Of a DNA stretch of 64,000 bases, positions 1-64,000 are shown in pieces. A program made the position numbers and the translations under genes. How positions within the stretch are numbered: the stretch's first letter is position 1; each line of letters opens with the position of its first letter. The notes under the pieces were generated by a model that was given only the letters and a program-made list of their open reading frames with translations, was not told the DNA's origin and made no database searches. Origin of the DNA: Curtobacterium salicis (GTDB taxonomy: Bacteria > Actinomycetota > Actinomycetes > Actinomycetales > Microbacteriaceae); NCBI RefSeq assembly GCF_011759505.1, contig NZ_JAAOYO010000004.1, forward strand, positions 62,001 through 126,000. The letters are read 5' to 3'.

Positions 1-33
1 GTTTCCCCTGGCCCTCCACTCGGAGAGCGAACT

Positions 34-67
34 GAAGCCCGGGACTGTTGCTCCAGTCCCGGGCTTC
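34..67. terminator. Perfect 13-bp stem-loop at window start
   Basis: The arms GAAGCCCGGGACT (34-46) and AGTCCCGGGCTTC (55-67) are perfectly complementary around an 8-base loop. There is no U-tract, as is usual for terminators in very GC-rich actinobacteria. It most likely ends a gene that lies to the left of the window. Confidence 0.75.
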
Positions 68-209
68 GCCGTTCGCCCTGAGCGCGCTCCGGCGGTCGCA
101 TGAGCGCAGCCGTGCTTCTCTCGTCGCTCACAGGGGATGTCGGGGGACTGCACCGCCGTTCCACCGGGTCGTCGCCGGGGCTGTCCATGTGCGGACGCAA
201 AGGTCAGGT

Positions 210-932
210 ATGGCGAACCTGAACCGCATCCTCGGCATGGCCTCGAAGGTCATCGACAAGCAACTCCAGAAGCGCTCCGGCCAGCAGCCCGGCAGCGGGC
301 AGCAGCCCGCGCAGTCGCCGTCCGGACGCCAGCAGCAGCCCCCGGTCGGCAATCCCCAGGCCCGTCCCGGCGCATCGAGCGAGGCCGACCGCGTCGCGAT
401 CGCGAAGTACGACTACCTGCTGAAGACCGCCGATCCCGAGCGCCTCGAGCAGGCCCACCACGATGCGTTCGACCGGCTCACCCCGGAGCAGCGCCAGCAG
501 GTCCTGCAGCGGCTCAACGCGGAACTGCCGCAGCACGACCAGGGGACCGATGCCTCCGCGGCCGGCCTCGCCCGCACCGCGACACGGGGCGAGACGAGCC
601 GTCCCGGGACGATGCGCAAGGTGCTCGGCGGCGCCGCGATCGGTGGCGGCGCCCTGGCGGTCGGCGGTCTCGCGGTCGCGGTCGCCGGTGGTGCGGTCCT
701 CAGCGCGGCCGCCGGACCGGTGCTGGCACAGGCGGCGGACCTCGGCGTGGACTTCGAGGGCGTCGCGGCCGGCCTCGGCGACACGGTGGGCGGCAGTCTC
801 GGTGACCTCGGCGGCAGCGTGGAGGGCGTGGCAGCGCAGGGGGAGCAGGCGCTCGGCGGACTCGGAGAACAGGTCGGGAACCTCGGCGAGGGCGTCCAGT
901 GGCCCGGGATCGGCGACTTCTTCGACCGCTGA
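210..932 (+). CDS. Hypothetical protein with glycine/alanine-rich hydrophobic segment
   Basis: This 240-residue protein is not one whose function I recognise. It begins with an amphipathic stretch (residues 1-20), followed by a Gln/Pro-rich low-complexity linker (23-55). Next comes a charged helical block of about residues 58-110, containing YDYLLKTADPERLEQAHHDA. A Gly/Ala/Val hydrophobic segment (138-172) could be one membrane span, and a Gly-rich tail follows. Related actinobacterial proteins are sometimes labelled cation-transporting ATPase, but there is no P-type ATPase motif here, so I do not adopt that name. The ATG at 210 is preferred over the upstream in-frame start at 48 because residues before it look like translated non-coding DNA and a purine-rich AGGTCAGG lies just before it. 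Confidence 0.7.
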   Translation: MANLNRILGMASKVIDKQLQKRSGQQPGSGQQPAQSPSGRQQQPPVGNPQARPGASSEADRVAIAKYDYLLKTADPERLEQAHHDAFDRLTPEQRQQVLQRLNAELPQHDQGTDASAAGLARTATRGETSRPGTMRKVLGGAAIGGGALAVGGLAVAVAGGAVLSAAAGPVLAQAADLGVDFEGVAAGLGDTVGGSLGDLGGSVEGVAAQGEQALGGLGEQVGNLGEGVQWPGIGDFFDR

Positions 933-941
933 GCCGTGTCC

Positions 942-959
942 GGAGACCGCACGGTCTCC
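942..959. terminator. Stem-loop after the first gene
   Basis: GGAGACC (942-948) and GGTCTCC (953-959) form a perfect 7-bp stem with loop GCAC just 10 bases after the stop codon. It is a likely terminator separating this gene from the ABC importer operon. Confidence 0.6.
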
Positions 960-1116
960 AGATCGCGACCGCCGTTCGGGAATGGCGGACGACGCCGAGG
1001 ACTTGCAGTGTTTCGTCGTGCGTCGTCCCGCACGCGCGGGATTCGGAACGGATCCGGGCGCGGTGCCAGGATGGACGCCGCCCACCCGGCACCCCCGAAC
1101 AAGGAGACCCGTCGTC

Positions 1117-2784
1117 ATGAGACGTCCGAAGAGCCTGACCATCACCGCGGCCGTCGCCGCCGCAGCGGCCCTGGTCCTGACGGGCTGCTCGGGCGGCAAC
1201 GCCTCCGACGACGCCAGCGGCGGCACGGACAAGGGCGGGACGCTCAACATCCTGACCTCGCAGACGACGTTCCACCTCGACCCCGCGACGAGCCAGAGCC
1301 TCGGCATCACGTCGATGGGCCTCGTCGCCCGCCGACTGACCACGTGGGACGTCGAGCCCGGTAAGACCGCGAAGGTCGTCCCGGACCTCGCCACGAACAC
1401 CGGTGTCGCGAGCGACGGCGGCAAGACCTGGACCTACACGCTGAAGGACGGCGTCGAGTTCCAGGACGGCACACCGATCACCACGAAGGACATCAAGTGG
1501 GGGATCGAGCGCTCGTTCGCGCCGACCCTGTCCGGTGGGCTCAGCTACCACAAGTCCCTCCTGGTGGGCGGCAGCGACTACAAGGGGCCGTTCGAGGGCA
1601 AGAGCCTCGACAGCATCGAGACCCCGAACGACAAGACCATCGTCTTCAAGCTCAACGACGCGTACGGCGACTGGCCGTGGCTCGCGTCGATGCCCGCGTT
1701 CACCCCGGTCCCCGAGGGTGAGGGCACCGACACCGGTGCCTACGACCTCAAGCCCGTCGCCTCCGGCCCGTACCAGGTGCAGTCGAACCAGCAGGGGTCG
1801 CAGGTCACCCTGGTCCGCAACAAGGCCTGGTCCGCGAAGACCGACGAGGTCCGCACCGCCGGCCCCTCGAAGATCGTCTTCAAGGAGAGCCAGGACCCGT
1901 CCACGGTCACGCAGACGCTGATCGCCGACAACGGGGACGCGAAGAGCTCGTTCGGCGCGATCTACCTCGGTGCCGCCGAGCTCAACCAGGTGCGGAGCAA
2001 CCCGTCCGCGCAGGACCGCCTCGCGACGTCGAAGGCCGGCCCGATCAGCTACATGGCGATCAACACCCAGCGCGGCGAGCTCAAGGACCTCAAGGTCCGT
2101 CAGGCCCTGCAGTACGCCGTCGACCGCAAGTCGTTCCGGATCGCCGCGGGTGGTGCTCTCGCCGGGACCTACGCCTCGACGCTCATCACGCCGGGCATCG
2201 CCGGGCGCCAGGACTACGACCTCTACAAGACGGGCGCCACGGGCGACGTCGACAAGGCGAAGTCGCTGCTGGAGCAGGCCGGTGTCTCGAACCTCAAGCT
2301 GACGCTCGTCACGCAGAACGACCCGACGTTCCTCGCGCAGGCGCAGGCACTGCAGGCCGGTCTCAAGCGCGCCGGCATCACGGTGACGCTGAAGCCGCTC
2401 GACTACGACTCCTTCACGCAGGCCACCACGAACGGCACCGACTTCGACCTGTCGCTGTCGAGCTGGCAGCCCGACTTCCCGAGCGCGAACGCCAACCTGC
2501 AGCCGCTCTACGACTCGTCGCAGATCGGCGGCGGTGGCTACAACGTCTCGAAGTACAGCAACCCGGAGGTGGACGCCCTCATCGCGAAGGCCAGCGCCAC
2601 GGTCGACCAGTCCGACGCGCAGAAGACCTGGGCGCAGGCGGACAAGACGATCATGGCCGACGCCCCGGTCGTGCCGCTGATGTACGCCAAGCAGTCGTTC
2701 CTCGCCGGTTCGGACGTCGACAACTTCCAGATCGCCGACTTCCCGGCCTACCCGAACTACCTCAAGGTCTCGCTCAAGCAGTGA
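1117..2784 (+). CDS. ABC transporter substrate-binding lipoprotein, family 5 (peptide/nickel type)
   Basis: This 555-residue lipoprotein should capture a substrate outside the cell for the importer encoded downstream. The N-terminus carries a lipoprotein signal, with lipobox LTGC and acylated Cys at residue 24. The mature part has the family-5 pattern: GGTLNIL, then LDPATSQ, KDGVEFQDGTPITTKDIKWG, and a C-terminal region rich in aromatic residues. That is the DppA/OppA architecture. The ATG at 1117 follows AAGGAG (1101-1106). The stop overlaps the GTG of the ATPase gene by 4 bases, so the operon is translationally coupled. The ligand (peptide, glycoside, other) cannot be told from the sequence. 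Confidence 0.93.
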   Translation: MRRPKSLTITAAVAAAAALVLTGCSGGNASDDASGGTDKGGTLNILTSQTTFHLDPATSQSLGITSMGLVARRLTTWDVEPGKTAKVVPDLATNTGVASDGGKTWTYTLKDGVEFQDGTPITTKDIKWGIERSFAPTLSGGLSYHKSLLVGGSDYKGPFEGKSLDSIETPNDKTIVFKLNDAYGDWPWLASMPAFTPVPEGEGTDTGAYDLKPVASGPYQVQSNQQGSQVTLVRNKAWSAKTDEVRTAGPSKIVFKESQDPSTVTQTLIADNGDAKSSFGAIYLGAAELNQVRSNPSAQDRLATSKAGPISYMAINTQRGELKDLKVRQALQYAVDRKSFRIAAGGALAGTYASTLITPGIAGRQDYDLYKTGATGDVDKAKSLLEQAGVSNLKLTLVTQNDPTFLAQAQALQAGLKRAGITVTLKPLDYDSFTQATTNGTDFDLSLSSWQPDFPSANANLQPLYDSSQIGGGGYNVSKYSNPEVDALIAKASATVDQSDAQKTWAQADKTIMADAPVVPLMYAKQSFLAGSDVDNFQIADFPAYPNYLKVSLKQ

Positions 2785-4583
2785 TCGATCCCATCCTGGA
2801 AGTCCGTGGGCTCCGCGTCGCGTTCGGCGACGCGGAGCCCGTCGTCCGTGACGTCTCGTTCGACCTGACGCCCGGTCGGGTGCTCGCCCTCGTCGGCGAG
2901 TCCGGCTCCGGCAAGTCCGTGAGCGCCATGAGCGTGCTCGGGCTCCTGCCGCCGCAGGCTCGTGTCACCGGCAGCGCCCGGTTCCGCGGCGCGGAGCTCG
3001 TCGGCGCACCCGTCGAGGACCTGCGGCAGGTGCGCGGCGCCGGCATCGGGGTGGTGTTCCAGGAACCGATGAACTCGTTCACGCCGGTGCTGTCGATCGG
3101 CACCCAGGTCGCCGAGGCGGTCCGGGCGCACCCGACCTCCCTCGATCGCGCCGGCGTGTCCGCACGGGTCGACGAACTACTCCGGTCCGCCGGCATCGCC
3201 GACCCGGCACGGATCCGGAAGGCGTTCCCGCACGAACTCTCCGGCGGGCAGCTGCAGCGCGCGATGATCGCGATGGCACTCGCCGGCGACCCGGTCGCGC
3301 TCATCGCCGACGAACCCACGACGGCGCTCGACGTCACCGTGCAGGCCGGGATCCTCGACCTGCTCCGGACGCTCTGCCGCGAGCGTGGACTCGCGGTGCT
3401 GCTCATCACGCACGACATGGGTGTGGTGGCGGACGTCGCCGACGAGGTCCTCGTGATGCGCCGCGGCGACCCCGTCGAGCACGGTCAGGTCGTCGACCTG
3501 TTCGCGCACCCGCAGGCCGAGTACACCCGAGCGCTCCTCGCAGCCGTGCCGGCTCTGGGCCCCCTCGTGCCGGTACCGCCGCGCCGCGGAGCTTGCGGAG
3601 CGGCGGGGCGGCCGAGCTCGCGGGGAGAGGCGCGGCCCGCCTCCGCCCCGGACGGTGCCTCGGCCGAGACTCGCCCTGGCGGACACGATGCGGCCCCGGG
3701 GAGCCGCGATCTGTCCGCGGAAGCGAGACTCGGCGCGGCGCCCCTCGCGGACGACGCGGGGCGCGCCTCCCGGCCGGTGGTCGCGCGCATGCGCGACGTC
3801 GGCGTGCGGTACTCGCGCCGCGGCGAGCCGACCGTGTCGGGCATCGACCTCGAGCTGCACGCCGGCGAGACCCTCGGGCTCGTGGGGGAGTCGGGCTCCG
3901 GCAAGACCACGATCGGCCGCGCGCTCGCCGGGCTCGTCCCGGTGGCCGAGGGGACGGTGGACGTCGACGGGCAGGATCTCCGGACCGCCCGCGGCCGTCG
4001 TCTCCGCGAGATCCGGAAGCGGGTCGGCATCGTGTTCCAGGACCCGGCCTCGTCGCTGAACCCCCGGCAGAGCATCGGCTGGAGCATCGCCGAGCCGCTC
4101 CTCGTGCACGAGCCGAGTGCCGACCGACCGGCACGCGTCCGCGAACTGCTCGAGGCCGTGCAGCTCGACCCGTCATGGGCCGAACGGTTCCCGCACCAGC
4201 TCTCCGGCGGCCAGCGACAGCGGGTCGCCGTGGCACGTGCCCTGGCACTCCGGCCGGCGCTGCTCATCGCCGACGAACCGACCTCCGCGCTCGACGTCAC
4301 CGTGCAGGCCGCGGTGCTCGACCTGCTGCGCGACCTTCAGGACGAGTTCGGCTTCGGGTGCCTGCTCGTCAGCCACGACCTGGCCGTCGTCCGGCAGCTC
4401 GCGGACCACGTCGCCGTGCTGCACCACGGGCGGATCGTCGAACACGGCATGGCCCAGGCCGTCCTCGACGACCCGCAGGAGGACTACACACGCATGCTGC
4501 TCGCCGCCGCACCGGTCGCCGATCCGGCCCGACAGGCCGAACGCCGCCGTGCCTGGCGCGAGTGGGAAGGGGTGGTCGCATGA
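2781..4583 (+). CDS. Fused double ABC ATPase (DppD-DppF type)
   Basis: One 600-residue polypeptide carries both nucleotide-binding domains of a peptide-type importer. The first domain has Walker A GESGSGKS (39-46), signature LSGGQ (153-157) and Walker B ending in DE (177-178). The second has Walker A GESGSGKTT (369-377), LSGGQ (474-478) and Walker B near 493-499. Each half ends with the oligopeptide-transporter C-terminal pattern (HPQAEYTRALL; DPQEDYTRMLL). The linker (about 262-333) is long and made of Gly, Ala, Arg, Pro and Asp. Its DNA (3564-3780) resembles the intergenic palindromes of this window. The GTG start overlaps the upstream stop, and the stop overlaps the next ATG (ATGA). Confidence 0.95.
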   Translation: MIDPILEVRGLRVAFGDAEPVVRDVSFDLTPGRVLALVGESGSGKSVSAMSVLGLLPPQARVTGSARFRGAELVGAPVEDLRQVRGAGIGVVFQEPMNSFTPVLSIGTQVAEAVRAHPTSLDRAGVSARVDELLRSAGIADPARIRKAFPHELSGGQLQRAMIAMALAGDPVALIADEPTTALDVTVQAGILDLLRTLCRERGLAVLLITHDMGVVADVADEVLVMRRGDPVEHGQVVDLFAHPQAEYTRALLAAVPALGPLVPVPPRRGACGAAGRPSSRGEARPASAPDGASAETRPGGHDAAPGSRDLSAEARLGAAPLADDAGRASRPVVARMRDVGVRYSRRGEPTVSGIDLELHAGETLGLVGESGSGKTTIGRALAGLVPVAEGTVDVDGQDLRTARGRRLREIRKRVGIVFQDPASSLNPRQSIGWSIAEPLLVHEPSADRPARVRELLEAVQLDPSWAERFPHQLSGGQRQRVAVARALALRPALLIADEPTSALDVTVQAAVLDLLRDLQDEFGFGCLLVSHDLAVVRQLADHVAVLHHGRIVEHGMAQAVLDDPQEDYTRMLLAAAPVADPARQAERRRAWREWEGVVA

Positions 4584-5518
4584 CCGCGAACGTCGTCGAC
4601 CGTCCGGTCCGCCCGGCTCCGGGCTCCGGCACGGGTCTCCGTTCCGTCGTCGGACGCATCCGTCGTGACCGGTGGGCCGTGGTGTCCGCGGTCGTCATCG
4701 CCGTGTTCGTCGTGGTCGCCCTCGCCGCGCCACTCATCGCCCAGCTCAGTGGGCAGGACCCGTACGGGTACCACGTCGGGGCCCTCAACGACTTCGGCGC
4801 ACCCCGGGGTCCCCTCGGCGGCATCAGCGCGGAGCACTGGTTCGGCGTCGAGCCCCTGACCGGGCGCGACCTCTTCGCGATCGTCACCTACGGCGCGCGG
4901 ACCTCGCTCGGCATCGGTCTCGCCGCGACCGTGGTGTCGCTCGTCATCGGGGTGCTCGTCGGCGTCACGACCGGCTTCTTCGGCGGCTGGTACGACCGGG
5001 TGCTCAGCCGGGTCGTCGACGTGATGTTCGGCTTCCCGTCGCTGGTGTTCATGATCGCCCTCACCGCGATCGTGCCGACGTCGTTCCCGAAGCCCGTGCT
5101 GGTCGTGCTCGTCATCGGGTTCTTCGGCTGGCCGGCCGTCGCGCGTGTGATCCGCGGGCAGACGCTGTCGCTGCGTGAGCGGAACTACGTCGTCGCCTCG
5201 ACGGCGATGGGGGCGGGCCGCTGGCACGTCATCCGGACACAGCTCCTGCCGAACCTGGCCGCGACGATCACCGTCTACGCCACCATCTCGATCCCGTCGA
5301 TGATCGGCGCCGAGGCCGCGCTGTCCTTCCTGGCCGTCGGCGTCACCCCGCCCACGCCGTCGTGGGGTCGCAGCATCGGCGACGCCGTCGGATGGGTGCA
5401 GACCGACCCGATGTACCTCGTCTTCCCGGGAGCCGCCCTGTTCCTCGTCACCCTGGCGTTCAACGTGCTCGGCGACGCCCTCCGCGACGCCCTCGACCCG
5501 AGAGGAGGCAGCCGATGA
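4580..5518 (+). CDS. ABC importer permease, DppC-like
   Basis: This 312-residue inner-membrane permease has an N-terminal OppC-type span after a basic stretch (RRDRWAVVSAVVIAVFVVVA). A periplasm-facing loop (HWFGVEPLTGRDLF) is typical of DppC/OppC. The transmembrane core includes the EAA-like loop near GAGRWHVIRTQLLPN. It should form the channel together with the following DppB-like protein. The ATG overlaps the ATPase stop by 4 bases, and its own stop overlaps the next ATG. The C-before-B order is the reverse of the usual dppB-dppC arrangement. Confidence 0.93.
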   Translation: MTANVVDRPVRPAPGSGTGLRSVVGRIRRDRWAVVSAVVIAVFVVVALAAPLIAQLSGQDPYGYHVGALNDFGAPRGPLGGISAEHWFGVEPLTGRDLFAIVTYGARTSLGIGLAATVVSLVIGVLVGVTTGFFGGWYDRVLSRVVDVMFGFPSLVFMIALTAIVPTSFPKPVLVVLVIGFFGWPAVARVIRGQTLSLRERNYVVASTAMGAGRWHVIRTQLLPNLAATITVYATISIPSMIGAEAALSFLAVGVTPPTPSWGRSIGDAVGWVQTDPMYLVFPGAALFLVTLAFNVLGDALRDALDPRGGSR

Positions 5519-6513
5519 CCGCGCTCCGCTTCGTGTTGTTCCGAGTGCTCGGCGCCGTCGTCGTGCTGCTCGTCGTCGCCGCGATCACCTACGCCCTGTT
5601 CATGCTCCTGCCGACGAACCCGGCGCGGGCGATCTGCGACAAGCCCTGCACGCCCGACCGGCTCGCGCAGGTGCAGGCGTTCCTCGGCACCGACAAGCCC
5701 TGGATCCTGCAGTTCACGGCGTACCTCGGCGGCATCTTCACCGGTCGGTCGTTCGGCAGCGGCGTCTCCGCCGTGCAGTGCGCCGCACCCTGCTTCGGGT
5801 ACTCGTTCCAGCTGCACGAGAGCGTCACCACGCTCATCGTCGACCGGCTGCCGGTGACGGCGTCGATCGCGATCGGTGCGGCGCTCCTCTGGCTGGTCGT
5901 CGGCGTGCTCGGCGGGACCGCCTCGGCGCTCCGCCCGGGCTCGGCCCTCGACCGCACGGTGATGACCGTCGCGGTGGCTGGGGTGTCGTCGCCTGCGTAC
6001 CTGATCGGGCTGCTGTCGATCCTGCTGTTCGGCTTCGTGCTCGGGATCCTGCCGACGAGCGGGTACGTGCCGTTGTCCGAGGACCCGGTCGGATGGCTGA
6101 CCCACCTGGTGCTGCCGTGGTGTGTGCTCGCGTTCATCAGCGCCGCGATCTACGCCCGACTCACGCGCGGTGAGATGCTCGAGGCGATGGGGCAGGACTT
6201 CGTCCGGACCGCCCGCGCCAAGGGGCTCCGCGAGCGTCAGGTCGTCGTGCGGCACGGGCTGCGGACGGCGATCCTGCCCGTGGTGACGCTGTTCGGGCTC
6301 GACCTCGGCACGCTGCTCGGCGGCGCGGTCATCACCGAGAAGGTGTTCTCGATGCAGGGGCTCGGTGCGCTGCTCATCGACGCGGTGCACACGCTCGACC
6401 TGCAGGTCGTCGTCGGCTTCACGGTGTTCTCGGCGTTCCTGGTCGTCACCGCCAACGTGGTCGTCGACCTGGTCTACGCCGTGGTCGACCCGCGGGTGCG
6501 CCGCCGGGCATAG
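5515..6513 (+). CDS. ABC importer permease, DppB-like
   Basis: This 332-residue permease begins directly with a membrane span (FVLFRVLGAVVVLLVVAAITYALF), as DppB/OppB proteins do. Six spans are visible, with the conserved loop YARLTRGEMLEAMGQDFVRT and then ARAKGLRERQVVVRHGLR. That loop is the EAA contact with the ATPase. The ATG at 5515 is preceded by AGAGGAGG (5501-5508) and overlaps the upstream stop. Two cysteine-rich external stretches (CDKPC; CAAPC) between the first two spans are longer than in typical DppB, and could form disulfides outside the cell. It is the last gene of the four-gene importer operon. Confidence 0.93.
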   Translation: MTALRFVLFRVLGAVVVLLVVAAITYALFMLLPTNPARAICDKPCTPDRLAQVQAFLGTDKPWILQFTAYLGGIFTGRSFGSGVSAVQCAAPCFGYSFQLHESVTTLIVDRLPVTASIAIGAALLWLVVGVLGGTASALRPGSALDRTVMTVAVAGVSSPAYLIGLLSILLFGFVLGILPTSGYVPLSEDPVGWLTHLVLPWCVLAFISAAIYARLTRGEMLEAMGQDFVRTARAKGLRERQVVVRHGLRTAILPVVTLFGLDLGTLLGGAVITEKVFSMQGLGALLIDAVHTLDLQVVVGFTVFSAFLVVTANVVVDLVYAVVDPRVRRRA

Positions 6514-6530
6514 GGCGGCCGAGGGCAGCG

Positions 6531-6593
6531 GAACACCGGTGTTCGTGCAACGAGCACCGGCATGACGCGGCGTCGCCGACGAACACCGGTGTT
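6531..6593. repeat. Two copies of the palindrome AACACCGGTGTT
   Basis: GAACACCGGTGTTC (6531-6544) is a perfect 14-bp palindrome, and AACACCGGTGTT recurs at 6582-6593. They lie in the convergent gap after the dppB-like gene and next to the 23-bp tandem repeats. They could be short hairpins that help termination, or paired protein-binding sites. Nothing in the sequence decides between these. Confidence 0.55.
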
Positions 6594-6596
6594 TCG

Positions 6597-6734
6597 CTGC
6601 GCAGGCCCGCGTCAGGAGGCTGCGCAGGCCCGCGGCAGAAGACTGCGCAGGCCCGCGTCAGGAGACTGCGCAGGCCCGCGTCAGGAGGCTGCGCAGGCCC
6701 GCGTCAGGAGGCTGCGCGGGCCCGCGTCAGAAGT
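6597..6734. repeat. Six tandem copies of a 23-bp repeat
   Basis: Unit starts at 6597, 6620, 6643, 6666, 6689 and 6712 are exactly 23 bases apart. Each unit contains GCGCAGGCCCGCG or a one-base variant, followed by a GTCAGGAGGC-like tail. The last unit runs over the stop codon (6727-6729) of the leftward acetyltransferase gene. The array fills the convergent gap between two genes. The repeats are contiguous with no spacers, so this is a minisatellite, not a CRISPR. Confidence 0.9.
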
Positions 6735-8055
6735 ACGTGATGCCGTGCGGGGTCCGGGGCGGCGTCAGCATCGCGCGGAGCAGCACCGCCACCGCCGGGT
6801 CCGCGGCACGCAGCAGCCCGGCGGCCGCGAGCGTCACCGGCGACACCGACCCGATCAGCAGCGCCCCGAGGTCGGCGACGTCGAGCGCGATGTCGGAGCC
6901 GGCCACGTCGGCGTCGTCCGCCAGCCGCGTGACGGTGCCACGTGCCTCCCGGACGTCGAGCCGGTACGTGCCGGAGGCGTGGCCGAGCGAGTCGGTGACC
7001 GCGATGGTGAGCGAGCCGTCGGCCGCGTACGGGCGGGACTCCAGCACGGCGGCGACGTCGAGGACGCGGAGCCAGACGTGGTCCTCCTCGTGGTCGACGT
7101 CGTAGGAGCGGGCATCGGCCAGAGCGGCGACGATCGGGTCGTCGAGGCGCGAGCGCTTGTAGACGACGACGTCGTTGAGGTCGATGGAGAGCAGGAACTC
7201 CCACAGCGACAGGTACGCGGCGTCGGACGTGTACACCAGGTCGACGATCTCGACGCGGGTGTCCTCGCCGGTCTTGCCCTCGACGACGCGCCAGGTGACG
7301 TAGCCGTCGACCTCGTCGGAACCCTCGGGGCGGTGTACGGCGGCCCGGACGTCCTTGGCCTTCTGGCCGTCGGGGCCGAACTCGCCGAACACGATCGGCC
7401 AGGTCCCGGTGTTCCGGACCATCGAGCCGGGCGTGCGCGCGTGGAAGCGGGCGAAGACCTCCGGGCCGACGCCGTCCGCCAGCCACTGCGTGGTGACCAT
7501 CACGACGGTGCCCGTGGTGGGCGCGAGGAAGGGCAGCGCCCGGTCGCGGCGGACGTGCACGGCACGCTCGCGGATGGCGCAGCCGAAACCGAAGCGGCGG
7601 TAGATGGTGCCCTCGGAGGCGGTGAGCGAGGCGACGGCGTAGCCCTCCTCCACCCCGCGCTCGAGTGCGTGCATCATCATCCGGCGGAGGATCCCGCGCC
7701 GACGTTCGGTCGGTCGGACGGTCACGGCTGAGACGGCCTGCGTGCGGACGGCGGAACCGTCGCCCCAGCTGAGGTCCTTCGGGAACCAGGTGAAGGTGCC
7801 GGCGGGCCAGGTCTCGTCGACCGACCCGACGACGGGCCGGTTGACGTACACGCCGAGGAACGTCTCCTGGTCGGCGATGAAGTGCGACGCCATCCGGGCG
7901 GCGCCCTCGTCGGACTCCGGAGGCTCGTGGAAGCCGACGCCGACGGCGTCCATCCAGGCCCGGGTGGTGGCGTCCGGCGCCCCCTGGTCGTCGGTCTGCG
8001 GGCGGAACTCGCGGAGGTCGTAGCGGTCGGTGGATTCTTCGTTGATCAGAGCCAC
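6727..8055 (-). CDS. GNAT acetyltransferase, Eis-like
   Basis: This 442-residue protein fits the Eis family. An N-terminal GNAT domain has the acetyl-CoA loop RRRGILRRMMMHA (after VSAVTVRPTE) and the SLTASEGTIYRRFGFG motif. A second GNAT-like domain lies in the middle, and a C-terminal sterol-carrier-like fold covers roughly the last 110 residues. Eis proteins acetylate amines such as aminoglycosides or polyamines; the substrate here is unknown. The GTG start at 8055 sits 6 bases after a TAGGGT -10 box (8062-8067, minus strand), so the mRNA is probably leaderless. The 3' end is inside the 23-bp repeat array. Confidence 0.9.
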   Translation of the reverse strand: MALINEESTDRYDLREFRPQTDDQGAPDATTRAWMDAVGVGFHEPPESDEGAARMASHFIADQETFLGVYVNRPVVGSVDETWPAGTFTWFPKDLSWGDGSAVRTQAVSAVTVRPTERRRGILRRMMMHALERGVEEGYAVASLTASEGTIYRRFGFGCAIRERAVHVRRDRALPFLAPTTGTVVMVTTQWLADGVGPEVFARFHARTPGSMVRNTGTWPIVFGEFGPDGQKAKDVRAAVHRPEGSDEVDGYVTWRVVEGKTGEDTRVEIVDLVYTSDAAYLSLWEFLLSIDLNDVVVYKRSRLDDPIVAALADARSYDVDHEEDHVWLRVLDVAAVLESRPYAADGSLTIAVTDSLGHASGTYRLDVREARGTVTRLADDADVAGSDIALDVADLGALLIGSVSPVTLAAAGLLRAADPAVAVLLRAMLTPPRTPHGITYF

Positions 8056-8080
8056 GATCCGACCCTACCGGGCAGCGGCG

Positions 8081-9607
8081 TCACGGCGTCTGCCGTGCCG
8101 CCTCCTGCGCGACGACCGCCTCGAGGTCCGGCATCGCCCGCATCTGCTGCAGAGGCCGGTGCATGCGCGGGTTCCGCCGGAGGGCGGGTTCGGCCCGTTC
8201 CAGGAACGCCCAGTACCCGGCGGTGAACGGGCAGGCGTCCTCGCCGACGCGCTTCGTCGGGTCGAACCGACAGCTGCCGCAGTGGTCGGTCATCCGGTCG
8301 ATGTAGCGCCCGCCGGCGGCGTAGGGCTTGGTCGCGACGACCCCGCCGTCGGCGTGCTGCGACATCCCGACGACGTTCGCCGGCATCACCCAGTCGGTGC
8401 CGTCGACGAAGACGTCGGTGAACCAGTCGGTCAGTTCGAGCGGGTCGTAGCCGCGTTGCAGCGCCCAGTTGCCGAGGACCATGAGCCGCTGGATGTGGTG
8501 CAGCCACCCGTGGTCGCGGACGCCGTCCAGTGCGATGCGCAGACAGAGGGCGTCCACCTCCGCCGCGTCCAGGTCCCGCCACCAGGCCGGGAGGCTCGTC
8601 CCCGACGGTCGGGCGGGTCCGGCTCCGGCAGACGGTCGCGCCCCGAGCGCCTCGACGTCGGCCCCGTAGTCGTCGCCGAGCCACCAGTAGAGGTGCCAGA
8701 CGTAGTCCCGCCACCCGGCGACCTGCCGCACGAACCCCTCGACGCTGGCGAGCGGAGCGGCACCCGAGCCGTGGGCGGCCAGCGCGGCGTCGATCGCCTG
8801 CCGGGGGTCGAGTACGCCGAGGTTGAGCGGAACGCTGAGCAGCGAGTGCGCCATCGTCCAGTCGTTCGTCAGCACGGCGTCCTCGTACGGTCCGAAGTCG
8901 CCGAGCCGGACCGCGACGAAGTCGTCGAGCGCGGCCTGGGCCTCGTCCGGCGTCACGGCGAAGCGTCGTCGGTCGTCCCGCCCGACGAACTGCACGAGGC
9001 CGTCGCGCTCCCACCGGTCGAGGTCGGCGCGGACCTCGTCGTCGATCTCGTCCTCGGTGGGCCACCAGGGGTCGGGCAGCCCGAGGGTCGTCGCGCCGCG
9101 GGGTGGGGGCTGCCGGTTCTGCGCGTCCAGGCTGAACGCGCCGCCGAGTGGGGCGTCGTTCGCCATCAGCCAGCCCTCGCGACGTCGGACGCGCTCGTAG
9201 TGCGCCTCCATCAGGAAGCGTCCGCCACGCTCCGCGGCCCAACCGGCGAACTCGTCCTCTCCGGTGACGAACCCGCGGCTCGGCAGGATCGTCGTGCCGC
9301 GCCCCCAGTGCCGGACCTGCCCACGGTGCACGCGGGACGGCGGGTCGATGACCTCCAGGTCGACCTGACCGACGAGGGCGTCGCGCAGCTGGTCGACCCG
9401 GACGTGTTCCGCGCGGTCGCCGAGGTCGCGCACGCGGTGTCGGAGGGCGCTGAGCCAGAGGTGCGCCTTCGTCCGGTGCACGGGCCGGGCGGTGAAGAAC
9501 TCGCGCGCTTCGACGACGACCAGCGGGCCGCCGTCGTCGAACGCCGGACCGTACTGACCCGGCAGGACGAGACGCCGCCGCACGGGTGCGGGGACGGAGT
9601 CGGTCAC
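8081..9607 (-). CDS. Iron-sulfur cryptochrome/photolyase family protein ((6-4) photolyase type)
   Basis: This 508-residue protein matches the FeS-BCP group, whose characterised member PhrB of Agrobacterium repairs (6-4) photoproducts using FAD and a [4Fe-4S] cluster. Four candidate cluster cysteines are C355, C443, C446 and C459. The C-x2-C-x12-C spacing, and the distance to the first Cys, equal that of PhrB (350, 438, 441, 454). The family motifs HHIQRLMVLGNWAL and WVMPANVVGMSQ are present. The GTG at 9607 follows a TACCGT -10 box by 7 bases, suggesting a leaderless transcript. It is 25 bases upstream of the Eis-like gene, but that gene has its own promoter. Confidence 0.92.
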   Translation of the reverse strand: MTDSVPAPVRRRLVLPGQYGPAFDDGGPLVVVEAREFFTARPVHRTKAHLWLSALRHRVRDLGDRAEHVRVDQLRDALVGQVDLEVIDPPSRVHRGQVRHWGRGTTILPSRGFVTGEDEFAGWAAERGGRFLMEAHYERVRRREGWLMANDAPLGGAFSLDAQNRQPPPRGATTLGLPDPWWPTEDEIDDEVRADLDRWERDGLVQFVGRDDRRRFAVTPDEAQAALDDFVAVRLGDFGPYEDAVLTNDWTMAHSLLSVPLNLGVLDPRQAIDAALAAHGSGAAPLASVEGFVRQVAGWRDYVWHLYWWLGDDYGADVEALGARPSAGAGPARPSGTSLPAWWRDLDAAEVDALCLRIALDGVRDHGWLHHIQRLMVLGNWALQRGYDPLELTDWFTDVFVDGTDWVMPANVVGMSQHADGGVVATKPYAAGGRYIDRMTDHCGSCRFDPTKRVGEDACPFTAGYWAFLERAEPALRRNPRMHRPLQQMRAMPDLEAVVAQEAARQTP

Positions 9608-9649
9608 GGGGTGGACGGTACGCGGTGGCGCTGCCAGTGGGACGTGCTG

Positions 9650-10189
9650 CTAGTCCGTCGCGCCGGGCGGCGGGTCGACGAGCAGGCCGACGCGGTCAGC
9701 GAGGTAGTCGATCAGCGGGACGTCCGTGCCGGCGGTCGCGGACCACCGCACGCGCGGCTCGTCGTCGCGCACGAACAGTGCGGTGTCGGCGCCGACGAGC
9801 GATGCGTCGAGCGGGATCGGTGTCGCGCTGTGGTTCACGGTGTCGCCGGGCGCGAAGTGCCCCTTCGCCGCCGCCGCACGGTAGGCGCGACGCACCTCGG
9901 CGGAGACGGACACGAACTGGGACCGGCCCGCTTCGGTCACCCGCGTGATCGACCCCGTCGCCCAGACCTGGCCGGCGGTCTCGGGGGAGGAGCCGAGCAG
10001 CAGCGCCCCGACCCGCCACACGCGGCCGAGGGACCGGATCGTCGGGTCCCTCCGGATGCCGAGCACCGGCTTCGGTTCGACGTACTCGCCGAGCGCCTCG
10101 TCGCGCGCGCCCGCTGCCGCCAGTCGTGCCGTCGCGTCCTCGAGCAGCGTCCGCGCGCGCTGCACCCCGTCGGTCCGACCGTCCGTCAC
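9650..10189 (-). CDS. Conserved hypothetical protein, small soluble
   Basis: This 179-residue protein has no family I can name. An N-terminal helix (QRARTLLEDATARLAAAGAR) is followed by GEYVEPKPVLGIRRDPTI and a beta-rich middle with LGRVWRVGALLL. It ends in a domain with VNHSATPI, ALFVRDDEPRVRW and an acidic/Pro-rich tail. No signal peptide or membrane span is seen. The GTG start at 10189 is chosen because a TAGGCT -10 box (10197-10202, minus strand) lies 7 bases upstream and the residues before it are non-coding in character. Confidence 0.7.
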   Translation of the reverse strand: MTDGRTDGVQRARTLLEDATARLAAAGARDEALGEYVEPKPVLGIRRDPTIRSLGRVWRVGALLLGSSPETAGQVWATGSITRVTEAGRSQFVSVSAEVRRAYRAAAAKGHFAPGDTVNHSATPIPLDASLVGADTALFVRDDEPRVRWSATAGTDVPLIDYLADRVGLLVDPPPGATD

Positions 10190-10287
10190 CCGCCAGAGCC
10201 TAGACCGCGGGGCGTCGGGGTACGAACGGCTGTGGTGCCACTCGGACCGTCGCGCGTTGACTGACCCTCCCTGATGAGGAGGACTCC

Positions 10288-11838
10288 GTGCCGCACGCCT
10301 TCGACCCCGTCCGACCACACCCGACCCGCCTCGGGGACGTCGCGGCGGTGGCCGGTGCCGGGGCGCTGCCGTCGCCACTCGCCGACGTGCTGGTGACGGG
10401 CGTGGCGGTCGCGACCGAGGACCTCCGTCCCGGTTGGCTGTTCGTCGCCGTGCCCGGTCGTCGTGCGCACGGCGCTCGGCACGCCGACGCTGCCCGCGCG
10501 AGCGGCGCGGTCGCGGTGCTGACCGACGATGCTGGAGCCCGGGAGGCGACCCGCTCGGGCCTGCCGACCGTGGTCGTCCGCGACCCACGCGCCGCCCTCG
10601 GTGCCGTGGCGCGGACGGTCTCGGGCACGGCGGACCTCGGGTTCCCGCTGCTCGGCGTGACGGGCACGAACGGCAAGACCTCCACGGTGTCCGTCCTCGA
10701 CGCCCTCATGCGTCGGCTCGGGTGGACGACGGCGATGACGTCGACGGCCGAGCGCCGGATCGCTGACGACGTGGTCGCCAGTCGTCTGACCACGCCCGAG
10801 GCCACCGAACTCCACGCCTTCCTCGCCCGCGCCCGGGAACGCGCGGTCGACGGTGCCGCGATCGAGGTCAGCGCGCAGGGTCTCTCACGGCACCGGGTGG
10901 ACGGGGTCCACTTCGACGTCGCCGGGTTCACGAACCTCAGTCACGACCACCTCGACGACTACGCCGACATGGACGAGTACCTCCGCGCGAAGACCCTGCT
11001 CTTCCAGCCGGACCGGGCCTCGCGCGGGGTCGTGTCGCTCGATTCCGCAGCGGGCCGCGCGGTCGTCGCCGCGAGTGGGATCCCGGTCGAGACCGTCACG
11101 AGCGACCCAGGCACCGACACCGACTGGCGCGTCAGCGTCATCGACCAGCGCGCCGACGGCACTCGCTTCCGGATCGACGGTCCGGGCCTGACCGTGACGA
11201 CCGAGGTCCCGCTGCTCGGTCGACACATGGCCGCGAACGTCGGCCTGGCGGTCGCGATGCTGCGCGCCGCGGGCGTGCCCACCGGCGACCTCGGGACCGC
11301 CGCTGTCGGCGAGCTCGACGTCGTCGTGCCCGGGCGGATGGCCGACGCATCGAGTGCGACGGGCCCGCGGGTGTTCGTCGACTTCGCCCACACCCCGGAC
11401 GCCTTCGCGAAGAGCCTGGACGCGATCCGGGCGTTCGCGACGGGACGGGTCGGCATCGTCCTCGGCGCCGACGGCGACCGGGACCCGAGCAAACGGGAGG
11501 CCATGGGGGCGGTGGCGGCGACCCTGGCCGACGTCGTCGTGGTCGCCGACCACCACCCGCGGTTCGAGGACGCGGACGGCATCCGCGCCGCGATCCTCGA
11601 CGGTGCGCGCGGCATCGGGGGCGCCGCGCAGGTCGTCGAACTGCCGGATCCGGCGCGGGCCATCCGGTACGCCCTCGACGCGGTCGGTGTCGACGGTGTC
11701 GTCTACTGGGCGGGGCCGGGACTGACCGACTACCGGGACGTCCGCGGCGTGCACGTGCCGTACTCGTCGTTCCGTGACGCCCAGGCGGCACTCGCCGAGG
11801 CGGGTCATCCGGCGCGGGAGGCCGTCCCCGCCTGCTGA
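10288..11838 (+). CDS. MurE-like Mur ligase (UDP-MurNAc-tripeptide synthetase family)
   Basis: This 516-residue protein has the three-domain Mur ligase layout: an N-terminal UDP-binding domain (about 1-110), ATP-binding GVTGTNGKTST (123-133), and the MurE block with EVSAQGLSRHRVDGV. The carbamylated-lysine region YLRAKTLLF and a C-terminal domain with GADGDRDPSKR follow. MurE adds the third residue of the peptidoglycan stem peptide. At the position of the DNPR specificity motif this protein reads HHPR (422-425), so its amino acid, or even its role, may differ. No mur/fts neighbours are present; it stands alone. GAGGAGG (10276-10282) precedes the GTG start. Its 3' end overlaps the convergent signal peptidase gene by 34 bases. 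Confidence 0.85.
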   Translation: MPHAFDPVRPHPTRLGDVAAVAGAGALPSPLADVLVTGVAVATEDLRPGWLFVAVPGRRAHGARHADAARASGAVAVLTDDAGAREATRSGLPTVVVRDPRAALGAVARTVSGTADLGFPLLGVTGTNGKTSTVSVLDALMRRLGWTTAMTSTAERRIADDVVASRLTTPEATELHAFLARARERAVDGAAIEVSAQGLSRHRVDGVHFDVAGFTNLSHDHLDDYADMDEYLRAKTLLFQPDRASRGVVSLDSAAGRAVVAASGIPVETVTSDPGTDTDWRVSVIDQRADGTRFRIDGPGLTVTTEVPLLGRHMAANVGLAVAMLRAAGVPTGDLGTAAVGELDVVVPGRMADASSATGPRVFVDFAHTPDAFAKSLDAIRAFATGRVGIVLGADGDRDPSKREAMGAVAATLADVVVVADHHPRFEDADGIRAAILDGARGIGGAAQVVELPDPARAIRYALDAVGVDGVVYWAGPGLTDYRDVRGVHVPYSSFRDAQAALAEAGHPAREAVPAC

Positions 11839-12527
11839 GGTCGGTCGTCACCGCGGTCGACGTGGTCGACGCCCCGCTCACGACGTCGGGCTCGCCGACG
11901 TCGGCGGCGCACCGTCGACGCCGTGCCGCTGACGATCATCACGACGCCGTACACCAGGAGCAGCCCGGCGAGGGTCGGCAGCAGCCACGTCCGCGACCCG
12001 TTGACCACCTGGTTGACGGTGCCGAGGAGCGGCAGGCTGTACCAGACCTCGCCTCGGATCTGCGCGGGGATGACGGGGTCGGCATCGACGGCGTCGTTCG
12101 CGTCGCCCCGGAAGACGAACCGTCGGGTGCCGTCCGACGACGAGTCGATCGCGACGACGCGGTGCGTGACGACCTCCGGGCGGCCGGACTCGAGCTGGTA
12201 GGTGACGACGTCCCCGATGCGCACGTCCGCCGGCGCCACCGGTCGGACGACGACGAGGGTGCCGGGCGGCAGGGTCGGCTCCATCGACTGCGTGAGCACG
12301 GACAGCGGGACGGACCCCGTCACCCTCGGCAGGACGACGAGGACGACGGCGAGCCCCGCGACGAGGAGCACGAGTCCGGTCATGACGCCGATCCCGAGCG
12401 CGCGGAGGGCCGCGAGCGGGCCGCTCGTGGCGGGTGGAGCGACCGGGCGGGCTGCGTGACGGGGTCGGGGCGTGCCTCCCGTCCGGTGGCGGTTCCCGGC
12501 GCCGCTCCCGGAGAGCAGTGTGGTCAT
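11805..12527 (-). CDS. sipW: SipW-type signal peptidase I
   Basis: This 240-residue membrane protease has two spans (about 42-67 and 190-211), an N-terminal basic/Pro stretch and a very basic C-terminal tail. Catalytic Ser81 lies in SMEPTLPPGTLV. The second motif is GDVVTY, then THRVV with His122 where bacterial LepB has Lys. The FRGDANDAVD motif carries the conserved Asp residues. A Ser-His pair marks the ER/SipW class that processes biofilm-type exported proteins. The ATG (12527) overlaps the stop of the adjacent exported-protein gene (ATGA), which ties it to those clients. The function call is strong; the symbol is by analogy to Bacillus. Confidence 0.9.
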   Translation of the reverse strand: MTTLLSGSGAGNRHRTGGTPRPRHAARPVAPPATSGPLAALRALGIGVMTGLVLLVAGLAVVLVVLPRVTGSVPLSVLTQSMEPTLPPGTLVVVRPVAPADVRIGDVVTYQLESGRPEVVTHRVVAIDSSSDGTRRFVFRGDANDAVDADPVIPAQIRGEVWYSLPLLGTVNQVVNGSRTWLLPTLAGLLLVYGVVMIVSGTASTVRRRRRRARRRERGVDHVDRGDDRPQQAGTASRAG

Positions 12528-13411
12528 GCGCCGCACCGGATCTTCGGGCCGGTGTCCTGGGTGAACAGGGTCACTGGCGTCCGTCCGACGACGTCGTCGG
12601 TCGGTTGCCCTCCGGCGTCGAGTGCGCGGACGGCCACCTGGACGGTCGCGGCGCCCTGTGCGCTCGGCGTGACCTGTTCCGGCGCGAGCGTGATGTGTGG
12701 GTACTGCCCGGGCTGCCGGTCGCCCACCTGCTGGTCGCCGACGAAGGCGGCGTACAGGGTGTCGGACGACCGCGTGCCCGGCTCCCAGGTGAGTTGGACG
12801 TAGTTGGACGCCTGGGACGGGTCGGTGCACGTCAGCGTGGACAGGTCGTCGCCGGAGTTCAGGTAGAAGCCGCCCCAGACCGTCGACGACACCCAGCTGG
12901 CGTTCGTCGTGGTGAGGACGAGGTGCATGTTCGTGGTCGCCGAGGCCGGAGCCCCGGCAGCGAGGGTCGACCGGATGCACCACACCACGGCCGCCCGCGG
13001 GGCGAGGGACGAGGTCAGGCTCGGCAGGGACGCCCACGTGCCGCGGACGGCGCCGGTCCCGACGGAGGCGCCGTCCGTGCAGTCGTCGGTCGTCGGGACG
13101 GGCCAGGCCACGACGTCGACGGCCTGGGCGAGTGCCGTCGACCCGTCGGCGACGACGGCGCTGGTCGTGGTGGTGCCGGGGATGTTGCCGGCGTTGGTGA
13201 GGGTCACCGGGCGGGTGATCGACGGCGTGCCGACGGTGAAGGTCGTGGTGATCGCGGTGGTGCCCGAGATCGCCGCCGCGAGCTTGCCGTTCGTCACGCT
13301 CGACGCGGCCGTCCCGGTCGTGGTCCACAGCGCCCAGGCGACCGAGGAGCCGCCACCGACGAGGACGGCGACGAGCGCCACGGTGAGCAGGATCCGGAGA
13401 CGGGGGGTCAC
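12524..13411 (-). CDS. SipW-dependent exported protein (large)
   Basis: This 295-residue exported protein has a short N-terminal hydrophobic signal (ILLTVALVAVLVGGGSSVAWALW) followed by TTTGTAASSVTNGKL. That is the SipW-cognate pattern, where cleavage falls after the hydrophobic run next to an aromatic residue. The mature part is Thr/Ser/Ala-rich, with beta-sandwich-like repeats and a few cysteines (including CTDG, WCIRS, LTCTD and a C-terminal IRCGA). Such proteins form surface fibres or adhesins in other bacteria; that is inference here. The GTG start overlaps the upstream gene's stop by 4 bases, and the stop overlaps the signal peptidase start. Confidence 0.85.
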   Translation of the reverse strand: MTPRLRILLTVALVAVLVGGGSSVAWALWTTTGTAASSVTNGKLAAAISGTTAITTTFTVGTPSITRPVTLTNAGNIPGTTTTSAVVADGSTALAQAVDVVAWPVPTTDDCTDGASVGTGAVRGTWASLPSLTSSLAPRAAVVWCIRSTLAAGAPASATTNMHLVLTTTNASWVSSTVWGGFYLNSGDDLSTLTCTDPSQASNYVQLTWEPGTRSSDTLYAAFVGDQQVGDRQPGQYPHITLAPEQVTPSAQGAATVQVAVRALDAGGQPTDDVVGRTPVTLFTQDTGPKIRCGA

Positions 13412-14001
13412 GGTGCCACCTGCGTCCCGGTGATCGTGACGGTGAAGTCGGTGACCGCACCGGACACGGTCTGGGGTGCGTCGGCGTCGAGCACCATCTC
13501 GAAGCAGCCGGTGGCGGAGGCGCCGACGGGGAGGGTGTAGTAACCGCTCCCGGTGTCGAACACGGTCGGCCGAGCGGCGTAGCCCCCGAGTCCGGGTCGG
13601 CAGTCCGAGGCCCGACCGACCGGTGCCAGGCGGAGGGTCAGTTCGTCGAGGACGGCGCTGTCCGGCACGGACGCGTACGCCACGTGCAGTGTCGTCGCCT
13701 GCATCCGGATGCCGAGCGGCACCGTGCCACTGTTCCGGACCGAGAAGCTGCCCGTGGTGCTCCGGCCCGGGGCCAGGGGTGTCGTGTACATCGCGGTGAG
13801 GGGACTCACGACGAGCGTCGCGGTACCGGACCGGACCGTCGACGCCTGGGTCGCTGCGCTGCTGTTCCAGAGGGCGTAGGTGCCGCCACTGCCGACGACC
13901 GCGGACGCGACGGCGAGCACCAGGCCGAGGCCGAGCGGCCAGGCCCAGCGCCGACGGCGGGGCGCGCGGTGGCGTCCCGTCGTCGGCGTGGTCCTCGTCA
14001 T
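13408..14001 (-). CDS. SipW-dependent exported protein (medium)
   Basis: This 197-residue exported protein carries a basic N-terminus (RHRAPRRRRW), a hydrophobic run (PLGLGLVLAVASAVVGSGG) and the signature TYALWNSSAATQASTVRSG. It corresponds to the SipW-recognised signal family. The mature domain has the NSGTVPLGIRM pattern seen in TasA/camelysin-like proteins, and two cysteines (RASDCRP, TGCFEM) that could pair. A run of ten CGGTG units (14027-14077) begins 26 bases upstream of its ATG, inside its leader or promoter. It is translationally coupled to the next gene. Confidence 0.85.
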   Translation of the reverse strand: MTRTTPTTGRHRAPRRRRWAWPLGLGLVLAVASAVVGSGGTYALWNSSAATQASTVRSGTATLVVSPLTAMYTTPLAPGRSTTGSFSVRNSGTVPLGIRMQATTLHVAYASVPDSAVLDELTLRLAPVGRASDCRPGLGGYAARPTVFDTGSGYYTLPVGASATGCFEMVLDADAPQTVSGAVTDFTVTITGTQVAP

Positions 14002-14026
14002 GGGCGTCCCCCTGGACGTCGTGGTC

Positions 14027-14077
14027 CGGTGCGGTGCGGTGCGGTGCGGTGCGGTGCGGTGCGGTGCGGTGCGGTGC
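14027..14077. repeat. Pentanucleotide microsatellite, ten CGGTG units
   Basis: CGGTG is repeated ten times without interruption, plus one extra C. It lies between two genes of the SipW cluster, 26 bases upstream of the start of the 197-residue exported protein. Runs of this length are prone to gain and loss of units by slipped-strand mispairing. Because it is outside coding sequence, changes would alter promoter or leader spacing, not reading frame. Confidence 0.95.
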
Positions 14078-14153
14078 CGGCGCGTCGTGCCGGGCCGTGT
14101 GGTGACGGACGACGAGCGGATCAGGAGCCCGCCGTCCGTCGGTCGAGGTCGGG

Positions 14154-14714
14154 TCAGGAACCCGTCGAACCGATGGCCGTCTGCGTCAGCGTGAACGCGA
14201 GGGCGCCCACGTCGACCGTGCCGTCCTGGCCGGTGGTCGCCGATTCCGGCAGTGCGATCGTGAAGGTCACGCGGATCGTGGAGGTGCCCGACGACGGCGT
14301 CACGGTGAAGACGGTCGCGTCGGCGGTCTTCGCCACCGAGGCCGTGGACGACGAGACGTCGAGGGTCTTCTGGGTCGCGGCGATCAGGCCGGCGTCCCCG
14401 GTGATGCTCTGCGGCGCGTAGGTGAGCTTCGCGGTGAGGTCGTTGCCGGTCGCACGGACCACGAGGGTCTGCGTGAAGCGGTAGGTGTTGCCGGGGACCA
14501 TGAGGACCGATGCGGGGTCGATCGTGGCCGAGCGACCGTTGGTGATGTCCGTCCAGGCGCCGTCGTTGTTCGCCGTCAGGGTCAGCGTGCCGGAGCTCAC
14601 GGCCGTGGCCGCGCTGCTGGCACTCGCGTTCCAGAGGGCGAAGGAGCCGGCTCCGCCGAGCAGCAGTGCGACACCAGCGGCGCTCGCGATGGTGCCGGTC
14701 ACGATCTTGTGCAT
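14154..14714 (-). CDS. SipW-dependent exported protein (alternate signal peptide type)
   Basis: This 186-residue protein starts MHKIVTGTIASAAGVALLLG, followed by GAGSFALWNASASSAATAVSSG. That is a classic SipW-type signal with the FALWN cleavage environment. The mature region has the beta-sandwich pattern DGAWTDITNG, then MVPGNTYRFTQTLVVRATGNDLTAKL, like TasA-family matrix proteins and the alternate signal-mediated exported proteins of actinobacteria. It has no cysteines. A GGAACGGAAAG purine block precedes the ATG at 14714. It is the first gene of the leftward cluster, and the microsatellite separates it from the other clients. Confidence 0.88.
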   Translation of the reverse strand: MHKIVTGTIASAAGVALLLGGAGSFALWNASASSAATAVSSGTLTLTANNDGAWTDITNGRSATIDPASVLMVPGNTYRFTQTLVVRATGNDLTAKLTYAPQSITGDAGLIAATQKTLDVSSSTASVAKTADATVFTVTPSSGTSTIRVTFTIALPESATTGQDGTVDVGALAFTLTQTAIGSTGS

Positions 14715-15077
14715 GGTTCTTTCCGTTCCTGCGCAGGGCAGCGCTGTGGTCGTCTTGGGCGTTCGGGAGAGCCCGACGGGACGGTTGTCACCGCCCTCCC
14801 CGGGTGCGGGAGGACGCGGCTGACCGGTGCCGGAGGACGACCCGCGTGCCCAGGAGTGAGGGATGCTCGGGCTGGGCCGTCCTGTCGTCGAACGTACCCG
14901 GTCCCCAAAATGGAGGACAGCGGAATATACGAATGCATCCACCCCAAAACGGGGGACCCCTGGGTCCTCCCTGCGGCGGACGCCGGTGTGCCCCGGATGT
15001 CCCGGGGGGTCGCGATGGACGGCGCAGGAATGCCGAGCAGGTCTGTGCAGTTGCATCGACCGGATCGAGGAGGTCTC
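14715..15077. promoter_or_regulatory. Divergent control region between SipW cluster and pnuC
   Basis: This 363-base gap holds no gene. It contains an unusually AT-rich stretch for this genome (about 14903-14950). Two imperfect direct repeats flank it: CCCCAAAATGGAGGAC (14903-14918) and CCCCAAAACGGGGGAC (14942-14957), matching at 13 of 16 positions and spaced 39 bases apart. A -10-like AATATAC lies between them. This looks like a two-site binding region for a regulator of one or both divergent transcripts. The regulator is not identifiable. Confidence 0.5.
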
Positions 15078-15743
15078 ATGGGCATCGTGCGGTGGTTGTT
15101 CGACGCGCAGCTCGTCATCGGCGACCAGACGGTGCTCTGGCGCGAGGTGATCGGCAACGTCTTCGGGCTGCTCAGCGCCCTGGGCGGGATGCGCCGCAAG
15201 GTCTGGGCCTGGCCGGTCGGGATCGCGGGCAACGCGCTCCTCTTCACCGTCTTCATGGGTGCGCTCTTCGACACCCCGAACCCCGTCAACCTGCTCGGCC
15301 AGGCCGGACGCCAGGTCATGTTCATCCTGGTCAGCGTCTACGGCTGGTACCGCTGGACGCACCGCGCCCACGAAGCGACCACCGTGCTCGAGCCGAAGTG
15401 GGCCTCCTGGCGGGCACGGGCGCTGCTCGTCGTCGCCCTGGTCGGCGGCACCGCGGTCCTGACGCCGGTCTTCCGCGCCCTCGGGTCGTACGAGCCGGTG
15501 TGGAGCGACGCGTGGATCTTCGTCGGCTCGCTCCTGGCCACCTACGGCATGGCGAAGGGCTGGGTCGAGTTCTGGCTCATCTGGGTGGCGGTCGACCTGG
15601 TCGGCGTGCCGCTGCTGTTCTCCGCCGGGTACTACGCGTCGGGGCTGATGTACGTCGTCTACGGCGCCTTCACCCTGGCCGGTTTCTTCGTCTGGACGGC
15701 GCAGGGCCGGAAGCCCGCCGCGGCGCCGGTGACGGTCGGCTGA
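15078..15743 (+). CDS. pnuC: Nicotinamide riboside transporter PnuC
   Basis: This 221-residue membrane protein has seven predicted spans and the PnuC hallmarks: GNVFGLLSALGG and WAWPVGIAGNALLF near the N-terminus, and GWYRW with its aromatic cage residues in the middle. The end reads ASGLMYVVYGAFTLAGFFVW. PnuC proteins carry nicotinamide riboside (or a related vitamin precursor) into the cell by facilitated diffusion, driven by phosphorylation inside. No NadR/NrtR gene is adjacent. The ATG at 15078 follows GAGGAGG (15067-15073). Confidence 0.93.
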   Translation: MGIVRWLFDAQLVIGDQTVLWREVIGNVFGLLSALGGMRRKVWAWPVGIAGNALLFTVFMGALFDTPNPVNLLGQAGRQVMFILVSVYGWYRWTHRAHEATTVLEPKWASWRARALLVVALVGGTAVLTPVFRALGSYEPVWSDAWIFVGSLLATYGMAKGWVEFWLIWVAVDLVGVPLLFSAGYYASGLMYVVYGAFTLAGFFVWTAQGRKPAAAPVTVG

Positions 15744-15773
15744 CGCTGCGTCGGGGCGTCCCGCGGCCGCGCC

Positions 15774-17018
15774 TCAGCGGGCACGCGGCAAGGTGCGCGC
15801 CCGACGCCACCCGGCGATCTGTCTCAGGCTGACCTTCGACCCGTACTGGGCGACCGAGTGCCGGAACAGGTACTCCGCGAACCAGAGCAGCACGCCCGCC
15901 ACCACGAACACCTCGACGATGCACGCGATCGTCTCGACGACCGACAGCGACCCCACGGCGTTCCGCACCATCGCGGTGACCGGCGTGAACGTCGGGAAGT
16001 AGGTGAAGAAGGCGGCGATCGGCGAGGACGGCGTCGTCGTCACGAAGAACGCCGCGTACAGCGGGATGATGACCGCGAACAGCGCCGCCGACTGCAGCGT
16101 CGAGGCGTCCTTGATCGTCGGTACCGAGGCGCCGACCGCCACGAACAACGCCGACGCCAACAGCACCCCGCCGACGAGCAGCAGTGCACCCGCGACCATC
16201 CGCCACGGGTCCAGCGCGAACGTGCCGATGCGTCCGGCGACCAGGGGCAGCACCACGGCCAGCGACAGCAGCCCGGGCACCAGGAACACCCCGACCTGCA
16301 CGAGTCCGACCAGCAGCATCGCGATGACCTTGCCGCGGATCAGGGTGCCGGCGGTGACGGTGGTCAGGATCATCTCGGAGATGCGGTTCTCCTTCTCCTC
16401 GACCACCACGGTCACCATGCGGGCGGCCAACAGGATCACGAGCCCGAAGAACGCGGCGACGTAGAGCAGCGGCGGCACGATCGACAGCCAGCCCGGGGCG
16501 ACCCGCCCGTCGGCGTAGGTGGTGACCGTCGCGTCCGGTGGCGAGCGGAGGATGTGCACGGCCTCGGGGTCGTCGACCTGCGCCGCGACGCTCTGCTCCA
16601 GCACCCGCTGCGCCAGGGCCGAGTACCCGGTGTTGGCGAACAGCCCGCGGTCCGCCCCGAGCACCGTGACGGGGGTCGTGGACGGCCGCACCGGGAACTC
16701 GAAGAACGCGTCGAGGTGTCCGGCGCGGACAGCTGCTCGGTCCGCGGCCGGGTCGGTGGACGGGGACCCGCCCCACTTCGCCGCGACGGACTCGGACACC
16801 AGACCGGAACGGTCGACGTAGTGGAACGGCGTGCGGGCTGCGGACCCGCTCGAGATCGCGGAGTCCGTGCCGGCCGCCTGACCGACCCCGACGAGCAGCG
16901 ACACGACGATGACGACGAGCGGCAGCGCGAGGGTGCCGATCCAGAAGGCGGGCTTCTTCACCGCGCGGACGAACTCGAACCGGACGACGGTGCCCAGACG
17001 GCTCGGGGTGCGGCTCAT
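15774..17018 (-). CDS. ABC-2 type exporter permease, NatB-like
   Basis: This 414-residue permease has one N-terminal span (PAFWIGTLALPLVVIVVSLLVGVG), a large extracellular domain (about residues 50-190), then five to six spans. The family motif EEKENRISEMILTTVTAGTLIRGK lies at the membrane-cytoplasm edge and is typical of NatB/YhaP sodium or drug exporters. It pairs with the ATPase gene, whose stop overlaps its ATG by 4 bases. The substrate is unknown; Na+ is only the name-giving case. It converges on pnuC with a 30-base gap. Confidence 0.9.
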   Translation of the reverse strand: MSRTPSRLGTVVRFEFVRAVKKPAFWIGTLALPLVVIVVSLLVGVGQAAGTDSAISSGSAARTPFHYVDRSGLVSESVAAKWGGSPSTDPAADRAAVRAGHLDAFFEFPVRPSTTPVTVLGADRGLFANTGYSALAQRVLEQSVAAQVDDPEAVHILRSPPDATVTTYADGRVAPGWLSIVPPLLYVAAFFGLVILLAARMVTVVVEEKENRISEMILTTVTAGTLIRGKVIAMLLVGLVQVGVFLVPGLLSLAVVLPLVAGRIGTFALDPWRMVAGALLLVGGVLLASALFVAVGASVPTIKDASTLQSAALFAVIIPLYAAFFVTTTPSSPIAAFFTYFPTFTPVTAMVRNAVGSLSVVETIACIVEVFVVAGVLLWFAEYLFRHSVAQYGSKVSLRQIAGWRRARTLPRAR

Positions 17019-17986
17019 CGTGCCGCTCCGGCCGGGGCGGTCGGGCGGGCGGACGAAGCGCCGTCGGCCCGGGCCGCGTCGGTACCGGCGTCGTGCCCGT
17101 ACAGCTGCACGAAGATCTCGTCGAGGGGGATCCGGCGCATCTCGAACCCGGTGACGTGGACGTCGGCGGCCACGAGCTCCGCCAGGATGTCCGACCCGTC
17201 GGACTCGGCCGCGGCGGTCGGGACCAGGTAGGCGACGTGCCCCTCGTGCCGGGCGAGCCGGTAGCGGTCGGAGCGGGGGACCGGCCCGCTCAGCCCGACC
17301 TTCGCGACCGCTCCACCGAAGGCGTCCTGCACCTCGGGGATCGTGCCGTACGCGGCCGCGACGCCGTCCCGGAGCAGCACGATCCGGTCGCACAGCCGCT
17401 CGACCTCGTCCATGTGGTGGGTCACGAGGATGACGGTGGCCCCGTCGGCCTTCCGTTCGTCGACCAGGTCCAGGAGCAGCCGGCGGTTGACCGGGTCCAG
17501 GCCCTTCGTCGGTTCGTCGAGGATCAGCAGGCGCGGCCGGTCCATGATCGTGATGCCCAGCTGCACCTTCTGCTGCTGCCCACCGGAGAGCTTGTCGATG
17601 CGGACCTTCGCCTTGTCCGCCAGCCCGACGCGCTCCAGGTACTCCGTCGACCACCGGGTCGCCGGACCCCGGGGCGTCCCGCGCAGGGCCGCGAAGTACG
17701 TCATCACGTCGATGACCTTCTCTTTCCGGTAGAGCCCGCGCTCCTCCGGCAGGTACCCGATGCCGCCGGTGGCCGGCCGGTACGGTTCGCCGTCGATGGT
17801 GAGCGTGCCGGCGGTCGGCGCGGTGATGCCGAGGAGCGCACGGATCGTCGTGGTCTTGCCGGAGCCGTTGCTGCCGAGCAACCCGAACGTCTCACCGGGG
17901 GCGATGTCGAACGTCAGCCCGTCGACGACGTTCCGGTCGCCGAAGCGCATGACGAAGTCGCGGACGCTGATGGCTGCTCCGGCCAC
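17015..17986 (-). CDS. ABC exporter ATPase, NatA-like
   Basis: This 323-residue ATPase has Walker A GSNGSGKTT, the Q-loop region GGIGYLPEERGLYRK, signature LSGGQQQKVQ and Walker B LLILDEPTKGLDP. A C-terminal DUF4162-type domain (EGHVAYLVPTAAAESDGSD) is also present. YLPEERGLY is characteristic of the NatA/YhaQ group. It energises the adjacent permease. The GTG start at 17986 is preceded by AAGGGG and a TAGGGT -10 box (18010-18015, minus strand). A low-complexity Ala/Arg tail of about 25 residues ends the protein. Confidence 0.92.
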   Translation of the reverse strand: MAGAAISVRDFVMRFGDRNVVDGLTFDIAPGETFGLLGSNGSGKTTTIRALLGITAPTAGTLTIDGEPYRPATGGIGYLPEERGLYRKEKVIDVMTYFAALRGTPRGPATRWSTEYLERVGLADKAKVRIDKLSGGQQQKVQLGITIMDRPRLLILDEPTKGLDPVNRRLLLDLVDERKADGATVILVTHHMDEVERLCDRIVLLRDGVAAAYGTIPEVQDAFGGAVAKVGLSGPVPRSDRYRLARHEGHVAYLVPTAAAESDGSDILAELVAADVHVTGFEMRRIPLDEIFVQLYGHDAGTDAARADGASSARPTAPAGAAR

Positions 17987-18074
17987 GATGGACCCCTTCC
18001 GACGTGCCGACCCTACCCAGGCCGTCTGACGGACCGGGCCGTCGTCCGGCAGGCGCGTCGGCCGTGGCCCGGCT

Positions 18075-18139
18075 GGTTCCCGCGCTCAGCGACACGTTTC
18101 GGCCCGCGCACCGCGAGCGGTGTCGCTGGCCGCGGAACC
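18075..18139. terminator. Long imperfect stem-loop after threonine aldolase
   Basis: GGTTCC and CAGCGACAC on the left pair with GTGTCGCTG and GGAACC on the right. They enclose about 24 bases, with an interrupted GC-rich middle to each arm. It lies 18 bases beyond the stop of the threonine aldolase gene on the minus strand and before the NatA-like promoter, as expected for a terminator. Confidence 0.6.
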
Positions 18140-18156
18140 ACGGCGGCGCGCCCCCG

Positions 18157-19155
<999 letters not shown>

Positions 19156-19201
19156 CGGACAACGGTAACGCTGCCGACAGCCCGCTGGCGCACGCCCCGG
19201 C

Positions 19202-19207
19202 TACGGT
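19202..19207 (+). promoter_or_regulatory. -10 box TACGGT of a leaderless transcript
   Basis: TACGGT ends 7 bases before the ATG at 19215, so transcription should start at or next to the start codon. The same arrangement recurs at many genes in this window. Confidence 0.6.
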
Positions 19208-19214
19208 GTGCGAC

Positions 19215-20126
19215 ATGCAGACCCCCGCAGCCGGAACACTCCGCATCCTGCACCTGTCCGACACCCACCTGACCGGCGACGGCGCCCTGCACCAGGGCAC
19301 GGTCGACACGACGGCGGCCCTCCGCGCCCTGCTCGAGCACCTCGACGCGGTGCCCGGCGTCGGACTGGTCGTGATCTCCGGCGACGTGTCCGAGGACGGC
19401 TCGCCCGCGTCCTACGAGACCGCCCGGACGACGGTGGGCGGGTGGGCCGAGCGGCACGGTGCAGCCTTCCTCGCCGTGCCCGGCAACCACGACCAGCGCG
19501 CCGGCTTCCGGCAGGTCCTGGTGAACGGCCACGTCCTCGGCGAGGGCGGCCAGCAGCTCATGCACACCATGGAGCACCACGACCCGTCCGTCCCGGTACG
19601 GGGCCAGTCACTCGTCGCCGGGCGGCGGATCGTCACCGTCGACACGAGTGTCCCCGGCGCCGGGTACGGCGAGGTCAGCGAATCCGCGCTCGAGCACCTG
19701 CGCACCGCGCTCGCCGAGCCCTCCGAGCACGGGTCGGTCGTCGTCCTGCACCACCCGCCGCTGCCCGCGCCGACCGCGCTGCACGATGCCCTGAAGCTCC
19801 GGAACCCGGACGAGCTCGCCGAGGTGCTGCGAGGCACCGACGTCCGCGTCGTGCTCGGCGGGCACTACCACCACCACTTCGCTGGGTCGCTCGCGGGCGT
19901 CCCGGTCCTCGTCGCACCGGGCGTCGCGAACGACGCCGACGTGGCCGGCCCGTACGAGCAGGAGACCGCGCTCATCGGCACCGGTGCGCTCGTCGTCGAC
20001 CTCGCCACCGACGGCTCGCTCTGGTCGACACCCGTCCGGCTGCCCCGTCCGGACGCCGACCAGCAGGCACTACACCTCGACGAGGCGACCGCAGCCCGGA
20101 TCGCGGAGGCGTTCGGGCCGGCGTGA
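19215..20126 (+). CDS. Metallophosphoesterase, CpdA-like cyclic nucleotide phosphodiesterase family
   Basis: This 303-residue calcineurin-like phosphoesterase has all metal-binding blocks: LSDTHL, ISGDVSEDG, VPGNHDQR, VLHHPPLP and LGGHYHHHF. The GNHD and GHxHxH motifs, and the close similarity to the CpdA/Rv0805 group, suggest hydrolysis of 3',5'-cAMP or other phosphodiesters with a dinuclear metal centre. There is no signal peptide. The ATG at 19215 is preferred to the GTG at 19206 because the TACGGT -10 box overlaps the latter. Confidence 0.88.
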   Translation: MQTPAAGTLRILHLSDTHLTGDGALHQGTVDTTAALRALLEHLDAVPGVGLVVISGDVSEDGSPASYETARTTVGGWAERHGAAFLAVPGNHDQRAGFRQVLVNGHVLGEGGQQLMHTMEHHDPSVPVRGQSLVAGRRIVTVDTSVPGAGYGEVSESALEHLRTALAEPSEHGSVVVLHHPPLPAPTALHDALKLRNPDELAEVLRGTDVRVVLGGHYHHHFAGSLAGVPVLVAPGVANDADVAGPYEQETALIGTGALVVDLATDGSLWSTPVRLPRPDADQQALHLDEATAARIAEAFGPA

Positions 20127-20150
20127 CCGCCACGTCGGGACGCACCACCT

Positions 20151-20198
20151 GACGGCCGGGAGGCACGCGGCGGCCCCGCCCCGCGCCTCCCGGCCGTC
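20151..20198. terminator. Inverted repeat of the CGGGAGGC family
   Basis: GACGGCCGGGAGGC (20151-20164) and GCCTCCCGGCCGTC (20185-20198) are perfect 14-base complements around a GC-rich 20-base loop. It lies 25 bases past the phosphodiesterase stop and is likely its terminator. The GGGAGGC tip is shared with many other intergenic palindromes in this window. Confidence 0.75.
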
Positions 20199-20287
20199 GC
20201 GTCCGCACCTGCGAGTACCCCACATCCACGGACGGACCCGCGGCGGAGGCGAGTAGGACGGACGCACGACGTCCCGAGGAGGGTGAC

Positions 20288-21367
20288 ATGCGAACCGGTA
20301 GCGCAGTCCAGTACGAGCGGTACGGCGACTTCGACGTGGTCGAGGTCGTGCCACAGGAACGGCCCACACCCGGACCCGGCGAGGTGGTCGTCGAGGTCAT
20401 CTCCGCCGGCCTCAACCACATCGAGCGGTTCCTCCGCGAAGGCAAGCTGCAGGACCACATCCAGGTCGAGTTCCCGGCCCGTCAGGGTGTCGACCTCGCC
20501 GGCATCGTCCGTGCCCGCGGCGCCGGGGTGAAGGACCTGCGCGTCGGTGACGAGGTCATGGGCCACGCACCCGACGGCGGCTCGCACGCGACCTGGGTCG
20601 TGGTGCCCCGCGAGGCCGTCGTCATGAAGCCCACGCACGTCGGGTGGGAGGTCGCCGGCGGTCTCTACCTGGCCGGCTGCACCGCGGTCGACGTGGTCCG
20701 GAAGCTCCGCCTGGGCCCCGGCGACACCGTCGTCATCAGCGCCGCCGCCGGTGGCGTCGGCCACATCCAGTGCCAGCTCGCCCGCGACGCCGGCGCGACC
20801 GTGATCGGCCTCGGCAGTCCGAGGAACCACGACTACCTCCGCCAGATCGGCATCCTGCCCGTCGCCTACGGGGACGGTGAGGAGGCACGGATCACCGAGA
20901 TCGCGGACGGCCGGCCCGTCACCGCCTTCATCGACAACCACGGGGACGACTCCGCGCACGAGCTCGCGCTCCGACTGGGTGTCGACGAGAAGCGGTTCGT
21001 CTCGTCCGAGGCCCGGCGTGACGCGGAGCTCCGTTTCCTCCGCGCCCCGGCGTCCGACCCGGAGGCGAAGGAGCTCATCCTCTTCCTGGCCAAGGCCGTC
21101 GAGGACCGCCGCGTCCAGATCCTCATCTCGGGCTTCTACCCGTTCGAGTACATCGTCGACGCGTACGAGGACCTGGCCGAGATGCACTCCCGCGGCAAGG
21201 TCGTCGTGGGCATGCAGCCCGTCGAGACCGGAGCACGCCAGGACTGGTACCGGTCCGAGAAGGCCCGCGACCTGCGCGACCGCTACGCGGAGGAGAAGGC
21301 CGACGGCACGCTCGAGAGCGGGTCACCGGCATCGCGTGGCGCCGAGGGTGCGGTCTCGACCGGCTGA
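20288..21367 (+). CDS. NADP-dependent zinc-independent MDR oxidoreductase (quinone oxidoreductase-like)
   Basis: This 359-residue medium-chain dehydrogenase/reductase has an N-terminal GroES-like domain (GPGEVVVEVISAGLNHIE; FPARQGVDLAGIV; VGDEVMGH). A Rossmann domain follows, with AAAGGVGHIQCQLARDAGATVIG. The catalytic and structural zinc cysteines are absent, so it belongs with quinone oxidoreductases that reduce quinones or enones with NADPH. The C-terminal extension of about 45 residues (WYRSEKARDLRDRYAEEKADGT) is charged and unusual for the family. The ATG at 20288 follows GAGGAGGG. Confidence 0.9.
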   Translation: MRTGSAVQYERYGDFDVVEVVPQERPTPGPGEVVVEVISAGLNHIERFLREGKLQDHIQVEFPARQGVDLAGIVRARGAGVKDLRVGDEVMGHAPDGGSHATWVVVPREAVVMKPTHVGWEVAGGLYLAGCTAVDVVRKLRLGPGDTVVISAAAGGVGHIQCQLARDAGATVIGLGSPRNHDYLRQIGILPVAYGDGEEARITEIADGRPVTAFIDNHGDDSAHELALRLGVDEKRFVSSEARRDAELRFLRAPASDPEAKELILFLAKAVEDRRVQILISGFYPFEYIVDAYEDLAEMHSRGKVVVGMQPVETGARQDWYRSEKARDLRDRYAEEKADGTLESGSPASRGAEGAVSTG

Positions 21368-21404
21368 ACCGCCACCACCACCGGCCCTGCTCCAGGCCGC
21401 TGAC

Positions 21405-21440
21405 CGAGGACGTCCCCGCCGCGGGGCGGGGACGTCCTCG
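21405..21440. terminator. Perfect 16-bp bidirectional terminator
   Basis: CGAGGACGTCCCCGCC (21405-21420) and GGCGGGGACGTCCTCG (21425-21440) pair perfectly around loop GCGG. It lies between the convergent oxidoreductase and ABC permease genes and should serve both. Confidence 0.85.
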
Positions 21441-21445
21441 TCGGT

Positions 21446-22345
21446 TCAGCTGAGGATGTCCTTGCCGGCGAACCGGCCGTACGCCAGCGCCCCGAACACG
21501 ACCAGGTAGCCGAGCTGCAGGAGCGCGTTGCTGCCGAACGAGTCGAACGAGATCGGGTCGCGGAGCAGGTCGCCGAACCCGAGCCACAGGTGCGAGAACA
21601 GGTACGGGTGCAACCAGTCCAGCTGCGGCAGCTGGTCGAGCACCTGCGAGACGCCGGCCAGCACCACGGTGGCGGCCATCGCCCCGACGGGCACGTTGGT
21701 CAGCGTCGAGGCGAACAGCCCGATCGCGACCAACCCGAGCATCGAGAGGGTGACGTAGAGCGCGAGCAGCAGGGCACGACCCGCGTACGACCAGCCGTCG
21801 ACCTGGGTGCCGGACAGCAGCGTCACGGGCCCGATCGGGAACAGCACGGCACCGATCGCGGCGCCGACGAGCACGACGAGCAGGGTCGCGGCGAGGCAGA
21901 ACGCGATCGCGCCCGCCGTCTTCACCAGGATGAACCGCACCCGGCCGGTCGGAGCGACGAGCAGGTAGCGCAGGGTGCCGTGGCTCGCCTCGCCCGCGAC
22001 GGTGTCGCCGGCGACGACCCCGACGGTCAGCGGCAGGAACAGTGGGATCGAGACGGCCAGCGCGGTGAAGGCGACGAAGAGGCCGTTGTTCGTGATGTCG
22101 CCGAGGAAGGCCGGACCCCCGCTGTCTCCGTCGGTGGTCAGGCGGACGGCGACCGCGATGAGGATCGGCACGGCCGCCAGGGCACCGAGCATGGCCCAGG
22201 TGCGGCGGCGCCGGAAGACGAGCGCGAGTTCGGAGCCGAGCAGGGCGAACGAACGGGTCCGGCGCGCCGGGGCGGTGCCGCGGTCGGCGCTGCCGGTCGT
22301 CGCCGGGTGCTCGGCGGTGGTCGGGGTGGGCTCAGCCAGCGACAT
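21446..22345 (-). CDS. ABC-2 type exporter permease
   Basis: This 299-residue permease has a cytoplasmic N-terminus rich in Pro/Thr and a first span after RRRRTWAMLG. A large loop (TTDGDSGGPAFLGDITNNG) and five further spans follow, with the coupling motif GEASHGTLRYLLVAPTGRVRFILVKT. GEASHGTLRYLLVAP is typical of permeases paired with BcrA-type ATPases. The ATG at 22345 lies 14 bases inside the ATPase gene, so the two are translationally coupled. The substrate is unknown. Confidence 0.9.
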   Translation of the reverse strand: MSLAEPTPTTAEHPATTGSADRGTAPARRTRSFALLGSELALVFRRRRTWAMLGALAAVPILIAVAVRLTTDGDSGGPAFLGDITNNGLFVAFTALAVSIPLFLPLTVGVVAGDTVAGEASHGTLRYLLVAPTGRVRFILVKTAGAIAFCLAATLLVVLVGAAIGAVLFPIGPVTLLSGTQVDGWSYAGRALLLALYVTLSMLGLVAIGLFASTLTNVPVGAMAATVVLAGVSQVLDQLPQLDWLHPYLFSHLWLGFGDLLRDPISFDSFGSNALLQLGYLVVFGALAYGRFAGKDILS

Positions 22346-23345
22346 CGAATCCCTCTCCGGTGAGCGCGACGAACAGGTCCTCGAGCGTGCCGCCACCGAC
22401 GGCGAGCCCACGGACCCGGACGTCGGCGCGGACGAGTTCCGCGGTGATGGTCTCCGGTTCGACGTCCGCCACGAGGTCGGCGATGAGCACGTCGGACCCG
22501 CCGTCGCGTCTCGGAGCCAGGCCGAGGCGTCCGAGGACGACCGCGGCCTGCCCGACGTCCGGGGTGCGGACCGTCACGGTGCGGGCGCCGGCGGAGCGGA
22601 GGTCGTCGAGCGTTCCCTGCGCGACCAGCTGCCCGGTGCGCATCACGGCGGCGTGCGTGCAGACCTGTTCGATCTCGGCGAGCAGGTGGCTCGACACGAA
22701 GACCGTGGTGCCGTCGTCGGCCAGGGAACGGATGAGGTTGCGGACCTCGCGGGTGCCCTGCGGGTCGAGGCCGTTCGTGGGCTCGTCGAGCACCAGGAGT
22801 TCACGCGGCGTGAGCAGGGCGTTCGCCAGACCCAGGCGCTGCTTCATGCCGAGCGAGTACGCATGCGCCTTCTTGTCGGCCGCGTGGGTCAGCCCGACGC
22901 GGTCCAGGGCCCGTGCGACCCGGTCCTTCCGGCTGCGCGGGTCCGAGGTGGGGTCGGCGGCGTCGAACCGGGACAGGTTCGCCCGTCCCGACAGGTACGG
23001 GTAGAACGCCGGTCCCTCCACCAGGGCACCGACGCGGGGGAGCACCGATCGGAGCGCCGTGGGCATCGGCTCACCGAGCACCTGGATCGAACCGCCGGTC
23101 GCGCTCGAGAGCCCGAGCAGCATCCGGATCGTCGTGGTCTTGCCGGAACCGTTCGGGCCGAGGAACCCGAAGACCGAGCCGCGGGGGACGGCCAGGTCGA
23201 TGCCGTCCACCGCCCGCTGCTTGTGGAACACCTTGCGGAGTCCCTCGGTGCGGATGGCGAGGTCGGAGTCGGTCGCAGGAGCCGCAGCCGTGGCCGACGC
23301 CGCGCTGGTCCCCGGTGCCGCGGCCGCGTCGGTCCCCGTCGTCAC
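22332..23345 (-). CDS. ABC exporter ATPase, BcrA/drug type
   Basis: This 337-residue ATPase has an Ala/Thr-rich N-terminal tail (about 25 residues), Walker A GPNGSGKTT and the signature-equivalent YSLGMKQRLGLA. Walker B LLVLDEPTNGLDP and the H-loop SSHLLAEIEQ follow. A C-terminal domain (about 230-330) resembles the BcrA accessory domain. It drives the permease whose start overlaps its end. The GTG start lies only 10 bases after the LolA-like gene, so the three genes form one operon. Confidence 0.92.
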   Translation of the reverse strand: MTTGTDAAAAPGTSAASATAAAPATDSDLAIRTEGLRKVFHKQRAVDGIDLAVPRGSVFGFLGPNGSGKTTTIRMLLGLSSATGGSIQVLGEPMPTALRSVLPRVGALVEGPAFYPYLSGRANLSRFDAADPTSDPRSRKDRVARALDRVGLTHAADKKAHAYSLGMKQRLGLANALLTPRELLVLDEPTNGLDPQGTREVRNLIRSLADDGTTVFVSSHLLAEIEQVCTHAAVMRTGQLVAQGTLDDLRSAGARTVTVRTPDVGQAAVVLGRLGLAPRRDGGSDVLIADLVADVEPETITAELVRADVRVRGLAVGGGTLEDLFVALTGEGFDVAG

Positions 23346-23355
23346 GGCGCCGTCG

Positions 23356-24423
23356 TCACTTCGCCGCGGCGACCAGGGTCGAGACCGGCACCGCGCCGGC
23401 CAGGACCCGGCCGTCGTCGGTCAGGTACACCGACACGAGCGTCGTCTGGACGGCGCGACCACCCGCGACCGCGGTGGTGAGCTGGTCGAGCAGACCCGAG
23501 GCGTCGGCGTCGAGCCCGGCCTGGTCGGCGCTGCCGGCGGGGAGTGCCACGACCGTGTCCCACCCGCTGCCGGTGACCGTCGGGCGCTCGGCGCTGCCGG
23601 TGTTGTGGTGGCGGGCTCCGTGGCCCGGCGTGGCGTCGGAGAGGTCCTTCGTGCTGACGTCCGCGCCGGCCGGCGGGGTGAAGTCGAACAGGCGTGCCGC
23701 CGGGGCGCCGTAGTCGAGGCTGGTGAACCCGACCTGGAAGGCGGGGTCGGTCTGGCCGTCGGCCGTGACGGACGCGCGGAGGGGGAGTCCGGTCTGCTGG
23801 TCGACGGCGAGCTGGACCGAACCGACCAGGGTGTCGGAGGACTTCGGCGTGAGGGTCAGCAGCCAGGCGTCGTGCCCGGCGACCGAGGTGGCGACGGGCT
23901 TCGAGACCGTCGTGGTGGGCGTGATCGCGTCGACGGCCTGCTCGGCGACGTCCGTCGGGGTGGTCGTGCCGCTGCTCGGGGTCTGGGCGGACCGGCTGGG
24001 GAGCGTGGTCTTCGTCGCCGCGTGCTGCTTCGAGTCCCAGGTCCAGACGGTGCTGCCGTTGCGGATGAGGTCTTGCTCGGCGAGCTGCTCGGTGACCTGC
24101 ACGCGCTGCTTGCTCGCGCCGTCGACGTAGACGCGGGCGGTGTGCGACGCGGTGAGCAGGCTGAGGGCGTCCGAGGCTTCGCCCTCGAGCGAGGAGCCGC
24201 CGGCACCGGTGGGGAGCTCCGGCAGGCCCAGGTCGCTCGTCTGCGAGAGCTTGCCCGAGTACCGCGCGTCGGAGGACCCCGCGATGCTGGCGATCACGGC
24301 CGCCGCGGTCGGGTCGTTGCCGGCGATGGGGGTGGACGCGGCCTGCGCGATGACGGGAGCGGCGACGGCACCGGCCACGACGACGGGTGCGATCAGGGCC
24401 GGCAGCCAGACGGACTTCTTCAT
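23356..24423 (-). CDS. Exported LolA-fold protein (COG2834-like)
   Basis: This 355-residue secreted protein has an N-terminal signal (KKSVWLPALIAPVVVAGAVAAPVIAQA). The fold-typical blocks are ARVYVDGASKQRVQV, NGSTVWTWDSKQHAATKTTLP and LTLTPKSSDTLVGSVQLAVDQQTGLPLRASV. These match the LolA/LppX-like half-barrel that binds lipid or other hydrophobic molecules. There is no lipobox Cys, so it is secreted or anchored by the signal itself. It heads an operon with an ABC exporter, suggesting it shuttles or senses the exported hydrophobic substrate; that link is inferred from neighbourhood only. Confidence 0.82.
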   Translation of the reverse strand: MKKSVWLPALIAPVVVAGAVAAPVIAQAASTPIAGNDPTAAAVIASIAGSSDARYSGKLSQTSDLGLPELPTGAGGSSLEGEASDALSLLTASHTARVYVDGASKQRVQVTEQLAEQDLIRNGSTVWTWDSKQHAATKTTLPSRSAQTPSSGTTTPTDVAEQAVDAITPTTTVSKPVATSVAGHDAWLLTLTPKSSDTLVGSVQLAVDQQTGLPLRASVTADGQTDPAFQVGFTSLDYGAPAARLFDFTPPAGADVSTKDLSDATPGHGARHHNTGSAERPTVTGSGWDTVVALPAGSADQAGLDADASGLLDQLTTAVAGGRAVQTTLVSVYLTDDGRVLAGAVPVSTLVAAAK

Positions 24424-24557
24424 GGGTGGATCCCCTCGATGGAACGTCGGACCCCGCTGTGGAGCGCATCGGAGTCTCGAGCACGGTACGTCCGGCAACC
24501 GACAGAACGCTGTGCTCGCGTGGGCCGCCGGGCAGCCGACGTCCGGCCGCGCGGCGC

Positions 24558-24563
24558 TACGAT
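24558..24563 (+). promoter_or_regulatory. -10 box TACGAT upstream of the SorC-type regulator
   Basis: TACGAT lies 56 bases upstream of the ATG at 24620, giving a leader of about 50 bases that includes the GGGAGGA ribosome site (24604-24610). No clear -35 element is seen. Confidence 0.4.
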
Positions 24564-24619
24564 CGCGGTGTCGTCCGCACGCCCGGCCGACGGCACCAGA
24601 CCCGGGAGGACCGCGCTCG

Positions 24620-25678
24620 ATGTCCGACACGACCCCGTCCGACACGACCCCGTCCGACACGACCCCGTCCGCGTCGGTCCCGTCCGTCCCGGTCCGGGTC
24701 CCGGCCACGCCCGAGCAGCCGGCGTCCGCCACGTCGACGGAGAGCCAGCGATCCCGGTTCCCGCTCGACACCGTCTACCAGGCCGCGCGGATGTACTACC
24801 TCGAGGACGCCACCCAGAACGAGATCGCGACGCGCCTCGGGGTCTCCCGTCCGACGGTGAGTCGCCTGGTCTCCGAGGCCCGCCGTGCCGGCCTGGTCCG
24901 GATCGAGGTCGTCGACCCCTTCCAGGACGAGACCGTCGCCCTGGCCGAGCGGCTGCAGGTGGTGCTCGGGTTGCAGGCCGTGCACCTGGCCGCCGTCACC
25001 CACGCCGCGACCCTGGGCGTGGACCTCGCCGACCCGGTCGCCGCCGCCGTCGAGGGCATGCGACTGGCCCCGGGCGACGCCGTCCTGATGTCGTCGGGCA
25101 GCACGGTGCACGCGATCGCGCACGGGGCGATGCCGCCGATGCCGGGCGTGCAGCTCGTCCCGACCGTCGGCGGTCAGGCCGATCCGAACCAGTGGTTCCA
25201 GACGAACGAGATCACCCGGGCCGCAGCGGAGCGGTCCGGTGCGATCCCGACCTTCCTGTTCGCGCAGGCGCTGCCGTCGGAGGCGCTCCGTGCCTCCCTC
25301 GACGAGGACCCGGCGTTCCAGCACGTCGTGGGGCTGTGGAGTCGGGCGAAGGGCGCGATCCTCGGCATCGGCGCGCCGGTCGTCACGCGGGATGCGATGG
25401 CGCGCGGCCTGCCCGTCGACGACGACGTGTTCGACCGGGCCACGGGTGACGTCTGCCTCAACTTCACCGGCCCGGACGGCGAGCCGATCGAGTTCCCGGG
25501 CAGCGACCGGATGGTGCGGACCTCTCGACAGGTCCTCGCCGCCGTGCCGCACGCGGTCGGCGTGGCGGTCGGCGTGGTCAAGGTGCCGAGCATCATCAGC
25601 GCAGTCCGGGGTCGTCTGGTCAACGAGCTGGTCACGGACGCGGCGACGGCGCGGGCACTGCTCGACGCGCTCGCCTGA
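24620..25678 (+). CDS. SorC/DeoR-type sugar-binding transcriptional regulator
   Basis: This 352-residue regulator has an N-terminal helix-turn-helix (YLEDATQNEIATRLGVSRPTVSRLVSEARRAG, about residues 58-88). A C-terminal sugar-phosphate-binding domain with the ISOCOT fold follows (MSSGSTVHAIAHG; PTVGGQADPNQW; GIGAP). Members respond to phosphorylated sugars or polyols. The first 40 residues are a disordered Ser/Thr/Pro/Val stretch; they include three copies of the pentapeptide SDTTP made by a 15-base tandem repeat (24623-24667). No transport or sugar gene is adjacent, so the target is not evident. The ATG follows GGGAGGA. Confidence 0.88.
   Translation: MSDTTPSDTTPSDTTPSASVPSVPVRVPATPEQPASATSTESQRSRFPLDTVYQAARMYYLEDATQNEIATRLGVSRPTVSRLVSEARRAGLVRIEVVDPFQDETVALAERLQVVLGLQAVHLAAVTHAATLGVDLADPVAAAVEGMRLAPGDAVLMSSGSTVHAIAHGAMPPMPGVQLVPTVGGQADPNQWFQTNEITRAAAERSGAIPTFLFAQALPSEALRASLDEDPAFQHVVGLWSRAKGAILGIGAPVVTRDAMARGLPVDDDVFDRATGDVCLNFTGPDGEPIEFPGSDRMVRTSRQVLAAVPHAVGVAVGVVKVPSIISAVRGRLVNELVTDAATARALLDALA
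24623..24667 (+). repeat. Three tandem 15-base repeats in a coding N-terminus
   Basis: TCCGACACGACCCCG is repeated three times without a mismatch at 24623, 24638 and 24653. In frame, each unit encodes SDTTP. Unit loss or gain would keep the reading frame and only alter the length of a disordered tail. Confidence 0.9.
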
Positions 25679-25792
25679 CCGGTCGGGAGGCCCGGCGCAC
25701 CTCAGCGTGCGTGCCGCCGGTTCGATCGCCACGGCGGGCCGCCAGCAGGAGCCGAGCCGTCCCTCCCGTCCGCCGTGGCCGGGCCGTACCGG

Positions 25793-26806
25793 TCACTCGC
25801 CGCGGTCGAGGGCCGGCCAGACCGGGAACGGGTCGGCCCAGGAGCGCCAGAGGTCCGGGCCGGCCAGCAGCTCCGACGGCGTGATGAGCGCCCCGTCGAG
25901 CGCGCGGGTCAGCCGGTCGACGTCGAGCCCCTCGCCGACGAACCAGAGCGCCTGGCCGATCGGGGCGTCTTCGTCCCAGGACGGGTTCGCGGTGGGGTCG
26001 AGGGCGAGCATCGCGCCGACGCTGGACCACGAGCCGACGTGGTCCGGTCGGGACGCCAGGCGGAAGAACCCGCGCGAGCGGAGCACCCGACCCTGCGGAC
26101 CCGCGACGAGGTCGTGCTCGACGACGTCGGCCAGCCGTGCGGGGTGGAACGGCAGCGGGTCGCGGTAGCGGAACGCGGTCAGCCCGTCGGTGCTCGGGAC
26201 CCGGACGTCGTGGTCGGTCGAGAGGGCGCGCATCCAGCCGGCCGACCCAGCGAGGACGCGCGCTGCGGCTCCGTTCGAGGCCGGCAGGTCGGCGGTGCTC
26301 CGGACCCGGACGTCGGCGAGCACGACGGCATGCGGGGCACAGCGGTGCACGACGGCGACGAGGGCTCGGCGGCGGGCGACCGGCAGCCGTTCGGTGCCCT
26401 GGAGCACGATGACGGTCGCGTACTCGATGAGGGCCGCGAGCCGCTCGCCGGCGACGAACGCGTCGTCGACGCCGGACCAGAGCAGGTGTTCGACCTCGCC
26501 GGCGCGGAGGACCGACACCACGTGGTCGATCACCCGGTCGTCGCCGGTCTCGGCACGAGCGGCGTTCGCGAGCATCATCGCGACCGCCCGGGCGTCACCC
26601 CAGGCCGGCAGTGTGACGACGAGGGAGTGCCGGGCGTCCGGACCGCAGACCTCGGCGAGGCGGTCCGCCCGATCGGCGACGGCACGGGCGGCCGCCGGGG
26701 CGCTGCCGGCGGCGTGCATCCGGTGGCCGTCCGACAGCCTGGCGGCGACACGGACGGCATCGGCGTCGTGGAGTGCGGACACGAGGGTGATCGGGACGGT
26801 CGACAT
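25793..26806 (-). CDS. CobW C-terminal domain protein with degenerate P-loop (zinc-homeostasis type)
   Basis: This 337-residue protein ends in a clear CobW C-terminal domain: FRYRDPLPFHPARLADVVE, then RVLRSRGFFRLASRP and GSWSSVGAMLAL. That is typical of COG0523 metal chaperones. The N-terminal half should hold a GTPase, but its start reads ITLVSALHDADAVRVAA where a GxxGxGKT P-loop is expected. No NKxD-like motif is evident, and the CxCC metal motif is missing. It is divergent from the zinc-independent L36 gene and shares a Zur box, pointing to a role in zinc shortage. A TACCGT -10 box (26814-26819, minus strand) lies 7 bases before the ATG. Confidence 0.82.
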   Translation of the reverse strand: MSTVPITLVSALHDADAVRVAARLSDGHRMHAAGSAPAAARAVADRADRLAEVCGPDARHSLVVTLPAWGDARAVAMMLANAARAETGDDRVIDHVVSVLRAGEVEHLLWSGVDDAFVAGERLAALIEYATVIVLQGTERLPVARRRALVAVVHRCAPHAVVLADVRVRSTADLPASNGAAARVLAGSAGWMRALSTDHDVRVPSTDGLTAFRYRDPLPFHPARLADVVEHDLVAGPQGRVLRSRGFFRLASRPDHVGSWSSVGAMLALDPTANPSWDEDAPIGQALWFVGEGLDVDRLTRALDGALITPSELLAGPDLWRSWADPFPVWPALDRGE

Positions 26807-26821
26807 GTGCAGTACGGTACA

Positions 26822-26836
26822 TGAAAACCGTTCTCA
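26822..26836. promoter_or_regulatory. Zur box between cobW-like and rpmJ genes
   Basis: TGAAAACCGTTCTCA is a 7-1-7 inverted repeat with a single mismatch, close to the TGAAAANNNTTTTCA-type Zur consensus. On the minus strand it sits just upstream of the TACCGT -10 box of the CobW-like gene, where bound Zur would block the promoter. On the plus strand it is 16 bases before the L36 start. Both divergent products are classic zinc-starvation genes, which supports the assignment. Confidence 0.8.
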
Positions 26837-26851
26837 ACAAGGAGGCTCATG

Positions 26852-26974
26852 GTGAAGGTCCGCAACTCGCTCAAGGCGCTGAAGAAGATCCCCGGCTCGC
26901 AGGTCGTCCGCCGCCGAGGACGCGTGTACGTCATCAACAAGAAGGACCCGCGCTGGAACACCCGGCAGGGGTGA
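26852..26974 (+). CDS. rpmJ: 50S ribosomal protein L36, zinc-independent form
   Basis: This 40-residue protein starts [20 protein letters not shown] and ends [14 protein letters not shown], which is ribosomal protein L36. The zinc-ligand cysteines and histidine of the standard form are all absent, so this is the C-minus paralogue that replaces the zinc-binding form when zinc is scarce. The GTG at 26852 is chosen over the ATG at 26849 because it gives the canonical MKVRNS start and a better distance (6 bases) to AAGGAGG (26839-26845). A Zur box lies just upstream. Confidence 0.95.
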
Positions 26975-26990
26975 CGCCCAGGCCGCTCCG

Positions 26991-26996
26991 TAGGGT
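26991..26996 (+). promoter_or_regulatory. -10 box TAGGGT of a leaderless transcript
   Basis: TAGGGT ends 6 bases before the ATG at 27003, placing the expected transcription start on the A of the start codon. No Shine-Dalgarno sequence is present. Confidence 0.6.
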
Positions 26997-27002
26997 GAGG
27001 GC

Positions 27003-27659
27003 ATGCGACTCCTGCTCGTCCGCCACGGACAGACCCCCGCGAACGTGACCGGCCTGCTCGACGCCGAGGTGCCCGGGCCCGGCCTGACCGACCTCGGCCA
27101 GGAGCAGGCCGACGCGCTGCCCGCGGCCCTCGGCGACCGGGGGATCGAGCGGCTCTTCACCTCGTCGATGGTGCGGACGCAGGTCACCGCCGCACCGCTC
27201 GCCCGCGCGCTCGACCTGGAGCCCGTGGTGCTGCCGGGTCTCCGTGAGATCGAGGCCGGTGCGCTGCAGGGCAAGCGGGACACCGTGTCGGTCCAGAGCT
27301 ACCTGGCGGCCGCGTACGCGTGGGCCGCGGGCGACCGTGACGAGCGGATGCCCGGCGCCGAGGACGGGCACGCCTTCTTTGCCCGCTACGACGACGCCGT
27401 GCGGCAGATCGAAGCGACCGGCGCCGAGGTCGCGGCGGCGTTCAGCCACGGCGCGGCGATCCGGATCTGGGCCGCGGTCACGGCGCAGAACGTGCCGAGC
27501 GACCTCGGCCGGAACCGGCACCTCGAGAACACCGGCGTCGTCGAGCTCGAGGGCTCGAGCGCGGACGGGTGGCGTCTCGTGGACTGGGCGGGGGAGCCGA
27601 TCGGCGGCGACGAGCTCACCGACCTGAGCGCGCAGGACCCGACCGGCGAGCGGTTCTGA
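27003..27659 (+). CDS. Histidine phosphatase family protein
   Basis: This 218-residue protein has the phosphoglycerate-mutase-like signature LLLVRHGQTPANV, with the phospho-accepting His in RHG. The second-half catalytic His lies in AFSHGAAIRIWA, and the acid is in LREIEAG. Such enzymes act on sugar phosphates, nucleotides or other phosphoesters; the substrate cannot be told. The C-terminal tail (DLSAQDPTGERF) is short. It is transcribed from its own leaderless promoter, directly after the L36 gene, and is followed by a strong hairpin. Confidence 0.9.
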   Translation: MRLLLVRHGQTPANVTGLLDAEVPGPGLTDLGQEQADALPAALGDRGIERLFTSSMVRTQVTAAPLARALDLEPVVLPGLREIEAGALQGKRDTVSVQSYLAAAYAWAAGDRDERMPGAEDGHAFFARYDDAVRQIEATGAEVAAAFSHGAAIRIWAAVTAQNVPSDLGRNRHLENTGVVELEGSSADGWRLVDWAGEPIGGDELTDLSAQDPTGERF

Positions 27660-27711
27660 CGGACCCGGCCCGCGCCTCCCGTCCGGACGCGGTCCCCGCG
27701 GAACGCGCGGT

Positions 27712-27789
27712 CCCCGCGAAACGCAACCTGGGCGGCTCCTCGCAGCGGAATAGCGCTGCGGAGAACCGCCCAGGTTGCGTTTTGCGGGA
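27712..27789. terminator. Very long inverted repeat between convergent genes
   Basis: Two arms of about 36 bases (27712-27747 and 27754-27789) are complementary except for about five positions, around a 6-base loop. The best part is AAACGCAACCTGGGCGG against CCGCCCAGGTTGCGTTT. The arms differ in composition from the CGGGAGGC palindromes. The element separates the histidine phosphatase and glpD genes and probably terminates both. Its length is more like a dispersed repeat than a simple terminator. Confidence 0.8.
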
Positions 27790-27793
27790 GGGG

Positions 27794-29548
27794 TCAGGCG
27801 AGCTGCGACGCGGAGGTCAGCGGCACGATGACGCCGTGCGACTCGCGGAGGACGTCGAGCGTGCGCTGGATCTCGTCCGCGCGCTCCTCGGTCGTCCAGC
27901 CGAGGGTGTCGGCCAGGACGTCGGCCAGCTCGTCGAGCAGGTCGATCGTGACGCCACCGACGAACGCCAGGTTCGTCCTGCGCAGCACCACGTCGATCAG
28001 GTGCACGGCCTGCTCGTGCTCGGCGAAGTACCGGACCTCGCCACGGGTGATCGTGGCGTCGGACTCGAGCGGCTCGACCGGACCGGTGACCAGGGCGTCG
28101 ACGACCTCGGCGGCACGGGTGCCGTAGCGGTCGAGCAGACGGTCGACCGTCTCGGACGCGAGCCCGTCACGGTGCGACTTGATCCACAGGGCACGCTGCC
28201 CGTCGGTGGTCGGGAAGTCCTTGCCACCGCCGATCGGCATGCCGGTCGTGTCGACCTTGCGGCTGACGCCGAGCTTCGTCGTGATGTCCGTGGACAGGTG
28301 CGCGGCGAGTGCGCGGAACGTCGTCCACTTGCCACCGACGAGCGACAGGACCGTGGTCTCCGGCAGACCCGCGATCGGGGTGTCGACGATCCGGTAGTCA
28401 CGTGACACGAACCCGGGGGCGGTGTCCTCGTGGCGGGGGAGCGGGCGGATGCCCGAGTAGCGGTAGACGATGTGGTCGCGGTTCAGCTCGATCTGCGGGA
28501 AGACGTGCTTCACGAGGCCGAAGAAGTAGTCGACCTCTTCCTCCGTGCAGACGGCCGGCTCGGACGGGTCCGCGTCGATGTCGGTGGTGCCGATGAGCAC
28601 CCGGCCCTTGAGCGGGTAGATGAGGACGATGCGACCGTCGTTGTTCTCGAAGAACAGCTCGCGGCCCTTCGTCGCCTCGAGGAGCTCGGGGTTGTCGACG
28701 ACGATGTGGGAGCCCTTGGTGCCGCCCATGTACTTCGTCTCGCCACCGAACGCCTCGTTGGTGAGGTCGGTCCAGGGGCCGGACGCGTTCACGACGACGT
28801 CCGCGGTGAACACGAACTCCTCGCCGGTCTCGCGGTCGCGGAGCAGGACGCCGCCGTCACGGCTGCCGGCGGCCTCGACGTAGTTGGTCGCACGCGCGGT
28901 GGCGTCGGACCCGGTGCCGGTGCCGGCGGTCAGGCCGTCCTTGAGGACGTCGAGGGCCAGGCGCTCCGGCTCGTGGACCGAGGCGTCGTAGTAGGTGCCG
29001 GTGTACTTGAGGTCGCGGTTCAGGGCGGGCATGTCCTCGAGCGCGGCCTTCTTCGTGCGGAAGACGTGCTTCGGGACCGAGCCGCCGTCGCGGGAGAACG
29101 AGTCGTAGATCGTCATGCCGATCTTGATGAGCATCGCCCCGCGCTCCTTCGTGGAGCGCTGCTTGTGCGTGAGCATCCGCAGCGGGGCGTTCATGATGCC
29201 GGAGAACGTCGAGAAGACCGGCATGGTGGTCTGCAGCGGCTTGACGTAGTGCGGGGCGATGCGGATCAGGCCGTTGCGCTCCTGCACGCTCTCGCGGACC
29301 AGGCGGAACTCGCCGTTCTCCAGGTAGCGGATGCCGCCGTGGATCATGTGGCTGGACGCGGCCGAGGCGCCCGAGGCGTAGTCGCCGCGCTCGACGAGGG
29401 CGACGTCGACGCCCTGCAGGGCGAGGTCGCGGAAGGTGGCGATGCCGTTGATGCCACCACCGACGATGAGGACCTGTGCGTTCGGGCGTCCGGTGAGGGC
29501 GGTGACCGTGTTCCTGGGCTGCGTCTTCTTCGACATGGTCGTTCGCAT
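27794..29548 (-). CDS. glpD: Aerobic glycerol-3-phosphate dehydrogenase
   Basis: This 584-residue FAD enzyme oxidises sn-glycerol 3-phosphate to dihydroxyacetone phosphate at the membrane and passes electrons to quinone. It has the FAD-binding VLIVGGGINGIATFRDLALQG and the GlpD signature IHGGIRYLENGEF. Further blocks are VVNASGPWTDL, YPLKGRVLIGTTDIDADPSEP and SLVGGKWTTFRALA. A C-terminal helical domain covers the last 130 residues. The ATG at 29548 has AGAAAG just upstream; the in-frame ATG at 29536 is an alternative. It is divergent from a SorC-type regulator, with paired palindromes between. Confidence 0.95.
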   Translation of the reverse strand: MRTTMSKKTQPRNTVTALTGRPNAQVLIVGGGINGIATFRDLALQGVDVALVERGDYASGASAASSHMIHGGIRYLENGEFRLVRESVQERNGLIRIAPHYVKPLQTTMPVFSTFSGIMNAPLRMLTHKQRSTKERGAMLIKIGMTIYDSFSRDGGSVPKHVFRTKKAALEDMPALNRDLKYTGTYYDASVHEPERLALDVLKDGLTAGTGTGSDATARATNYVEAAGSRDGGVLLRDRETGEEFVFTADVVVNASGPWTDLTNEAFGGETKYMGGTKGSHIVVDNPELLEATKGRELFFENNDGRIVLIYPLKGRVLIGTTDIDADPSEPAVCTEEEVDYFFGLVKHVFPQIELNRDHIVYRYSGIRPLPRHEDTAPGFVSRDYRIVDTPIAGLPETTVLSLVGGKWTTFRALAAHLSTDITTKLGVSRKVDTTGMPIGGGKDFPTTDGQRALWIKSHRDGLASETVDRLLDRYGTRAAEVVDALVTGPVEPLESDATITRGEVRYFAEHEQAVHLIDVVLRRTNLAFVGGVTIDLLDELADVLADTLGWTTEERADEIQRTLDVLRESHGVIVPLTSASQLA

Positions 29549-29618
29549 CGCTTTCTGGGGTCGATTCCGTTGGTACTCCATCGATCGTGCGCCCGTCGGA
29601 ACGCGTGGGCAACCTGCG

Positions 29619-29632
29619 TGCACGGACGTGCA
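29619..29632. promoter_or_regulatory. 14-bp palindromic operator, copy 1
   Basis: TGCACGGACGTGCA has perfect 6-base arms around GA. Its reverse complement is identical to the second copy at 29705-29718. The pair frames the divergent glpD/regulator promoters, which suggests binding by the neighbouring SorC-type regulator. Confidence 0.65.
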
Positions 29633-29642
29633 GAACGGTTGT

Positions 29643-29685
29643 CGCGCCTCCGGTCCGTGGTGCGTCGGTGCGGACGGGAGGCGCG
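29643..29685. repeat. CGGGAGGC-family inverted repeat inside a promoter region
   Basis: CGCGCCTCCGGTCCG (29643-29657) pairs with CGGACGGGAGGCGCG (29671-29685) with one mismatch around a 13-base loop. It lies between two divergent genes and between the two 14-bp palindromes, so it is not at a gene end. This is the clearest case in the window of this repeat occurring outside a terminator position. Confidence 0.75.
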
Positions 29686-29704
29686 GACGGGGTTGCAGAG
29701 CACG

Positions 29705-29718
29705 TGCACGTCCGTGCA
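29705..29718. promoter_or_regulatory. 14-bp palindromic operator, copy 2
   Basis: TGCACGTCCGTGCA is the exact reverse complement of the copy at 29619-29632. It ends 10 bases before the regulator's ATG, a position where binding would repress the regulator itself. Confidence 0.65.
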
Positions 29719-29728
29719 TGCTCGGTCC

Positions 29729-30691
29729 ATGAGCGATGCCGCCCAGCCCGTGCGCACCCAGCAGGCCCTGCGGGCCGCGCACCTCTACTACCTGCAGGAC
29801 CTGACGATGGACGCCATCGCCGACGAGCTCGGCACGTCCCGCTCCTCGGTGTCCCGACTGCTGAAGTACGCGCGGGACACCGGACTCGTCGACATCCAGA
29901 TCCGCTCGCCCCTGGACCAGGCCGCCGCGCTCAGCCGCAGCATCCGGGCCCGGTTCGGCGTGCACGCCCACGTCGTGCCGGTGCCCGACCACACGAGCGA
30001 CGTGGACCGGTTGGAGCGGGTCGCCCTCTCCGCCGCCCGGATCCTGACGCAGTACATCGAGTCGAACATGGTGATCGGCATCTCGTGGGGCTCGACCGTG
30101 AGCGCCGTCAGCCGGTACCTCGTCCCGAAGACCACGCACGGGTCCACGATCGTGCAGGTCAACGGTGCGGCCAACACCCGCACGACCGGCATCGTCTACG
30201 CCTCCGAGATCCTCCGGCGCTTCGGCGAGGCGTACGGCGCCCTCGTGCAGCAGTTCCCGGTGCCCGCGTTCTTCGACGATCCCGCCACCAAGGCCGCGCT
30301 CTTCCGGGAGCGCTCGATCCGCCGCGTGCTCGACCTGCACGAACGGATGGACGTCGTCGTGTTCGGCGTCGGCGCCCCGCAGGCCCCGGTGCCCTCGCAC
30401 GTGTACTCCGGCGGGTACCTGGACCCGGCCGACCAGGACGAGCTGGTCAAGGCGCAGGTCGTCGGCGATGTCTCGACCGTGTTCTACCGCGCGGACGGGT
30501 CGTGGAAGGACATCGGGGTGAACGCCCGGGCCGGCGCACCCGACCTCGACACGATCAAGCGTGCACCGCGGCGGATCTGCGTCGTCGCCGGGCGGGGCAA
30601 GGCGGCGTCGCTGCGCGGAGCGCTGGCGGCGGGGCTCGTGACGGACCTCATCCTGGACGAGAGCGTGGGGCAGGCGATCCTGCAGAACTGA
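29729..30691 (+). CDS. SorC-type sugar-binding transcriptional regulator next to glpD
   Basis: This 320-residue regulator has an N-terminal helix-turn-helix (YLQDLTMDAIADELGTSRSSVSRLLKYARDTGLV). The C-terminal effector domain has GISWGSTVSAVSRYL, VQVNGAANTRTTG and FGVGAPQAPVPS. It resembles the 24620 regulator in layout but lacks the long disordered tail. Its divergence from glpD and the paired TGCACG-CGTGCA palindromes suggest it controls glycerol 3-phosphate use and its own gene. The effector could be a glycerol or sugar phosphate; that is inference. The ATG at 29729 lacks a strong ribosome site. Confidence 0.88.
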   Translation: MSDAAQPVRTQQALRAAHLYYLQDLTMDAIADELGTSRSSVSRLLKYARDTGLVDIQIRSPLDQAAALSRSIRARFGVHAHVVPVPDHTSDVDRLERVALSAARILTQYIESNMVIGISWGSTVSAVSRYLVPKTTHGSTIVQVNGAANTRTTGIVYASEILRRFGEAYGALVQQFPVPAFFDDPATKAALFRERSIRRVLDLHERMDVVVFGVGAPQAPVPSHVYSGGYLDPADQDELVKAQVVGDVSTVFYRADGSWKDIGVNARAGAPDLDTIKRAPRRICVVAGRGKAASLRGALAAGLVTDLILDESVGQAILQN

Positions 30692-30698
30692 CCCGGTC

Positions 30699-30716
30699 GG
30701 CCCCGCCCGCGGGGCC
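30699..30716. terminator. GC-rich hairpin after the SorC-type regulator
   Basis: GGCCCCGC and GCGGGGCC pair perfectly around CC, 8 bases after the stop codon. Flanking GTC/GGTC bases lengthen the stem. It is a likely terminator before the AraC-type gene. Confidence 0.65.
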
Positions 30717-30779
30717 GGTCTCCGGCCCTGACCCCGCTTCTGGGGTGCGTGGACCGGTCGCGATGTCGGTGGTGTGATC

Positions 30780-30785
30780 TACGGT
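30780..30785 (+). promoter_or_regulatory. -10 box TACGGT of a leaderless transcript
   Basis: TACGGT ends 6 bases before the ATG at 30792, with no ribosome-binding site. The AraC-type gene should be transcribed without a leader. Confidence 0.6.
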
Positions 30786-30791
30786 CGGAGC

Positions 30792-31811
30792 ATGGTGCTC
30801 ACTCCCGAAGCCGGTCCGTCCGTCGCCCGCCGATCCGGCAGCGTCGAGCGGCCACGCGCCGTCCCACGACAGGACACGCGCTCCTACCGACGGCTTTCGG
30901 GGACCGACATCGACCAGGCGATGGCGTTCTTCACGTCGGACTACGACCTGAAGGCCCCCGTCATCCGCCGGACCCGGCCGGACACGCTCTGGGACTTCGC
31001 CGGCGTCACCGACGAGCGGATGTCCCTCCGGACCTCGCGGTTCGGCGTGGACCTGCGCAGCCAGAGCCAGTCCGACGACGTCATCGTCGCGTGGCTCCGC
31101 AGCGGCAGCAGCACCATCACGTTCAAGGGCCGCTCCGTCGACCTGGCGCAGGGCGTGCCGATGGTGCTGCCCTCGGAGCTCTACGACCTGCACCACCGCG
31201 ACATCGGCCTGAACCTCGTCCACCTGGACCGCACGTTCCTGACCGACCTGGTGGGGGACGAGACCTTCGCGTTCGAACCCCTCGAGCGACCGGATCCCGA
31301 GGGCCTGCGGGTCTGGCAGGAAACCGTACGCCGGCACTCGTCCACGTGGCTGCAGGTCGACAACGAGCTCTCGGCCATCGCGCGCCGGGACATCGCCGAG
31401 GCCTTCGCGACCGCCGCGGTCCGGGCGTTCCCGCGTCGCACGACCTGGCGCGCTGCGGTGTCCGGCACGGGGCCGGAGCACCAGCGCCTGCGCCGTGCCC
31501 TGGACTACGTGCACGCCCACGCCCGCGAGCCCATCGGCACCCCCGAGATCGCTGTGGCTGCCGGCCTCAGCCCGCGCGGTCTGCAGCAGTCGCTCCGCCG
31601 GCACCTCGACCAGACTCCGGGCGAGCTCCTCCGCTCCGTTCGCCTCGACGGCGCGCGTGAGGACCTCCGCCGCGCCGAGCGCGACGAGACCTCGGTGGCC
31701 GACATCGCCCGCGGGTGGGGCTTCGGGCACCTCGGACGCTTCTCGGCGGCGTTCCGGTCCCGCTTCGGCGAGCTGCCGAGCGACACGCTGCGGTCCCGAC
31801 TGCGTCGCTGA
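30792..31811 (+). CDS. AraC family transcriptional regulator
   Basis: This 339-residue regulator has an N-terminal AraC-binding-like domain (about residues 30-200; SQSDDVIVAWLRSG, then GVPMVLPSELYDLHH). The C-terminal pair of helix-turn-helix motifs is RALDYVHAHAREPIGTPEIAVAAGLSPRGLQQSLRRHL and ETSVADIARGWGFGHLGRFSAAFRSRFGELPSD. The N-terminal type is common in regulators of aromatic or fatty-acid use, but no target gene is obvious. The downstream alanine dehydrogenase has its own start region after a hairpin (31894-31912). Confidence 0.92.
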   Translation: MVLTPEAGPSVARRSGSVERPRAVPRQDTRSYRRLSGTDIDQAMAFFTSDYDLKAPVIRRTRPDTLWDFAGVTDERMSLRTSRFGVDLRSQSQSDDVIVAWLRSGSSTITFKGRSVDLAQGVPMVLPSELYDLHHRDIGLNLVHLDRTFLTDLVGDETFAFEPLERPDPEGLRVWQETVRRHSSTWLQVDNELSAIARRDIAEAFATAAVRAFPRRTTWRAAVSGTGPEHQRLRRALDYVHAHAREPIGTPEIAVAAGLSPRGLQQSLRRHLDQTPGELLRSVRLDGAREDLRRAERDETSVADIARGWGFGHLGRFSAAFRSRFGELPSDTLRSRLRR

Positions 31812-31893
31812 GCAGCATTCGGTGGGAGCGCTCCGCCGGACCCTCGAGCCGAACACGATGACACCGTCCGGGCTCTGACCGGTGGATCGTTCG

Positions 31894-31912
31894 GTCCGGG
31901 CACGTCCCGGAC
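31894..31912. terminator. Hairpin between araC-type gene and ald
   Basis: GTCCGGG (31894-31900) and CCCGGAC (31906-31912) pair around CACGT. The stem extends outward through CGTTC/GAACG with one bulged base. It likely terminates the AraC-type transcript. Confidence 0.6.
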
Positions 31913-31964
31913 GAACGCGCGGCTGAATGGTGGGACCGAGCAACTGCCCACGAAGGAGTCCGTC

Positions 31965-33065
31965 ATGCGCATCGGCGTCCCCACCGAGATCAAGAACAAC
32001 GAGTACCGCGTCGCCGTCACCCCCGCCGGGGTCGCCGAACTGACGATGCACGGCCACCAGGTGCTCGTGCAGGCCGGCGCCGGCACGGGGTCCGCCTTCG
32101 CCGACGACGAGTACACCGCGGCCGGTGCGACGGTCGTCCCCGAGGCCCGCCAGGTCTGGGACCAGGCCGAGATGGTGCTCAAGGTCAAGGAACCCGTCGC
32201 GGCCGAGTACCCGCTGATCCGCGAGGGACAGGTGCTCTTCACCTACCTGCACCTGGCTGCCGACCGGCCGCTGACCTCGGCGCTCGTCGAGTCCGGAGCG
32301 ACCGCGATCGCCTACGAGACGGTGCAGCTGCCGGACCGCTCGCTGCCGCTGCTGTCGCCGATGTCGGAGATCGCCGGCCGACTCTCCGCGCAGGTCGGCG
32401 CCCACCACCTGATGCGGGCCACCGGCGGTCGGGGGCTGCTCCTCGGCGGCGTCCCGGGCACCCCGAAGGGCCGGGTCGTGGTGATCGGCGGCGGCGTCGC
32501 CGGCGAGCACGCGGCGACGATCGCACTCGGGATGGGCGCCGAGGTGACCGTCTTCGACATCAGCCTGCCGCGCCTCCGGGCCCTCGACGCGCGGTTCGAC
32601 GGCCGGGTGACGACCCTCCGCTCCAACCCGCTGGCGATCGCGGCGGCCGTGGCCGACGCCGACCTGGTCATCGGGTCCGTGCTGATCCCCGGTGCCTCGG
32701 CACCGAAGCTCGTCACCGACGCGATGGTCGCCGACATGCGCCCCGGATCGGTGCTGGTGGACATCGCGATCGACCAGGGCGGGTGCTTCGAGGGGTCGCG
32801 GCCGACGACCCACGACGGCCCGACCTTCCGGGTGCACGACGCCGTCTACTACTGCGTGGCGAACATGCCGGGAGCGGTACCCCGCACCAGCACGATCTCG
32901 CTGACGAACGCGACGCTGCCCTACGCGGTGGCGATCGCGGACCAGGGGTGGGAGCGCGCGCTCGAGGCTGACCCGGCGCTCGCGCTCGGCCTCAACGTGC
33001 ACGCCGGCCGGGTCACGAACGCGGCCGTCGCCGCCGCGCACGGGCTGGTGGCCACCGCGCACTGA
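31965..33065 (+). CDS. ald: Alanine dehydrogenase
   Basis: This 366-residue enzyme reversibly deaminates L-alanine to pyruvate with NAD+. It starts MRIGVPTEIKNNEYRVAVTP and has the substrate-binding motif VLKVKEPVAAEY. MSEIAGRLSAQVGAHHLMR and the NAD-binding GRVVVIGGGVAGEHAA follow. The C-terminal block VDIAIDQGGCFEGSRPTTHD is also diagnostic. AAGGAG (31953-31958) precedes the ATG. It is a single-gene unit. Confidence 0.97.
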   Translation: MRIGVPTEIKNNEYRVAVTPAGVAELTMHGHQVLVQAGAGTGSAFADDEYTAAGATVVPEARQVWDQAEMVLKVKEPVAAEYPLIREGQVLFTYLHLAADRPLTSALVESGATAIAYETVQLPDRSLPLLSPMSEIAGRLSAQVGAHHLMRATGGRGLLLGGVPGTPKGRVVVIGGGVAGEHAATIALGMGAEVTVFDISLPRLRALDARFDGRVTTLRSNPLAIAAAVADADLVIGSVLIPGASAPKLVTDAMVADMRPGSVLVDIAIDQGGCFEGSRPTTHDGPTFRVHDAVYYCVANMPGAVPRTSTISLTNATLPYAVAIADQGWERALEADPALALGLNVHAGRVTNAAVAAAHGLVATAH

Positions 33066-33127
33066 GCGCACCGGGGCCCGGCGGGGCCCGACGGCGGGCG
33101 GCGGGGCAGGGTGGGCCGCGCCTCCCG

Positions 33128-33164
33128 TCCGGCCGTGGCCCGAGGGCCGACGACGCCGGACGCG
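33128..33164. terminator. Terminator-like stem-loop between ald and TspO-like gene
   Basis: CGTCCGGC (33128-33135) and GCCGGACG (33157-33164) form the outer stem, with an inner GGCCC/GGGCC stem. The CGCGCCTCCCGTCCGG sequence just before it is the CGGGAGGC-family core in reverse. It serves the convergent pair ald and the TspO-like gene. Confidence 0.6.
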
Positions 33165-33179
33165 CCCGTCCGGCCCGGG

Positions 33180-33977
33180 CTAGGCGGTGCGCAGCGCGCT
33201 CGCGCGCGGAGCCCAGCCGGCGCGGGCACGCGCGACGAGCGTCACGACGACGACCACGACGGTCGCGCCGACGGCCGTCACCGCGGTCGGCACGGAGACC
33301 AGGGGTCCGTCGAGCCGAGCGACCGCGACCCAGGCGAGCCCCCAGCCGAGCGACAGCGTGGGTGCGATCCGCCCGTGTCCGGTGACGGCGACGAGCACCC
33401 CGACGAGGCCCGCGACCGCTGCCACGACGACACCCCAGACGTCCTGCCCGAGACCGAACCCGCGGAAGCCGGCAGCCGTCAGGACCGCGGCCGTGTTCGC
33501 CGCCGTCGCGACGCACACCCAGCCGAGGTAGAGCCCGAACGTGCCGTCGGTGATCAGCGCCTCGAGGCGACCGGACGGCCGCGTGCGCCGGAGCACCACG
33601 AACGCCCAGGCGAGGACCCCGAGCAGCGCGACGATGATCGGTTCGCTCAGCCACAGGTACCCGAACTGCACGGACAGGATCCATGCCGCGTTGAGCAGCA
33701 GGGACAGTGTCGCGGGCACGGCGAGCCGGTCGTGGCGGGCGCGGTCGGCGGTGCGGGGGAGGAACTGCCACACGGCGAAGGCGATCAGCCCCACGTAGAT
33801 GACGCTCCAGATGCCGAACGCCGGGCCGCCCGGTGCGATCGCCGTCGAGGAGGCCGAGAGCGCACCGTCCGCCGCCTCTGCGATCGGTGTGCCGCCTGCC
33901 GCTCCGGACCCGATGAACGAGCCCACCACGGCGACGACAGCGCTCACCGCGATCACGATCTTCCGCATCCACCGCAT
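33180..33977 (-). CDS. TspO/MBR-related tryptophan-rich membrane protein
   Basis: This 265-residue membrane protein has a first span near the N-terminus and then IAPGGPAFGIWSVIYVGLIAF. NAAWILSVQFGYLWLSEPI, GLYLGWVCVATAANTAAVL and three more spans follow. The WSVIY and LNAAW-type motifs resemble the TspO/MBR and related tryptophan-rich sensory proteins, which bind porphyrins or act in stress responses. It is longer than TspO (about 160 residues), with extra C-terminal spans, so it is a related membrane family, not TspO itself. AAAGGA precedes the ATG. Confidence 0.75.
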   Translation of the reverse strand: MRWMRKIVIAVSAVVAVVGSFIGSGAAGGTPIAEAADGALSASSTAIAPGGPAFGIWSVIYVGLIAFAVWQFLPRTADRARHDRLAVPATLSLLLNAAWILSVQFGYLWLSEPIIVALLGVLAWAFVVLRRTRPSGRLEALITDGTFGLYLGWVCVATAANTAAVLTAAGFRGFGLGQDVWGVVVAAVAGLVGVLVAVTGHGRIAPTLSLGWGLAWVAVARLDGPLVSVPTAVTAVGATVVVVVVTLVARARAGWAPRASALRTA

Positions 33978-34059
33978 GGTCGTTCCTTTCGTCAGCATGC
34001 TGAGGACCCGGACGCTACGCCGTCCCGCCGACGTCCGTCCACCCGTCGCCCAGGGTGCG

Positions 34060-34065
34060 TACGGT
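34060..34065 (+). promoter_or_regulatory. -10 box TACGGT of a leaderless transcript
   Basis: TACGGT ends 6 bases before the GTG at 34072. This spacing decides the start of the CorA gene. Confidence 0.6.
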
Positions 34066-34071
34066 GGTCCC

Positions 34072-35055
34072 GTGACCGTCGAGTTGAACACCGTGTACGT
34101 GGACCGCATCGCCCCGACGGCGAGCGGATCCCTCGACGACAGTTTCCGGATGATCGAGGACCACGGCGCCTCGGCGTGCATCGTGCTCGACCGGCCCGAC
34201 GCGGTCGAGCTCGGCGACGTCGCGGTCGCCCTCGGACTGCACGAGCTGGCGGTCGAGGACTCCGCCGAGGGGCACCAGCGGCCGAAGCTCGAGCGGTACG
34301 GTTCGACGCTGTTCGTGGTGCTCAAGCCCGCCGTCTACCGGGACGCCGAGGAGGAGGTCGAGTTCGGCGAGGTGCACGCCTTCGTCGGCGAGGACTTCTT
34401 CCTGGCCGTCGTGCAGGCCGACCCGCGCGGACCGGGGACGGTACCGCGCGCGCTGCAGCGGATGAGCGGCAAACCCGGACTCGTCACCGCCGGGTCGCAG
34501 GCACAGCTCTGGGCACTGATGGACTCGATCGTCGACGACTACCGCCCGGTCATCGACGGACTGGAAGAGGACATCAACCAGATCGAGGGGCAGCTGTTCT
34601 CGGGATCCGCCGGGGTGTCCCGCCGTGTCTACGAGCTGTTCGGCGAGGTCGTGGACTTCCAGCGGGCCGCGCGACCGCTCATCCGGATGATCGAGGACCT
34701 GCACCGCGGCGCCGAGAAGTACCACCTGCCGGTCGAGCTGCAGCGCCGCTTCCGCGACGTCCTGGACCACGTCATCCGGGTCGTCGAGCGCCTGGACACC
34801 TTCCGGCAGCTGCTGCAGAACGCCCTGACGGTCGACTCGACCCTGGCCGCGCAGAAACAGAACGACGACACCAAGCGCATCTCCGGCTGGGCGGCGATCC
34901 TGTTCGCCCCGACGCTGATCGCGGCGATCTACGGCATGAACTTCACGCACATGCCCGAGCTGTCGTGGACCTGGGGCTACCCGCTGTCGATCCTGGCGAT
35001 GGTGCTGTTCGCCGCGGTGCTGTACGCGGTGTTCAAGGTCAAACGCTGGTTCTGA
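34072..35055 (+). CDS. corA: CorA family magnesium/cobalt transporter
   Basis: This 327-residue transporter has a large cytoplasmic domain rich in charged helices and two C-terminal spans. The selectivity motif GMN is in IAAIYGMNFTHMPEL between them, as in CorA. The length fits the family. CorA forms pentamers that admit Mg2+ (or Co2+/Ni2+). The GTG start is fixed by the leaderless promoter. No regulator is adjacent; the CLC channel gene follows on the same strand with its own promoter. Confidence 0.95.
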   Translation: MTVELNTVYVDRIAPTASGSLDDSFRMIEDHGASACIVLDRPDAVELGDVAVALGLHELAVEDSAEGHQRPKLERYGSTLFVVLKPAVYRDAEEEVEFGEVHAFVGEDFFLAVVQADPRGPGTVPRALQRMSGKPGLVTAGSQAQLWALMDSIVDDYRPVIDGLEEDINQIEGQLFSGSAGVSRRVYELFGEVVDFQRAARPLIRMIEDLHRGAEKYHLPVELQRRFRDVLDHVIRVVERLDTFRQLLQNALTVDSTLAAQKQNDDTKRISGWAAILFAPTLIAAIYGMNFTHMPELSWTWGYPLSILAMVLFAAVLYAVFKVKRWF

Positions 35056-35182
35056 CCGCGCCGGCGCGTCGGGCTGCGGGGACCCGCCGGCGGACCGGGA
35101 GGCCCGGATCACCACCCCCGGGTCGGGACCGGACCGCAGATGGTCGGCGAGCCGCCGTCCCGGTCCGGCGGAACGCTCCCGC

Positions 35183-35188
35183 TACGCT
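35183..35188 (+). promoter_or_regulatory. -10 box TACGCT of a leaderless transcript
   Basis: TACGCT ends 7 bases before the ATG at 35196, with no ribosome site. Confidence 0.55.
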
Positions 35189-35195
35189 TGCCGAC

Positions 35196-36479
35196 ATGCC
35201 ACACAACGGTCACGCCAGCCCGGCCTGGGTGCTGAAGCTCGCCGTGGTCACCGGGCTCGTCGGTGTCGCCGGCGGTGCCGCCGGGATCGCCGTGTGGCTC
35301 GCGCTCCAGCTCATCCAGTTCGTCGCCTTCGGGTACCCCTTCGCCGGGCACCACGAGGCCGCCGACGCACCCTCCGGGCTGAACCGGTTCCTGGCGGTCC
35401 TGGCCGCCGGCGTCCTCACCGCGCTGGCCTGGTGGGCGATCCGGCGGTGGGGGCGACCCGTCGTCGGCGTCCCCGCAGCGGTCGGTGGGAAACGGATGCC
35501 GTCTCTCGTGACCCTCGGCAACGCGGGCGTGCAGATCCTGGCGGTCGGGCTCGGTGCCTCGATCGGCAAAGAGGTCGCTCCGCGGGAGATCGGTGCCTGG
35601 GCCGCCCAGTTGCTCACGGTCCGGGCCGGCCTGACCCGTCGTGAGACGAGGGTGCTCGTGGCCTGCGGAGCAGCGGCCGGGCTCGCGGCGGTCTACGACG
35701 TCCCGCTCGGCGGAGCCCTGTTCGCGGTCGAGGTCCTGCTCGGCGAGCTCACCCTCGCCACCGCCCTGCCCGCGTTCGCGACGAGTGCGGTCGCGGCCTT
35801 CGTCGCCCGGCTCGTGATCCCGGACGAGGTGCTCTACCACGTGCCCGCGATGCACCTCTCGCCGTCGCTGCTCGTCTGGGCGGTCGTCGTCGGGCCGCTG
35901 CTCGGGTTCGCCGGCGTCGGGTTCGTGAAGACCACGAACCGGCTGCAGGGCATCGCGCCGACCGGCTGGAAGCTCCTCGTGGTGCTGCCGGTCGTCTTCG
36001 CGCTCGTCGGCCTGGTCGCGGTGCCGTTCCCCGAGGTGATGGGCAACGGCCGCGCCCTCGGCATCGCCGCGATGAACGCCGACCTGGACGGCCCGACCCT
36101 GCTCGGCATGGCACCGCTGCTCGCCCTGCTGGTGCTCGGCCTGCTGAAGACCGTCACCACGGCCGCGACGATCGGTGCCGGGGCGGTCGGCGGCACACTG
36201 ACCCCGTCGATCGCCATCGGCTCGGCGCTCGGCGGCTTCCTCGGCGCCGCCTGGTTGCTGCTCTGGCCGGTGGACGGTGGCAGCATCGCGTCGTTCGCGT
36301 TCATCGGGGCTGCCGCCTTCCTCGCCACCACGATGCGGGCGCCGTTCACGGCCCTGGTGCTCGTCGTCGAGTTCACGCAGCAGGGGACCGACATCCTCAT
36401 CCCGTCCCTCCTGGCCGTCAGCGGGTCGGTCGCCGTCGCCCACGTCCTGGCCCGCCGCCGCAGCGCCCAGATGGCCTGA
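35196..36479 (+). CDS. CLC family chloride channel/transporter
   Basis: This 427-residue membrane protein has about ten helices and the CLC landmarks. The gating-Glu motif reads GASIGKEVAPRE (GREGP in E. coli ClcA), and the anion-coordinating loop reads GAGAVGGTLTPSIAIGSALG. The motif around AAGLAAVYDVPLGGALFAVEVL is typical. The first canonical GSGIP motif has diverged, which is common in the group of short actinobacterial CLC proteins. Whether it is a channel or a H+/Cl- exchanger cannot be decided from sequence. Confidence 0.92.
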   Translation: MPHNGHASPAWVLKLAVVTGLVGVAGGAAGIAVWLALQLIQFVAFGYPFAGHHEAADAPSGLNRFLAVLAAGVLTALAWWAIRRWGRPVVGVPAAVGGKRMPSLVTLGNAGVQILAVGLGASIGKEVAPREIGAWAAQLLTVRAGLTRRETRVLVACGAAAGLAAVYDVPLGGALFAVEVLLGELTLATALPAFATSAVAAFVARLVIPDEVLYHVPAMHLSPSLLVWAVVVGPLLGFAGVGFVKTTNRLQGIAPTGWKLLVVLPVVFALVGLVAVPFPEVMGNGRALGIAAMNADLDGPTLLGMAPLLALLVLGLLKTVTTAATIGAGAVGGTLTPSIAIGSALGGFLGAAWLLLWPVDGGSIASFAFIGAAAFLATTMRAPFTALVLVVEFTQQGTDILIPSLLAVSGSVAVAHVLARRRSAQMA

Positions 36480-36484
36480 GCGAG

Positions 36485-36542
36485 CCCGACCGCCCGCCGG
36501 CCGGACCGCCGGCCAGCCGGCCCGACCGCCCGCCGGCCGGAC
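36485..36542. repeat. Two GC-rich direct repeats, 36-base period
   Basis: A 22-base sequence beginning CCCGACCGCCCGCCGGCC occurs at 36485-36506 and 36521-36542. The sequence between is a close variant. The copies contain self-complementary CCGGCCGG runs, so the region could also fold as a terminator for the CLC gene. Confidence 0.7.
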
Positions 36543-36658
36543 TGCCCTACCCGCTCCTGCGCATCCGGTGGACGGACCGGACCGCGCAGCCGCTCCGTCG
36601 CTACCATCGGCGCCAGGACGCGGGGCACCAGGCACCGCGGCGAAGTGAGGAGCCGGTC

Positions 36659-36871
36659 ATGGCGGGGTTCGACGACATCGCGAAGAAGGCCCAGTCCTTC
36701 CTGCAGGACGGCAAGGTGCAGGACGCGCTCAAGAGCGAGAAGGCCGAGGGCGTCAGCGACAAGGTGTTCGACGGCGTCGCCGACGCCGTGAAGAAGGCGA
36801 CCGGCGGCAAGTACGACGACAAGATCGACAAAGCCCGCGACGAGGCGGACAAGCGCGTCGGCAACGAGTAG
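36659..36871 (+). CDS. MT0933-like (Rv0909 family) antitoxin-type small protein
   Basis: This 70-residue highly charged protein (MAGFDDIAKKAQSFL at the N-terminus; GGKYDDKIDKARDEADKRVG at the C-terminus) matches the MT0933 antitoxin family. That family is named after a mycobacterial gene paired with a toxin (Rv0910). No toxin gene lies on either side here, so its role as an antitoxin is doubtful. It could be a stress or DNA-associated protein. It looks mostly helical. Confidence 0.82.
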   Translation: MAGFDDIAKKAQSFLQDGKVQDALKSEKAEGVSDKVFDGVADAVKKATGGKYDDKIDKARDEADKRVGNE

Positions 36872-36980
36872 CCCCGGCCGGGCACCGGCCCCCACGGTGC
36901 TGGCCCGACTGGACGCCTCCGGGAAGAACGACCACGATTGACGGGTTGTGTCCCGCAGGACGCTCAGGAGGGCCAGTACC

Positions 36981-38306
36981 GTGACGATCGTTGCACCAGT
37001 GCCGACGGACGACTCCGTCGAACCGCTCACCGAGGACGAGGTCGCCCGCATCCGGGCCGACTTCCCGATCCTGCAGCAAGCGGTCAACGGGCAGCCCCTG
37101 GCCTACCTCGACTCCGGGGCCACCGCCGAGCGGCCCGTGCAGGTCCTGGATGCGGAACGTCGCTTCCTGGAGCACGACAACGCCGCCGTGCACCGCGGTG
37201 CGCACACCCTCGCCGCGCTGAGCACGGACGCCTACGAGGACGCCCGCGCGACCGTCGCCCGCTTCATCGGCGCGACGACCCCGTCCGAGGTGGTGTGGAC
37301 GGCGAACGCCACCGACGCGCTCAACACCGTGGCCTACGGACTCCGGAACGCCAGCGCCGGCCGCGGTGGCCCCGAGGCGGACCGCTTCCGGCTCGGCGTC
37401 GGCGACGAGGTCCTGGTGACCGAGGCCGAGCACCACGCCAACCTCGTGCCGTGGCAGGAGCTCGCTGCGGCCACCGGCGCGACGCTCCGCTGGGTGCCCG
37501 TCGACGACGCGGGCTGCTGGACCGCCGCCGACGCGCTCGCGCACATCACCGACCGCACCCGGGTCGTCGCGATCTCCCACGTCTCGAACGTCACCGGCAT
37601 GGTCGCCCCGGTCGCCGAGGTCGTCAGCGCCGCGCACGCCGTCGGTGCCCTCGTCGTCCTCGACGCCTGCCAGTCCGCGCCGCACCGGCCGCTCGACGTC
37701 CGGGCGCTGGACGTCGACTTCGCCGCGTTCTCGGGGCACAAGATGCTCGGGCCGAACGGCATCGGCGTCCTCTGGGGCCGCCAGGACCTGCTCGATGCGC
37801 TGCCCCCGTTCCGCACCGGTGGCTCGATGATCACGACCGTGACGATGGAGCACACCGACTTCATGCCGGCTCCCGAGCGTTTCGAGGCCGGCACCCAACC
37901 CGTGTCCCAGGCCGTGGCGCTCGCCGAGGCCGTCCGCTACCTGGAACGGATCGGCATGCGGCGCGTGCAGGCGCACGAGGAGCACCTGGCGCAGCGGATG
38001 CTGACGGGCCTGGCCACCGTGCCGGGCATCACGGTCGTCGGTCCACCCACCGGGGTCGCCCGCAGCGGCCTGGCCGCGTTCGTCGTCGACGGGGTGCACG
38101 CGCACGACGTGTCGCAGTACCTCGACGCGCAGGGCATCGCCGTCCGCTCGGGCCACCACTGCGCCCAACCGCTGCACCGCCGCCTCGGCCTGACCGCCAC
38201 GAGCCGGGCGAGCACGTACGTGTACACGACCGAGCAGGACGTCGACCGTTTCGTCACCGCCGTCGCCGAGATCCGCGGGTACTTCGGTGCCGAGGACGCC
38301 TCGTGA
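36981..38306 (+). CDS. sufS: Cysteine desulfurase SufS
   Basis: This 441-residue group II cysteine desulfurase takes sulfur from cysteine to build iron-sulfur clusters, using PLP. It has LAYLDSGATAERP, HRGAHTLAA, TEAEHHANLVPWQ and VLDACQSAPHRPLDV. The PLP lysine is in FAAFSGHKMLGPNGIG, and the active-site Cys is in RSGHHCAQPLHRRLG. The GTG at 36981 is preferred to the upstream ATG at 36948 because AGGAGGG (36966-36972) is correctly spaced for it. The stop overlaps the SufU start by 4 bases. Confidence 0.95.
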   Translation: MTIVAPVPTDDSVEPLTEDEVARIRADFPILQQAVNGQPLAYLDSGATAERPVQVLDAERRFLEHDNAAVHRGAHTLAALSTDAYEDARATVARFIGATTPSEVVWTANATDALNTVAYGLRNASAGRGGPEADRFRLGVGDEVLVTEAEHHANLVPWQELAAATGATLRWVPVDDAGCWTAADALAHITDRTRVVAISHVSNVTGMVAPVAEVVSAAHAVGALVVLDACQSAPHRPLDVRALDVDFAAFSGHKMLGPNGIGVLWGRQDLLDALPPFRTGGSMITTVTMEHTDFMPAPERFEAGTQPVSQAVALAEAVRYLERIGMRRVQAHEEHLAQRMLTGLATVPGITVVGPPTGVARSGLAAFVVDGVHAHDVSQYLDAQGIAVRSGHHCAQPLHRRLGLTATSRASTYVYTTEQDVDRFVTAVAEIRGYFGAEDAS

Positions 38307-38752
38307 ACGGGCTCGACAGCCTGTACCAGCAGGTCATCCTGGACCACGCCAAGGCCCGTCACGGCGACGGCCCGCTCGAGCACGCCGACGCCGAGCACTT
38401 CGAACGGAACCCGACCTGCGGGGACGAGATCACCGTGCGGGTGCGCCTCGAGCCCGGCACCGACCGCATCGCCGACGTCGCTTGGCAGGGGGACGGTTGC
38501 TCGATCTCGATGGCCTCCGCCTCGGTGCTGACGGACATGGCAGTCGGGCGGACGGTGCCGGAACTGCTGGCGCTGACCGAGGAGTTCCGCACGATGATGC
38601 GCTCCCGCGGAGTCGGTGAGCCGGACGAGGACGTGCTCGAGGACCTCGTCGCGTTCCACGGTGTCTCGAAGTTCGTCATGCGCGTGAAGTGCGGGATGCT
38701 CGCGTGGGTCGCCGCCGAGGCGGCGGCGCAGCAGGCGGTCGCCGCGCGCTGA
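38303..38752 (+). CDS. sufU: Iron-sulfur scaffold/sulfur-relay protein SufU
   Basis: This 149-residue protein has the three conserved cysteines (NPTCGDE; DGCSISMAS; VKCGMLAW) and the insertion typical of SufU versus IscU. In Gram-positive bacteria SufU binds zinc and accepts sulfur from SufS. It is translationally coupled to sufS (GTGA overlap). The sufBCD genes are not here, so the pair is detached from the usual suf operon in this window. Confidence 0.95.
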   Translation: MNGLDSLYQQVILDHAKARHGDGPLEHADAEHFERNPTCGDEITVRVRLEPGTDRIADVAWQGDGCSISMASASVLTDMAVGRTVPELLALTEEFRTMMRSRGVGEPDEDVLEDLVAFHGVSKFVMRVKCGMLAWVAAEAAAQQAVAAR

Positions 38753-38764
38753 GCGGCGGCCCTC

Positions 38765-38808
38765 CGGACGGGAGGCGCGGTGCCAGCTGGCACCGCGCCT
38801 CCCGTCCG
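38765..38808. terminator. Perfect 44-bp palindrome of the CGGGAGGC family
   Basis: GGACGGGAGGCGCGGTGCC and its exact complement form a 22-bp uninterrupted palindrome 12 bases after the SufU stop. It is likely the sufSU terminator. It is the cleanest copy of the dispersed repeat, closely matched at 40180-40227. Confidence 0.9.
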
Positions 38809-38828
38809 TCGTCGTGCGGACGGACCTG

Positions 38829-38857
38829 TTGACACGCTCGGCGCGCAGTGCCATCCT
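38829..38857 (+). promoter_or_regulatory. TTGACA-17-CATCCT promoter of the GH5 gene
   Basis: A perfect -35 TTGACA (38829-38834) and a -10-like CATCCT (38852-38857) are separated by 17 bases. This gives a leader of about 100 bases before the ATG at 38965. This differs from the leaderless pattern of most genes here. Confidence 0.6.
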
Positions 38858-38964
38858 CGCCGTGTTGACGTTGCCATCACCGGTCAGGGGCCGGTTGTGT
38901 GGCGTCGACGACCTCCGGACGACGGCGTCCGGGGTGCTCCGATGACGGAGCAGGAGGGAACACC

Positions 38965-40146
38965 ATGACCATCCACACCACCACCTCGACGGACGGCAGG
39001 GGCCGACCCGCACGAGGGCGTCTCCGACGGATCACGACCGTCGTCACCGCCGTCTGCGCGGGCGTCACAGCACTCGCGATGGCGGTCCCGACGGCCGCCT
39101 CCGCGACACCGACCACCGCGGCGGCCGGCACCTCGGTGTCCGCTCCCCGGCACGGCCACCACGCCGGACCCGACGCACGGCTCGACCCGACCCGGTTCCA
39201 CGGCGTGAACTGGGCCGACCCGCGCGACAACTACGTCAACGGACCCGTCGTGCTGTCCGGCCTGTCGACCTCGGACGACTACCGGACCACCTACCGCAAG
39301 GCCGACCGCGTCATCCGCGAGTTCCGGAAGGACCTGGGCGCCGACACCGTCCGCCTGCCCGTCAACCCGTACTCCGTCGGCACGACCTGGTGGGACTCCT
39401 ACCGCGCCGTCATCGACGCCGCACGGCACCGCGACGTCGAGGTCGTCCTCGGCTACTGGGAGGGCAGCGACGCCAGCAAGGACGGCACGGTCGACGACCC
39501 CGCCGCCTGGTGGGGCATGTGGGACACCCTGACCCGCACGTACAGCCACGACTCCGGCGTGTACTTCGAGCCGATGAACGAACCGTTCGGCTACGCCCCA
39601 GCCGACTGGGTGCAGCTCGCCACGACCTGGGTGCAGCGCTACACGGCGCAGGGCATCCCGCGGAACCGGGTGTTCGTCAGCGGGACGGGCTACAACGACC
39701 ACGTCGACGCGATCTGCGCCGCCCCCGCCCTCGACGGCACGTACGTCTCGCAGCACTACTACGGCTACTGGGGCACCCGGAACGCCGCCGAGTGGAAGGC
39801 CGACTTCGAGAGCCGGCTCGGCGACCAGGCGTGCTCCGACCGGACCGTCCTCGACGAGTTCGGCGTGCCGATGACGACCGGCATCGACTACCGCGGTTCC
39901 GCCACCACAGGCAACGCCGACGCGGACAACTCGGTCGCGTTCCTGCAGACCGTGGCGACCGTCGCCCGGCAGCGGCACCTCGGCGCGGTCTACTGGCCGG
40001 GGCTCCGCACCGACGACACGTACAGCCTCGAGACCGTCCGCGGCTCGGGGCAGAACCTCTCGCTCCGGGTCACGAACGACTCCGGCCTGGCGCTCCTGCA
40101 CTGGGCGTGGGGCGAGGGGCGCCGGGCGCCCTTCGCGGCCAGTTGA
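38965..40146 (+). CDS. Secreted glycoside hydrolase, family 5 (cellulase-like)
   Basis: This 393-residue protein has a twin-basic N-terminus (RGRLRRITT), a signal hydrophobic run ending near TAASA and then a His/Pro linker. A (beta/alpha)8 hydrolase domain follows. The acid/base Glu is in YFEPMNEPFG and the nucleophile Glu in TVLDEFGVP, as in GH5. Other supporting blocks are FHGVNWAD, SQHYYGYWG and VYWPGLRTDD. Members hydrolyse cellulose, mannan or other beta-glucans; the substrate is uncertain. CAGGAGGG precedes the ATG. In a plant-associated genus such enzymes act on plant cell walls; that is inference. Confidence 0.9.
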   Translation: MTIHTTTSTDGRGRPARGRLRRITTVVTAVCAGVTALAMAVPTAASATPTTAAAGTSVSAPRHGHHAGPDARLDPTRFHGVNWADPRDNYVNGPVVLSGLSTSDDYRTTYRKADRVIREFRKDLGADTVRLPVNPYSVGTTWWDSYRAVIDAARHRDVEVVLGYWEGSDASKDGTVDDPAAWWGMWDTLTRTYSHDSGVYFEPMNEPFGYAPADWVQLATTWVQRYTAQGIPRNRVFVSGTGYNDHVDAICAAPALDGTYVSQHYYGYWGTRNAAEWKADFESRLGDQACSDRTVLDEFGVPMTTGIDYRGSATTGNADADNSVAFLQTVATVARQRHLGAVYWPGLRTDDTYSLETVRGSGQNLSLRVTNDSGLALLHWAWGEGRRAPFAAS

Positions 40147-40179
40147 CCCGGCTGCTCACCGGTTCGGTCGGGACTGACC

Positions 40180-40227
40180 GACGGACGGGAGGCGCGGTGC
40201 CAGCGGGTGCCGCGCCTCCCGTCCGTC
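40180..40227. terminator. CGGGAGGC-family inverted repeat between GH5 and MarR genes
   Basis: GACGGACGGGAGGCGCGG (40180-40197) and CCGCGCCTCCCGTCCGTC (40210-40227) are perfect 18-base complements around a 12-base loop. The core and part of the loop match the palindrome at 38765-38808. It sits between convergent genes. Confidence 0.9.
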
Positions 40228-40279
40228 GCGTGCCGGACCGGCGGGTCCTGCGTCCACCGGTTCGGCGCCGGTCGGTGGT

Positions 40280-40759
40280 TCAGCCCGCGGGATCGCCTGC
40301 ATCAGGATCCGAGCCTGCGCTGCGGAGCGACCGGACCATGCTCTGCAGGAGTCGCCGGGCGGCCGCGCGGTCGTCCTCGTCGAGGTCGGCGAGCATCCGG
40401 TCCTCGACCGCACGGACCGCCGCCGTCGCCGCCTGGAGGTCACGTCGTCCGCGGTCGGTGAGCTGCGCCGGCATCACCCGGCCGGAGCGGGCCGCCGACG
40501 GGCGGGTGACGACGCCGTCCCGCTCCAGGGTCTGCAGGAGCACGTTCATCGACTGCCGGGTGACGAACGTGCCGCGGGCGAGCTCGGAGTTCGACGAACC
40601 GGGGCGCTGCGCCAGCAGTTCCAGGCAGGAGTAGTGCGTGACGGTCATGCCGAGCGGGCGGAGCACGGCCTCCATCGCGGTGCGGAGCGCGGTCGCGGTC
40701 TCCTTGAGCAGGTAGCCGATCGAGGTCGGCAGGTCGACGCCGGGTCCGTCTTGACTCAT
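40280..40759 (-). CDS. MarR family transcriptional regulator
   Basis: This 159-residue winged-helix regulator has ALRTAMEAVLRPLGMTVTHYSCLELLAQRPGSSNSELAR, then VTRQSMNVLLQTLERDGVVTRP and the wing region up to QLTDRGRRDL. The start is the ATG at 40759, which lies on the edge of one of two TGTCAG-N4-CTGACA operators, so autorepression is likely. It is divergent from the VOC-family gene and probably controls it. Confidence 0.93.
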   Translation of the reverse strand: MSQDGPGVDLPTSIGYLLKETATALRTAMEAVLRPLGMTVTHYSCLELLAQRPGSSNSELARGTFVTRQSMNVLLQTLERDGVVTRPSAARSGRVMPAQLTDRGRRDLQAATAAVRAVEDRMLADLDEDDRAAARRLLQSMVRSLRSAGSDPDAGDPAG

Positions 40760-40774
40760 GTCAGCAGTCTGACA
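40759..40774. promoter_or_regulatory. MarR operator 1, TGTCAG-N4-CTGACA
   Basis: TGTCAGCAGTCTGACA has perfect 6-base arms and touches the marR start codon. A second site with the same arms is centred 28 bases away, and promoter-like elements lie between the two. Confidence 0.75.
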
Positions 40775-40780
40775 TACGCT
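40775..40780 (+). promoter_or_regulatory. -10 box TACGCT of the VOC-family gene
   Basis: TACGCT lies exactly between the two MarR operators, so transcription should start inside operator 2 (about 40787) and be blocked when the sites are occupied. Confidence 0.5.
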
Positions 40781-40786
40781 GCTCGA

Positions 40787-40802
40787 TGTCAGACAACTGA
40801 CA
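40787..40802. promoter_or_regulatory. MarR operator 2, TGTCAG-N4-CTGACA
   Basis: TGTCAGACAACTGACA repeats the arms of operator 1. It ends 18 bases before the ATG of the VOC gene. Confidence 0.75.
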
Positions 40803-40820
40803 TCAACACGAGGAGCACCC

Positions 40821-41189
40821 ATGCCTGTCACCGGCCCCGACTTCGTCTCCCTGCAGGTCCGCGACCTCGACGCCTCGCAGGCGTTCTACGAGCGGTACCT
40901 CGGCCTGGTCCGCTCACCCGCCGGACCCCCGCACGCCGTCGTCTTCACCACGACGCCGATCGCCTTCGCACTGCGGGACGTCGTCCCCGGCACCGACCTC
41001 GACGCGGTCGACCAGCCCGGCGTCGGTGTCGCGCTGTGGCTGCACGGCACCGAGGTCCAGGCGATGCACGACGCGCTGCAGGCCGACGGGCACCGCATCG
41101 TCTCGAGTCCGATCGACGGGCCGTTCGGCCGCACGTTCACCTTCGCCGACCCGGACGGCTACCACGTGACGCTGCACGACCGGGCCTGA
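40821..41189 (+). CDS. VOC family protein (glyoxalase/bleomycin-resistance fold)
   Basis: This 122-residue single-domain protein has the VOC start FVSLQVRDLDASQAFYERYLGL and the end FTFADPDGYHVTLHD with its metal-binding acidic/His residues. Such proteins include glyoxalase I relatives, dioxygenases and drug-binding resistance proteins. Control by a divergent MarR regulator suggests a role in detoxifying a small electrophile or drug. GAGGAG (40810-40815) precedes the ATG. Confidence 0.9.
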   Translation: MPVTGPDFVSLQVRDLDASQAFYERYLGLVRSPAGPPHAVVFTTTPIAFALRDVVPGTDLDAVDQPGVGVALWLHGTEVQAMHDALQADGHRIVSSPIDGPFGRTFTFADPDGYHVTLHDRA

Positions 41190-41325
41190 ACCCGCTGCGC
41201 GCCCGGGTCTGGACCCGCTGCGCGCCGGGCCGCGACCGGACCGGCGCGCGGGGACGGGCACGGTCGGCTGACGGGCCCGGCGTCACGTGGCGTCACGGTC
41301 CGTGACGGAGCCGCGGTGCCCGTCG

Positions 41326-41331
41326 TACGGT
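41326..41331 (+). promoter_or_regulatory. -10 box TACGGT of a leaderless transcript
   Basis: TACGGT ends 6 bases before the GTG at 41338 and fixes that start. Confidence 0.6.
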
Positions 41332-41337
41332 CGCGTC

Positions 41338-42744
41338 GTGACCACGAACCGCGAGCCCCGGCAGATCCGCTTCAACGCGTTCGACATGAACTGCGTCGCC
41401 CACCAGTCCTCCGGCCTGTGGCGTCACCCGCGCGATCGTTCCCGGCACTACAACGACCTGTCGTACTGGACCGACCTGGCGAAGACGCTCGAGCGTGGCG
41501 CGTTCGACGGCATCTTCATCGCCGACGTCCTGGGCACCTACGACGTCTACGGCGGCTCGAACGAGGCGGCGCTCCGCACCGGGTCCCAGGTGCCGGTGAA
41601 CGACCCGATCCTGCTCGTGTCCGCGATGGCCGCCGTCACCGAGCACCTGGGCTTCGGCATCACCGCGGGCACCGCCTACGAGCACCCCTACCCGTTCGCC
41701 CGACGCATCTCGACGCTCGACCACCTGACGAAGGGCCGTGTCGGCTGGAACGTCGTCACCGGCTACCTGCCGAGTGCTGCGCGGAACATGGGGCAGACCG
41801 ACCAGCGCAGCCACGACGACCGGTACGACGTGGCCGACGAGTACCTCGAGGTCCTCTACAAGCTCTGGGAGGGCTCGTGGGAGGACGACGCCGTCATCGA
41901 GGACCGCGAGACCGGCGTCTTCACCGACCCGGCGAAGGTGCACCCGATCGAGCACCACGGCGAGCACTTCGACGTGCCGGGCATCCACCTGTCCGAGCCG
42001 TCCGTGCAGCGCTCGCCCGTCATCTACCAGGCCGGTGCGTCGCCGCGGGGGATCCGGTTCGCGGCCGAGAACGCCGAGGCCGTCTTCGTCGGCGCCCCGA
42101 CCCTGCCGCAGCTCGCCGCCACGGTCGCGAAGATCCGGGACGCCCTGGAGGCCGCTGGTCGCGACCGGTACGCCGCCAAGGTATACACGCTGCTCACCGT
42201 CATCACGGACGAGACCGACGAGCTCGCGCAGGCGAAGTACCGCGACTACCTGTCCTACGCGTCCGAGGAGGGCGCGCTCGTCCTCAACTCCGGCTGGATG
42301 GGCGTCGACCTGTCGCAGTACGACCTCGACGAACCGCTCGGCAACATCGAGTCGAACGCGATCCAGTCGGCGGCAGCGAACCTGTCCGCGGCGACAGGGG
42401 AGGACGGCACCACGTGGACCGTCCGGGACATCGCCCGGCAGACGGCGATCGGCGGCCTCGGCCCGGTCGAGGTCGGCAGCGGGGCGACCATCGCCCAGCG
42501 GCTCGTCGACATCCAGGAGCAGACCGACGTCGACGGGTTCAACCTGGCGTACGCGGTCACCCCGGGCACGTGGGAGGACGTCATCGAGTTCGTCATCCCC
42601 GAGCTCCGGGCCCGTGGCGCCTACCCCGAGGGCTACCGCGAAGGGTCGCTCCGGAACAAGCTGCTCGGCCGCGGCGACCGGCTGCCCGAGGAACACCGTG
42701 GGGCGTCGTTCCGCGTCCGGGTGCCCGCGGCGACCTCGGCCTGA
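41338..42744 (+). CDS. LLM-class FMN-dependent monooxygenase (NtaA/SnaA/DszA family)
   Basis: This 468-residue flavin monooxygenase has IRFNAFDMNCVAHQSSGLWRHP at the N-terminus and GAFDGIFIADVLGTYDVY. LGFGITAGTAYEHPYPFARR, GRVGWNVVTGYLPSAARN and YQAGASPRGIRFAAENAEAVFVG follow. These are the features of the NtaA/DszA branch of bacterial luciferase-like enzymes. They oxidise nitrilotriacetate, organosulfur and similar compounds with FMNH2 from a partner reductase. No reductase gene is adjacent, so the substrate and partner are unknown. Confidence 0.92.
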   Translation: MTTNREPRQIRFNAFDMNCVAHQSSGLWRHPRDRSRHYNDLSYWTDLAKTLERGAFDGIFIADVLGTYDVYGGSNEAALRTGSQVPVNDPILLVSAMAAVTEHLGFGITAGTAYEHPYPFARRISTLDHLTKGRVGWNVVTGYLPSAARNMGQTDQRSHDDRYDVADEYLEVLYKLWEGSWEDDAVIEDRETGVFTDPAKVHPIEHHGEHFDVPGIHLSEPSVQRSPVIYQAGASPRGIRFAAENAEAVFVGAPTLPQLAATVAKIRDALEAAGRDRYAAKVYTLLTVITDETDELAQAKYRDYLSYASEEGALVLNSGWMGVDLSQYDLDEPLGNIESNAIQSAAANLSAATGEDGTTWTVRDIARQTAIGGLGPVEVGSGATIAQRLVDIQEQTDVDGFNLAYAVTPGTWEDVIEFVIPELRARGAYPEGYREGSLRNKLLGRGDRLPEEHRGASFRVRVPAATSA

Positions 42745-42762
42745 CGCGCAGCGGGCCGGTCG

Positions 42763-42768
42763 TAGGGT
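42763..42768 (+). promoter_or_regulatory. -10 box TAGGGT of a leaderless transcript
   Basis: TAGGGT ends 6 bases before the GTG at 42775. Confidence 0.55.
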
Positions 42769-42774
42769 GGTCGG

Positions 42775-43311
42775 GTGATCGAGTCGACGGCATCCGTCCG
42801 GGTCGCGGAACCCACGGACGCCGGGGACCGTGACCGCATCGACCGCGCCTGCATCGACCTCTGGGTCGCCGCCGTCGCCGCGCGGGACGGACGCGTCGAG
42901 GACCCGGCCGTCCGTGCGCGGGCAGCCGCCAAGTTCGCTGCCGAGCGCGTCGCCCTGGTGGTCGCGCCCGGAGCGGACGACGGTCGTGACGGCGAGGGTG
43001 ACGGTGAGGCTGTGCGCGGGTTCGCGCTCGTCACCGCGCCCGGCACCGGGGGAGTCGCGGGACCGGCGGACGCCGCGTACCTCAGCCTGCTCGCCGTCGA
43101 TCCGTCGGCGCAGGGCAGTGGTCTCGGGCGGGCACTGCTCGTCGCCGCGGTGGACGCCGCGCACGCTGCCGGACACGAGCGCTGCGTGCTGCACGCGCTC
43201 GAGGACAACGCCCCGGCCCTCCGCCTGTACCGCAGCGCGGGGTTCCTGCCGGTCGGTGAGCCGTTCCCGCACGCGCTGAGCGGGCGGCCGACGCGCACCC
43301 ACGTGGTCTGA
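42775..43311 (+). CDS. GNAT family N-acetyltransferase
   Basis: This 178-residue GNAT protein has the acetyl-CoA-binding core AYLSLLAVDPSAQGSGLGRALLVAAVDAA (motif Q-x-x-G-x-G) and the C-terminal EDNAPALRLYRSAGFLPVGE, typical of small-molecule or protein acetyltransferases. A variable acidic loop (GADDGRDGEGDGEA) interrupts the domain around residue 65. The substrate is unknown. The GTG start is set by the leaderless promoter. Confidence 0.9.
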   Translation: MIESTASVRVAEPTDAGDRDRIDRACIDLWVAAVAARDGRVEDPAVRARAAAKFAAERVALVVAPGADDGRDGEGDGEAVRGFALVTAPGTGGVAGPADAAYLSLLAVDPSAQGSGLGRALLVAAVDAAHAAGHERCVLHALEDNAPALRLYRSAGFLPVGEPFPHALSGRPTRTHVV

Positions 43312-43353
43312 GGCCGGCCGGACCGCTCCGGACCCTGCCGGGCCGGACCTGGC

Positions 43354-44160
43354 CTACGTGAGTCGACCCGGGCCTCCCGATCGGGACGGCACGACCGTCG
43401 CCCAGTCGCCCTGCCCGGCGACCCGCCCGTCTCCGGAGGAGCGACCCGTCACCCGGCGTCGGACCCACGGGACGACGTGGTCGCGGTAGTACCGGAGTTC
43501 CTCGCCGACCGACGTCTTCGTCGCGTCCGGCACGCGCGGCACGGCGGCTTCCGGGCCGTCGGCGATCGCGTGCAGGGCCAGGTCCGCGACCCGCTGGTGT
43601 CCGAGCGGGTTCATGTGCAGACGGTCCTCGGACCAGAACTCGGCGCGGCCGAGGTGCGGGTCGCGGGAGACGTCGACGAACGGCAGTCCGCGCTCCCGGC
43701 TGAAGCCGGTCAGTGCCTCGGCCCAGGCGTCGCCGCGGGCGTTGATCAGCCGTCCGAGGGGCAGCCGAGCGCTCGGGTCGGCGGGGCTGAGGAGCGCGAG
43801 CCGGATCCCGCGGGCGGCGACGGCGTCCGCGGCTTCGGCCAGGCGGCCGAGCAGCACGTCGACGTCGTAGCCCGGGCGGAGCATGTCGTTGCCGCCACCG
43901 CAGAAGGTGATGAGGGTCGGTGCCGGGTCGAGGGCGAGGGCCGCGTCGAGCTGCCCGTCGAGGACCCCGGCGAGCAGCCGGCCGCGGATCGCCAGGTTCG
44001 CGTAGGACACCGGACCGGACAGGTGGTCCGCCAGGCCGACCGCCAGGCGTCCGGCCCAGCCGGGGAACGGGACGTCCCCGTCGTCGCCGACGCCCTCGGA
44101 GAAGCTGTCCCCGATGGCGACGTAGCGGACGGGATCGGTGCGGGCGGGGACGGTGGACAT
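43354..44160 (-). CDS. SGNH/GDSL hydrolase family protein
   Basis: This 268-residue esterase-like protein has the SGNH blocks in order: AIGDSFSEGVGDDG (catalytic Ser), SYANLAIRG with the oxyanion Gly, CGGGNDMLRP (Asn) and SEDRLHMNPLGHQRVA (Asp/His). There is no signal peptide, so it acts in the cytoplasm. The C-terminal 50 residues are basic and Gly-rich. GAGGAGG precedes the ATG. It is divergent from the VIT transporter, with DtxR-type boxes in between. Confidence 0.9.
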   Translation of the reverse strand: MSTVPARTDPVRYVAIGDSFSEGVGDDGDVPFPGWAGRLAVGLADHLSGPVSYANLAIRGRLLAGVLDGQLDAALALDPAPTLITFCGGGNDMLRPGYDVDVLLGRLAEAADAVAARGIRLALLSPADPSARLPLGRLINARGDAWAEALTGFSRERGLPFVDVSRDPHLGRAEFWSEDRLHMNPLGHQRVADLALHAIADGPEAAVPRVPDATKTSVGEELRYYRDHVVPWVRRRVTGRSSGDGRVAGQGDWATVVPSRSGGPGRLT

Positions 44161-44222
44161 GGTCCTCCTCGGGGAACGTGGTCGGAGCGTCCTCCATCGT
44201 GCTCCTCCGGCGGACAACGTGC

Positions 44223-44241
44223 TGAGGGAAGGCTTGCCTCA
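44223..44241. promoter_or_regulatory. DtxR/IdeR-type iron box 1
   Basis: TGAGGGAAGGCTTGCCTCA matches the 19-base consensus TTAGGTTAGGCTAACCTAA at 13 positions, including the AGG, AGGCT and CCT cores. It lies 70 bases upstream of the VIT/CCC1 start, in the gap shared with the GDSL hydrolase gene. Confidence 0.6.
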
Positions 44242-44256
44242 CCACGAAATCCCCGG

Positions 44257-44275
44257 TCAGGGCAGCCTTCCCTTG
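44257..44275. promoter_or_regulatory. DtxR/IdeR-type iron box 2 (weaker)
   Basis: TCAGGGCAGCCTTCCCTTG matches the DtxR consensus at 11 of 19 positions and is centred 34 bases from box 1. Two boxes in tandem are usual at strongly iron-controlled genes. Confidence 0.45.
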
Positions 44276-44311
44276 CTGGTGTCGACAGCTGGCAAGTGCT
44301 TTCCTTTCCTC

Positions 44312-45034
44312 ATGTCGACCGCAGCTGACCTCGCGCTCCCCGCCACCGAGCACGACGACGCGACGAGTGCCGCCCGCCTCAACTGGTTGCGCGCCGGACT
44401 CCTCGGTGCGAACGACGGCATCGTGTCCGTCGCCGCCGTCCTCGTCGGTGTCGCCGGTACCGGGGCTGCAGCCGGACCGGTCCTGGCGGCCGGTACCGCC
44501 GCCCTCGTCGGTGGTGCCGTGTCGATGGCGCTCGGCGAGTACGTCTCCGTCAGCGGAGCCCGCGACGCCCAGCGCACCGGACAGGCCGCGCACCAGGCGC
44601 AGCTCGAGGCCGAGTCCGAGGACCAGGCCACGATCGCCGCGCACTACCGCGGGCTCGGGGTCGCCGCCGACGTCGCCGACACCGTCGCCGCCGAACTCGT
44701 CCGCCCCGAGGTCCGGGACCGCCGTGCCGCGGCAGCCCTCCGGGACGCCGAGGACGAGGTCGTCAGCCCTTGGCGCGCGGCCTGGGTCTCCGCCGCGACC
44801 TTCACCGTCGGAGCCGCACTGCCGTTCCTCGCGATGCTGCTCGCCCCGGCGTCGAGCCAGATCCTGGTGACCGTCGTCGCCGTCCTCATCGCGCTCGCCG
44901 TCACCGGCACCACGGGCGCGACCCTCGGCGGCGCACCCCGCGGTCGGGCGACGATCCGCGTCGTGCTCGGGGGAGCGCTGGCGCTCGCCGCCACCTACGG
45001 TGCCGGCACCCTGCTCGGGGCGCACGCGTCCTGA
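44312..45034 (+). CDS. VIT1/CCC1 family iron/manganese transporter
   Basis: This 240-residue membrane protein has LNWLRAGLLGANDGIVSVAAVLVGVAG and GTAALVGGAVSMALGEYVSVSGARDAQRT. A cytoplasmic helical metal-binding domain with many Glu/Asp follows (LEAESEDQATIAAHY; VRPEVRDRR; LRDAEDEVV), then three C-terminal spans. That is the VIT1/CCC1 plan of proton-coupled Fe2+/Mn2+ export. DtxR-type boxes upstream suggest it responds to iron, probably removing excess iron. No strong ribosome site is seen before the ATG. Confidence 0.93.
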   Translation: MSTAADLALPATEHDDATSAARLNWLRAGLLGANDGIVSVAAVLVGVAGTGAAAGPVLAAGTAALVGGAVSMALGEYVSVSGARDAQRTGQAAHQAQLEAESEDQATIAAHYRGLGVAADVADTVAAELVRPEVRDRRAAAALRDAEDEVVSPWRAAWVSAATFTVGAALPFLAMLLAPASSQILVTVVAVLIALAVTGTTGATLGGAPRGRATIRVVLGGALALAATYGAGTLLGAHAS

Positions 45035-45380
45035 CGCGGGCGTCGCCCGGCGCGCGCGGCCGGCGCGCGCGCCCGACGCGCGCGACCGGTCGTCGCCGAG
45101 ATGCCGCAATGCGCGCATCTCGCGCGTCGAGGTGCCGCGATACGCGCACCACGGCGGCAGGCCGACGGCGAGTCGCGGCATCTCGCGCGCGCGCGAGCAG
45201 GGCCGCAGCGCGCCGAGATGCTGCGATGCGCGCACCACGGCGGCAGGCCGACGGCGAGTCGCGGCAGCTCGCGGGGGGCGCGCGCGGGCAGGGCCGCAGC
45301 GCGGCGACGGACGGGAGGCCCGGATCACGTGACCGACGCCGGTCACGTGATCCGGGCCTCCCGTCCGGCACGGCGCCCGG
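45035..45380. repeat. Repeat-filled intergenic region with tandem ~86-base units
   Basis: This 346-base stretch has no gene. Two units of about 86 bases (from 45128 and 45214) are nearly identical over their first 55 bases, including the shared core GCGCACCACGGCGGCAGGCC. A truncated third unit (45097-45127) lacks the middle. Each unit can fold through CGAGATGC-like and GCATCTCG ends. The first 60 bases are CG-alternating (GCGCGCGG). The region ends with the perfect hairpin listed separately. Confidence 0.75.
45308..45367. terminator. Perfect 27-bp inverted repeat of the CGGGAGGC family
   Basis: The left arm (45308-45334; begins CGGACGGGAGGCCCGG) and right arm (45341-45367) are exact complements around loop GACGCC. 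The core ACGGGAGGC matches other intergenic palindromes, while the inner part (ATCACGTGACC) is unique to this copy. It lies between convergent genes. Confidence 0.9.
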
Positions 45381-46322
45381 TCAGTCCCCGGCGGTCAGCA
45401 CCGCCTTCGGCACCCGGTGCAGGGTCACCGCTCCGACCGCGTCGAACGGGTGCAACGGGTCCGGAGCGCCGGACCCCGTCGGCCCGCCGAGCTTCGAGTC
45501 TCCGACCGCGCTGAGCACCGCGTAGGCGTCGTCCGCACTCCAACCGTGTTCGTCGACGAGGAAGGCGAACGCGTCCTCGTACCCGCGGCGGATGCTCTCC
45601 TGCACCGGCTCGCCCAGCCCGACGAACAGCCACTCGTCGGCGGTCTCGATACGCGGCGCCCGGAGTGCCGGGCCGCCCTTGACGACGTCGACGGAGACGA
45701 TCGCGGTGCCCTGCGCCTCGATCGCGACGAACGAGGACTCGCCCTCGGCCATGATCGCGTGGATGTCGCCGATCGACAGCAGCGCCCCGGGCACCCGGAC
45801 CGGCAGGTACACCGTCGAGCCGGGGCGGGCCTCGGTCACGTCCATGTTCCCGCCCTCGGCGTACGCCGGCATGATCGTGGAGTTCTCGCCCTCCGCCGGG
45901 GCGGTACCGATGCAGCCGATCATGGGCCGCACCGGGAAGGTGTGCCGGTCCGAGACCCGCACGACGCCGTCCTCGATCGGGCAGCGGCGGGTGAAGACCC
46001 GGTCGCCCATCACGTGCTGCAGTGCGCCGGAGCCGGGCAACGAGACGGACCAGCCGTGCGTCGTCAACTGGATGTCGTGGATCGTCACCGCGAGGGTGTC
46101 ACCAGGCTCCGCGCCCTCGACGTACACCGGGCCGGTGACCGGGTTGATCGGTGCCTGCAGCTGCGCCATGTCGTGGTGGACGTCGAGTTCGGCGTAGACC
46201 GCGTCGGTGGTCTCGAAACCGATCGTCTCGCCGGTGCCCGGGGTGACGCGCAGCACCGGTTCGCGGTCGGCGGTGTAGCCGGGGCGACCGAGGGTGTTCG
46301 GCAGGTGGTGGTCGGGGGTCAT
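45381..46322 (-). CDS. Acetamidase/formamidase family protein (amide operon)
   Basis: This 313-residue enzyme belongs to the FmdA_AmdA family, zinc amidases acting on short-chain amides. Recognisable blocks are DVHHDMAQLQAPINPVTGPVYVEGAEPGD, then MIGCIGTAPAEGENSTIMPAYAEGGNMDV (typical of the family) and LLSIGDIHAIMAEGESSFVAIEAQG. It ends the leftward operon and overlaps the permease stop by 4 bases. A paralogue occurs in the allantoin cluster at 53128-54198. The exact amide is unknown. Confidence 0.9.
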   Translation of the reverse strand: MTPDHHLPNTLGRPGYTADREPVLRVTPGTGETIGFETTDAVYAELDVHHDMAQLQAPINPVTGPVYVEGAEPGDTLAVTIHDIQLTTHGWSVSLPGSGALQHVMGDRVFTRRCPIEDGVVRVSDRHTFPVRPMIGCIGTAPAEGENSTIMPAYAEGGNMDVTEARPGSTVYLPVRVPGALLSIGDIHAIMAEGESSFVAIEAQGTAIVSVDVVKGGPALRAPRIETADEWLFVGLGEPVQESIRRGYEDAFAFLVDEHGWSADDAYAVLSAVGDSKLGGPTGSGAPDPLHPFDAVGAVTLHRVPKAVLTAGD

Positions 46323-47797
46323 CGGGGGTCCTTGTCGGTGCGGATGGGGGTGGCGGTCGAGCTGCCGGCGGGAGAGGCGGGCGCACCGGTCGGGTCGCCT
46401 TCGCCCAGCGTGCCCGGCTCCTCGGACCCGACCTCGGTGGAACGGCCGGTGGAGCGGTAGTACAGGAAGACGCCGGCGCCGACGATGAGCCAGATGATGC
46501 CGCCGACCTTCGCCTCGACCGCGGCGTTGAGCAGCACGTACCCGATGATGACGAACCCGATCAGCGGCACGACCAGGTGCAGCAGCCAGTTGCGCGACTT
46601 CCCCTTGACCATGTGGTGCACGAACACCGACACGTGCAGCAGCATGAAGCCGAACAGGGCACCGAAGTTCACCAGCGACGAGATCGTGTCGATCTGCCCG
46701 ACGAAGAACAGCACCAGGATCGCGGAGAGCACCGAGACGACGAGGATCGCGTTCTGCGGCACCAGGCGGCCGTTGAGCTTGTGCAGGAACGCGGGCAGCT
46801 GCCGGTCCCGGCTCATCGAGAACAGCAGGCGGCTCGTCGCGGCCTGCGCGGCCATCGCGTTCGCGATGCCGACGGCGAGCACGTTGACGGCGAAGAACGC
46901 CGTGGCCCAGCCGCTCGACGACGCCTGCTCGACGATCGTGAAGAAGGCGTTGCCCGCCTCACTGTCCGAGAACGAGTCGCGTCCGGCGGCCAGGGCGCTG
47001 GCGAGCCAGGTCTGCACGACGAACAGGAACGCGACGATGACGAGCGCCAGGATCATCGCGAGGCCGGCGCCGCCGCGGCGACCGGTCGATTCCTCCGACA
47101 GGGTCGAGATGCCGTCGAAGCCCAGGAAGCTCAACACCGCGATCGACAGTGCCGAGGCGATCAGCGGCGCCGACACCTTCGCCGGGTCGAACACCTGGGC
47201 AGTGCTGAAGGACGCTCCCGGCACCGTGCCACCGGTCAGGGCGACGATCGCGATGACGACGAAGACCACCACGAAGACGAGCTCGATGAGCAGGAAGATC
47301 CGGTTCGCCAGCTTCAGGGAGGACACCCCGGCCAGGTTGATCACCGTGTTGATCGCCACGAACACCAGCGCCCACAGCCACCGCGGGGTGCCCGGGAAGA
47401 TGCCGACCATGCTCTCGGCCGCGAACACGTAGAGCAGTGTCGGCACGAGCAGGTAGTCGAGCAGGATCGCCCAGCCGGCGAAGAAGCCCGCAGTCGGGTG
47501 GATGCCACGGCCGACGTAGGAGAACACGCTGCCGGCGAGGGGGATCGACTTCGCCATCTGCGCGTAGGCCAGGGCGGTGAAGATCATCGCGACGAGACCG
47601 ACCAGGTAGACCAGCGGCACCATGCCGGAGGACGCGTTGTAGACGGTGCCGAAGATCGCCCACGGGGCGATCGGCACCATGAAGACGAGCCCGTAGACGA
47701 GCAGGTCGGTGGTGGAGACGGAGCGTTGCAGCTCCTGTTTGTAGCCGTAGGCCTCGAGTTGCTGTTGTGCGGAGAGCTCGCTGTGCTGCTGCGACAT
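46319..47797 (-). CDS. APC family amino acid permease
   Basis: This 492-residue transporter has twelve spans, with the APC start TTDLLVYGLVFMVPIAPWAIFGTVYNASSGMVPLVY. Its position between two amidase-type genes suggests import of an amino acid, amino acid amide or related amine. A Pro/Ser-rich cytoplasmic C-terminus (about 35 residues) follows the last span. It is part of the 48753-45381 leftward operon. Confidence 0.92.
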   Translation of the reverse strand: MSQQHSELSAQQQLEAYGYKQELQRSVSTTDLLVYGLVFMVPIAPWAIFGTVYNASSGMVPLVYLVGLVAMIFTALAYAQMAKSIPLAGSVFSYVGRGIHPTAGFFAGWAILLDYLLVPTLLYVFAAESMVGIFPGTPRWLWALVFVAINTVINLAGVSSLKLANRIFLLIELVFVVVFVVIAIVALTGGTVPGASFSTAQVFDPAKVSAPLIASALSIAVLSFLGFDGISTLSEESTGRRGGAGLAMILALVIVAFLFVVQTWLASALAAGRDSFSDSEAGNAFFTIVEQASSSGWATAFFAVNVLAVGIANAMAAQAATSRLLFSMSRDRQLPAFLHKLNGRLVPQNAILVVSVLSAILVLFFVGQIDTISSLVNFGALFGFMLLHVSVFVHHMVKGKSRNWLLHLVVPLIGFVIIGYVLLNAAVEAKVGGIIWLIVGAGVFLYYRSTGRSTEVGSEEPGTLGEGDPTGAPASPAGSSTATPIRTDKDPR

Positions 47798-47838
47798 GTC
47801 GGTTCCGTTCGGGGAGGAGGGACGGTGCAGGGGTGCGG

Positions 47839-48753
47839 TCAGCCGGTCGGCTGGGCGTCGTGGTCGGCCAGGAACGCGCCGACGACACGACGGAACTCCT
47901 CCGGCTGCTCCAGGTGGGTGCAGTGGCTGGCGCCGGGGAAGACGTGGTGGCGGGCGTCCGGGATCTGCTCGACGAACGGCTGCCAGGTGGTGGGGGTCGC
48001 TTCGTCGTGCTCGCCGGCGACGACGAAGGTCGGGACGTCCACCCGGTGCAGGCGGTCGATCACCGACCAGTCGCGCAGCGAGCCGATGACGTGGAACTCG
48101 TTCGGCCCGTTCATGGTGTGGTAGACCGTCGGCTCGGCCTCCATCTGCGCTTCGGACGCGACGAAGTCGGCGGGCATCGGCACCACCCGGCAGACGTGGC
48201 GTTCGTAGAAGACCTGGGTCGCGGCCACGTACTCCGGGTCCTCGACCGTGCCGGCGGCCTCGTGCCGGGTCAGCGCTGCCTGCACGTCGGCGGGCAGCTG
48301 CGCGCGGAGCTCAGCAGCCCCCTCGACCCAGAGCTGCATGGAGGCGGGGGAGTTGCAGATCGACAGGCTCGCGATGCCGCCCGGACGTCGGACCGCGATC
48401 TCGGCTCCGAGCATGCCGCCCCACGACTGGCCGAGGACGTGGTGTTCGCCGAGGCCCAGGTGCGCGACGAGCGCCAGGTACTCGTCGACGAACAGCTGCG
48501 GCTACCACAGGTCGTCGGGTGCGTCCGGGCGGTGACTGCTCCGCCCGCAACCGAACTGGTCGTGGTGGACGACCGTGCGACCGGTCTCGTCGGCGAAGGC
48601 CTCGAGGTTCCGGACGTAGTCGTGCGCCATCCCCGGCCCGCCGTGCAGCACCACGAGGGGCAGCGCGCCGGCGACGGGGTGGTCGGGTTCGGTGATCCGG
48701 TACCAGGTCTCGCCGTCCTGGAACGGCATCGTGCTCTCGGTGATGCGGGACAT
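47839..48753 (-). pseudogene. Alpha/beta hydrolase of proline iminopeptidase type, interrupted by an in-frame amber codon
   Basis: Read through a single TAG (48502-48504, minus strand), this is a 304-residue alpha/beta hydrolase. It has the oxyanion motif HGGPGMAHD, nucleophile GQSWGG, the Asp in VAGEHDEAT and the His in GASHCTH. The TAG follows DDLW and is followed without frame change by PQLFVDEYLALVAHLGLG. Nothing else is broken. The first fragment (83 residues) lacks the Ser, so the gene product is inactive unless the codon is read through or is a sequencing error. Relatives hydrolyse N-terminal proline or L-amino acid amides, which fits the operon. The ATG at 48753 opens the operon. Confidence 0.85.
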
Positions 48754-48773
48754 GGGGTGAGCATGGCCCGCAC

Positions 48774-48795
48774 AAAGGTCCCAGGCAAGACCTTT
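48774..48795. promoter_or_regulatory. Candidate GntR operator AAAGGTC-N8-GACCTTT
   Basis: AAAGGTC (48774-48780) and GACCTTT (48789-48795) are perfect 7-base arms around an 8-base spacer, in the gap between the amide operon and its divergent GntR-type regulator. The site is 20 bases upstream of the operon's first start codon. Confidence 0.5.
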
Positions 48796-48868
48796 TCCGC
48801 TCGTTTAACGTGGCCGTAACAGGACACCGGGCTGACCGGGGTCAGGCTGGACGGCGGAAGGGGTGCCG

Positions 48869-49606
48869 GTGACGGATCGCGCGACGGAGACCCGGGTCGA
48901 CGAGGTCGAGGACCGCCTCGTGACCGCGGTCGCCGTCGGCGAGTACCTGCCTGGCTCGCGGCTGCCACCCGAACGTGAACTCGCCGGCCTGCTCGGGGTC
49001 GCCCGCGTCACCGTCCGTGGGGCGCTCGCGCGGCTCGTCGACCGCGGTCTGCTCGAGACACGGCGGGGCCGCGGCGGTGGCACCTTCGTCCGTGACCAGG
49101 AGGCCGGCGCCGCCTCCGACTCGGTCGGGCGCACACTGCTCGCACGGTGGGCCGGGATCCAGGACACCGCCGACGCCATCGCCCTCCTGCACGGTGCGCT
49201 CGCCGCGGCGGCCGCCGAACGGATCACCATGGACCAGGCGGCCGGGCTGCGCGAACGACTCGAGGCCTTCCGCACCGCGACCTCCGGCCTGGCGAAGCAG
49301 CAGGCCGACGCGGTCCTGCACCGGAGCATCATCGACGCGGCGCAGAACGACGTGCTGCGGAGCACCCTCGCGTCCCTCGAGTCGCAGATCTCCATCGCGG
49401 CGCCGGCGCACCTCTGGGGGACCGTCGACGGGATGGCGGCGATGGAGGCCCGAGCGCTGCGGGACCACGAGGAACTCGTCGCGGCGGTCTGTGCGGGACG
49501 GGTGGCCGAGGCCGGGCGGATCGCACGGCAGCACGTGGGCATCGACGTCGAGTTGCTCGAGCGGGCGATGCTGCGGGCAGGACAGGTGCCGACCGGGCCG
49601 GTGTGA
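48869..49606 (+). CDS. GntR family transcriptional regulator, FCD (FadR) type
   Basis: This 245-residue regulator has the GntR winged helix (YLPGSRLPPERELAGLLGVARVTVRGALARLVDRGLLETRRGRGGGTFV) and a helical FCD ligand domain with metal-binding pattern residues (LHRSIIDAAQND; LRDHEELVAAVCAG). FCD regulators bind organic acids or amino acids. It is divergent from the permease/amidase operon and very likely represses it. The GTG at 48869 is chosen over the one at 48863 because it is correctly spaced from GGAAGGGG (48856-48863). Confidence 0.92.
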   Translation: MTDRATETRVDEVEDRLVTAVAVGEYLPGSRLPPERELAGLLGVARVTVRGALARLVDRGLLETRRGRGGGTFVRDQEAGAASDSVGRTLLARWAGIQDTADAIALLHGALAAAAAERITMDQAAGLRERLEAFRTATSGLAKQQADAVLHRSIIDAAQNDVLRSTLASLESQISIAAPAHLWGTVDGMAAMEARALRDHEELVAAVCAGRVAEAGRIARQHVGIDVELLERAMLRAGQVPTGPV

Positions 49607-49630
49607 CCGTTGGAATGACCCGGCCGGACG

Positions 49631-49668
49631 ACGGGAGGCCCGTGGCGGAGTCGCCACGGGCCTCCCGT
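49631..49668. terminator. Perfect 17-bp CGGGAGGC-family hairpin
   Basis: ACGGGAGGCCCGTGGCG (49631-49647) and CGCCACGGGCCTCCCGT (49652-49668) pair perfectly around loop GAGT. It lies between the convergent GntR-type and ABC permease genes. Confidence 0.9.
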
Positions 49669-49697
49669 GTTGGTGGTGCTGGGCCGTGCCGACCGGG

Positions 49698-50576
49698 TCA
49701 GACGTCCCGGCGCTTCGCCACCGTCATCGCCAGGGCGTTCACCACGACCACCTCGGCCAGGAGCACACCGCCGCCGCTCCAGCCGTTGAGCGTGATGCCC
49801 TTCGGCGCAGGGGCACCGGTGTCGAACTGGTACAAGTTCGCGCCGGCCGCATCGGGCAGGAACTTCGTCAGGTCGTTGAGCCAGTCCAGGTTCGCGAGTG
49901 CGGCGACCAGGCTGATGACCACGGGCAGGACCAGCAGGATGCCGAGCGTGATCGCGATGCCACCGGCGCTCGAGCGGACCAGTAGACCGATGCCGAACGC
50001 CAGCAGCGCCAGCAGGGTGACGTCGACCGACGCACCGAGGATCGGCATCCACACCGACGGGTCCGCCAGGTCGGGCTCGAGGCCCTTGCCGGCCTGCAGC
50101 GCCGTCGAGATCGCCACGCCGATCCAGTTCGCCACCGCGCTGACGACGAAGGTGGTGACCGCGAGCACCGTCGCCTTCGCGACGAGGACCCCGATCCGGC
50201 CGGGGTCGGCGGTGAACGTCGACCGGATCTGCCCGGTGCCGTACTCACCGGTGATGATGAGCACGCCGAGCACCCCGACGACCAGGGCGGTCAGGTAGAC
50301 GCTGACCGTGTTGATGTTGACGATCATCGCGTTCGCGCCGACCGCCGTCTGCTCGGCTGCGGACGGCTCCGAGACCGACCCGAGCAGGACCGCGAGGCCG
50401 AGTGTCAGGGCGACGATGACGGCGTAGCACCAGAACGTCGACCGGATGCTGCGGAACTTGATCCACTCGCTACGGACCAGTCGGGTGTAGCCGAGGTGCA
50501 CGTCGCGCGAGGACAGGTCCCCACGGTGTCGGTGCTGCTGGGTGGTCGGCTGGTCGGTCTTCTGCGGGGCGCTCAT
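49698..50576 (-). CDS. ABC-2 type permease subunit
   Basis: This 292-residue permease has a long cytoplasmic N-terminus with Gln/His/Arg, then LVRSEWIKFRSIRSTFWCYAVIVALTLGLAVLL and six spans. The coupling helix is GEYGTGQIRSTFTADPGRIGVLVAKATVL. This matches permeases of the antibiotic/lantibiotic-exporter type that pair with a single ATPase. Its start overlaps the ATPase stop by 4 bases. The substrate is not evident. Confidence 0.9.
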   Translation of the reverse strand: MSAPQKTDQPTTQQHRHRGDLSSRDVHLGYTRLVRSEWIKFRSIRSTFWCYAVIVALTLGLAVLLGSVSEPSAAEQTAVGANAMIVNINTVSVYLTALVVGVLGVLIITGEYGTGQIRSTFTADPGRIGVLVAKATVLAVTTFVVSAVANWIGVAISTALQAGKGLEPDLADPSVWMPILGASVDVTLLALLAFGIGLLVRSSAGGIAITLGILLVLPVVISLVAALANLDWLNDLTKFLPDAAGANLYQFDTGAPAPKGITLNGWSGGGVLLAEVVVVNALAMTVAKRRDV

Positions 50577-51502
50577 CGGGCTCCCTCCGATCGGTACTCG
50601 ACGTCGTCGCGGGTGAGGGCCATGTAGGCCTCCTCCAGGCTCGCGCCGGTCGGGGTGAGTTCGTGCAGGACGACGCCGGCGCGGGCGGCGATGTCGCCGA
50701 CCGTCGGTGCGTCCGGGCCGACGACCAGGAACGACCCGTCCTCGCGCGGGGTGACGGTGGCGTTCGGACCGATCGCGGTGAACAGCTGGTCGGGCATCGG
50801 GGTGCGGACGACGACGCGGGCCAGGGCGACGCTGCCCTCGGGTCCACCGGCACCGGCGACGAACTCCGCGATCGGGGCGTCCGCGAGCACCTTGCCGCGA
50901 CCGAGCACGACCACGCGGTCAGCGGTCTGGGCCATCTCGCTCATGAGGTGGCTGGAGAGGAACACGGTCCGGCCCTCGCCGGCCATCCGGCGGGCCAGCT
51001 GACGGACCCAGAGGACACCGTCCGGGTCCAGGCCGTTCACCGGCTCGTCGAGGATCAGGGTCTGCGGGTCACCGAGGAGCGCCGCGGCGATGCCGAGTCG
51101 CTGCCCCATGCCGAGCGAGAAGCCGCCGACGCGCTTGCGGGCGACGGACTCGATGCCGGTCATGTCCATCACCTCGTGCACCCGCTGCTTCGGGATGCCG
51201 TGCGTGGCCGCGAGCGCGAGGAGGTGGTTGTAGGCGCTCCGACCGGAGTGCACCGCCTTCGCCTCGAGCAGTGCGCCGACCTGCCGGAGCGGGTCACGGA
51301 AGCTCTGGTACGGCCGCCCGTTGACGGTCGCCGTGCCGGAGGTCGGCTGGTCGAGTCCCATGATCATGCGCATGGTGGTCGACTTGCCGGCACCGTTCGG
51401 GCCGAGGAAGCCGGTGACGCTGCCGGGGTGCACGACGAACGAGACGTCGTCGACCGCGAGCTTGGGGCCGTAGCGCTTGGAGAGGTGCTGTACTTCGATC
51501 AT
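50573..51502 (-). CDS. ABC exporter ATPase
   Basis: This 309-residue ATPase has Walker A GPNGAGKST, signature-equivalent FSLGMGQRLGIA, Walker B TLILDEPVNGLDP and the H-loop SSHLMSEMAQTADR. A C-terminal domain carrying DAPTVGDIAARAGVVLHEL is also present. The layout is that of the bacitracin/lantibiotic exporter group. It pairs with the permease it overlaps. The ATG at 51502 is 8 bases after a TACGGT -10 box (51511-51516, minus strand). Confidence 0.92.
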   Translation of the reverse strand: MIEVQHLSKRYGPKLAVDDVSFVVHPGSVTGFLGPNGAGKSTTMRMIMGLDQPTSGTATVNGRPYQSFRDPLRQVGALLEAKAVHSGRSAYNHLLALAATHGIPKQRVHEVMDMTGIESVARKRVGGFSLGMGQRLGIAAALLGDPQTLILDEPVNGLDPDGVLWVRQLARRMAGEGRTVFLSSHLMSEMAQTADRVVVLGRGKVLADAPIAEFVAGAGGPEGSVALARVVVRTPMPDQLFTAIGPNATVTPREDGSFLVVGPDAPTVGDIAARAGVVLHELTPTGASLEEAYMALTRDDVEYRSEGAR

Positions 51503-51608
51503 CGCGGCCCACCGTACGGGGGCCACGGACGCGGCCGCCTCCCCCTGGAGGTGGAGATCGCGACCTGCCCCGTCATCCTGCCGAGCGCCTCCCGTCCATC
51601 CGTCGTCA

Positions 51609-51624
51609 CGGAACGATCGTTCCG
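51609..51624. promoter_or_regulatory. 16-bp perfect palindrome upstream of the allantoin operon
   Basis: CGGAACGATCGTTCCG is a complete 16-base palindrome 75 bases before the allantoinase start. Two GTCACACGG direct repeats (51638-51646, 51649-51657) lie between it and the -10 box. It is a plausible operator for the operon's RpiR-type regulator or another repressor. Confidence 0.5.
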
Positions 51625-51685
51625 GGACGGGTGCGATGTCACACGGTCGTCACACGGGGGAAACGGGCGGCGCGACCGGGGTCCG

Positions 51686-51691
51686 TAGCTT
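51686..51691 (+). promoter_or_regulatory. -10 box TAGCTT of the allantoin operon
   Basis: TAGCTT ends 7 bases before the ATG at 51699, consistent with a leaderless first gene. Confidence 0.5.
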
Positions 51692-51698
51692 CGTGCCC

Positions 51699-53135
51699 AT
51701 GCAGACGCCCACCACACCCGCTGCCGCCCCGGAGGACGTCTCGGCGACCGGGGTCGCGGGACCCGGCGCGACACCTGGCTCCCCCCGCACGCCGCAGCCC
51801 GTCGACCTCGTCCTCCGTGCCCGCCGGACCTGGGTCGACGGCGCCTTCCGGCCCGCCGCCGTCGTCGTCGGGGACGGCCGCGTGACCTCCGTCGAGCCGT
51901 TCGACGCCGAACTCGTCGCGTACCACGACGAGACCGTCCCGGACGGGCACGTCCTGCTGCCCGGACTCGTCGACACCCACGTCCACGTGAACGAACCCGG
52001 CCGCACCGAGTGGGAGGGCTTCGCCTCGGCCACCCGAGCAGCCGCCCTCGGGGGCGTGACGACGATCATCGACATGCCGCTGAACTCGATCCCGGCCACG
52101 GTGGACGTCCCCGCGCTGCGCGTCAAGCGTGCCAGCGCCACGGGACGCGTCGCGGTCGACGTCGGGTTCTGGGGCGGCGCGGTCCCCGACAACGCGGGAG
52201 CCCTCGCCGCGCTGCACGACGCCGGCGTCTTCGGGTTCAAGTGCTTCACCGCACCGTCCGGGGTCGACGAGTTCCCACACCTCGACCCGACCGAGCTGCG
52301 TGCTGCGATCGCCGAGGTCGCCGCCCTCGACGCGCTCCTCATCGTCCACGCCGAGGACCCGGACCACCTCGTCGACCACGACGCCCTCGGTCCCCGCTAC
52401 CAGGACTTCCTCGACACCCGACCCGTGCAGGCCGAACGGTCCGCCATCGCCCGCGTCGTCGACGGCGCCCGGGCGACCGGTGCCCGGGTGCACGTCCTCC
52501 ACCTCTCCGACGCCGGTGCACTCCCGATGATCCGGGCCGCGAAGGACGACGGCGTGCGCATCACGGTCGAGACCTGCCCGCACTACCTGGCATTCGAGTC
52601 CGGCTCGATCCCGGACGGCGCCACCGCGTACAAGTGCTGCCCGCCGATCCGCGACGACGCCAACCGGGACGCCCTCTGGACCGGGCTCCTCGACGGCACG
52701 ATCGACATGGTCGTCTCGGACCACTCGCCGTCGACCGCCGACCTCAAGGTCGACGACTGGGGGCTCGCCTGGGGCGGAATCGCCGGGCTGCAGGTCGGGT
52801 TCCGTGCGCTGTGGACCGAGGCCGGCCGTCGCGGACTGCCCCTCGACGCGGTCCTGCCCGCCGTCACGACCGGACCGGCGGCGCTCGCCGGGTTCGCCGA
52901 CCGCGGCCGGATCGCGCCGGGCGCGCTCGCGCACTTCGCCGTGTTCGACCCCGACGCCGAGTCCACGATCGACGTCGACACCCTGGCGCACCGGAACCCG
53001 GTGTCCGCGTTCGACGGGCTGCAGGTGCGCGGCCGGGTCACCCAGACCTGGCTGCGCGGCGAGCGGATCACCGGGACCACCGACGGGGTCACGACCGTCG
53101 ACGTCGTCGCCGGAGTGCTGGTCGACCGTGGCTGA
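51699..53135 (+). CDS. allB: Allantoinase
   Basis: This 478-residue amidohydrolase opens the hydantoin ring of allantoin to allantoate. The cyclic amidohydrolase features are present: metal-binding LPGLVDTHVHVNEPGR, the carbamylated-lysine region VFGFKCFT, IVHAEDPD, VHVLHLSDAG and VVSDHSPSTADLK. MPLNSIPATVD is characteristic of allantoinases as opposed to dihydroorotases. The N-terminal 35 residues are a Pro/Thr-rich extra. The next gene starts before its stop, so the operon is tightly coupled. Confidence 0.93.
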   Translation: MQTPTTPAAAPEDVSATGVAGPGATPGSPRTPQPVDLVLRARRTWVDGAFRPAAVVVGDGRVTSVEPFDAELVAYHDETVPDGHVLLPGLVDTHVHVNEPGRTEWEGFASATRAAALGGVTTIIDMPLNSIPATVDVPALRVKRASATGRVAVDVGFWGGAVPDNAGALAALHDAGVFGFKCFTAPSGVDEFPHLDPTELRAAIAEVAALDALLIVHAEDPDHLVDHDALGPRYQDFLDTRPVQAERSAIARVVDGARATGARVHVLHLSDAGALPMIRAAKDDGVRITVETCPHYLAFESGSIPDGATAYKCCPPIRDDANRDALWTGLLDGTIDMVVSDHSPSTADLKVDDWGLAWGGIAGLQVGFRALWTEAGRRGLPLDAVLPAVTTGPAALAGFADRGRIAPGALAHFAVFDPDAESTIDVDTLAHRNPVSAFDGLQVRGRVTQTWLRGERITGTTDGVTTVDVVAGVLVDRG

Positions 53136-54198
53136 GATGCTCACCGCCGCCGACGTGCACCTCGGTTCGACGCCCGACGACGTCCTGTGGGGTCGATTGC
53201 CGAGCCGCGAGGACGCCCCCGTCCGGACGGTCGCCCCGGGCACCGTGGTGACGATCGACACCGTCAGCCACGAGGGGCTGCTGGCCGACCAGGGTTCCGA
53301 CCCGGTGGCGTTCTTCGGTCGGCACGGCGTCGGGTCGGATGCGGTGCTCCAGGACGCGATCGACATCGTGCGCGACCTCGACCGGGACGCCGCCGACGGA
53401 CCGCACGTGGTGTCCCGGCCGATCGCCGTCGCCGGAGCCGGACCGGGCGACGTGGTGTCGGTGTCGGTCCTCGCGGCGGTTCCGCGTGTGCCGTACGGGG
53501 TCATCTCGAACCGGCACGGTCGCGGTGCGCTGCCGGGGGAGCTCCCGCGCGGCGACGGACCCGTCTCGGTGTTCGCCGACGTCGTGACCCGCGACGGTGT
53601 CGACCACGGCCGACTGCCCGTGGTGCAGGGCGGTCCGCGCGTGGTGACCTTCCCGCTCCGGCCGTTCCCCGGCATCGTCGGGATCACGGTCGACAGTGAC
53701 GTCCGACCGCACTCCGTCCCACCGGGGGCGCACGGCGGCAACGTCGACATCGCGCTGCTCACCGCGGGGTCGACGCTCCACCTGCCCGTGCAGGTCCCGG
53801 GAGCCGGCGTGTACGTCGGCGACCCGCACTTCGCCCAGGGTGACGGCGAGGTCGCCCTCACCGCGATGGAGGCCTCGCTGCGCCTGACCCTGCGCCTCGA
53901 CGTGGTCCCGCGCGCCACCGCGCTCCGGCGGTTCGGCGCCCTGGTCGGTCCGATCGCCGAGACGACCGACTTCCTCGTCCCGACCGGGATGGACGCCGAC
54001 CTCGACGAAGCCGTGCGCCGCTGCGTCCGGGCGGCGATCACGCTGCTCCGTGCACGGTGGGGCGTCGACGAGCACCTGGCGTACGCGTACCTCAGTGCGG
54101 CGACCGACTTCCGCATCTCGCAGGTCGTCGACCTCGTCTGCGGTGTGCACGCGACCATCCGCAAGGCGGACTTCGACGCGGTGACGACGTGCGGCTGA
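53128..54198 (+). CDS. Acetamidase/formamidase family protein (ureide operon)
   Basis: This 356-residue protein belongs to the FmdA_AmdA amidase family (GPGDVVSVSVLAAVPRVPYGVISNRHG; PPGAHGGNVDIALLTAGSTLHLPVQVPGAGVYVGDPHFAQGDGEVALTAMEASLRL). In this family GDxHxxQGDGE-like residues bind the metal. It sits between allantoinase and the HpxZ-amidase fusion. It is a candidate for hydrolysing an amide of the ureide pathway, such as oxamate or oxalurate; this is inference from context. The GTG overlaps the allantoinase stop by 8 bases; the ATG at 53137 is an alternative start. Confidence 0.85.
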   Translation: MAEMLTAADVHLGSTPDDVLWGRLPSREDAPVRTVAPGTVVTIDTVSHEGLLADQGSDPVAFFGRHGVGSDAVLQDAIDIVRDLDRDAADGPHVVSRPIAVAGAGPGDVVSVSVLAAVPRVPYGVISNRHGRGALPGELPRGDGPVSVFADVVTRDGVDHGRLPVVQGGPRVVTFPLRPFPGIVGITVDSDVRPHSVPPGAHGGNVDIALLTAGSTLHLPVQVPGAGVYVGDPHFAQGDGEVALTAMEASLRLTLRLDVVPRATALRRFGALVGPIAETTDFLVPTGMDADLDEAVRRCVRAAITLLRARWGVDEHLAYAYLSAATDFRISQVVDLVCGVHATIRKADFDAVTTCG

Positions 54199-55730
54199 CG
54201 GGGACGTGGCCCGCCGGCCTCGAGTCGGCGTTCCACCGCTACGAGGACGCCCTGGTGCGGGACGACACCGCGGTGCTCGACGCGCTGTTCGAACCCGGTC
54301 CGGGCACCCTGCGCGGCGACGGCGCGGGCCTGCTCCGCGGTCACGAGCAGATCAGCGCCTTCCGGTCAGCCCGGGGCGGCGTCGCCCCTCGGGTGCTGGT
54401 CGACGTCGACGTGCAGGTCCTCGGCCCCGATGCCGCGGTGGTCGTGGGCATCTCGCGGTTCGTCGACGGCGGGCGGGGGCTGCAGACGCAGCTCTGGTGT
54501 CGGACGGACGGCACGTGGCGGATCCGCACGGCACACGTCACCGGACGTGCGACGGCGTTCGACCGGTCCGTCTGGCGTGTGCTCGGCGACCCGCTCGTGC
54601 CGGGCGCAGGCGCAGGCTCCGCGCCGCTCGCCGGGGTCCGGGTGGCGGTGAAGGACCTCCTCGCGGTCCGCGGCCAGGTGATCGGTGCGGGGAACCCGAC
54701 GTGGCAGGCAGCAGCGGCCGTCGAGGACGAGCACGCTCCCGCGGTCGCGGTGCTCCTCGACGCCGGTGCTGCCGTCGTCGGGATCGCCCGGACCGACGAG
54801 TTCGCCTACGCGCTCGCCGGGCGGAACGCCCACTCCGGCACGACGCCCAACGGCGCGGCACCCGAGCGGATCGGCGGCGGTTCGACCTCCGGTCCGGCGT
54901 CGGCGGTGGCGCTCGGCCAGGCGGACCTCGGGCTGGGCACGGACACGGCGGGCAGCATCCGCGTCCCGGCGTCGTACCAGGGGCTCTGGGGACTGCGGAC
55001 GACCCACGGTGCGGTCCCGCGGGACGGTGTGCTGCCCCTGGCGCAGACCTTCGACACGGTCGGGTGGCTGACGCGGGGGCCCGAGCTGCTCCGCCGGGTC
55101 GTCGAGGTCACGCTCGGTGAGGCCGGTACCACGCCGACCGGCATCGACACCGCCGCGCTGCTGCTCAGCGAGACGCTGCTCGACGCCGCGGAGCCCGACA
55201 CACGGCGTGCGTTCGTCGACTGGACCGAGCGCACCGGTCGCGCACTGCACCCCGTCGCGCTCCCCGACCTGGACGAGCTCGCGGAGACGGTGCGGATCGT
55301 CCAGGCCGCCGAGGCCCACCGGAACCACGGCGCCTGGATCGCAGCGCATCCGGAGGCGCTCGGATCCGACGTGGCCGAGCGGTTCGCGGCAGCGGCGGCC
55401 GTGACCGTGGACCAGGAGGCGGTCGCGCGCGTCCGTCTCGTGGAACTCCGGACCGCCCTCCGACGGGCCGTCGGGAACGGGGTCCTGGCCCTCCCCACCG
55501 TGCCGGGACCCGCACCGAGCCGCACGGCCGACACCGCCGCCGTGCTCGTCACCCGTCGGGCCACGCTGCGGATGACGGCCGTCGCGGGGATCGGTGGGCT
55601 GCCCGCGATCAGCATCCCGGCGCTCGAGATCGCGGACGCTCCCGTCGGTGTCAGCCTCGTCGGACCGGTCGGGGCGGACCGGGCACTCGTCGACCTGGCC
55701 ACCGACCTCACCGCCGCAACACGCCTGTAA
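54189..55730 (+). CDS. Fusion of HpxZ/AtzH-like (DUF3225) domain to an amidase-signature enzyme
   Basis: This 513-residue protein joins two modules. Residues 1-125 form an SnoaL-like DUF3225 domain: AFHRYEDALVRDDTAVLDALF, GHEQISAFRSAR and TDGTWRIRTAHV, the HpxZ/AtzH pattern. Residues about 145-513 are an amidase-signature enzyme with its Ser-Ser-Lys triad visible: Lys155 in VAVKDLL, Ser234 in GGSTSGPAS and nucleophile Ser256 in GTDTAGSIRVP. In Klebsiella hpxY and hpxZ are separate genes of the oxalurate branch. The GTG start overlaps the upstream stop by 10 bases. Substrate by context: oxalurate or a carboxyurea-like intermediate. Confidence 0.85.
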   Translation: MRLTGTWPAGLESAFHRYEDALVRDDTAVLDALFEPGPGTLRGDGAGLLRGHEQISAFRSARGGVAPRVLVDVDVQVLGPDAAVVVGISRFVDGGRGLQTQLWCRTDGTWRIRTAHVTGRATAFDRSVWRVLGDPLVPGAGAGSAPLAGVRVAVKDLLAVRGQVIGAGNPTWQAAAAVEDEHAPAVAVLLDAGAAVVGIARTDEFAYALAGRNAHSGTTPNGAAPERIGGGSTSGPASAVALGQADLGLGTDTAGSIRVPASYQGLWGLRTTHGAVPRDGVLPLAQTFDTVGWLTRGPELLRRVVEVTLGEAGTTPTGIDTAALLLSETLLDAAEPDTRRAFVDWTERTGRALHPVALPDLDELAETVRIVQAAEAHRNHGAWIAAHPEALGSDVAERFAAAAAVTVDQEAVARVRLVELRTALRRAVGNGVLALPTVPGPAPSRTADTAAVLVTRRATLRMTAVAGIGGLPAISIPALEIADAPVGVSLVGPVGADRALVDLATDLTAATRL

Positions 55731-55742
55731 CCCGCGTTCCCG

Positions 55743-55748
55743 TAGCCT
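55743..55748 (+). promoter_or_regulatory. Possible internal -10 box TAGCCT before pucG
   Basis: TAGCCT lies 25 bases before the pucG ATG, in the only appreciable gap (43 bases) of the ureide operon. It could start a second transcript for pucG, allC and the regulator. No -35 element is clear. Confidence 0.35.
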
Positions 55749-55773
55749 CGCCCATGGAACGGAAGGACCGACC

Positions 55774-57030
55774 ATGCACCCCGTGAACCCGCCCGCACGC
55801 CTCCTGATGGGCCCCGGACCGATCGACGCCGACCCCCGCGTGCTCCGCGCCCTCGCCACGCCGCTCGTCGGGCAGTACGACCCGTGGATGACCGAGACGA
55901 TGAACCAGACGCAGGAGCTGTACCGCCGGGTGTTCGGCACCCGGAACGAGGCCACCGTCCTCGTCGACGGGACCTCGCGTGCCGGTATCGAAGCCGCCCT
56001 CGTCTCACTGCTCGCCCCCGGGGACAGCGTCCTCGTCCCGGTGTTCGGTCGGTTCGGGCACCTGCTCGCCGAGATCGCCGGACGAGCCGGAGCGACGGTC
56101 CACACGATCGAGACGGAGTGGGGTCAGGTGTTCCCGACCTCGGTCATCGAGGACGCGATCGTCCGGGTGCGGCCGAAGCTCCTCGCTGTGGTGCAGGGCG
56201 ACACCTCGACGACGATGAACCAGCCGCTCGACGAACTCGGAGCGATCTGCGAGCGACACGGCGTGCTCTTCTACACGGACGTCACCGCCTCCGTCGGCGG
56301 GAACCCGCTCGAGGTCGACGCCTGGGGCATCGACGCCGTCAGCGCCGGACTGCAGAAGTGCCTCGGCGGCCCCTCCGGCAGCGCCCCGCTGTCCCTCTCA
56401 CCGCGGGCGGTCGCGGTCCTCGACACTCGTCGGAGTGTCGAGGCGGGCATCCGCGAGCCCGGTGACGACGTGTCCGAGCACCCGATCCAGTCGAACTACC
56501 TCGACCTGGCGATGATCATCGACTACTGGGGCCCCCGCCGCCTCAACCACCACACCGAAGCCGCGTCGATGCTCTACGCCGCGAACGAGTGCGCCCGGAT
56601 CCTGCTCGAGGAAGGCCGCGACGCCGTGGTCGAACGGCACGCCCTCGCCGGCCGCGCGATGCTCGAGGGTGTCCGCGGGCTCGGACTGACCGTCTTCGGC
56701 GACGTCAGCCACAAGATGCACAACGTCGTCGCCGTCGAGATCCCCGACGAGGTCCACGGCGACGCGGTCCGGTCCGCCATGCTCGAGGACCACGGGATCG
56801 AGATCGGCACCTCGTTCGGCCCCCTGCACGGTCGAGTGTGGCGGATCGGCACGATGGGCTACAACGCCCGCAAGGACACCGTCGTGACGACCCTGTCCGC
56901 CCTCGAACAGTCGCTGCGCCGCGGGGGGAAGTCGGTGCCGCAGGGCGGTGGTGTCGACGCAGCCCTCGACGTCTACGCAGGACTGAGCGCCGAGCTCGAC
57001 GCGCAGCTCGACGGGGCGGTGCCGGCGTGA
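55774..57030 (+). CDS. pucG: (S)-ureidoglycine-glyoxylate aminotransferase
   Basis: This 418-residue fold-type I PLP aminotransferase has LMGPGPIDADPRVLRALATPLVGQYDPWM and VLVDGTSRAGIEAAL. VVQGDTSTTMNQPL, FYTDVTASVGGNPLEVD and the PLP lysine in AGLQKCLGGPSGSAPLSL follow. The GQYDP motif and the allantoin-gene context point to PucG, over the related alanine-glyoxylate transaminase. It transfers the amino group of ureidoglycine to glyoxylate, giving glycine and oxalurate. GGAAGG precedes the ATG. Its stop overlaps the allC start. Confidence 0.9.
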   Translation: MHPVNPPARLLMGPGPIDADPRVLRALATPLVGQYDPWMTETMNQTQELYRRVFGTRNEATVLVDGTSRAGIEAALVSLLAPGDSVLVPVFGRFGHLLAEIAGRAGATVHTIETEWGQVFPTSVIEDAIVRVRPKLLAVVQGDTSTTMNQPLDELGAICERHGVLFYTDVTASVGGNPLEVDAWGIDAVSAGLQKCLGGPSGSAPLSLSPRAVAVLDTRRSVEAGIREPGDDVSEHPIQSNYLDLAMIIDYWGPRRLNHHTEAASMLYAANECARILLEEGRDAVVERHALAGRAMLEGVRGLGLTVFGDVSHKMHNVVAVEIPDEVHGDAVRSAMLEDHGIEIGTSFGPLHGRVWRIGTMGYNARKDTVVTTLSALEQSLRRGGKSVPQGGGVDAALDVYAGLSAELDAQLDGAVPA

Positions 57031-58313
57031 GTGCGGCCGTGCAGGTCCCCGTCGCCAGTGCCTCGGCCCGTGCGTCCGCCGACCGCATCGTCGCCCGCTG
57101 CGACGAACTCGCGGCGGTCAGCGAGACCACCGACCACATCACCCGCGTCTACCTGTCGCCCGAGCACGCCCGCGCGAACGCGGTCGTCCGGACCTGGATG
57201 GCGGACGCCGGCCTCGACACCTGGCAGGACGCCGCCGGCAACCTGCACGGGCGCAGCCGTCACACCGCGGCGGGCGCCCCGGTCCTGTTGCTCGGCTCCC
57301 ACCTCGACACCGTGGTGGACGCCGGCCGCTACGACGGCGTGGTCGGTGTCCTCATGGCGATCGAGGTCGCCGCCCGCCTGGGTCCGGACCACGCCCCGCT
57401 GCCGTTCGCGCTCGAGGTCATCGCGTTCTCCGACGAGGAGGGCACCCGGTTCGGCAAGGCCCTGCTCGGCTCCTCCGCGGTCGCCGGCGTGTGGGACGAG
57501 TCGTGGTGGGACCTCCACGACGGCGACGGCACCACCCTCCGTGCCGCCTTCACGTCCTTCGGCCTCGACCCGGAACAGGTCGGGCAGGCCGCCGTCGACC
57601 CCGCCGCCCTCGTCGGCTACCTCGAAGCGCACATCGAGCAGGGGCCGTACCTCGAGCACGCCGGACAGGCCCTCGGCGTCGTCACCAGCATCGCGAGCGC
57701 CCGGCGGTTCACCGTGCGGGCGGTCGGCGAAGCGCGGCACGCCGGCGGCACCCCGTACGAGCGGCGCCACGACGCCCTGCTCGCCGCCGCCGAGGCCGCC
57801 CTCGCCGTCGAGCGGATCTGCCGGGCGGAGCAGCACATCGGCACGGTCGGCACGATGTCCGTCGAGCCCGGAGCGGTCAACGTCGTCCCCGGCCTGGCCA
57901 CGTTCGCGGTCGACCTCCGCGGCGAGTTCGACGACGGCCGCGACCGGGTGTGGGACGAGATCGCCGACGCGTTCCGGGCGATCGGAGCGCGGCGTGGCGT
58001 CGACGTCACCCCGACCGAGATCCACCGGGCGCCCGCCGTCTTCTGCGCCCCGCACCTGATGGACGCCGTCCGCTCGGGCATCGTCAGCACCGGCGAACCG
58101 GCACCGCTCGAGCTGTTCTCGCGCGCGGGGCACGACGCGATGTCGCTCGGTCTGGTGACCGACGTCGCGATGCTGTTCCTCCGCAACCCGGACGGCATCA
58201 GCCACCACCCGGACGAGTTCGTCTCCGCGGCGGACGTCGCCCTCGGGATCGACGCACTCGCCGGAGCAGTCGAGCACCTCGCCCGCACGACGACGAACGG
58301 TGCCGACTCATGA
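57027..58313 (+). CDS. allC: Allantoate amidohydrolase (M20 family)
   Basis: This 428-residue M20 metal-dependent amidohydrolase has GSHLDTVVDAGRYDGVVG, FSDEEGTRFG and GYLEAHIEQGPYLE. Substrate-loop and dimer-domain blocks include GTVGTMSVEPGAVNVVPG, SRAGHDAMSLG and NPDGISHHPDE. These fit the allantoate amidohydrolase/N-carbamoyl amino acid hydrolase group. The neighbours allB and pucG favour allantoate, giving ureidoglycine, CO2 and ammonia. The GTG overlaps the pucG stop (GTGA). Confidence 0.92.
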   Translation: MSAAVQVPVASASARASADRIVARCDELAAVSETTDHITRVYLSPEHARANAVVRTWMADAGLDTWQDAAGNLHGRSRHTAAGAPVLLLGSHLDTVVDAGRYDGVVGVLMAIEVAARLGPDHAPLPFALEVIAFSDEEGTRFGKALLGSSAVAGVWDESWWDLHDGDGTTLRAAFTSFGLDPEQVGQAAVDPAALVGYLEAHIEQGPYLEHAGQALGVVTSIASARRFTVRAVGEARHAGGTPYERRHDALLAAAEAALAVERICRAEQHIGTVGTMSVEPGAVNVVPGLATFAVDLRGEFDDGRDRVWDEIADAFRAIGARRGVDVTPTEIHRAPAVFCAPHLMDAVRSGIVSTGEPAPLELFSRAGHDAMSLGLVTDVAMLFLRNPDGISHHPDEFVSAADVALGIDALAGAVEHLARTTTNGADS

Positions 58314-59137
58314 GCGTCCCCGACGTCCGCGGACGCATCGACTCGGTCTGGGAGCGACTGTCACCGGCCGAGCGTCGGGTGGCCGCGATGATCCGGCACG
58401 ACCCGGAGCTCCTGCTCGTCGGGACGTCGGCGCAGCTGGCCGTCGAGTCCGGCACCTCGAAGGCGACGGTCTCGCGGCTCGTCCGTTCGCTCGGGTTCCA
58501 GGACGCCGCCGAGGTCCGTCAGAACCTCATGTCCGCGCGGGGGACCGGTCTGCCCTGGGCCGCCGAGGACGCCGCCCACGTCGACCAGCGGGCGGTGGAG
58601 GCGCGTAACCTCGACGCGGCGTTCGCCTCCCTGGCCCGCGCCGACCGTCCGCGCCTCGCCCGACGCATCGTCCGCGCACGCCGGGTCCTGGTCCTCGGCG
58701 AGCGCGGCGCGTACCCGATCGCGCTGCAGCTCCGTGCCCAGCTCGCGCAGGTGCGTCCCGACGTCCGGGTCGGGCCGGCGCCCGGGCAGCGTCTGGGGGA
58801 GGAGGTCGCCGACCTCGACCGCCGGGACCTCGTGGTCATCGTCACGGTCCGCCGGCACGCCGCCGGGGTCGACCGGGTCGTCCGGCACTGCGTGGCGACC
58901 GGGGCGGACGTCGTCGTCATCGGGGACCCGACGGCCGCGGTGATCGCCGCTCCCGCGACCACCGCGGTGCTCTGCCCGGTCGACTCACCGTCGGCGTTCG
59001 ACTCGTTGGCGGCGCTGTTCGCGGTCGTCGCGGCGATCACGAACGACGTGTACGAGGCGTCCGGGCCGTCGGGCCGGACCCGGGTGGAAGCGGTGGCGAG
59101 CGCCTACGACACGCTCGGCGAACTCGCCGGCCCCTGA
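58310..59137 (+). CDS. MurR/RpiR family transcriptional regulator
   Basis: This 275-residue regulator has an N-terminal RpiR helix-turn-helix (ELLLVGTSAQLAVESGTSKATVSRLVRSLGF). The C-terminal SIS domain covers about residues 120-260 (RRVLVLGERGAYPIALQLRAQLAQVRPDVRVG; CVATGADVVVIGDP). RpiR-type regulators such as HpxU control purine and ureide genes in other bacteria. It closes the ureide operon with an ATGA overlap, so it is probably its regulator. Its end overlaps the convergent SRPBCC gene by 34 bases. Confidence 0.92.
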   Translation: MSVPDVRGRIDSVWERLSPAERRVAAMIRHDPELLLVGTSAQLAVESGTSKATVSRLVRSLGFQDAAEVRQNLMSARGTGLPWAAEDAAHVDQRAVEARNLDAAFASLARADRPRLARRIVRARRVLVLGERGAYPIALQLRAQLAQVRPDVRVGPAPGQRLGEEVADLDRRDLVVIVTVRRHAAGVDRVVRHCVATGADVVVIGDPTAAVIAAPATTAVLCPVDSPSAFDSLAALFAVVAAITNDVYEASGPSGRTRVEAVASAYDTLGELAGP

Positions 59138-59598
59138 CCGGTGCCGGCCGCACCGAGCTCGTCCGCGAGCGACCGGTTCCGCTCCTGGATCAACCGCACC
59201 AGGTAGCGCCGCAACACCAGTCCCTCGGCGATCCGTCCGAGCACGCCGAACGGCGCCCGGAACGCGATCTCGTCCACCATCCGGGTGCCGGTGGCAGTCG
59301 CCTCGAACCGGTGCTGGTGCCGGAACCGGGCGAACGGCCCACGCACCTGTTCGTCGACGAACGCGTGGGGTGCCTCCAGGGCGGTGACCTCGTTCGTCAT
59401 CCGCCACACGACCCCGAAGTGTCGGGCCCGCCAGGTGACGCGCTCGCCGATCCCGATGACCCCGTCGGTGCGGCCGGCCACGGCCTGCTCACCGGTGGCC
59501 GCCATCGACCGCAGGTGCGCCCCGATGTCCAGCGACAGGGCGAACGCCCGCTCGGGCGGTACAGGCAGGTCGGTCACGATCCGGAAAGCAGCGCTCAC
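59104..59598 (-). CDS. SRPBCC family protein (START/Bet v 1-like fold)
   Basis: This 164-residue protein has FRIVTDLPVPPERAFALSLDIGAHLRSM, then the ligand-pocket strands IGERVTWRARHFGVVWRMTNEVTALEAPHAFVDEQVRGPFARFRHQHRFEA. The C-terminal helix is RIAEGLVLRRYLVRLIQERNRSLADEL. This is the pattern of SRPBCC ligand-binding proteins, function unknown. The GTG start lies 6 bases after a CAGGAT -10 box (59605-59610, minus strand), while GAGGG overlaps as a weak ribosome site. Confidence 0.88.
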   Translation of the reverse strand: MSAAFRIVTDLPVPPERAFALSLDIGAHLRSMAATGEQAVAGRTDGVIGIGERVTWRARHFGVVWRMTNEVTALEAPHAFVDEQVRGPFARFRHQHRFEATATGTRMVDEIAFRAPFGVLGRIAEGLVLRRYLVRLIQERNRSLADELGAAGTGQGPASSPSVS

Positions 59599-59622
59599 CC
59601 CTCGATCCTGGCGCACGGACGG

Positions 59623-59628
59623 CAGGAT
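59623..59628 (+). promoter_or_regulatory. -10 box CAGGAT of a leaderless transcript
   Basis: CAGGAT ends 6 bases before the GTG at 59635. A matching box for the divergent SRPBCC gene lies only 13 bases away on the other strand. Confidence 0.5.
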
Positions 59629-59634
59629 GGTCAC

Positions 59635-60735
59635 GTGACCGACGCCGCCCCGACTCCGCTCGACCGTGCCGGGAGGCTCGTCCCCGGCCTCGCGCTCGCC
59701 ACCGGCATCGCCGTGGTCGCGACCGTCATCGGGCGGTTCCTGCCGGTCGTCGGAGCGCCGGTCAGCGGCGTCGTGATCGGCGCGGTCCTCGGCACCGTGC
59801 GGCGTCCCGGCCCGGTGTTCCGGCCGGGCATCACGATCGCCAGCAAGACCGTGCTGCAGTTCGCCGTGGTCCTGCTCGGGGCGCAGCTGTCGCTCCTGCA
59901 GGTCGCCCGGGTCGGGGTGCAGTCGTTGCCGGTGATGCTCGGCACCCTCGTCATCTGCCTGCTCGCCGCCTGGGGGATCGGCCGGGCACTCGGGGTGGTC
60001 GGCAACCTGCGGACCCTGATCGGGGTCGGCACGGGCATCTGCGGGGCGTCCGCGATCGCTGCCGTCACCCCGGTGATCGGCGCGGTGTCGGTCGAGGTGG
60101 CCTACGCGGTGTCGACGATCTTCCTGTTCAACGTGGCCGCGGTCGTCGTCTTCCCCGTCATCGGGCACGCCCTCGGCATGAGCCAGCACGCGTTCGGGCT
60201 GTTCGCGGGGACGGCGGTGAACGACACGTCGTCGGTCGTCGCCGCGGCGAGCACGTACGGCTCGGGGGCGGCGGACTTCGCGGTCGTCGTCAAGCTCGTC
60301 CGGACGCTCATGATCATCCCGGTGGTCCTCGGCCTCGCGTGGCTGGTCGGACGCCGGGCGGAGGCGTCGACGGTCGGAGACCGGCCGGCAGCCGGCGACG
60401 TGGCGTCGGACGGGACGGCGATCGACCCCACGGTCGTGCCGGCGCGCCCGAGGTGGTCCCCGCGCCGAGTGTTCCGTCTGGTGCCGTGGTTCCTCATCGG
60501 CTTCGTGCTCGTGGCCGCCGTGAACTCGACCGGCGTGGTCCCCGGCCCGGCGCACCCGGCGATCGCCGCGGTCGCCGCGTTCCTCATCACCGTCGCCCTG
60601 AGCGCGATCGGCCTGTCCACGGACCTCGCCGGGTTCCGCCGCGCGGGGTTCCGACCGCTGGTGCTCGGCGGATCGCTCTGGATCGTGGTGTCACTGTCGA
60701 GCCTCGGCCTGCAGGCGCTCACCGGGAGCATCTGA
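59635..60735 (+). CDS. YeiH/UPF0324 family membrane transporter
   Basis: This 366-residue membrane protein has about ten spans and the YeiH features GITIASKTVLQFAVVLLGAQLSL, GIGTGICGASAIAAVTPVIGA-like (IGVGTGICGASAIAA) and FAGTAVNDTSSVVAAASTYG. A cytoplasmic loop of about 55 residues, rich in Ala/Asp/Arg, sits between spans 8 and 9. The family is annotated as putative sulfate exporters on weak grounds. Sulfur-metabolism genes cysK and cysE lie 1.2 kb downstream. The GTG start is set by the leaderless promoter. Confidence 0.88.
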   Translation: MTDAAPTPLDRAGRLVPGLALATGIAVVATVIGRFLPVVGAPVSGVVIGAVLGTVRRPGPVFRPGITIASKTVLQFAVVLLGAQLSLLQVARVGVQSLPVMLGTLVICLLAAWGIGRALGVVGNLRTLIGVGTGICGASAIAAVTPVIGAVSVEVAYAVSTIFLFNVAAVVVFPVIGHALGMSQHAFGLFAGTAVNDTSSVVAAASTYGSGAADFAVVVKLVRTLMIIPVVLGLAWLVGRRAEASTVGDRPAAGDVASDGTAIDPTVVPARPRWSPRRVFRLVPWFLIGFVLVAAVNSTGVVPGPAHPAIAAVAAFLITVALSAIGLSTDLAGFRRAGFRPLVLGGSLWIVVSLSSLGLQALTGSI

Positions 60736-60776
60736 GGTCGTCAGACGACCGGACCCGCCCGGCTGACCCGGCCCGG

Positions 60777-60782
60777 TACGGT
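60777..60782 (+). promoter_or_regulatory. -10 box TACGGT of a leaderless transcript
   Basis: TACGGT ends 6 bases before the ATG at 60789. Confidence 0.6.
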
Positions 60783-60788
60783 CGGGGC

Positions 60789-61853
60789 ATGGACCTCGAC
60801 ACCCTCGCCTTCCCCGTCATCGACGGCCACAACGACCTGCCGTGGGAGCGCCGTGAGACGCACGGGTCCGGTGTCGAGGGCATCGACTCCGAGGCCGACT
60901 CGCTGCACACCGACCTGCCGAAGCTCCGCGCGGGCGGGGTCGTCGGACAGTTCTGGTCGGTCTTCGTGCCGGTCGAGGAGCCCGACCCGGTGCGGACGAC
61001 GCTGCAGCAGATCGACCTCGCCCACCGCATCATCGAGCGGTACCCGGACGACCTGGCCCTGGCCCGCACCGCCGCCGAGGTGCGGGCCGCGATCGCCTCG
61101 GGTCGGATCGCCTCGCTGCTCGGAGCCGAGGGCGGCCACTCGATCGGCGACGACCTGACGGTCCTCCGCGACTTCGCCCGGCTCGGCGTCCGCTACATGA
61201 CGCTGACCCACAACGACGACACCCCATGGGCCGACTCGGCGACCGGTGCCCGGGCCCACGGCGGCCTGACCGACCGGGGTCGCGAGGTCGTCGCCGAGAT
61301 GGAACGGATCGGCATGCTCGTCGACCTGTCGCACACGGCGCCCGCCACCATGCGGGACACCCTCGACGTCGCCACCCGGCCGGTGGTGTTCAGCCACTCG
61401 TCGACCGTCGCGATCGACGACCACCCCCGCAACGTCCCGGACGACGTGCTCGCCCGCCTCGCCGACAACGGCGGCGTGGTGATGACCACCTTCGTGCCGA
61501 AGTTCGTCTCGCGTGCCTGGGCCGACTGGGAGGAGGCCGGCGCGACCGGGGAACCGCCCCTCGTCACGGTGTCCGACGTCGCCGACCACGTCGAGCACGC
61601 GCGCGACGTCGCGGGCGCGGCGCACATCGGCCTCGGCGGCGACTACGACGGCACACCGGTGCTGCCGCCGGACCTCCGCGACGTCTCGCGGTACCCGGTG
61701 CTCGCCGTGGAGCTCCGCCGTCGGGGTTGGGGAGACAGCGACCTGCGGGCACTCGCCGGCGGCAACGTCCTCCGCGTGCTCGAGGCGACGGACGACCGGT
61801 TCGCCCGGACGGCGCACGTCACACCCGGGGTGCGCCCCATGACCGGTCGCTAG
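60789..61853 (+). CDS. Membrane dipeptidase family (M19) peptidase
   Basis: This 354-residue zinc dipeptidase has all M19 metal blocks: VIDGHNDLPW, the bridging Glu in SLLGAEGGHSIGDD, LTHNDDTPWADS, MLVDLSHTAP, VVFSHSSTVAIDDHPRNVPD and IGLGGDYDGTP. It hydrolyses dipeptides, including those with D-residues at the C-terminus. There is no signal peptide, unlike renal dipeptidase. It has its own leaderless promoter. Confidence 0.94.
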   Translation: MDLDTLAFPVIDGHNDLPWERRETHGSGVEGIDSEADSLHTDLPKLRAGGVVGQFWSVFVPVEEPDPVRTTLQQIDLAHRIIERYPDDLALARTAAEVRAAIASGRIASLLGAEGGHSIGDDLTVLRDFARLGVRYMTLTHNDDTPWADSATGARAHGGLTDRGREVVAEMERIGMLVDLSHTAPATMRDTLDVATRPVVFSHSSTVAIDDHPRNVPDDVLARLADNGGVVMTTFVPKFVSRAWADWEEAGATGEPPLVTVSDVADHVEHARDVAGAAHIGLGGDYDGTPVLPPDLRDVSRYPVLAVELRRRGWGDSDLRALAGGNVLRVLEATDDRFARTAHVTPGVRPMTGR

Positions 61854-61888
61854 GATCGGGCCGCACACCGAGCCTCCTGGGATGGAGG
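61852..61888 (+). promoter_or_regulatory. -10 box TAGGAT and hairpin in the cysK leader
   Basis: TAGGAT (61852-61857) overlaps the end of the dipeptidase gene and predicts a leader of about 54 bases before cysK. Within it, GCCTCC and GGAGGC (61871-61888) pair around TGGGAT. A GTGAGGA ribosome site (61902-61908) follows. The hairpin may be involved in control, but no cysteine-codon leader peptide was found. Confidence 0.45.
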
Positions 61889-61917
61889 CCGTGGGACCGA
61901 CGTGAGGACGCGAACGC

Positions 61918-62856
61918 ATGACCGGCACCATCTACGACGACATCTCCCAGGCCTTCGGCAACACCCCGCTCGTGCGGCTGAACCGACTGCCCCAGGAGGG
62001 CGGGGCCGAGGTCCTCGCCAAGCTCGAGTTCTACAACCCGGGCGCCAGCGTGAAGGACCGTCTCGGCGTCGCGATCATCGACGCGGCGGAGGAGTCGGGT
62101 GACCTCGAGCCCGGCGGCACGATCGTCGAGGGCTCGTCCGGCAACACCGGCATCGCGCTCGCCATGGTCGGCGCCGCGCGCGGCTACAACGTCATCGTGA
62201 CGATGCCCGAGACCATGAGTGTCGAGCGTCGAGCCGTCATGCGCGCCTACGGTGCCGAGATCGTCCTGACCCCCGGCTCCGAGGGCATGAAGGGCGCGGT
62301 CTCCCGCGCGGCCCAGATCGTGGACGAGACGCCGGGCGCGATCCTCGCCCACCAGTTCGAGACGGCGGCGAACGCCGCGATCCACCGCAAGACGACGGCG
62401 CAGGAGATCCTCCGCGACACCGAGGAGCACGTGGACGTGTTCGTCGCCGGTGTCGGGACCGGCGGCACCATCACGGGTGTCGGTCAGGTCCTCAAGGAGC
62501 GGGTGCCGGGCGTGCAGATCATCGCGGTCGAGCCCGCGGACTCGCCCCTCCTCACCAAGGGCACCGCCGGCCCGCACAAGATCGCCGGCATCGGAGCGAA
62601 CTTCATCCCCGAGGTCCTCGACCGTTCCGTCATCGACGAGGTCATCGACGTCGAGCTCGACGACGCCCTGCGGGTGGCTCGGGCACTGGCGACCGAGGAG
62701 GGCATCCTCTCCGGCATCTCGTCGGGGGCGATCATCCACGCCGCGCTGCAGGTCGCGGCACGTCCGGAGAACGCCGGCAAGCGCATCGTCGCGATCGTCT
62801 GCGACACCGGCGAGCGCTACCTGTCGACGGTGCTCTACGAGGGGCTCACTGCGTGA
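61918..62856 (+). CDS. cysK: Cysteine synthase A (O-acetylserine sulfhydrylase)
   Basis: This 312-residue PLP enzyme combines O-acetylserine with sulfide to give cysteine. It has [11 protein letters not shown], the PLP lysine in [40 protein letters not shown] and [14 protein letters not shown]. The length fits the family. It is translationally coupled to cysE (GTGA overlap), so the two enzymes of cysteine synthesis are made together and can form the cysteine synthase complex. Confidence 0.96.
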
Positions 62857-63437
62857 CGACGGCTCCACGTCGCGGCGTGCTGCGGACCGTCCGGGAGGAC
62901 CTCGCCGCCGCACGCCGCGGAGACCCCGCCGCGCGCGGGGACCTCGAGAACGCGATCGTGTACTCGGGGCTGCACGCGATCTGGACCTACCGGGTCACGC
63001 ACCGGCTCTGGATCGCCGAGGGTCTGCCCGGATCGCGGACTGCGGCGCGGATCCTCGCGCAGGTCGCGCGGACGCTGACGGGCATCGAGATCCACCCCGG
63101 CGCGCGCATCGGCCGCCGGTTCTTCATCGACCACGGCATCGGTGTCGTGATCGGCGAGACCGCGGTGGTCGGCGACGACGTCCTCGTCTTCCACGGGGTG
63201 ACCCTGGGCGGTCGGGGCGGAGGCCCGGGGCCGGGTTCGAAGCGTCACCCCACGGTCGGTGACCGGGTCGTCCTGGGCGCCGGTTCGGCGCTGATCGGCG
63301 GCATCACGGTCGGCGACGACGCGGTCATCGGTGCGGGGACCGTCGTCACGAAGGACGTGCCGGCGAACTCGGTCGTGACCGGGGTCGCCGGCACCGCACG
63401 TCCCCGGTCCGGGCACGAGGGCGTACCGGAGCTCTGA
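62853..63437 (+). CDS. cysE: Serine O-acetyltransferase
   Basis: This 194-residue acetyltransferase makes O-acetylserine for CysK. An N-terminal helical part ([33 protein letters not shown]) is followed by left-handed beta-helix hexapeptide repeats ([43 protein letters not shown]). His residues of the active site are in FIDHG and VFHGV. The C-terminus ends in EGVPEL, not the Ile typically docking into CysK, so the complex may be weak. Confidence 0.95.
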
Positions 63438-63472
63438 GGCCCAGCGGTCCGGCGTTCCGGGGCAGCGGCGGG

Positions 63473-63772
63473 TCAGCTCTTCTCGCAGGCGATCCCGTCG
63501 GCGTCGCGGTCCATCTTCTTGTTCGCCCGGTACAGGGCGTCGTCCTTCTTCACCGTGCCCTTGAGCGCGCGGTACGAGGTCTTCCCGCCCGAGGTCACCT
63601 TGTTCTGCGTGACGGACTTCTTCGCGATGCCGCCGGAGTACACCTGGTGGACGGCGGTGCAGTTGGCGAAGACCCGCGGTGCGGCGGAGGCGCTGGTCGC
63701 GGTGCCGGCCACACCACCCAGGGTCAGTGCGAGGGTGACGGCGGCGATGCCGAGGGTGCGGGTGGTCTTCAC
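63473..63772 (-). CDS. Secreted excalibur calcium-binding domain protein
   Basis: This 99-residue protein has an N-terminal signal (TTRTLGIAAVTLALTLGGVAGTATSASA). The short mature part starts with NCTAVHQVYSGGIAKKS and ends in the excalibur motif DRDADGIACEKS, whose DxDxDG loop should bind calcium and whose two cysteines are conserved. The function of such stand-alone domains is unknown; they are common on actinobacterial surfaces. The GTG at 63772 is preceded by GGAGGAA. Confidence 0.9.
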   Translation of the reverse strand: MKTTRTLGIAAVTLALTLGGVAGTATSASAAPRVFANCTAVHQVYSGGIAKKSVTQNKVTSGGKTSYRALKGTVKKDDALYRANKKMDRDADGIACEKS

Positions 63773-63884
63773 GGGTTCCTCCAGGAGGGGCGGTCGCCGA
63801 CGTCGGGTACGCGGCACGACGAGGGTACCGGGATTCGTGAGACATGTTCACCCCCACAACGAGGCAGGAGCGGGCGGCATCGGG

Positions 63885-63890
63885 CATCCT
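63885..63890 (+). promoter_or_regulatory. -10 box CATCCT of a leaderless transcript
   Basis: CATCCT ends 6 bases before the ATG at 63897. Confidence 0.45.
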
Positions 63891-63896
63891 GGTGCG

Positions 63897-64000
63897 ATGG
63901 ACGGGACCACCCTGCACGCGGTCGTCGCACGGACCGCGATGGCACTGCCGGCAGTGACCGAGACGCAGCCGTTCGGCGAGGGCGCCGACGTCTACAAGGT
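63897..64000 (+). CDS. MmcQ/YjbR family protein (cut by window end)
   Basis: Only the first 34 codons are present: after MDGTTLHAVVARTAMALPAV come TETQPFGEG and DVYKV. The combination of TETQPFG and DVYKV marks the MmcQ/YjbR family, small proteins with a double-wing DNA-binding-like fold and unknown role. The rest lies beyond the window. Confidence 0.75.
   Translation, partial: MDGTTLHAVVARTAMALPAVTETQPFGEGADVYK

Follow-up and report, generated by a model that had tools for sequence, protein, structure and literature searches.

A FmdA-family protein and an AtzH-amidase fusion as candidate enzymes of oxalurate breakdown in an actinobacterial allantoin operon

Introduction

The allantoin operon of Curtobacterium salicis raises the question of what becomes of oxalurate, the product of PucG, in an actinobacterium. 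The activities of AllB, AllC and PucG are established for their families, and what happens to oxalurate is understood for transcarbamylation of the E. coli type and partly for Klebsiella. In E. coli, the oxamic transcarbamylase AllFGH converts oxalurate into carbamoyl phosphate and oxamate, and AllK is the carbamate kinase; the Klebsiella Hpx uric acid route comprises the oxamate amidohydrolase HpxW together with HpxX, HpxY and HpxZ. The operon was analysed within a window of 64,000 nucleotides (contig NZ_JAAOYO010000004.1, positions 62,001 to 126,000).

Operon organisation

Six genes were called on the + strand between positions 51699 and 59137 of the window:

51699..53135, + strand: allB, allantoinase (allantoin to allantoate); TIGR03178
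53128..54198, + strand: fmdA-like gene, FmdA_AmdA family, proposed oxamate amidohydrolase; PF03069
54189..55730, + strand: AtzH-amidase fusion, proposed oxalurate deaminase and N-carboxyoxamate decarboxylase; PF11533, PF01425
55774..57030, + strand: pucG, ureidoglycine-glyoxylate aminotransferase (to oxalurate and glycine); relatives 3nnk, 3isl
57027..58313, + strand: allC, allantoate amidohydrolase (allantoate to ureidoglycine); NF006775
58310..59137, + strand: rpiR-family regulator; HTH_6 and SIS

Neighbouring genes overlap at four of the five junctions (8, 10, 4 and 4 bases), the sole exception being a 43-base gap ahead of pucG. Gene starts were picked by eye; GTG was chosen for the fmdA-like gene, the fusion and allC, and an alternative ATG at 53137 for the fmdA-like gene would abolish its overlap with allB. 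Gene calls and domain matches confirmed the original prediction of six co-directional genes that overlap except at one junction. Conservation of this order, which it had put forward as a check, was also found: 63 of 80 related loci keep the five structural genes in the same order and on a single strand, which argues against a chance arrangement, and 14 keep all six genes (bit thresholds for these counts were set by us). A relative of rpiR (at least 100 bits) was detected in 15 of the 80 loci, and RpiR probably regulates the operon.

From allantoin to oxalurate

AllB carries an Amidohydro_1 domain and scored 513 bits against the TIGR03178 equivalog (cut-off 358). AllC carries a Peptidase_M20 domain and passed NF006775 (493 bits, cut-off 479); it fell below the E. 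coli-type AllC equivalog TIGR03176 (191 vs 598), and the N-carbamoyl-amino-acid hydrolase 3n5f outscored the AllC structures. For PucG, an Aminotran_5 protein, the best solved relatives were the ureidoglycine-glyoxylate aminotransferase 3nnk (562 bits) and PucG 3isl (414 bits), with 1vjo as the next structure (271 bits), which places it nearer to the proven enzymes than to alanine-glyoxylate aminotransferases. With these assignments, AllB would open allantoin to allantoate, AllC would yield ureidoglycine, and PucG would transaminate ureidoglycine with glyoxylate to oxalurate and glycine.

Search for known oxalurate enzymes

A single GGT-family protein was found in the host genome, with 644 bits to 6j3a and 75 and 41 bits to the two chains of 5hft, which we take to be HpxW. 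An HpxW encoded elsewhere in this genome was dropped as an explanation, since no HpxW-like gene was found, which agrees with the original prediction. E. coli-type AllG (PF06545) was likewise not found in the host genome and was detected in the E. coli control. A search for the AtzG-like family of HpxX (PF13318) gave no match in the host genome or in any control genome. The acetamidase-family (FmdA) enzyme stands as the candidate replacement for HpxW, as had been suggested.

The AtzH-amidase fusion

An AtzH-like domain (PF11533, 74.3 bits, cut-off 27) and an amidase domain (PF01425, 176.2 bits) lie within one frame of 513 amino acids, so that the predicted domain fusion is real:

54216..54542, + strand: AtzH-like domain, residues 10-118, from the alignment to 6bjt
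54618..55688, + strand: amidase-signature domain, residues 144-500, with Lys155, Ser232 and Ser256 as proposed catalytic triad

In the 6bjt alignment, Tyr18 and Arg42 of the fusion match the catalytic Tyr22 and Arg46 of AtzH. When the pocket residues described for AtzH (PMC6219798) were compared, eight of nine were kept, the exception being Phe94, replaced by Ile88. Seven of the nine are invariant across 17 aligned sequences. Lys155, Ser232 and Ser256 are identical in all 17, and from their spacing they presumably correspond to the malonamidase E2 triad. The top fold match of the predicted structure (pLDDT 77) was malonamidase E2, solved with malonamate (24-25% identity). The amidase occurs without a detectable AtzH domain in seven host-family loci and in L165, and in G218 an internal gap in the fusion deletes the AtzH Arg42 region; the AtzH domain therefore appears dispensable in places.

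The FmdA-family protein

The fmdA-like gene product matched FmdA_AmdA (PF03069) with 108.6 bits. At E <= 0.001 its predicted structure (pLDDT 84) had 16 fold matches, all to acetamidase/formamidase entries, including one that bears the title gamma lactamase. In a phylogenetic tree it shares one clade with the sampled partners of the AtzH-amidase, and the two further FmdA-family proteins of the host genome fall outside this clade. Two features were located:

53704..53706, + strand: Arg193, which marks the partner clade (92 of 94 partner-clade rows have R, as does one of eight outside rows, both groups being defined by us)
53818..53850, + strand: motif GDPHFAQGDGE, residues 231-241, from 12 aligned partners

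All motif positions are invariant across the 12 partners save F235, where a single row has Y. A literature search returned no paper joining acetamidase formamidase to oxamate, and among the matches listed for the allantoin/oxalurate literature acetamidase formamidase was absent.

Proposed route and order of steps

Judged from sequence and predicted structure, the operon would convert allantoin into oxalate, glycine, ammonia and CO2, a reading to which a probability of roughly 0.57 is given. The amidase domain would release ammonia from the terminal amide group of oxalurate and leave N-carboxyoxamate. The fused AtzH domain would decarboxylate this unstable compound to oxamate and CO2, by analogy with AtzH, which is thought to decarboxylate 1,3-dicarboxyurea, and FmdA would hydrolyse oxamate to oxalate and ammonia. 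By these steps, the fusion and FmdA would replace HpxY/HpxZ and HpxW, largely by non-orthologous enzymes.

Among 150 host-family genomes, pucG was found in 42 and the amidase in 45, which include all 42 with pucG; a close FmdA ortholog was found in 37, every one with pucG (Fisher 5e-34 and 5e-30, kinship ignored). FmdA matches of 52-55% identity (G034, G044, G056, G101) were excluded from the ortholog count. The FmdA of G070 (54.7%) was missed by the genome search, found on reading locus L144, and would give 38 of 42. Partner FmdA was not found in four of the 42 pucG genomes (G034, G040, G109, G123), all of which keep the amidase; since the same search missed the G070 protein, these absences are uncertain. 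The AtzH domain was likewise undetected in G034, and G123 has a locus where an intact fusion sits next to a truncated remnant of FmdA. In three host-family genomes (G039, G066, G139) the amidase is present and searches found no pucG and no FmdA.

These pucG genomes that keep the amidase, with no partner FmdA found, weakly favour action of the amidase before FmdA. The steps might instead be swapped, with FmdA deaminating oxalurate, AtzH decarboxylating and the fused amidase hydrolysing oxamate. The oxamate step could fall to the amidase because its nearest fold, malonamidase E2, hydrolyses malonamate, which is oxamate-like, and the fusion would fit here too, as AtzH and amidase remain consecutive; this order would, however, leave the amidase without a substrate in the four genomes in which the search, which can miss FmdA as in G070, found no partner, and we consider it unlikely.

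Physical linkage extends further in some genomes: FmdA, AtzH and amidase form a single frame of 920 amino acids in G098, and in G035 an uninterrupted frame joins FmdA to AtzH-amidase. The urate clusters of G370 and G218 contain the pair, and their remaining genes cover the steps up to oxalurate, including uricase, HIUase and OHCU decarboxylase in G370 (Pfam-confirmed) and a xanthine dehydrogenase-type molybdoenzyme in G218. The FmdA/fusion pair comprises the only genes in these clusters without an assigned step (AllB, AllC and PucG were assigned by BLAST, the rest by eye).

The pair outside the allantoin operon

Pairs of FmdA and amidase without pucG in the locus were found with hydantoinase genes (L048), Amidohydro_3 (deaminase-like) proteins (L091, L165), a luciferase-like monooxygenase (L159, L166) or an FAD oxidase (L045); in G206 and G441, which carry the pair, pucG was not found genome-wide. 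The amidase tree shows at least five context changes on its starred branches. Both observations would suit a general scavenging module for amides or N-carbamoyl amides with a main substrate other than oxalurate, given that several ureide pathways yield similar acids. Against this, all 37 close FmdA orthologs in the host family, and 42 of 45 amidases, occur with pucG, and such a module is regarded as rather improbable.

These varied ureide contexts leave room for a portable tail of several ureide pathways. We see about even chances that FmdA and AtzH-amidase form a portable two-gene actinobacterial module from oxalurate to oxalate. Such a module would be a third route in addition to AllFGH and HpxWXYZ, would include a new FmdA-family oxamate amidohydrolase, and would serve the allantoin operon and other cyclic-ureide or oxidised-heterocycle pathways that end in oxalurate. 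Oxalurate might, for example, arise from parabanate opened by the L048 hydantoinase or from ureidoglycolate oxidised by the L045 FAD enzyme. The distinct gram-positive route of the original prediction holds for actinobacteria in genomic terms, but the pair also occurs outside the allantoin pathway.

Relation to known enzyme systems

That the fmdA-like gene encodes an ordinary formamidase or acetamidase hitch-hiking in the operon would agree with its PF03069 membership and its 16 fold matches; it is very improbable in view of the formamidase equivalog NF045496 (72 vs 500 bits), the joined frame in G098 and the clustering of FmdA with partners, apart from the two other family members of the genome. 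A fused Klebsiella HpxXYZ system, orthologous throughout, was dropped as scarcely credible: the N-terminal domain resembles HpxZ and AtzH, but it missed the HpxZ cut-off (NF033625, 64.9 vs 135), the amidase lies far below the AtzE/HpxY-family cut-offs (NF006631, 155.1 vs 461; TIGR02715, 144.6 vs 425.75) and is nearest to PRK08310 (378, cut-off 391), and no HpxW-like GGT was found. The claim that hpxZ and hpxY are one protein here accordingly found no support.

The proposed route resembles Klebsiella Hpx in its PucG-type oxalurate source, its downstream amidase and AtzH-family protein and a predicted separate oxamate hydrolase; it differs in that the amidase belongs to another subfamily and is fused to AtzH, the FmdA family would replace the GGT-family HpxW, and the operon has no visible HpxX partner. 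With AtzE/AtzG/AtzH of cyanuric acid breakdown (Pseudomonas sp. ADP) it shares an AtzH domain with catalytic Tyr and Arg, an amidase-signature partner and, as proposed, the logic of deamination followed by decarboxylation, whereas substrate, fusion and amidase subfamily differ and no AtzG-like subunit is seen in the operon. Like AllFGH/AllK, it is predicted to act on oxalurate at the terminus of allantoin breakdown, in a genome in which AllG was not found. Malonamidase E2 of Bradyrhizobium japonicum, the nearest solved fold, lacks the AtzH domain of the fusion.

If the proposed route is correct, two orphan enzyme subfamilies, so far labelled acetamidase/formamidase only and amidase or AtzH-like only, would gain roles, and a direct assay for an AtzH-domain role beyond triazine breakdown would become available. 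Nitrogen recovery from urate to oxalate would be complete in many actinobacteria, as a distinct form of purine-nitrogen recovery with two amide-cutting enzymes to which textbook pathways do not give this task.

Distant relatives

At the phylum level, PucG matches of 41-44% identity in G280, G323, G342 and G418 were excluded as PucG; two of them lie in L170 and L171, where the neighbours are, by eye, citrate-lyase/CoA-ligase- and glycolate-oxidase-like. Plasmid records of distant FmdA relatives carried no such amidase in the stretch examined; in one of these records (L161), two annotated amidase genes lie 5-7 kb away.

Operon, genome and original prediction
The operon lies in a 3.49 Mb genome of seven contigs (window at C4:62001-126000).
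51699..59137 (+ strand): allB, fmdA-like gene, AtzH-amidase fusion gene, pucG, allC and rpiR
Uricase is encoded on the same contig, beyond the window. PucG is nearest, by sequence comparison, to proven ureidoglycine-glyoxylate aminotransferases, from which oxalurate and glycine are its expected products. Among named relatives, the fusion protein matches those from Curtobacterium herbarum best (80-82 % identity). Its original reading as hpxZ plus hpxY was abandoned: the AtzH domain scores under the HpxZ equivalog cut-off, and the amidase part is not HpxY. The predicted lack of HpxW is supported, the single GGT-family protein of the genome giving 644 bits to 6j3a versus 75 and 41 bits to the chains of 5hft, which we take to be HpxW. 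An AtzG-like subunit (HpxX) gave no match in the genome in a search in which all control genomes were also silent. In titles and abstract openings of matching non-subscription papers, and in passages of PMC12625717, PMC5270733 and PMC4016543, no proposal was found that assigns oxalurate breakdown to FmdA or to a fusion of AtzH and amidase.

Conservation of gene order
Conservation was scored in named loci encoding the fusion (L numbers; the best 80 of 416 confirmed stretches). The five structural genes of the predicted six-gene order (allB-fmdA-atzH/amidase-pucG-allC, one strand) were retained in 63 of the 80 loci, and a related rpiR accompanied them in 14 of those 63, that is, in 14/80. Individually, FmdA was present in 76, PucG in 73, AllC in 70 and RpiR in 15 of these best 80. 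Seven loci lack pucG; the contig stops just past the fusion in four (L070, L075, L076, L086) and does not in L045, L048 and L091. The operon lacks fmdA in four loci (L041, L071, L083, L090); three of these genomes carry an FmdA of 65-66 % identity elsewhere, and the Clavibacter genome of L041 has a single FmdA match (53 %). The displaced FmdA in L131, the only annotated one of the three, adjoins GntR-like and DUF1275 genes.

Co-occurrence in sampled genomes
Among 150 genomes of the family (G numbers), 42 had PucG (E ≤ 1e-80), 45 had the amidase (E < 1e-60, a threshold chosen here from the match list) and 37 had an FmdA ortholog (E ≤ 1e-60 and an identity of 60 % or more); these are raw counts that ignore kinship. 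On the same basis, all 42 pucG genomes carried the amidase and all 37 FmdA-ortholog genomes carried pucG, and the amidase occurred with neither in G039, G066 and G139. The phylum sample (296 genomes, own genome counted; amidase E ≤ 1e-45, FmdA E ≤ 1e-60) gave ten amidase, seven PucG and eight FmdA matches; four of the seven PucG matches (41-44 % identity) were not accepted as PucG. All three proteins occur in G370 and G218; the search did not find pucG in G206 and G441, which have FmdA and amidase. An FmdA match (44-59 %) stands without amidase in G360, G372 and G403, and an amidase match without FmdA in G187, G286, G299, G355 and G425; strict pairing is therefore restricted to close relatives.

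FmdA and the fusion as a unit
In a subsampled tree with 52 different rows, the amidase-partner FmdA proteins group in a single clade (SH-aLRT 99) that takes up 47 of the 65 rows; the tool flagged long branches outside that clade. The genome's two other FmdA-family proteins fall apart from it, and the FmdA of G360 (56 %) lies outside. Arg193 marks the clade (92/94 clade rows versus 1/8 outside rows). One of the other proteins is encoded in the window.
45381-47797 (- strand): second FmdA-family gene (313 aa), overlapping an amino-acid permease gene
Its product scores 64 bits against the formamidase equivalog cut-off of 500, far under it, and lies outside the AtzH-partner clade.

The pair is a single 920-aa open frame in G098 (best stretches FmdA 248-391, AtzH 413-521, Amidase 544-905) and, in G035, an unbroken frame in which about 70 residues link the two parts. 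In G031 and G105, of the same genus, the FmdA-AtzH-amidase locus is separate from allB-pucG-allC-rpiR. A Caballeronia plasmid encodes HpxZ next to a related amidase (41 %); the two genes are separate, stand in the order of the fusion and are likely its unfused form.
L160 6305-9101 (Caballeronia plasmid): DUF1116 (AllG-like), hpxZ and amidase genes, co-directional and adjacent, with xanthine dehydrogenase-type genes alongside; possibly a proteobacterial mixed oxalurate cluster
L167 7222-10008: amidase and AtzH-like genes unfused and separated by an isochorismatase gene, with a neighbouring cupin-like gene (by eye)

Proposed chemistry and order of steps
PMC6219798 infers that AtzH decarboxylates 1,3-dicarboxyurea, a reaction for which Tyr22 and Arg46 are important. 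Eight of the nine pocket residues named there are identical in the fusion, the sole change being Phe94 to Ile88, and seven of the nine are invariant in 17 aligned sequences.
AtzH pocket residues kept: Y18, R42, R59, R62, R68, R90, Q99, Q101
Amidase residues Lys155, Ser232 and Ser256 are kept, and are invariant in the 17 sequences. Malonamidase E2 is the nearest fold; judged by spacing, these residues presumably match its K62/S131/S155.

An AtzE-like deamination would act on the terminal ureido amide of oxalurate, AtzH would then decarboxylate the product, and FmdA would take the resulting oxamate. The swapped order, with FmdA acting on oxalurate and the amidase on oxamate, draws its main support from the malonamidase-like fold. 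An amidase dependent on the product of FmdA would be idle in strains without it. Partner FmdA was not found by ortholog search and in the loci of four genomes with pucG and amidase (G034, G040, G109, G123); its absence there is likely rather than proven, because the same search overlooked the FmdA of G070, later read in L144. G034 has no detectable AtzH domain either. In one G123 locus an intact fusion adjoins what is left of FmdA, a truncated stretch that lacks the GDPHFAQGDGE motif. With the amidase acting first, on oxalurate, such strains would still gain one ammonia, leaving oxamate, which according to PMC11326118 is also the product of the E. coli enzyme, oxamic transcarbamylase.

The AtzH domain was undetectable in seven family loci (L137, L138, L139, L140, L144, L147, L156) and beside the amidase of L165; in G218 an internal gap deletes the Arg42 region and the Tyr is retained. 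As judged from these sequences, the AtzH step is thus not needed everywhere. Loss of the domain fits the spontaneous decarboxylation stated for related compounds in PMC6219798.

The pair in other gene contexts
Several loci without pucG hold the pair beside other enzymes: a dihydropyrimidinase (TIGR02033 above cut-off), Hydantoinase_B and a peptide-type solute-binding protein (L048, possibly a cyclic imide or hydantoin route); a FAD_binding_4 oxidase (L045, where the contig starts); an Amidohydro_3 protein with a GntR-like gene (L091, GntR by eye, and L165); and a luciferase-like monooxygenase (L159). L166, also pucG-less and with a luciferase-like monooxygenase, has about 8 kb separating its FmdA and amidase genes, and members of the creatininase and isochorismatase families are encoded in that interval. 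A subsampled amidase tree of 52 rows requires at least five switches between pucG and no-pucG contexts on starred branches, the labels being assigned in this analysis per locus rather than per genome. The simplest reading is that several pathways converge on a common end product, which would be oxalurate or a close analogue.
L048 51-11515 (Curtobacterium sp. ZW137): second copy of FmdA-AtzH-amidase, preceded by genes for Hydantoinase_B, a peptide-type ABC transporter (in part by eye) and a dihydropyrimidinase
L045 75-1367 and L155 13834-15153: FAD_binding_4 oxidase gene, adjoining FmdA/AtzH-amidase in the former and about 5 kb from AtzH-amidase in the latter; the oxidase might form oxalurate from ureidoglycolate
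L166 5249-17218: luciferase-like monooxygenase, amidohydrolase, creatininase, isochorismatase, cupin (by eye), FmdA and AtzH-amidase genes clustered, possibly a novel heterocycle degradation pathway
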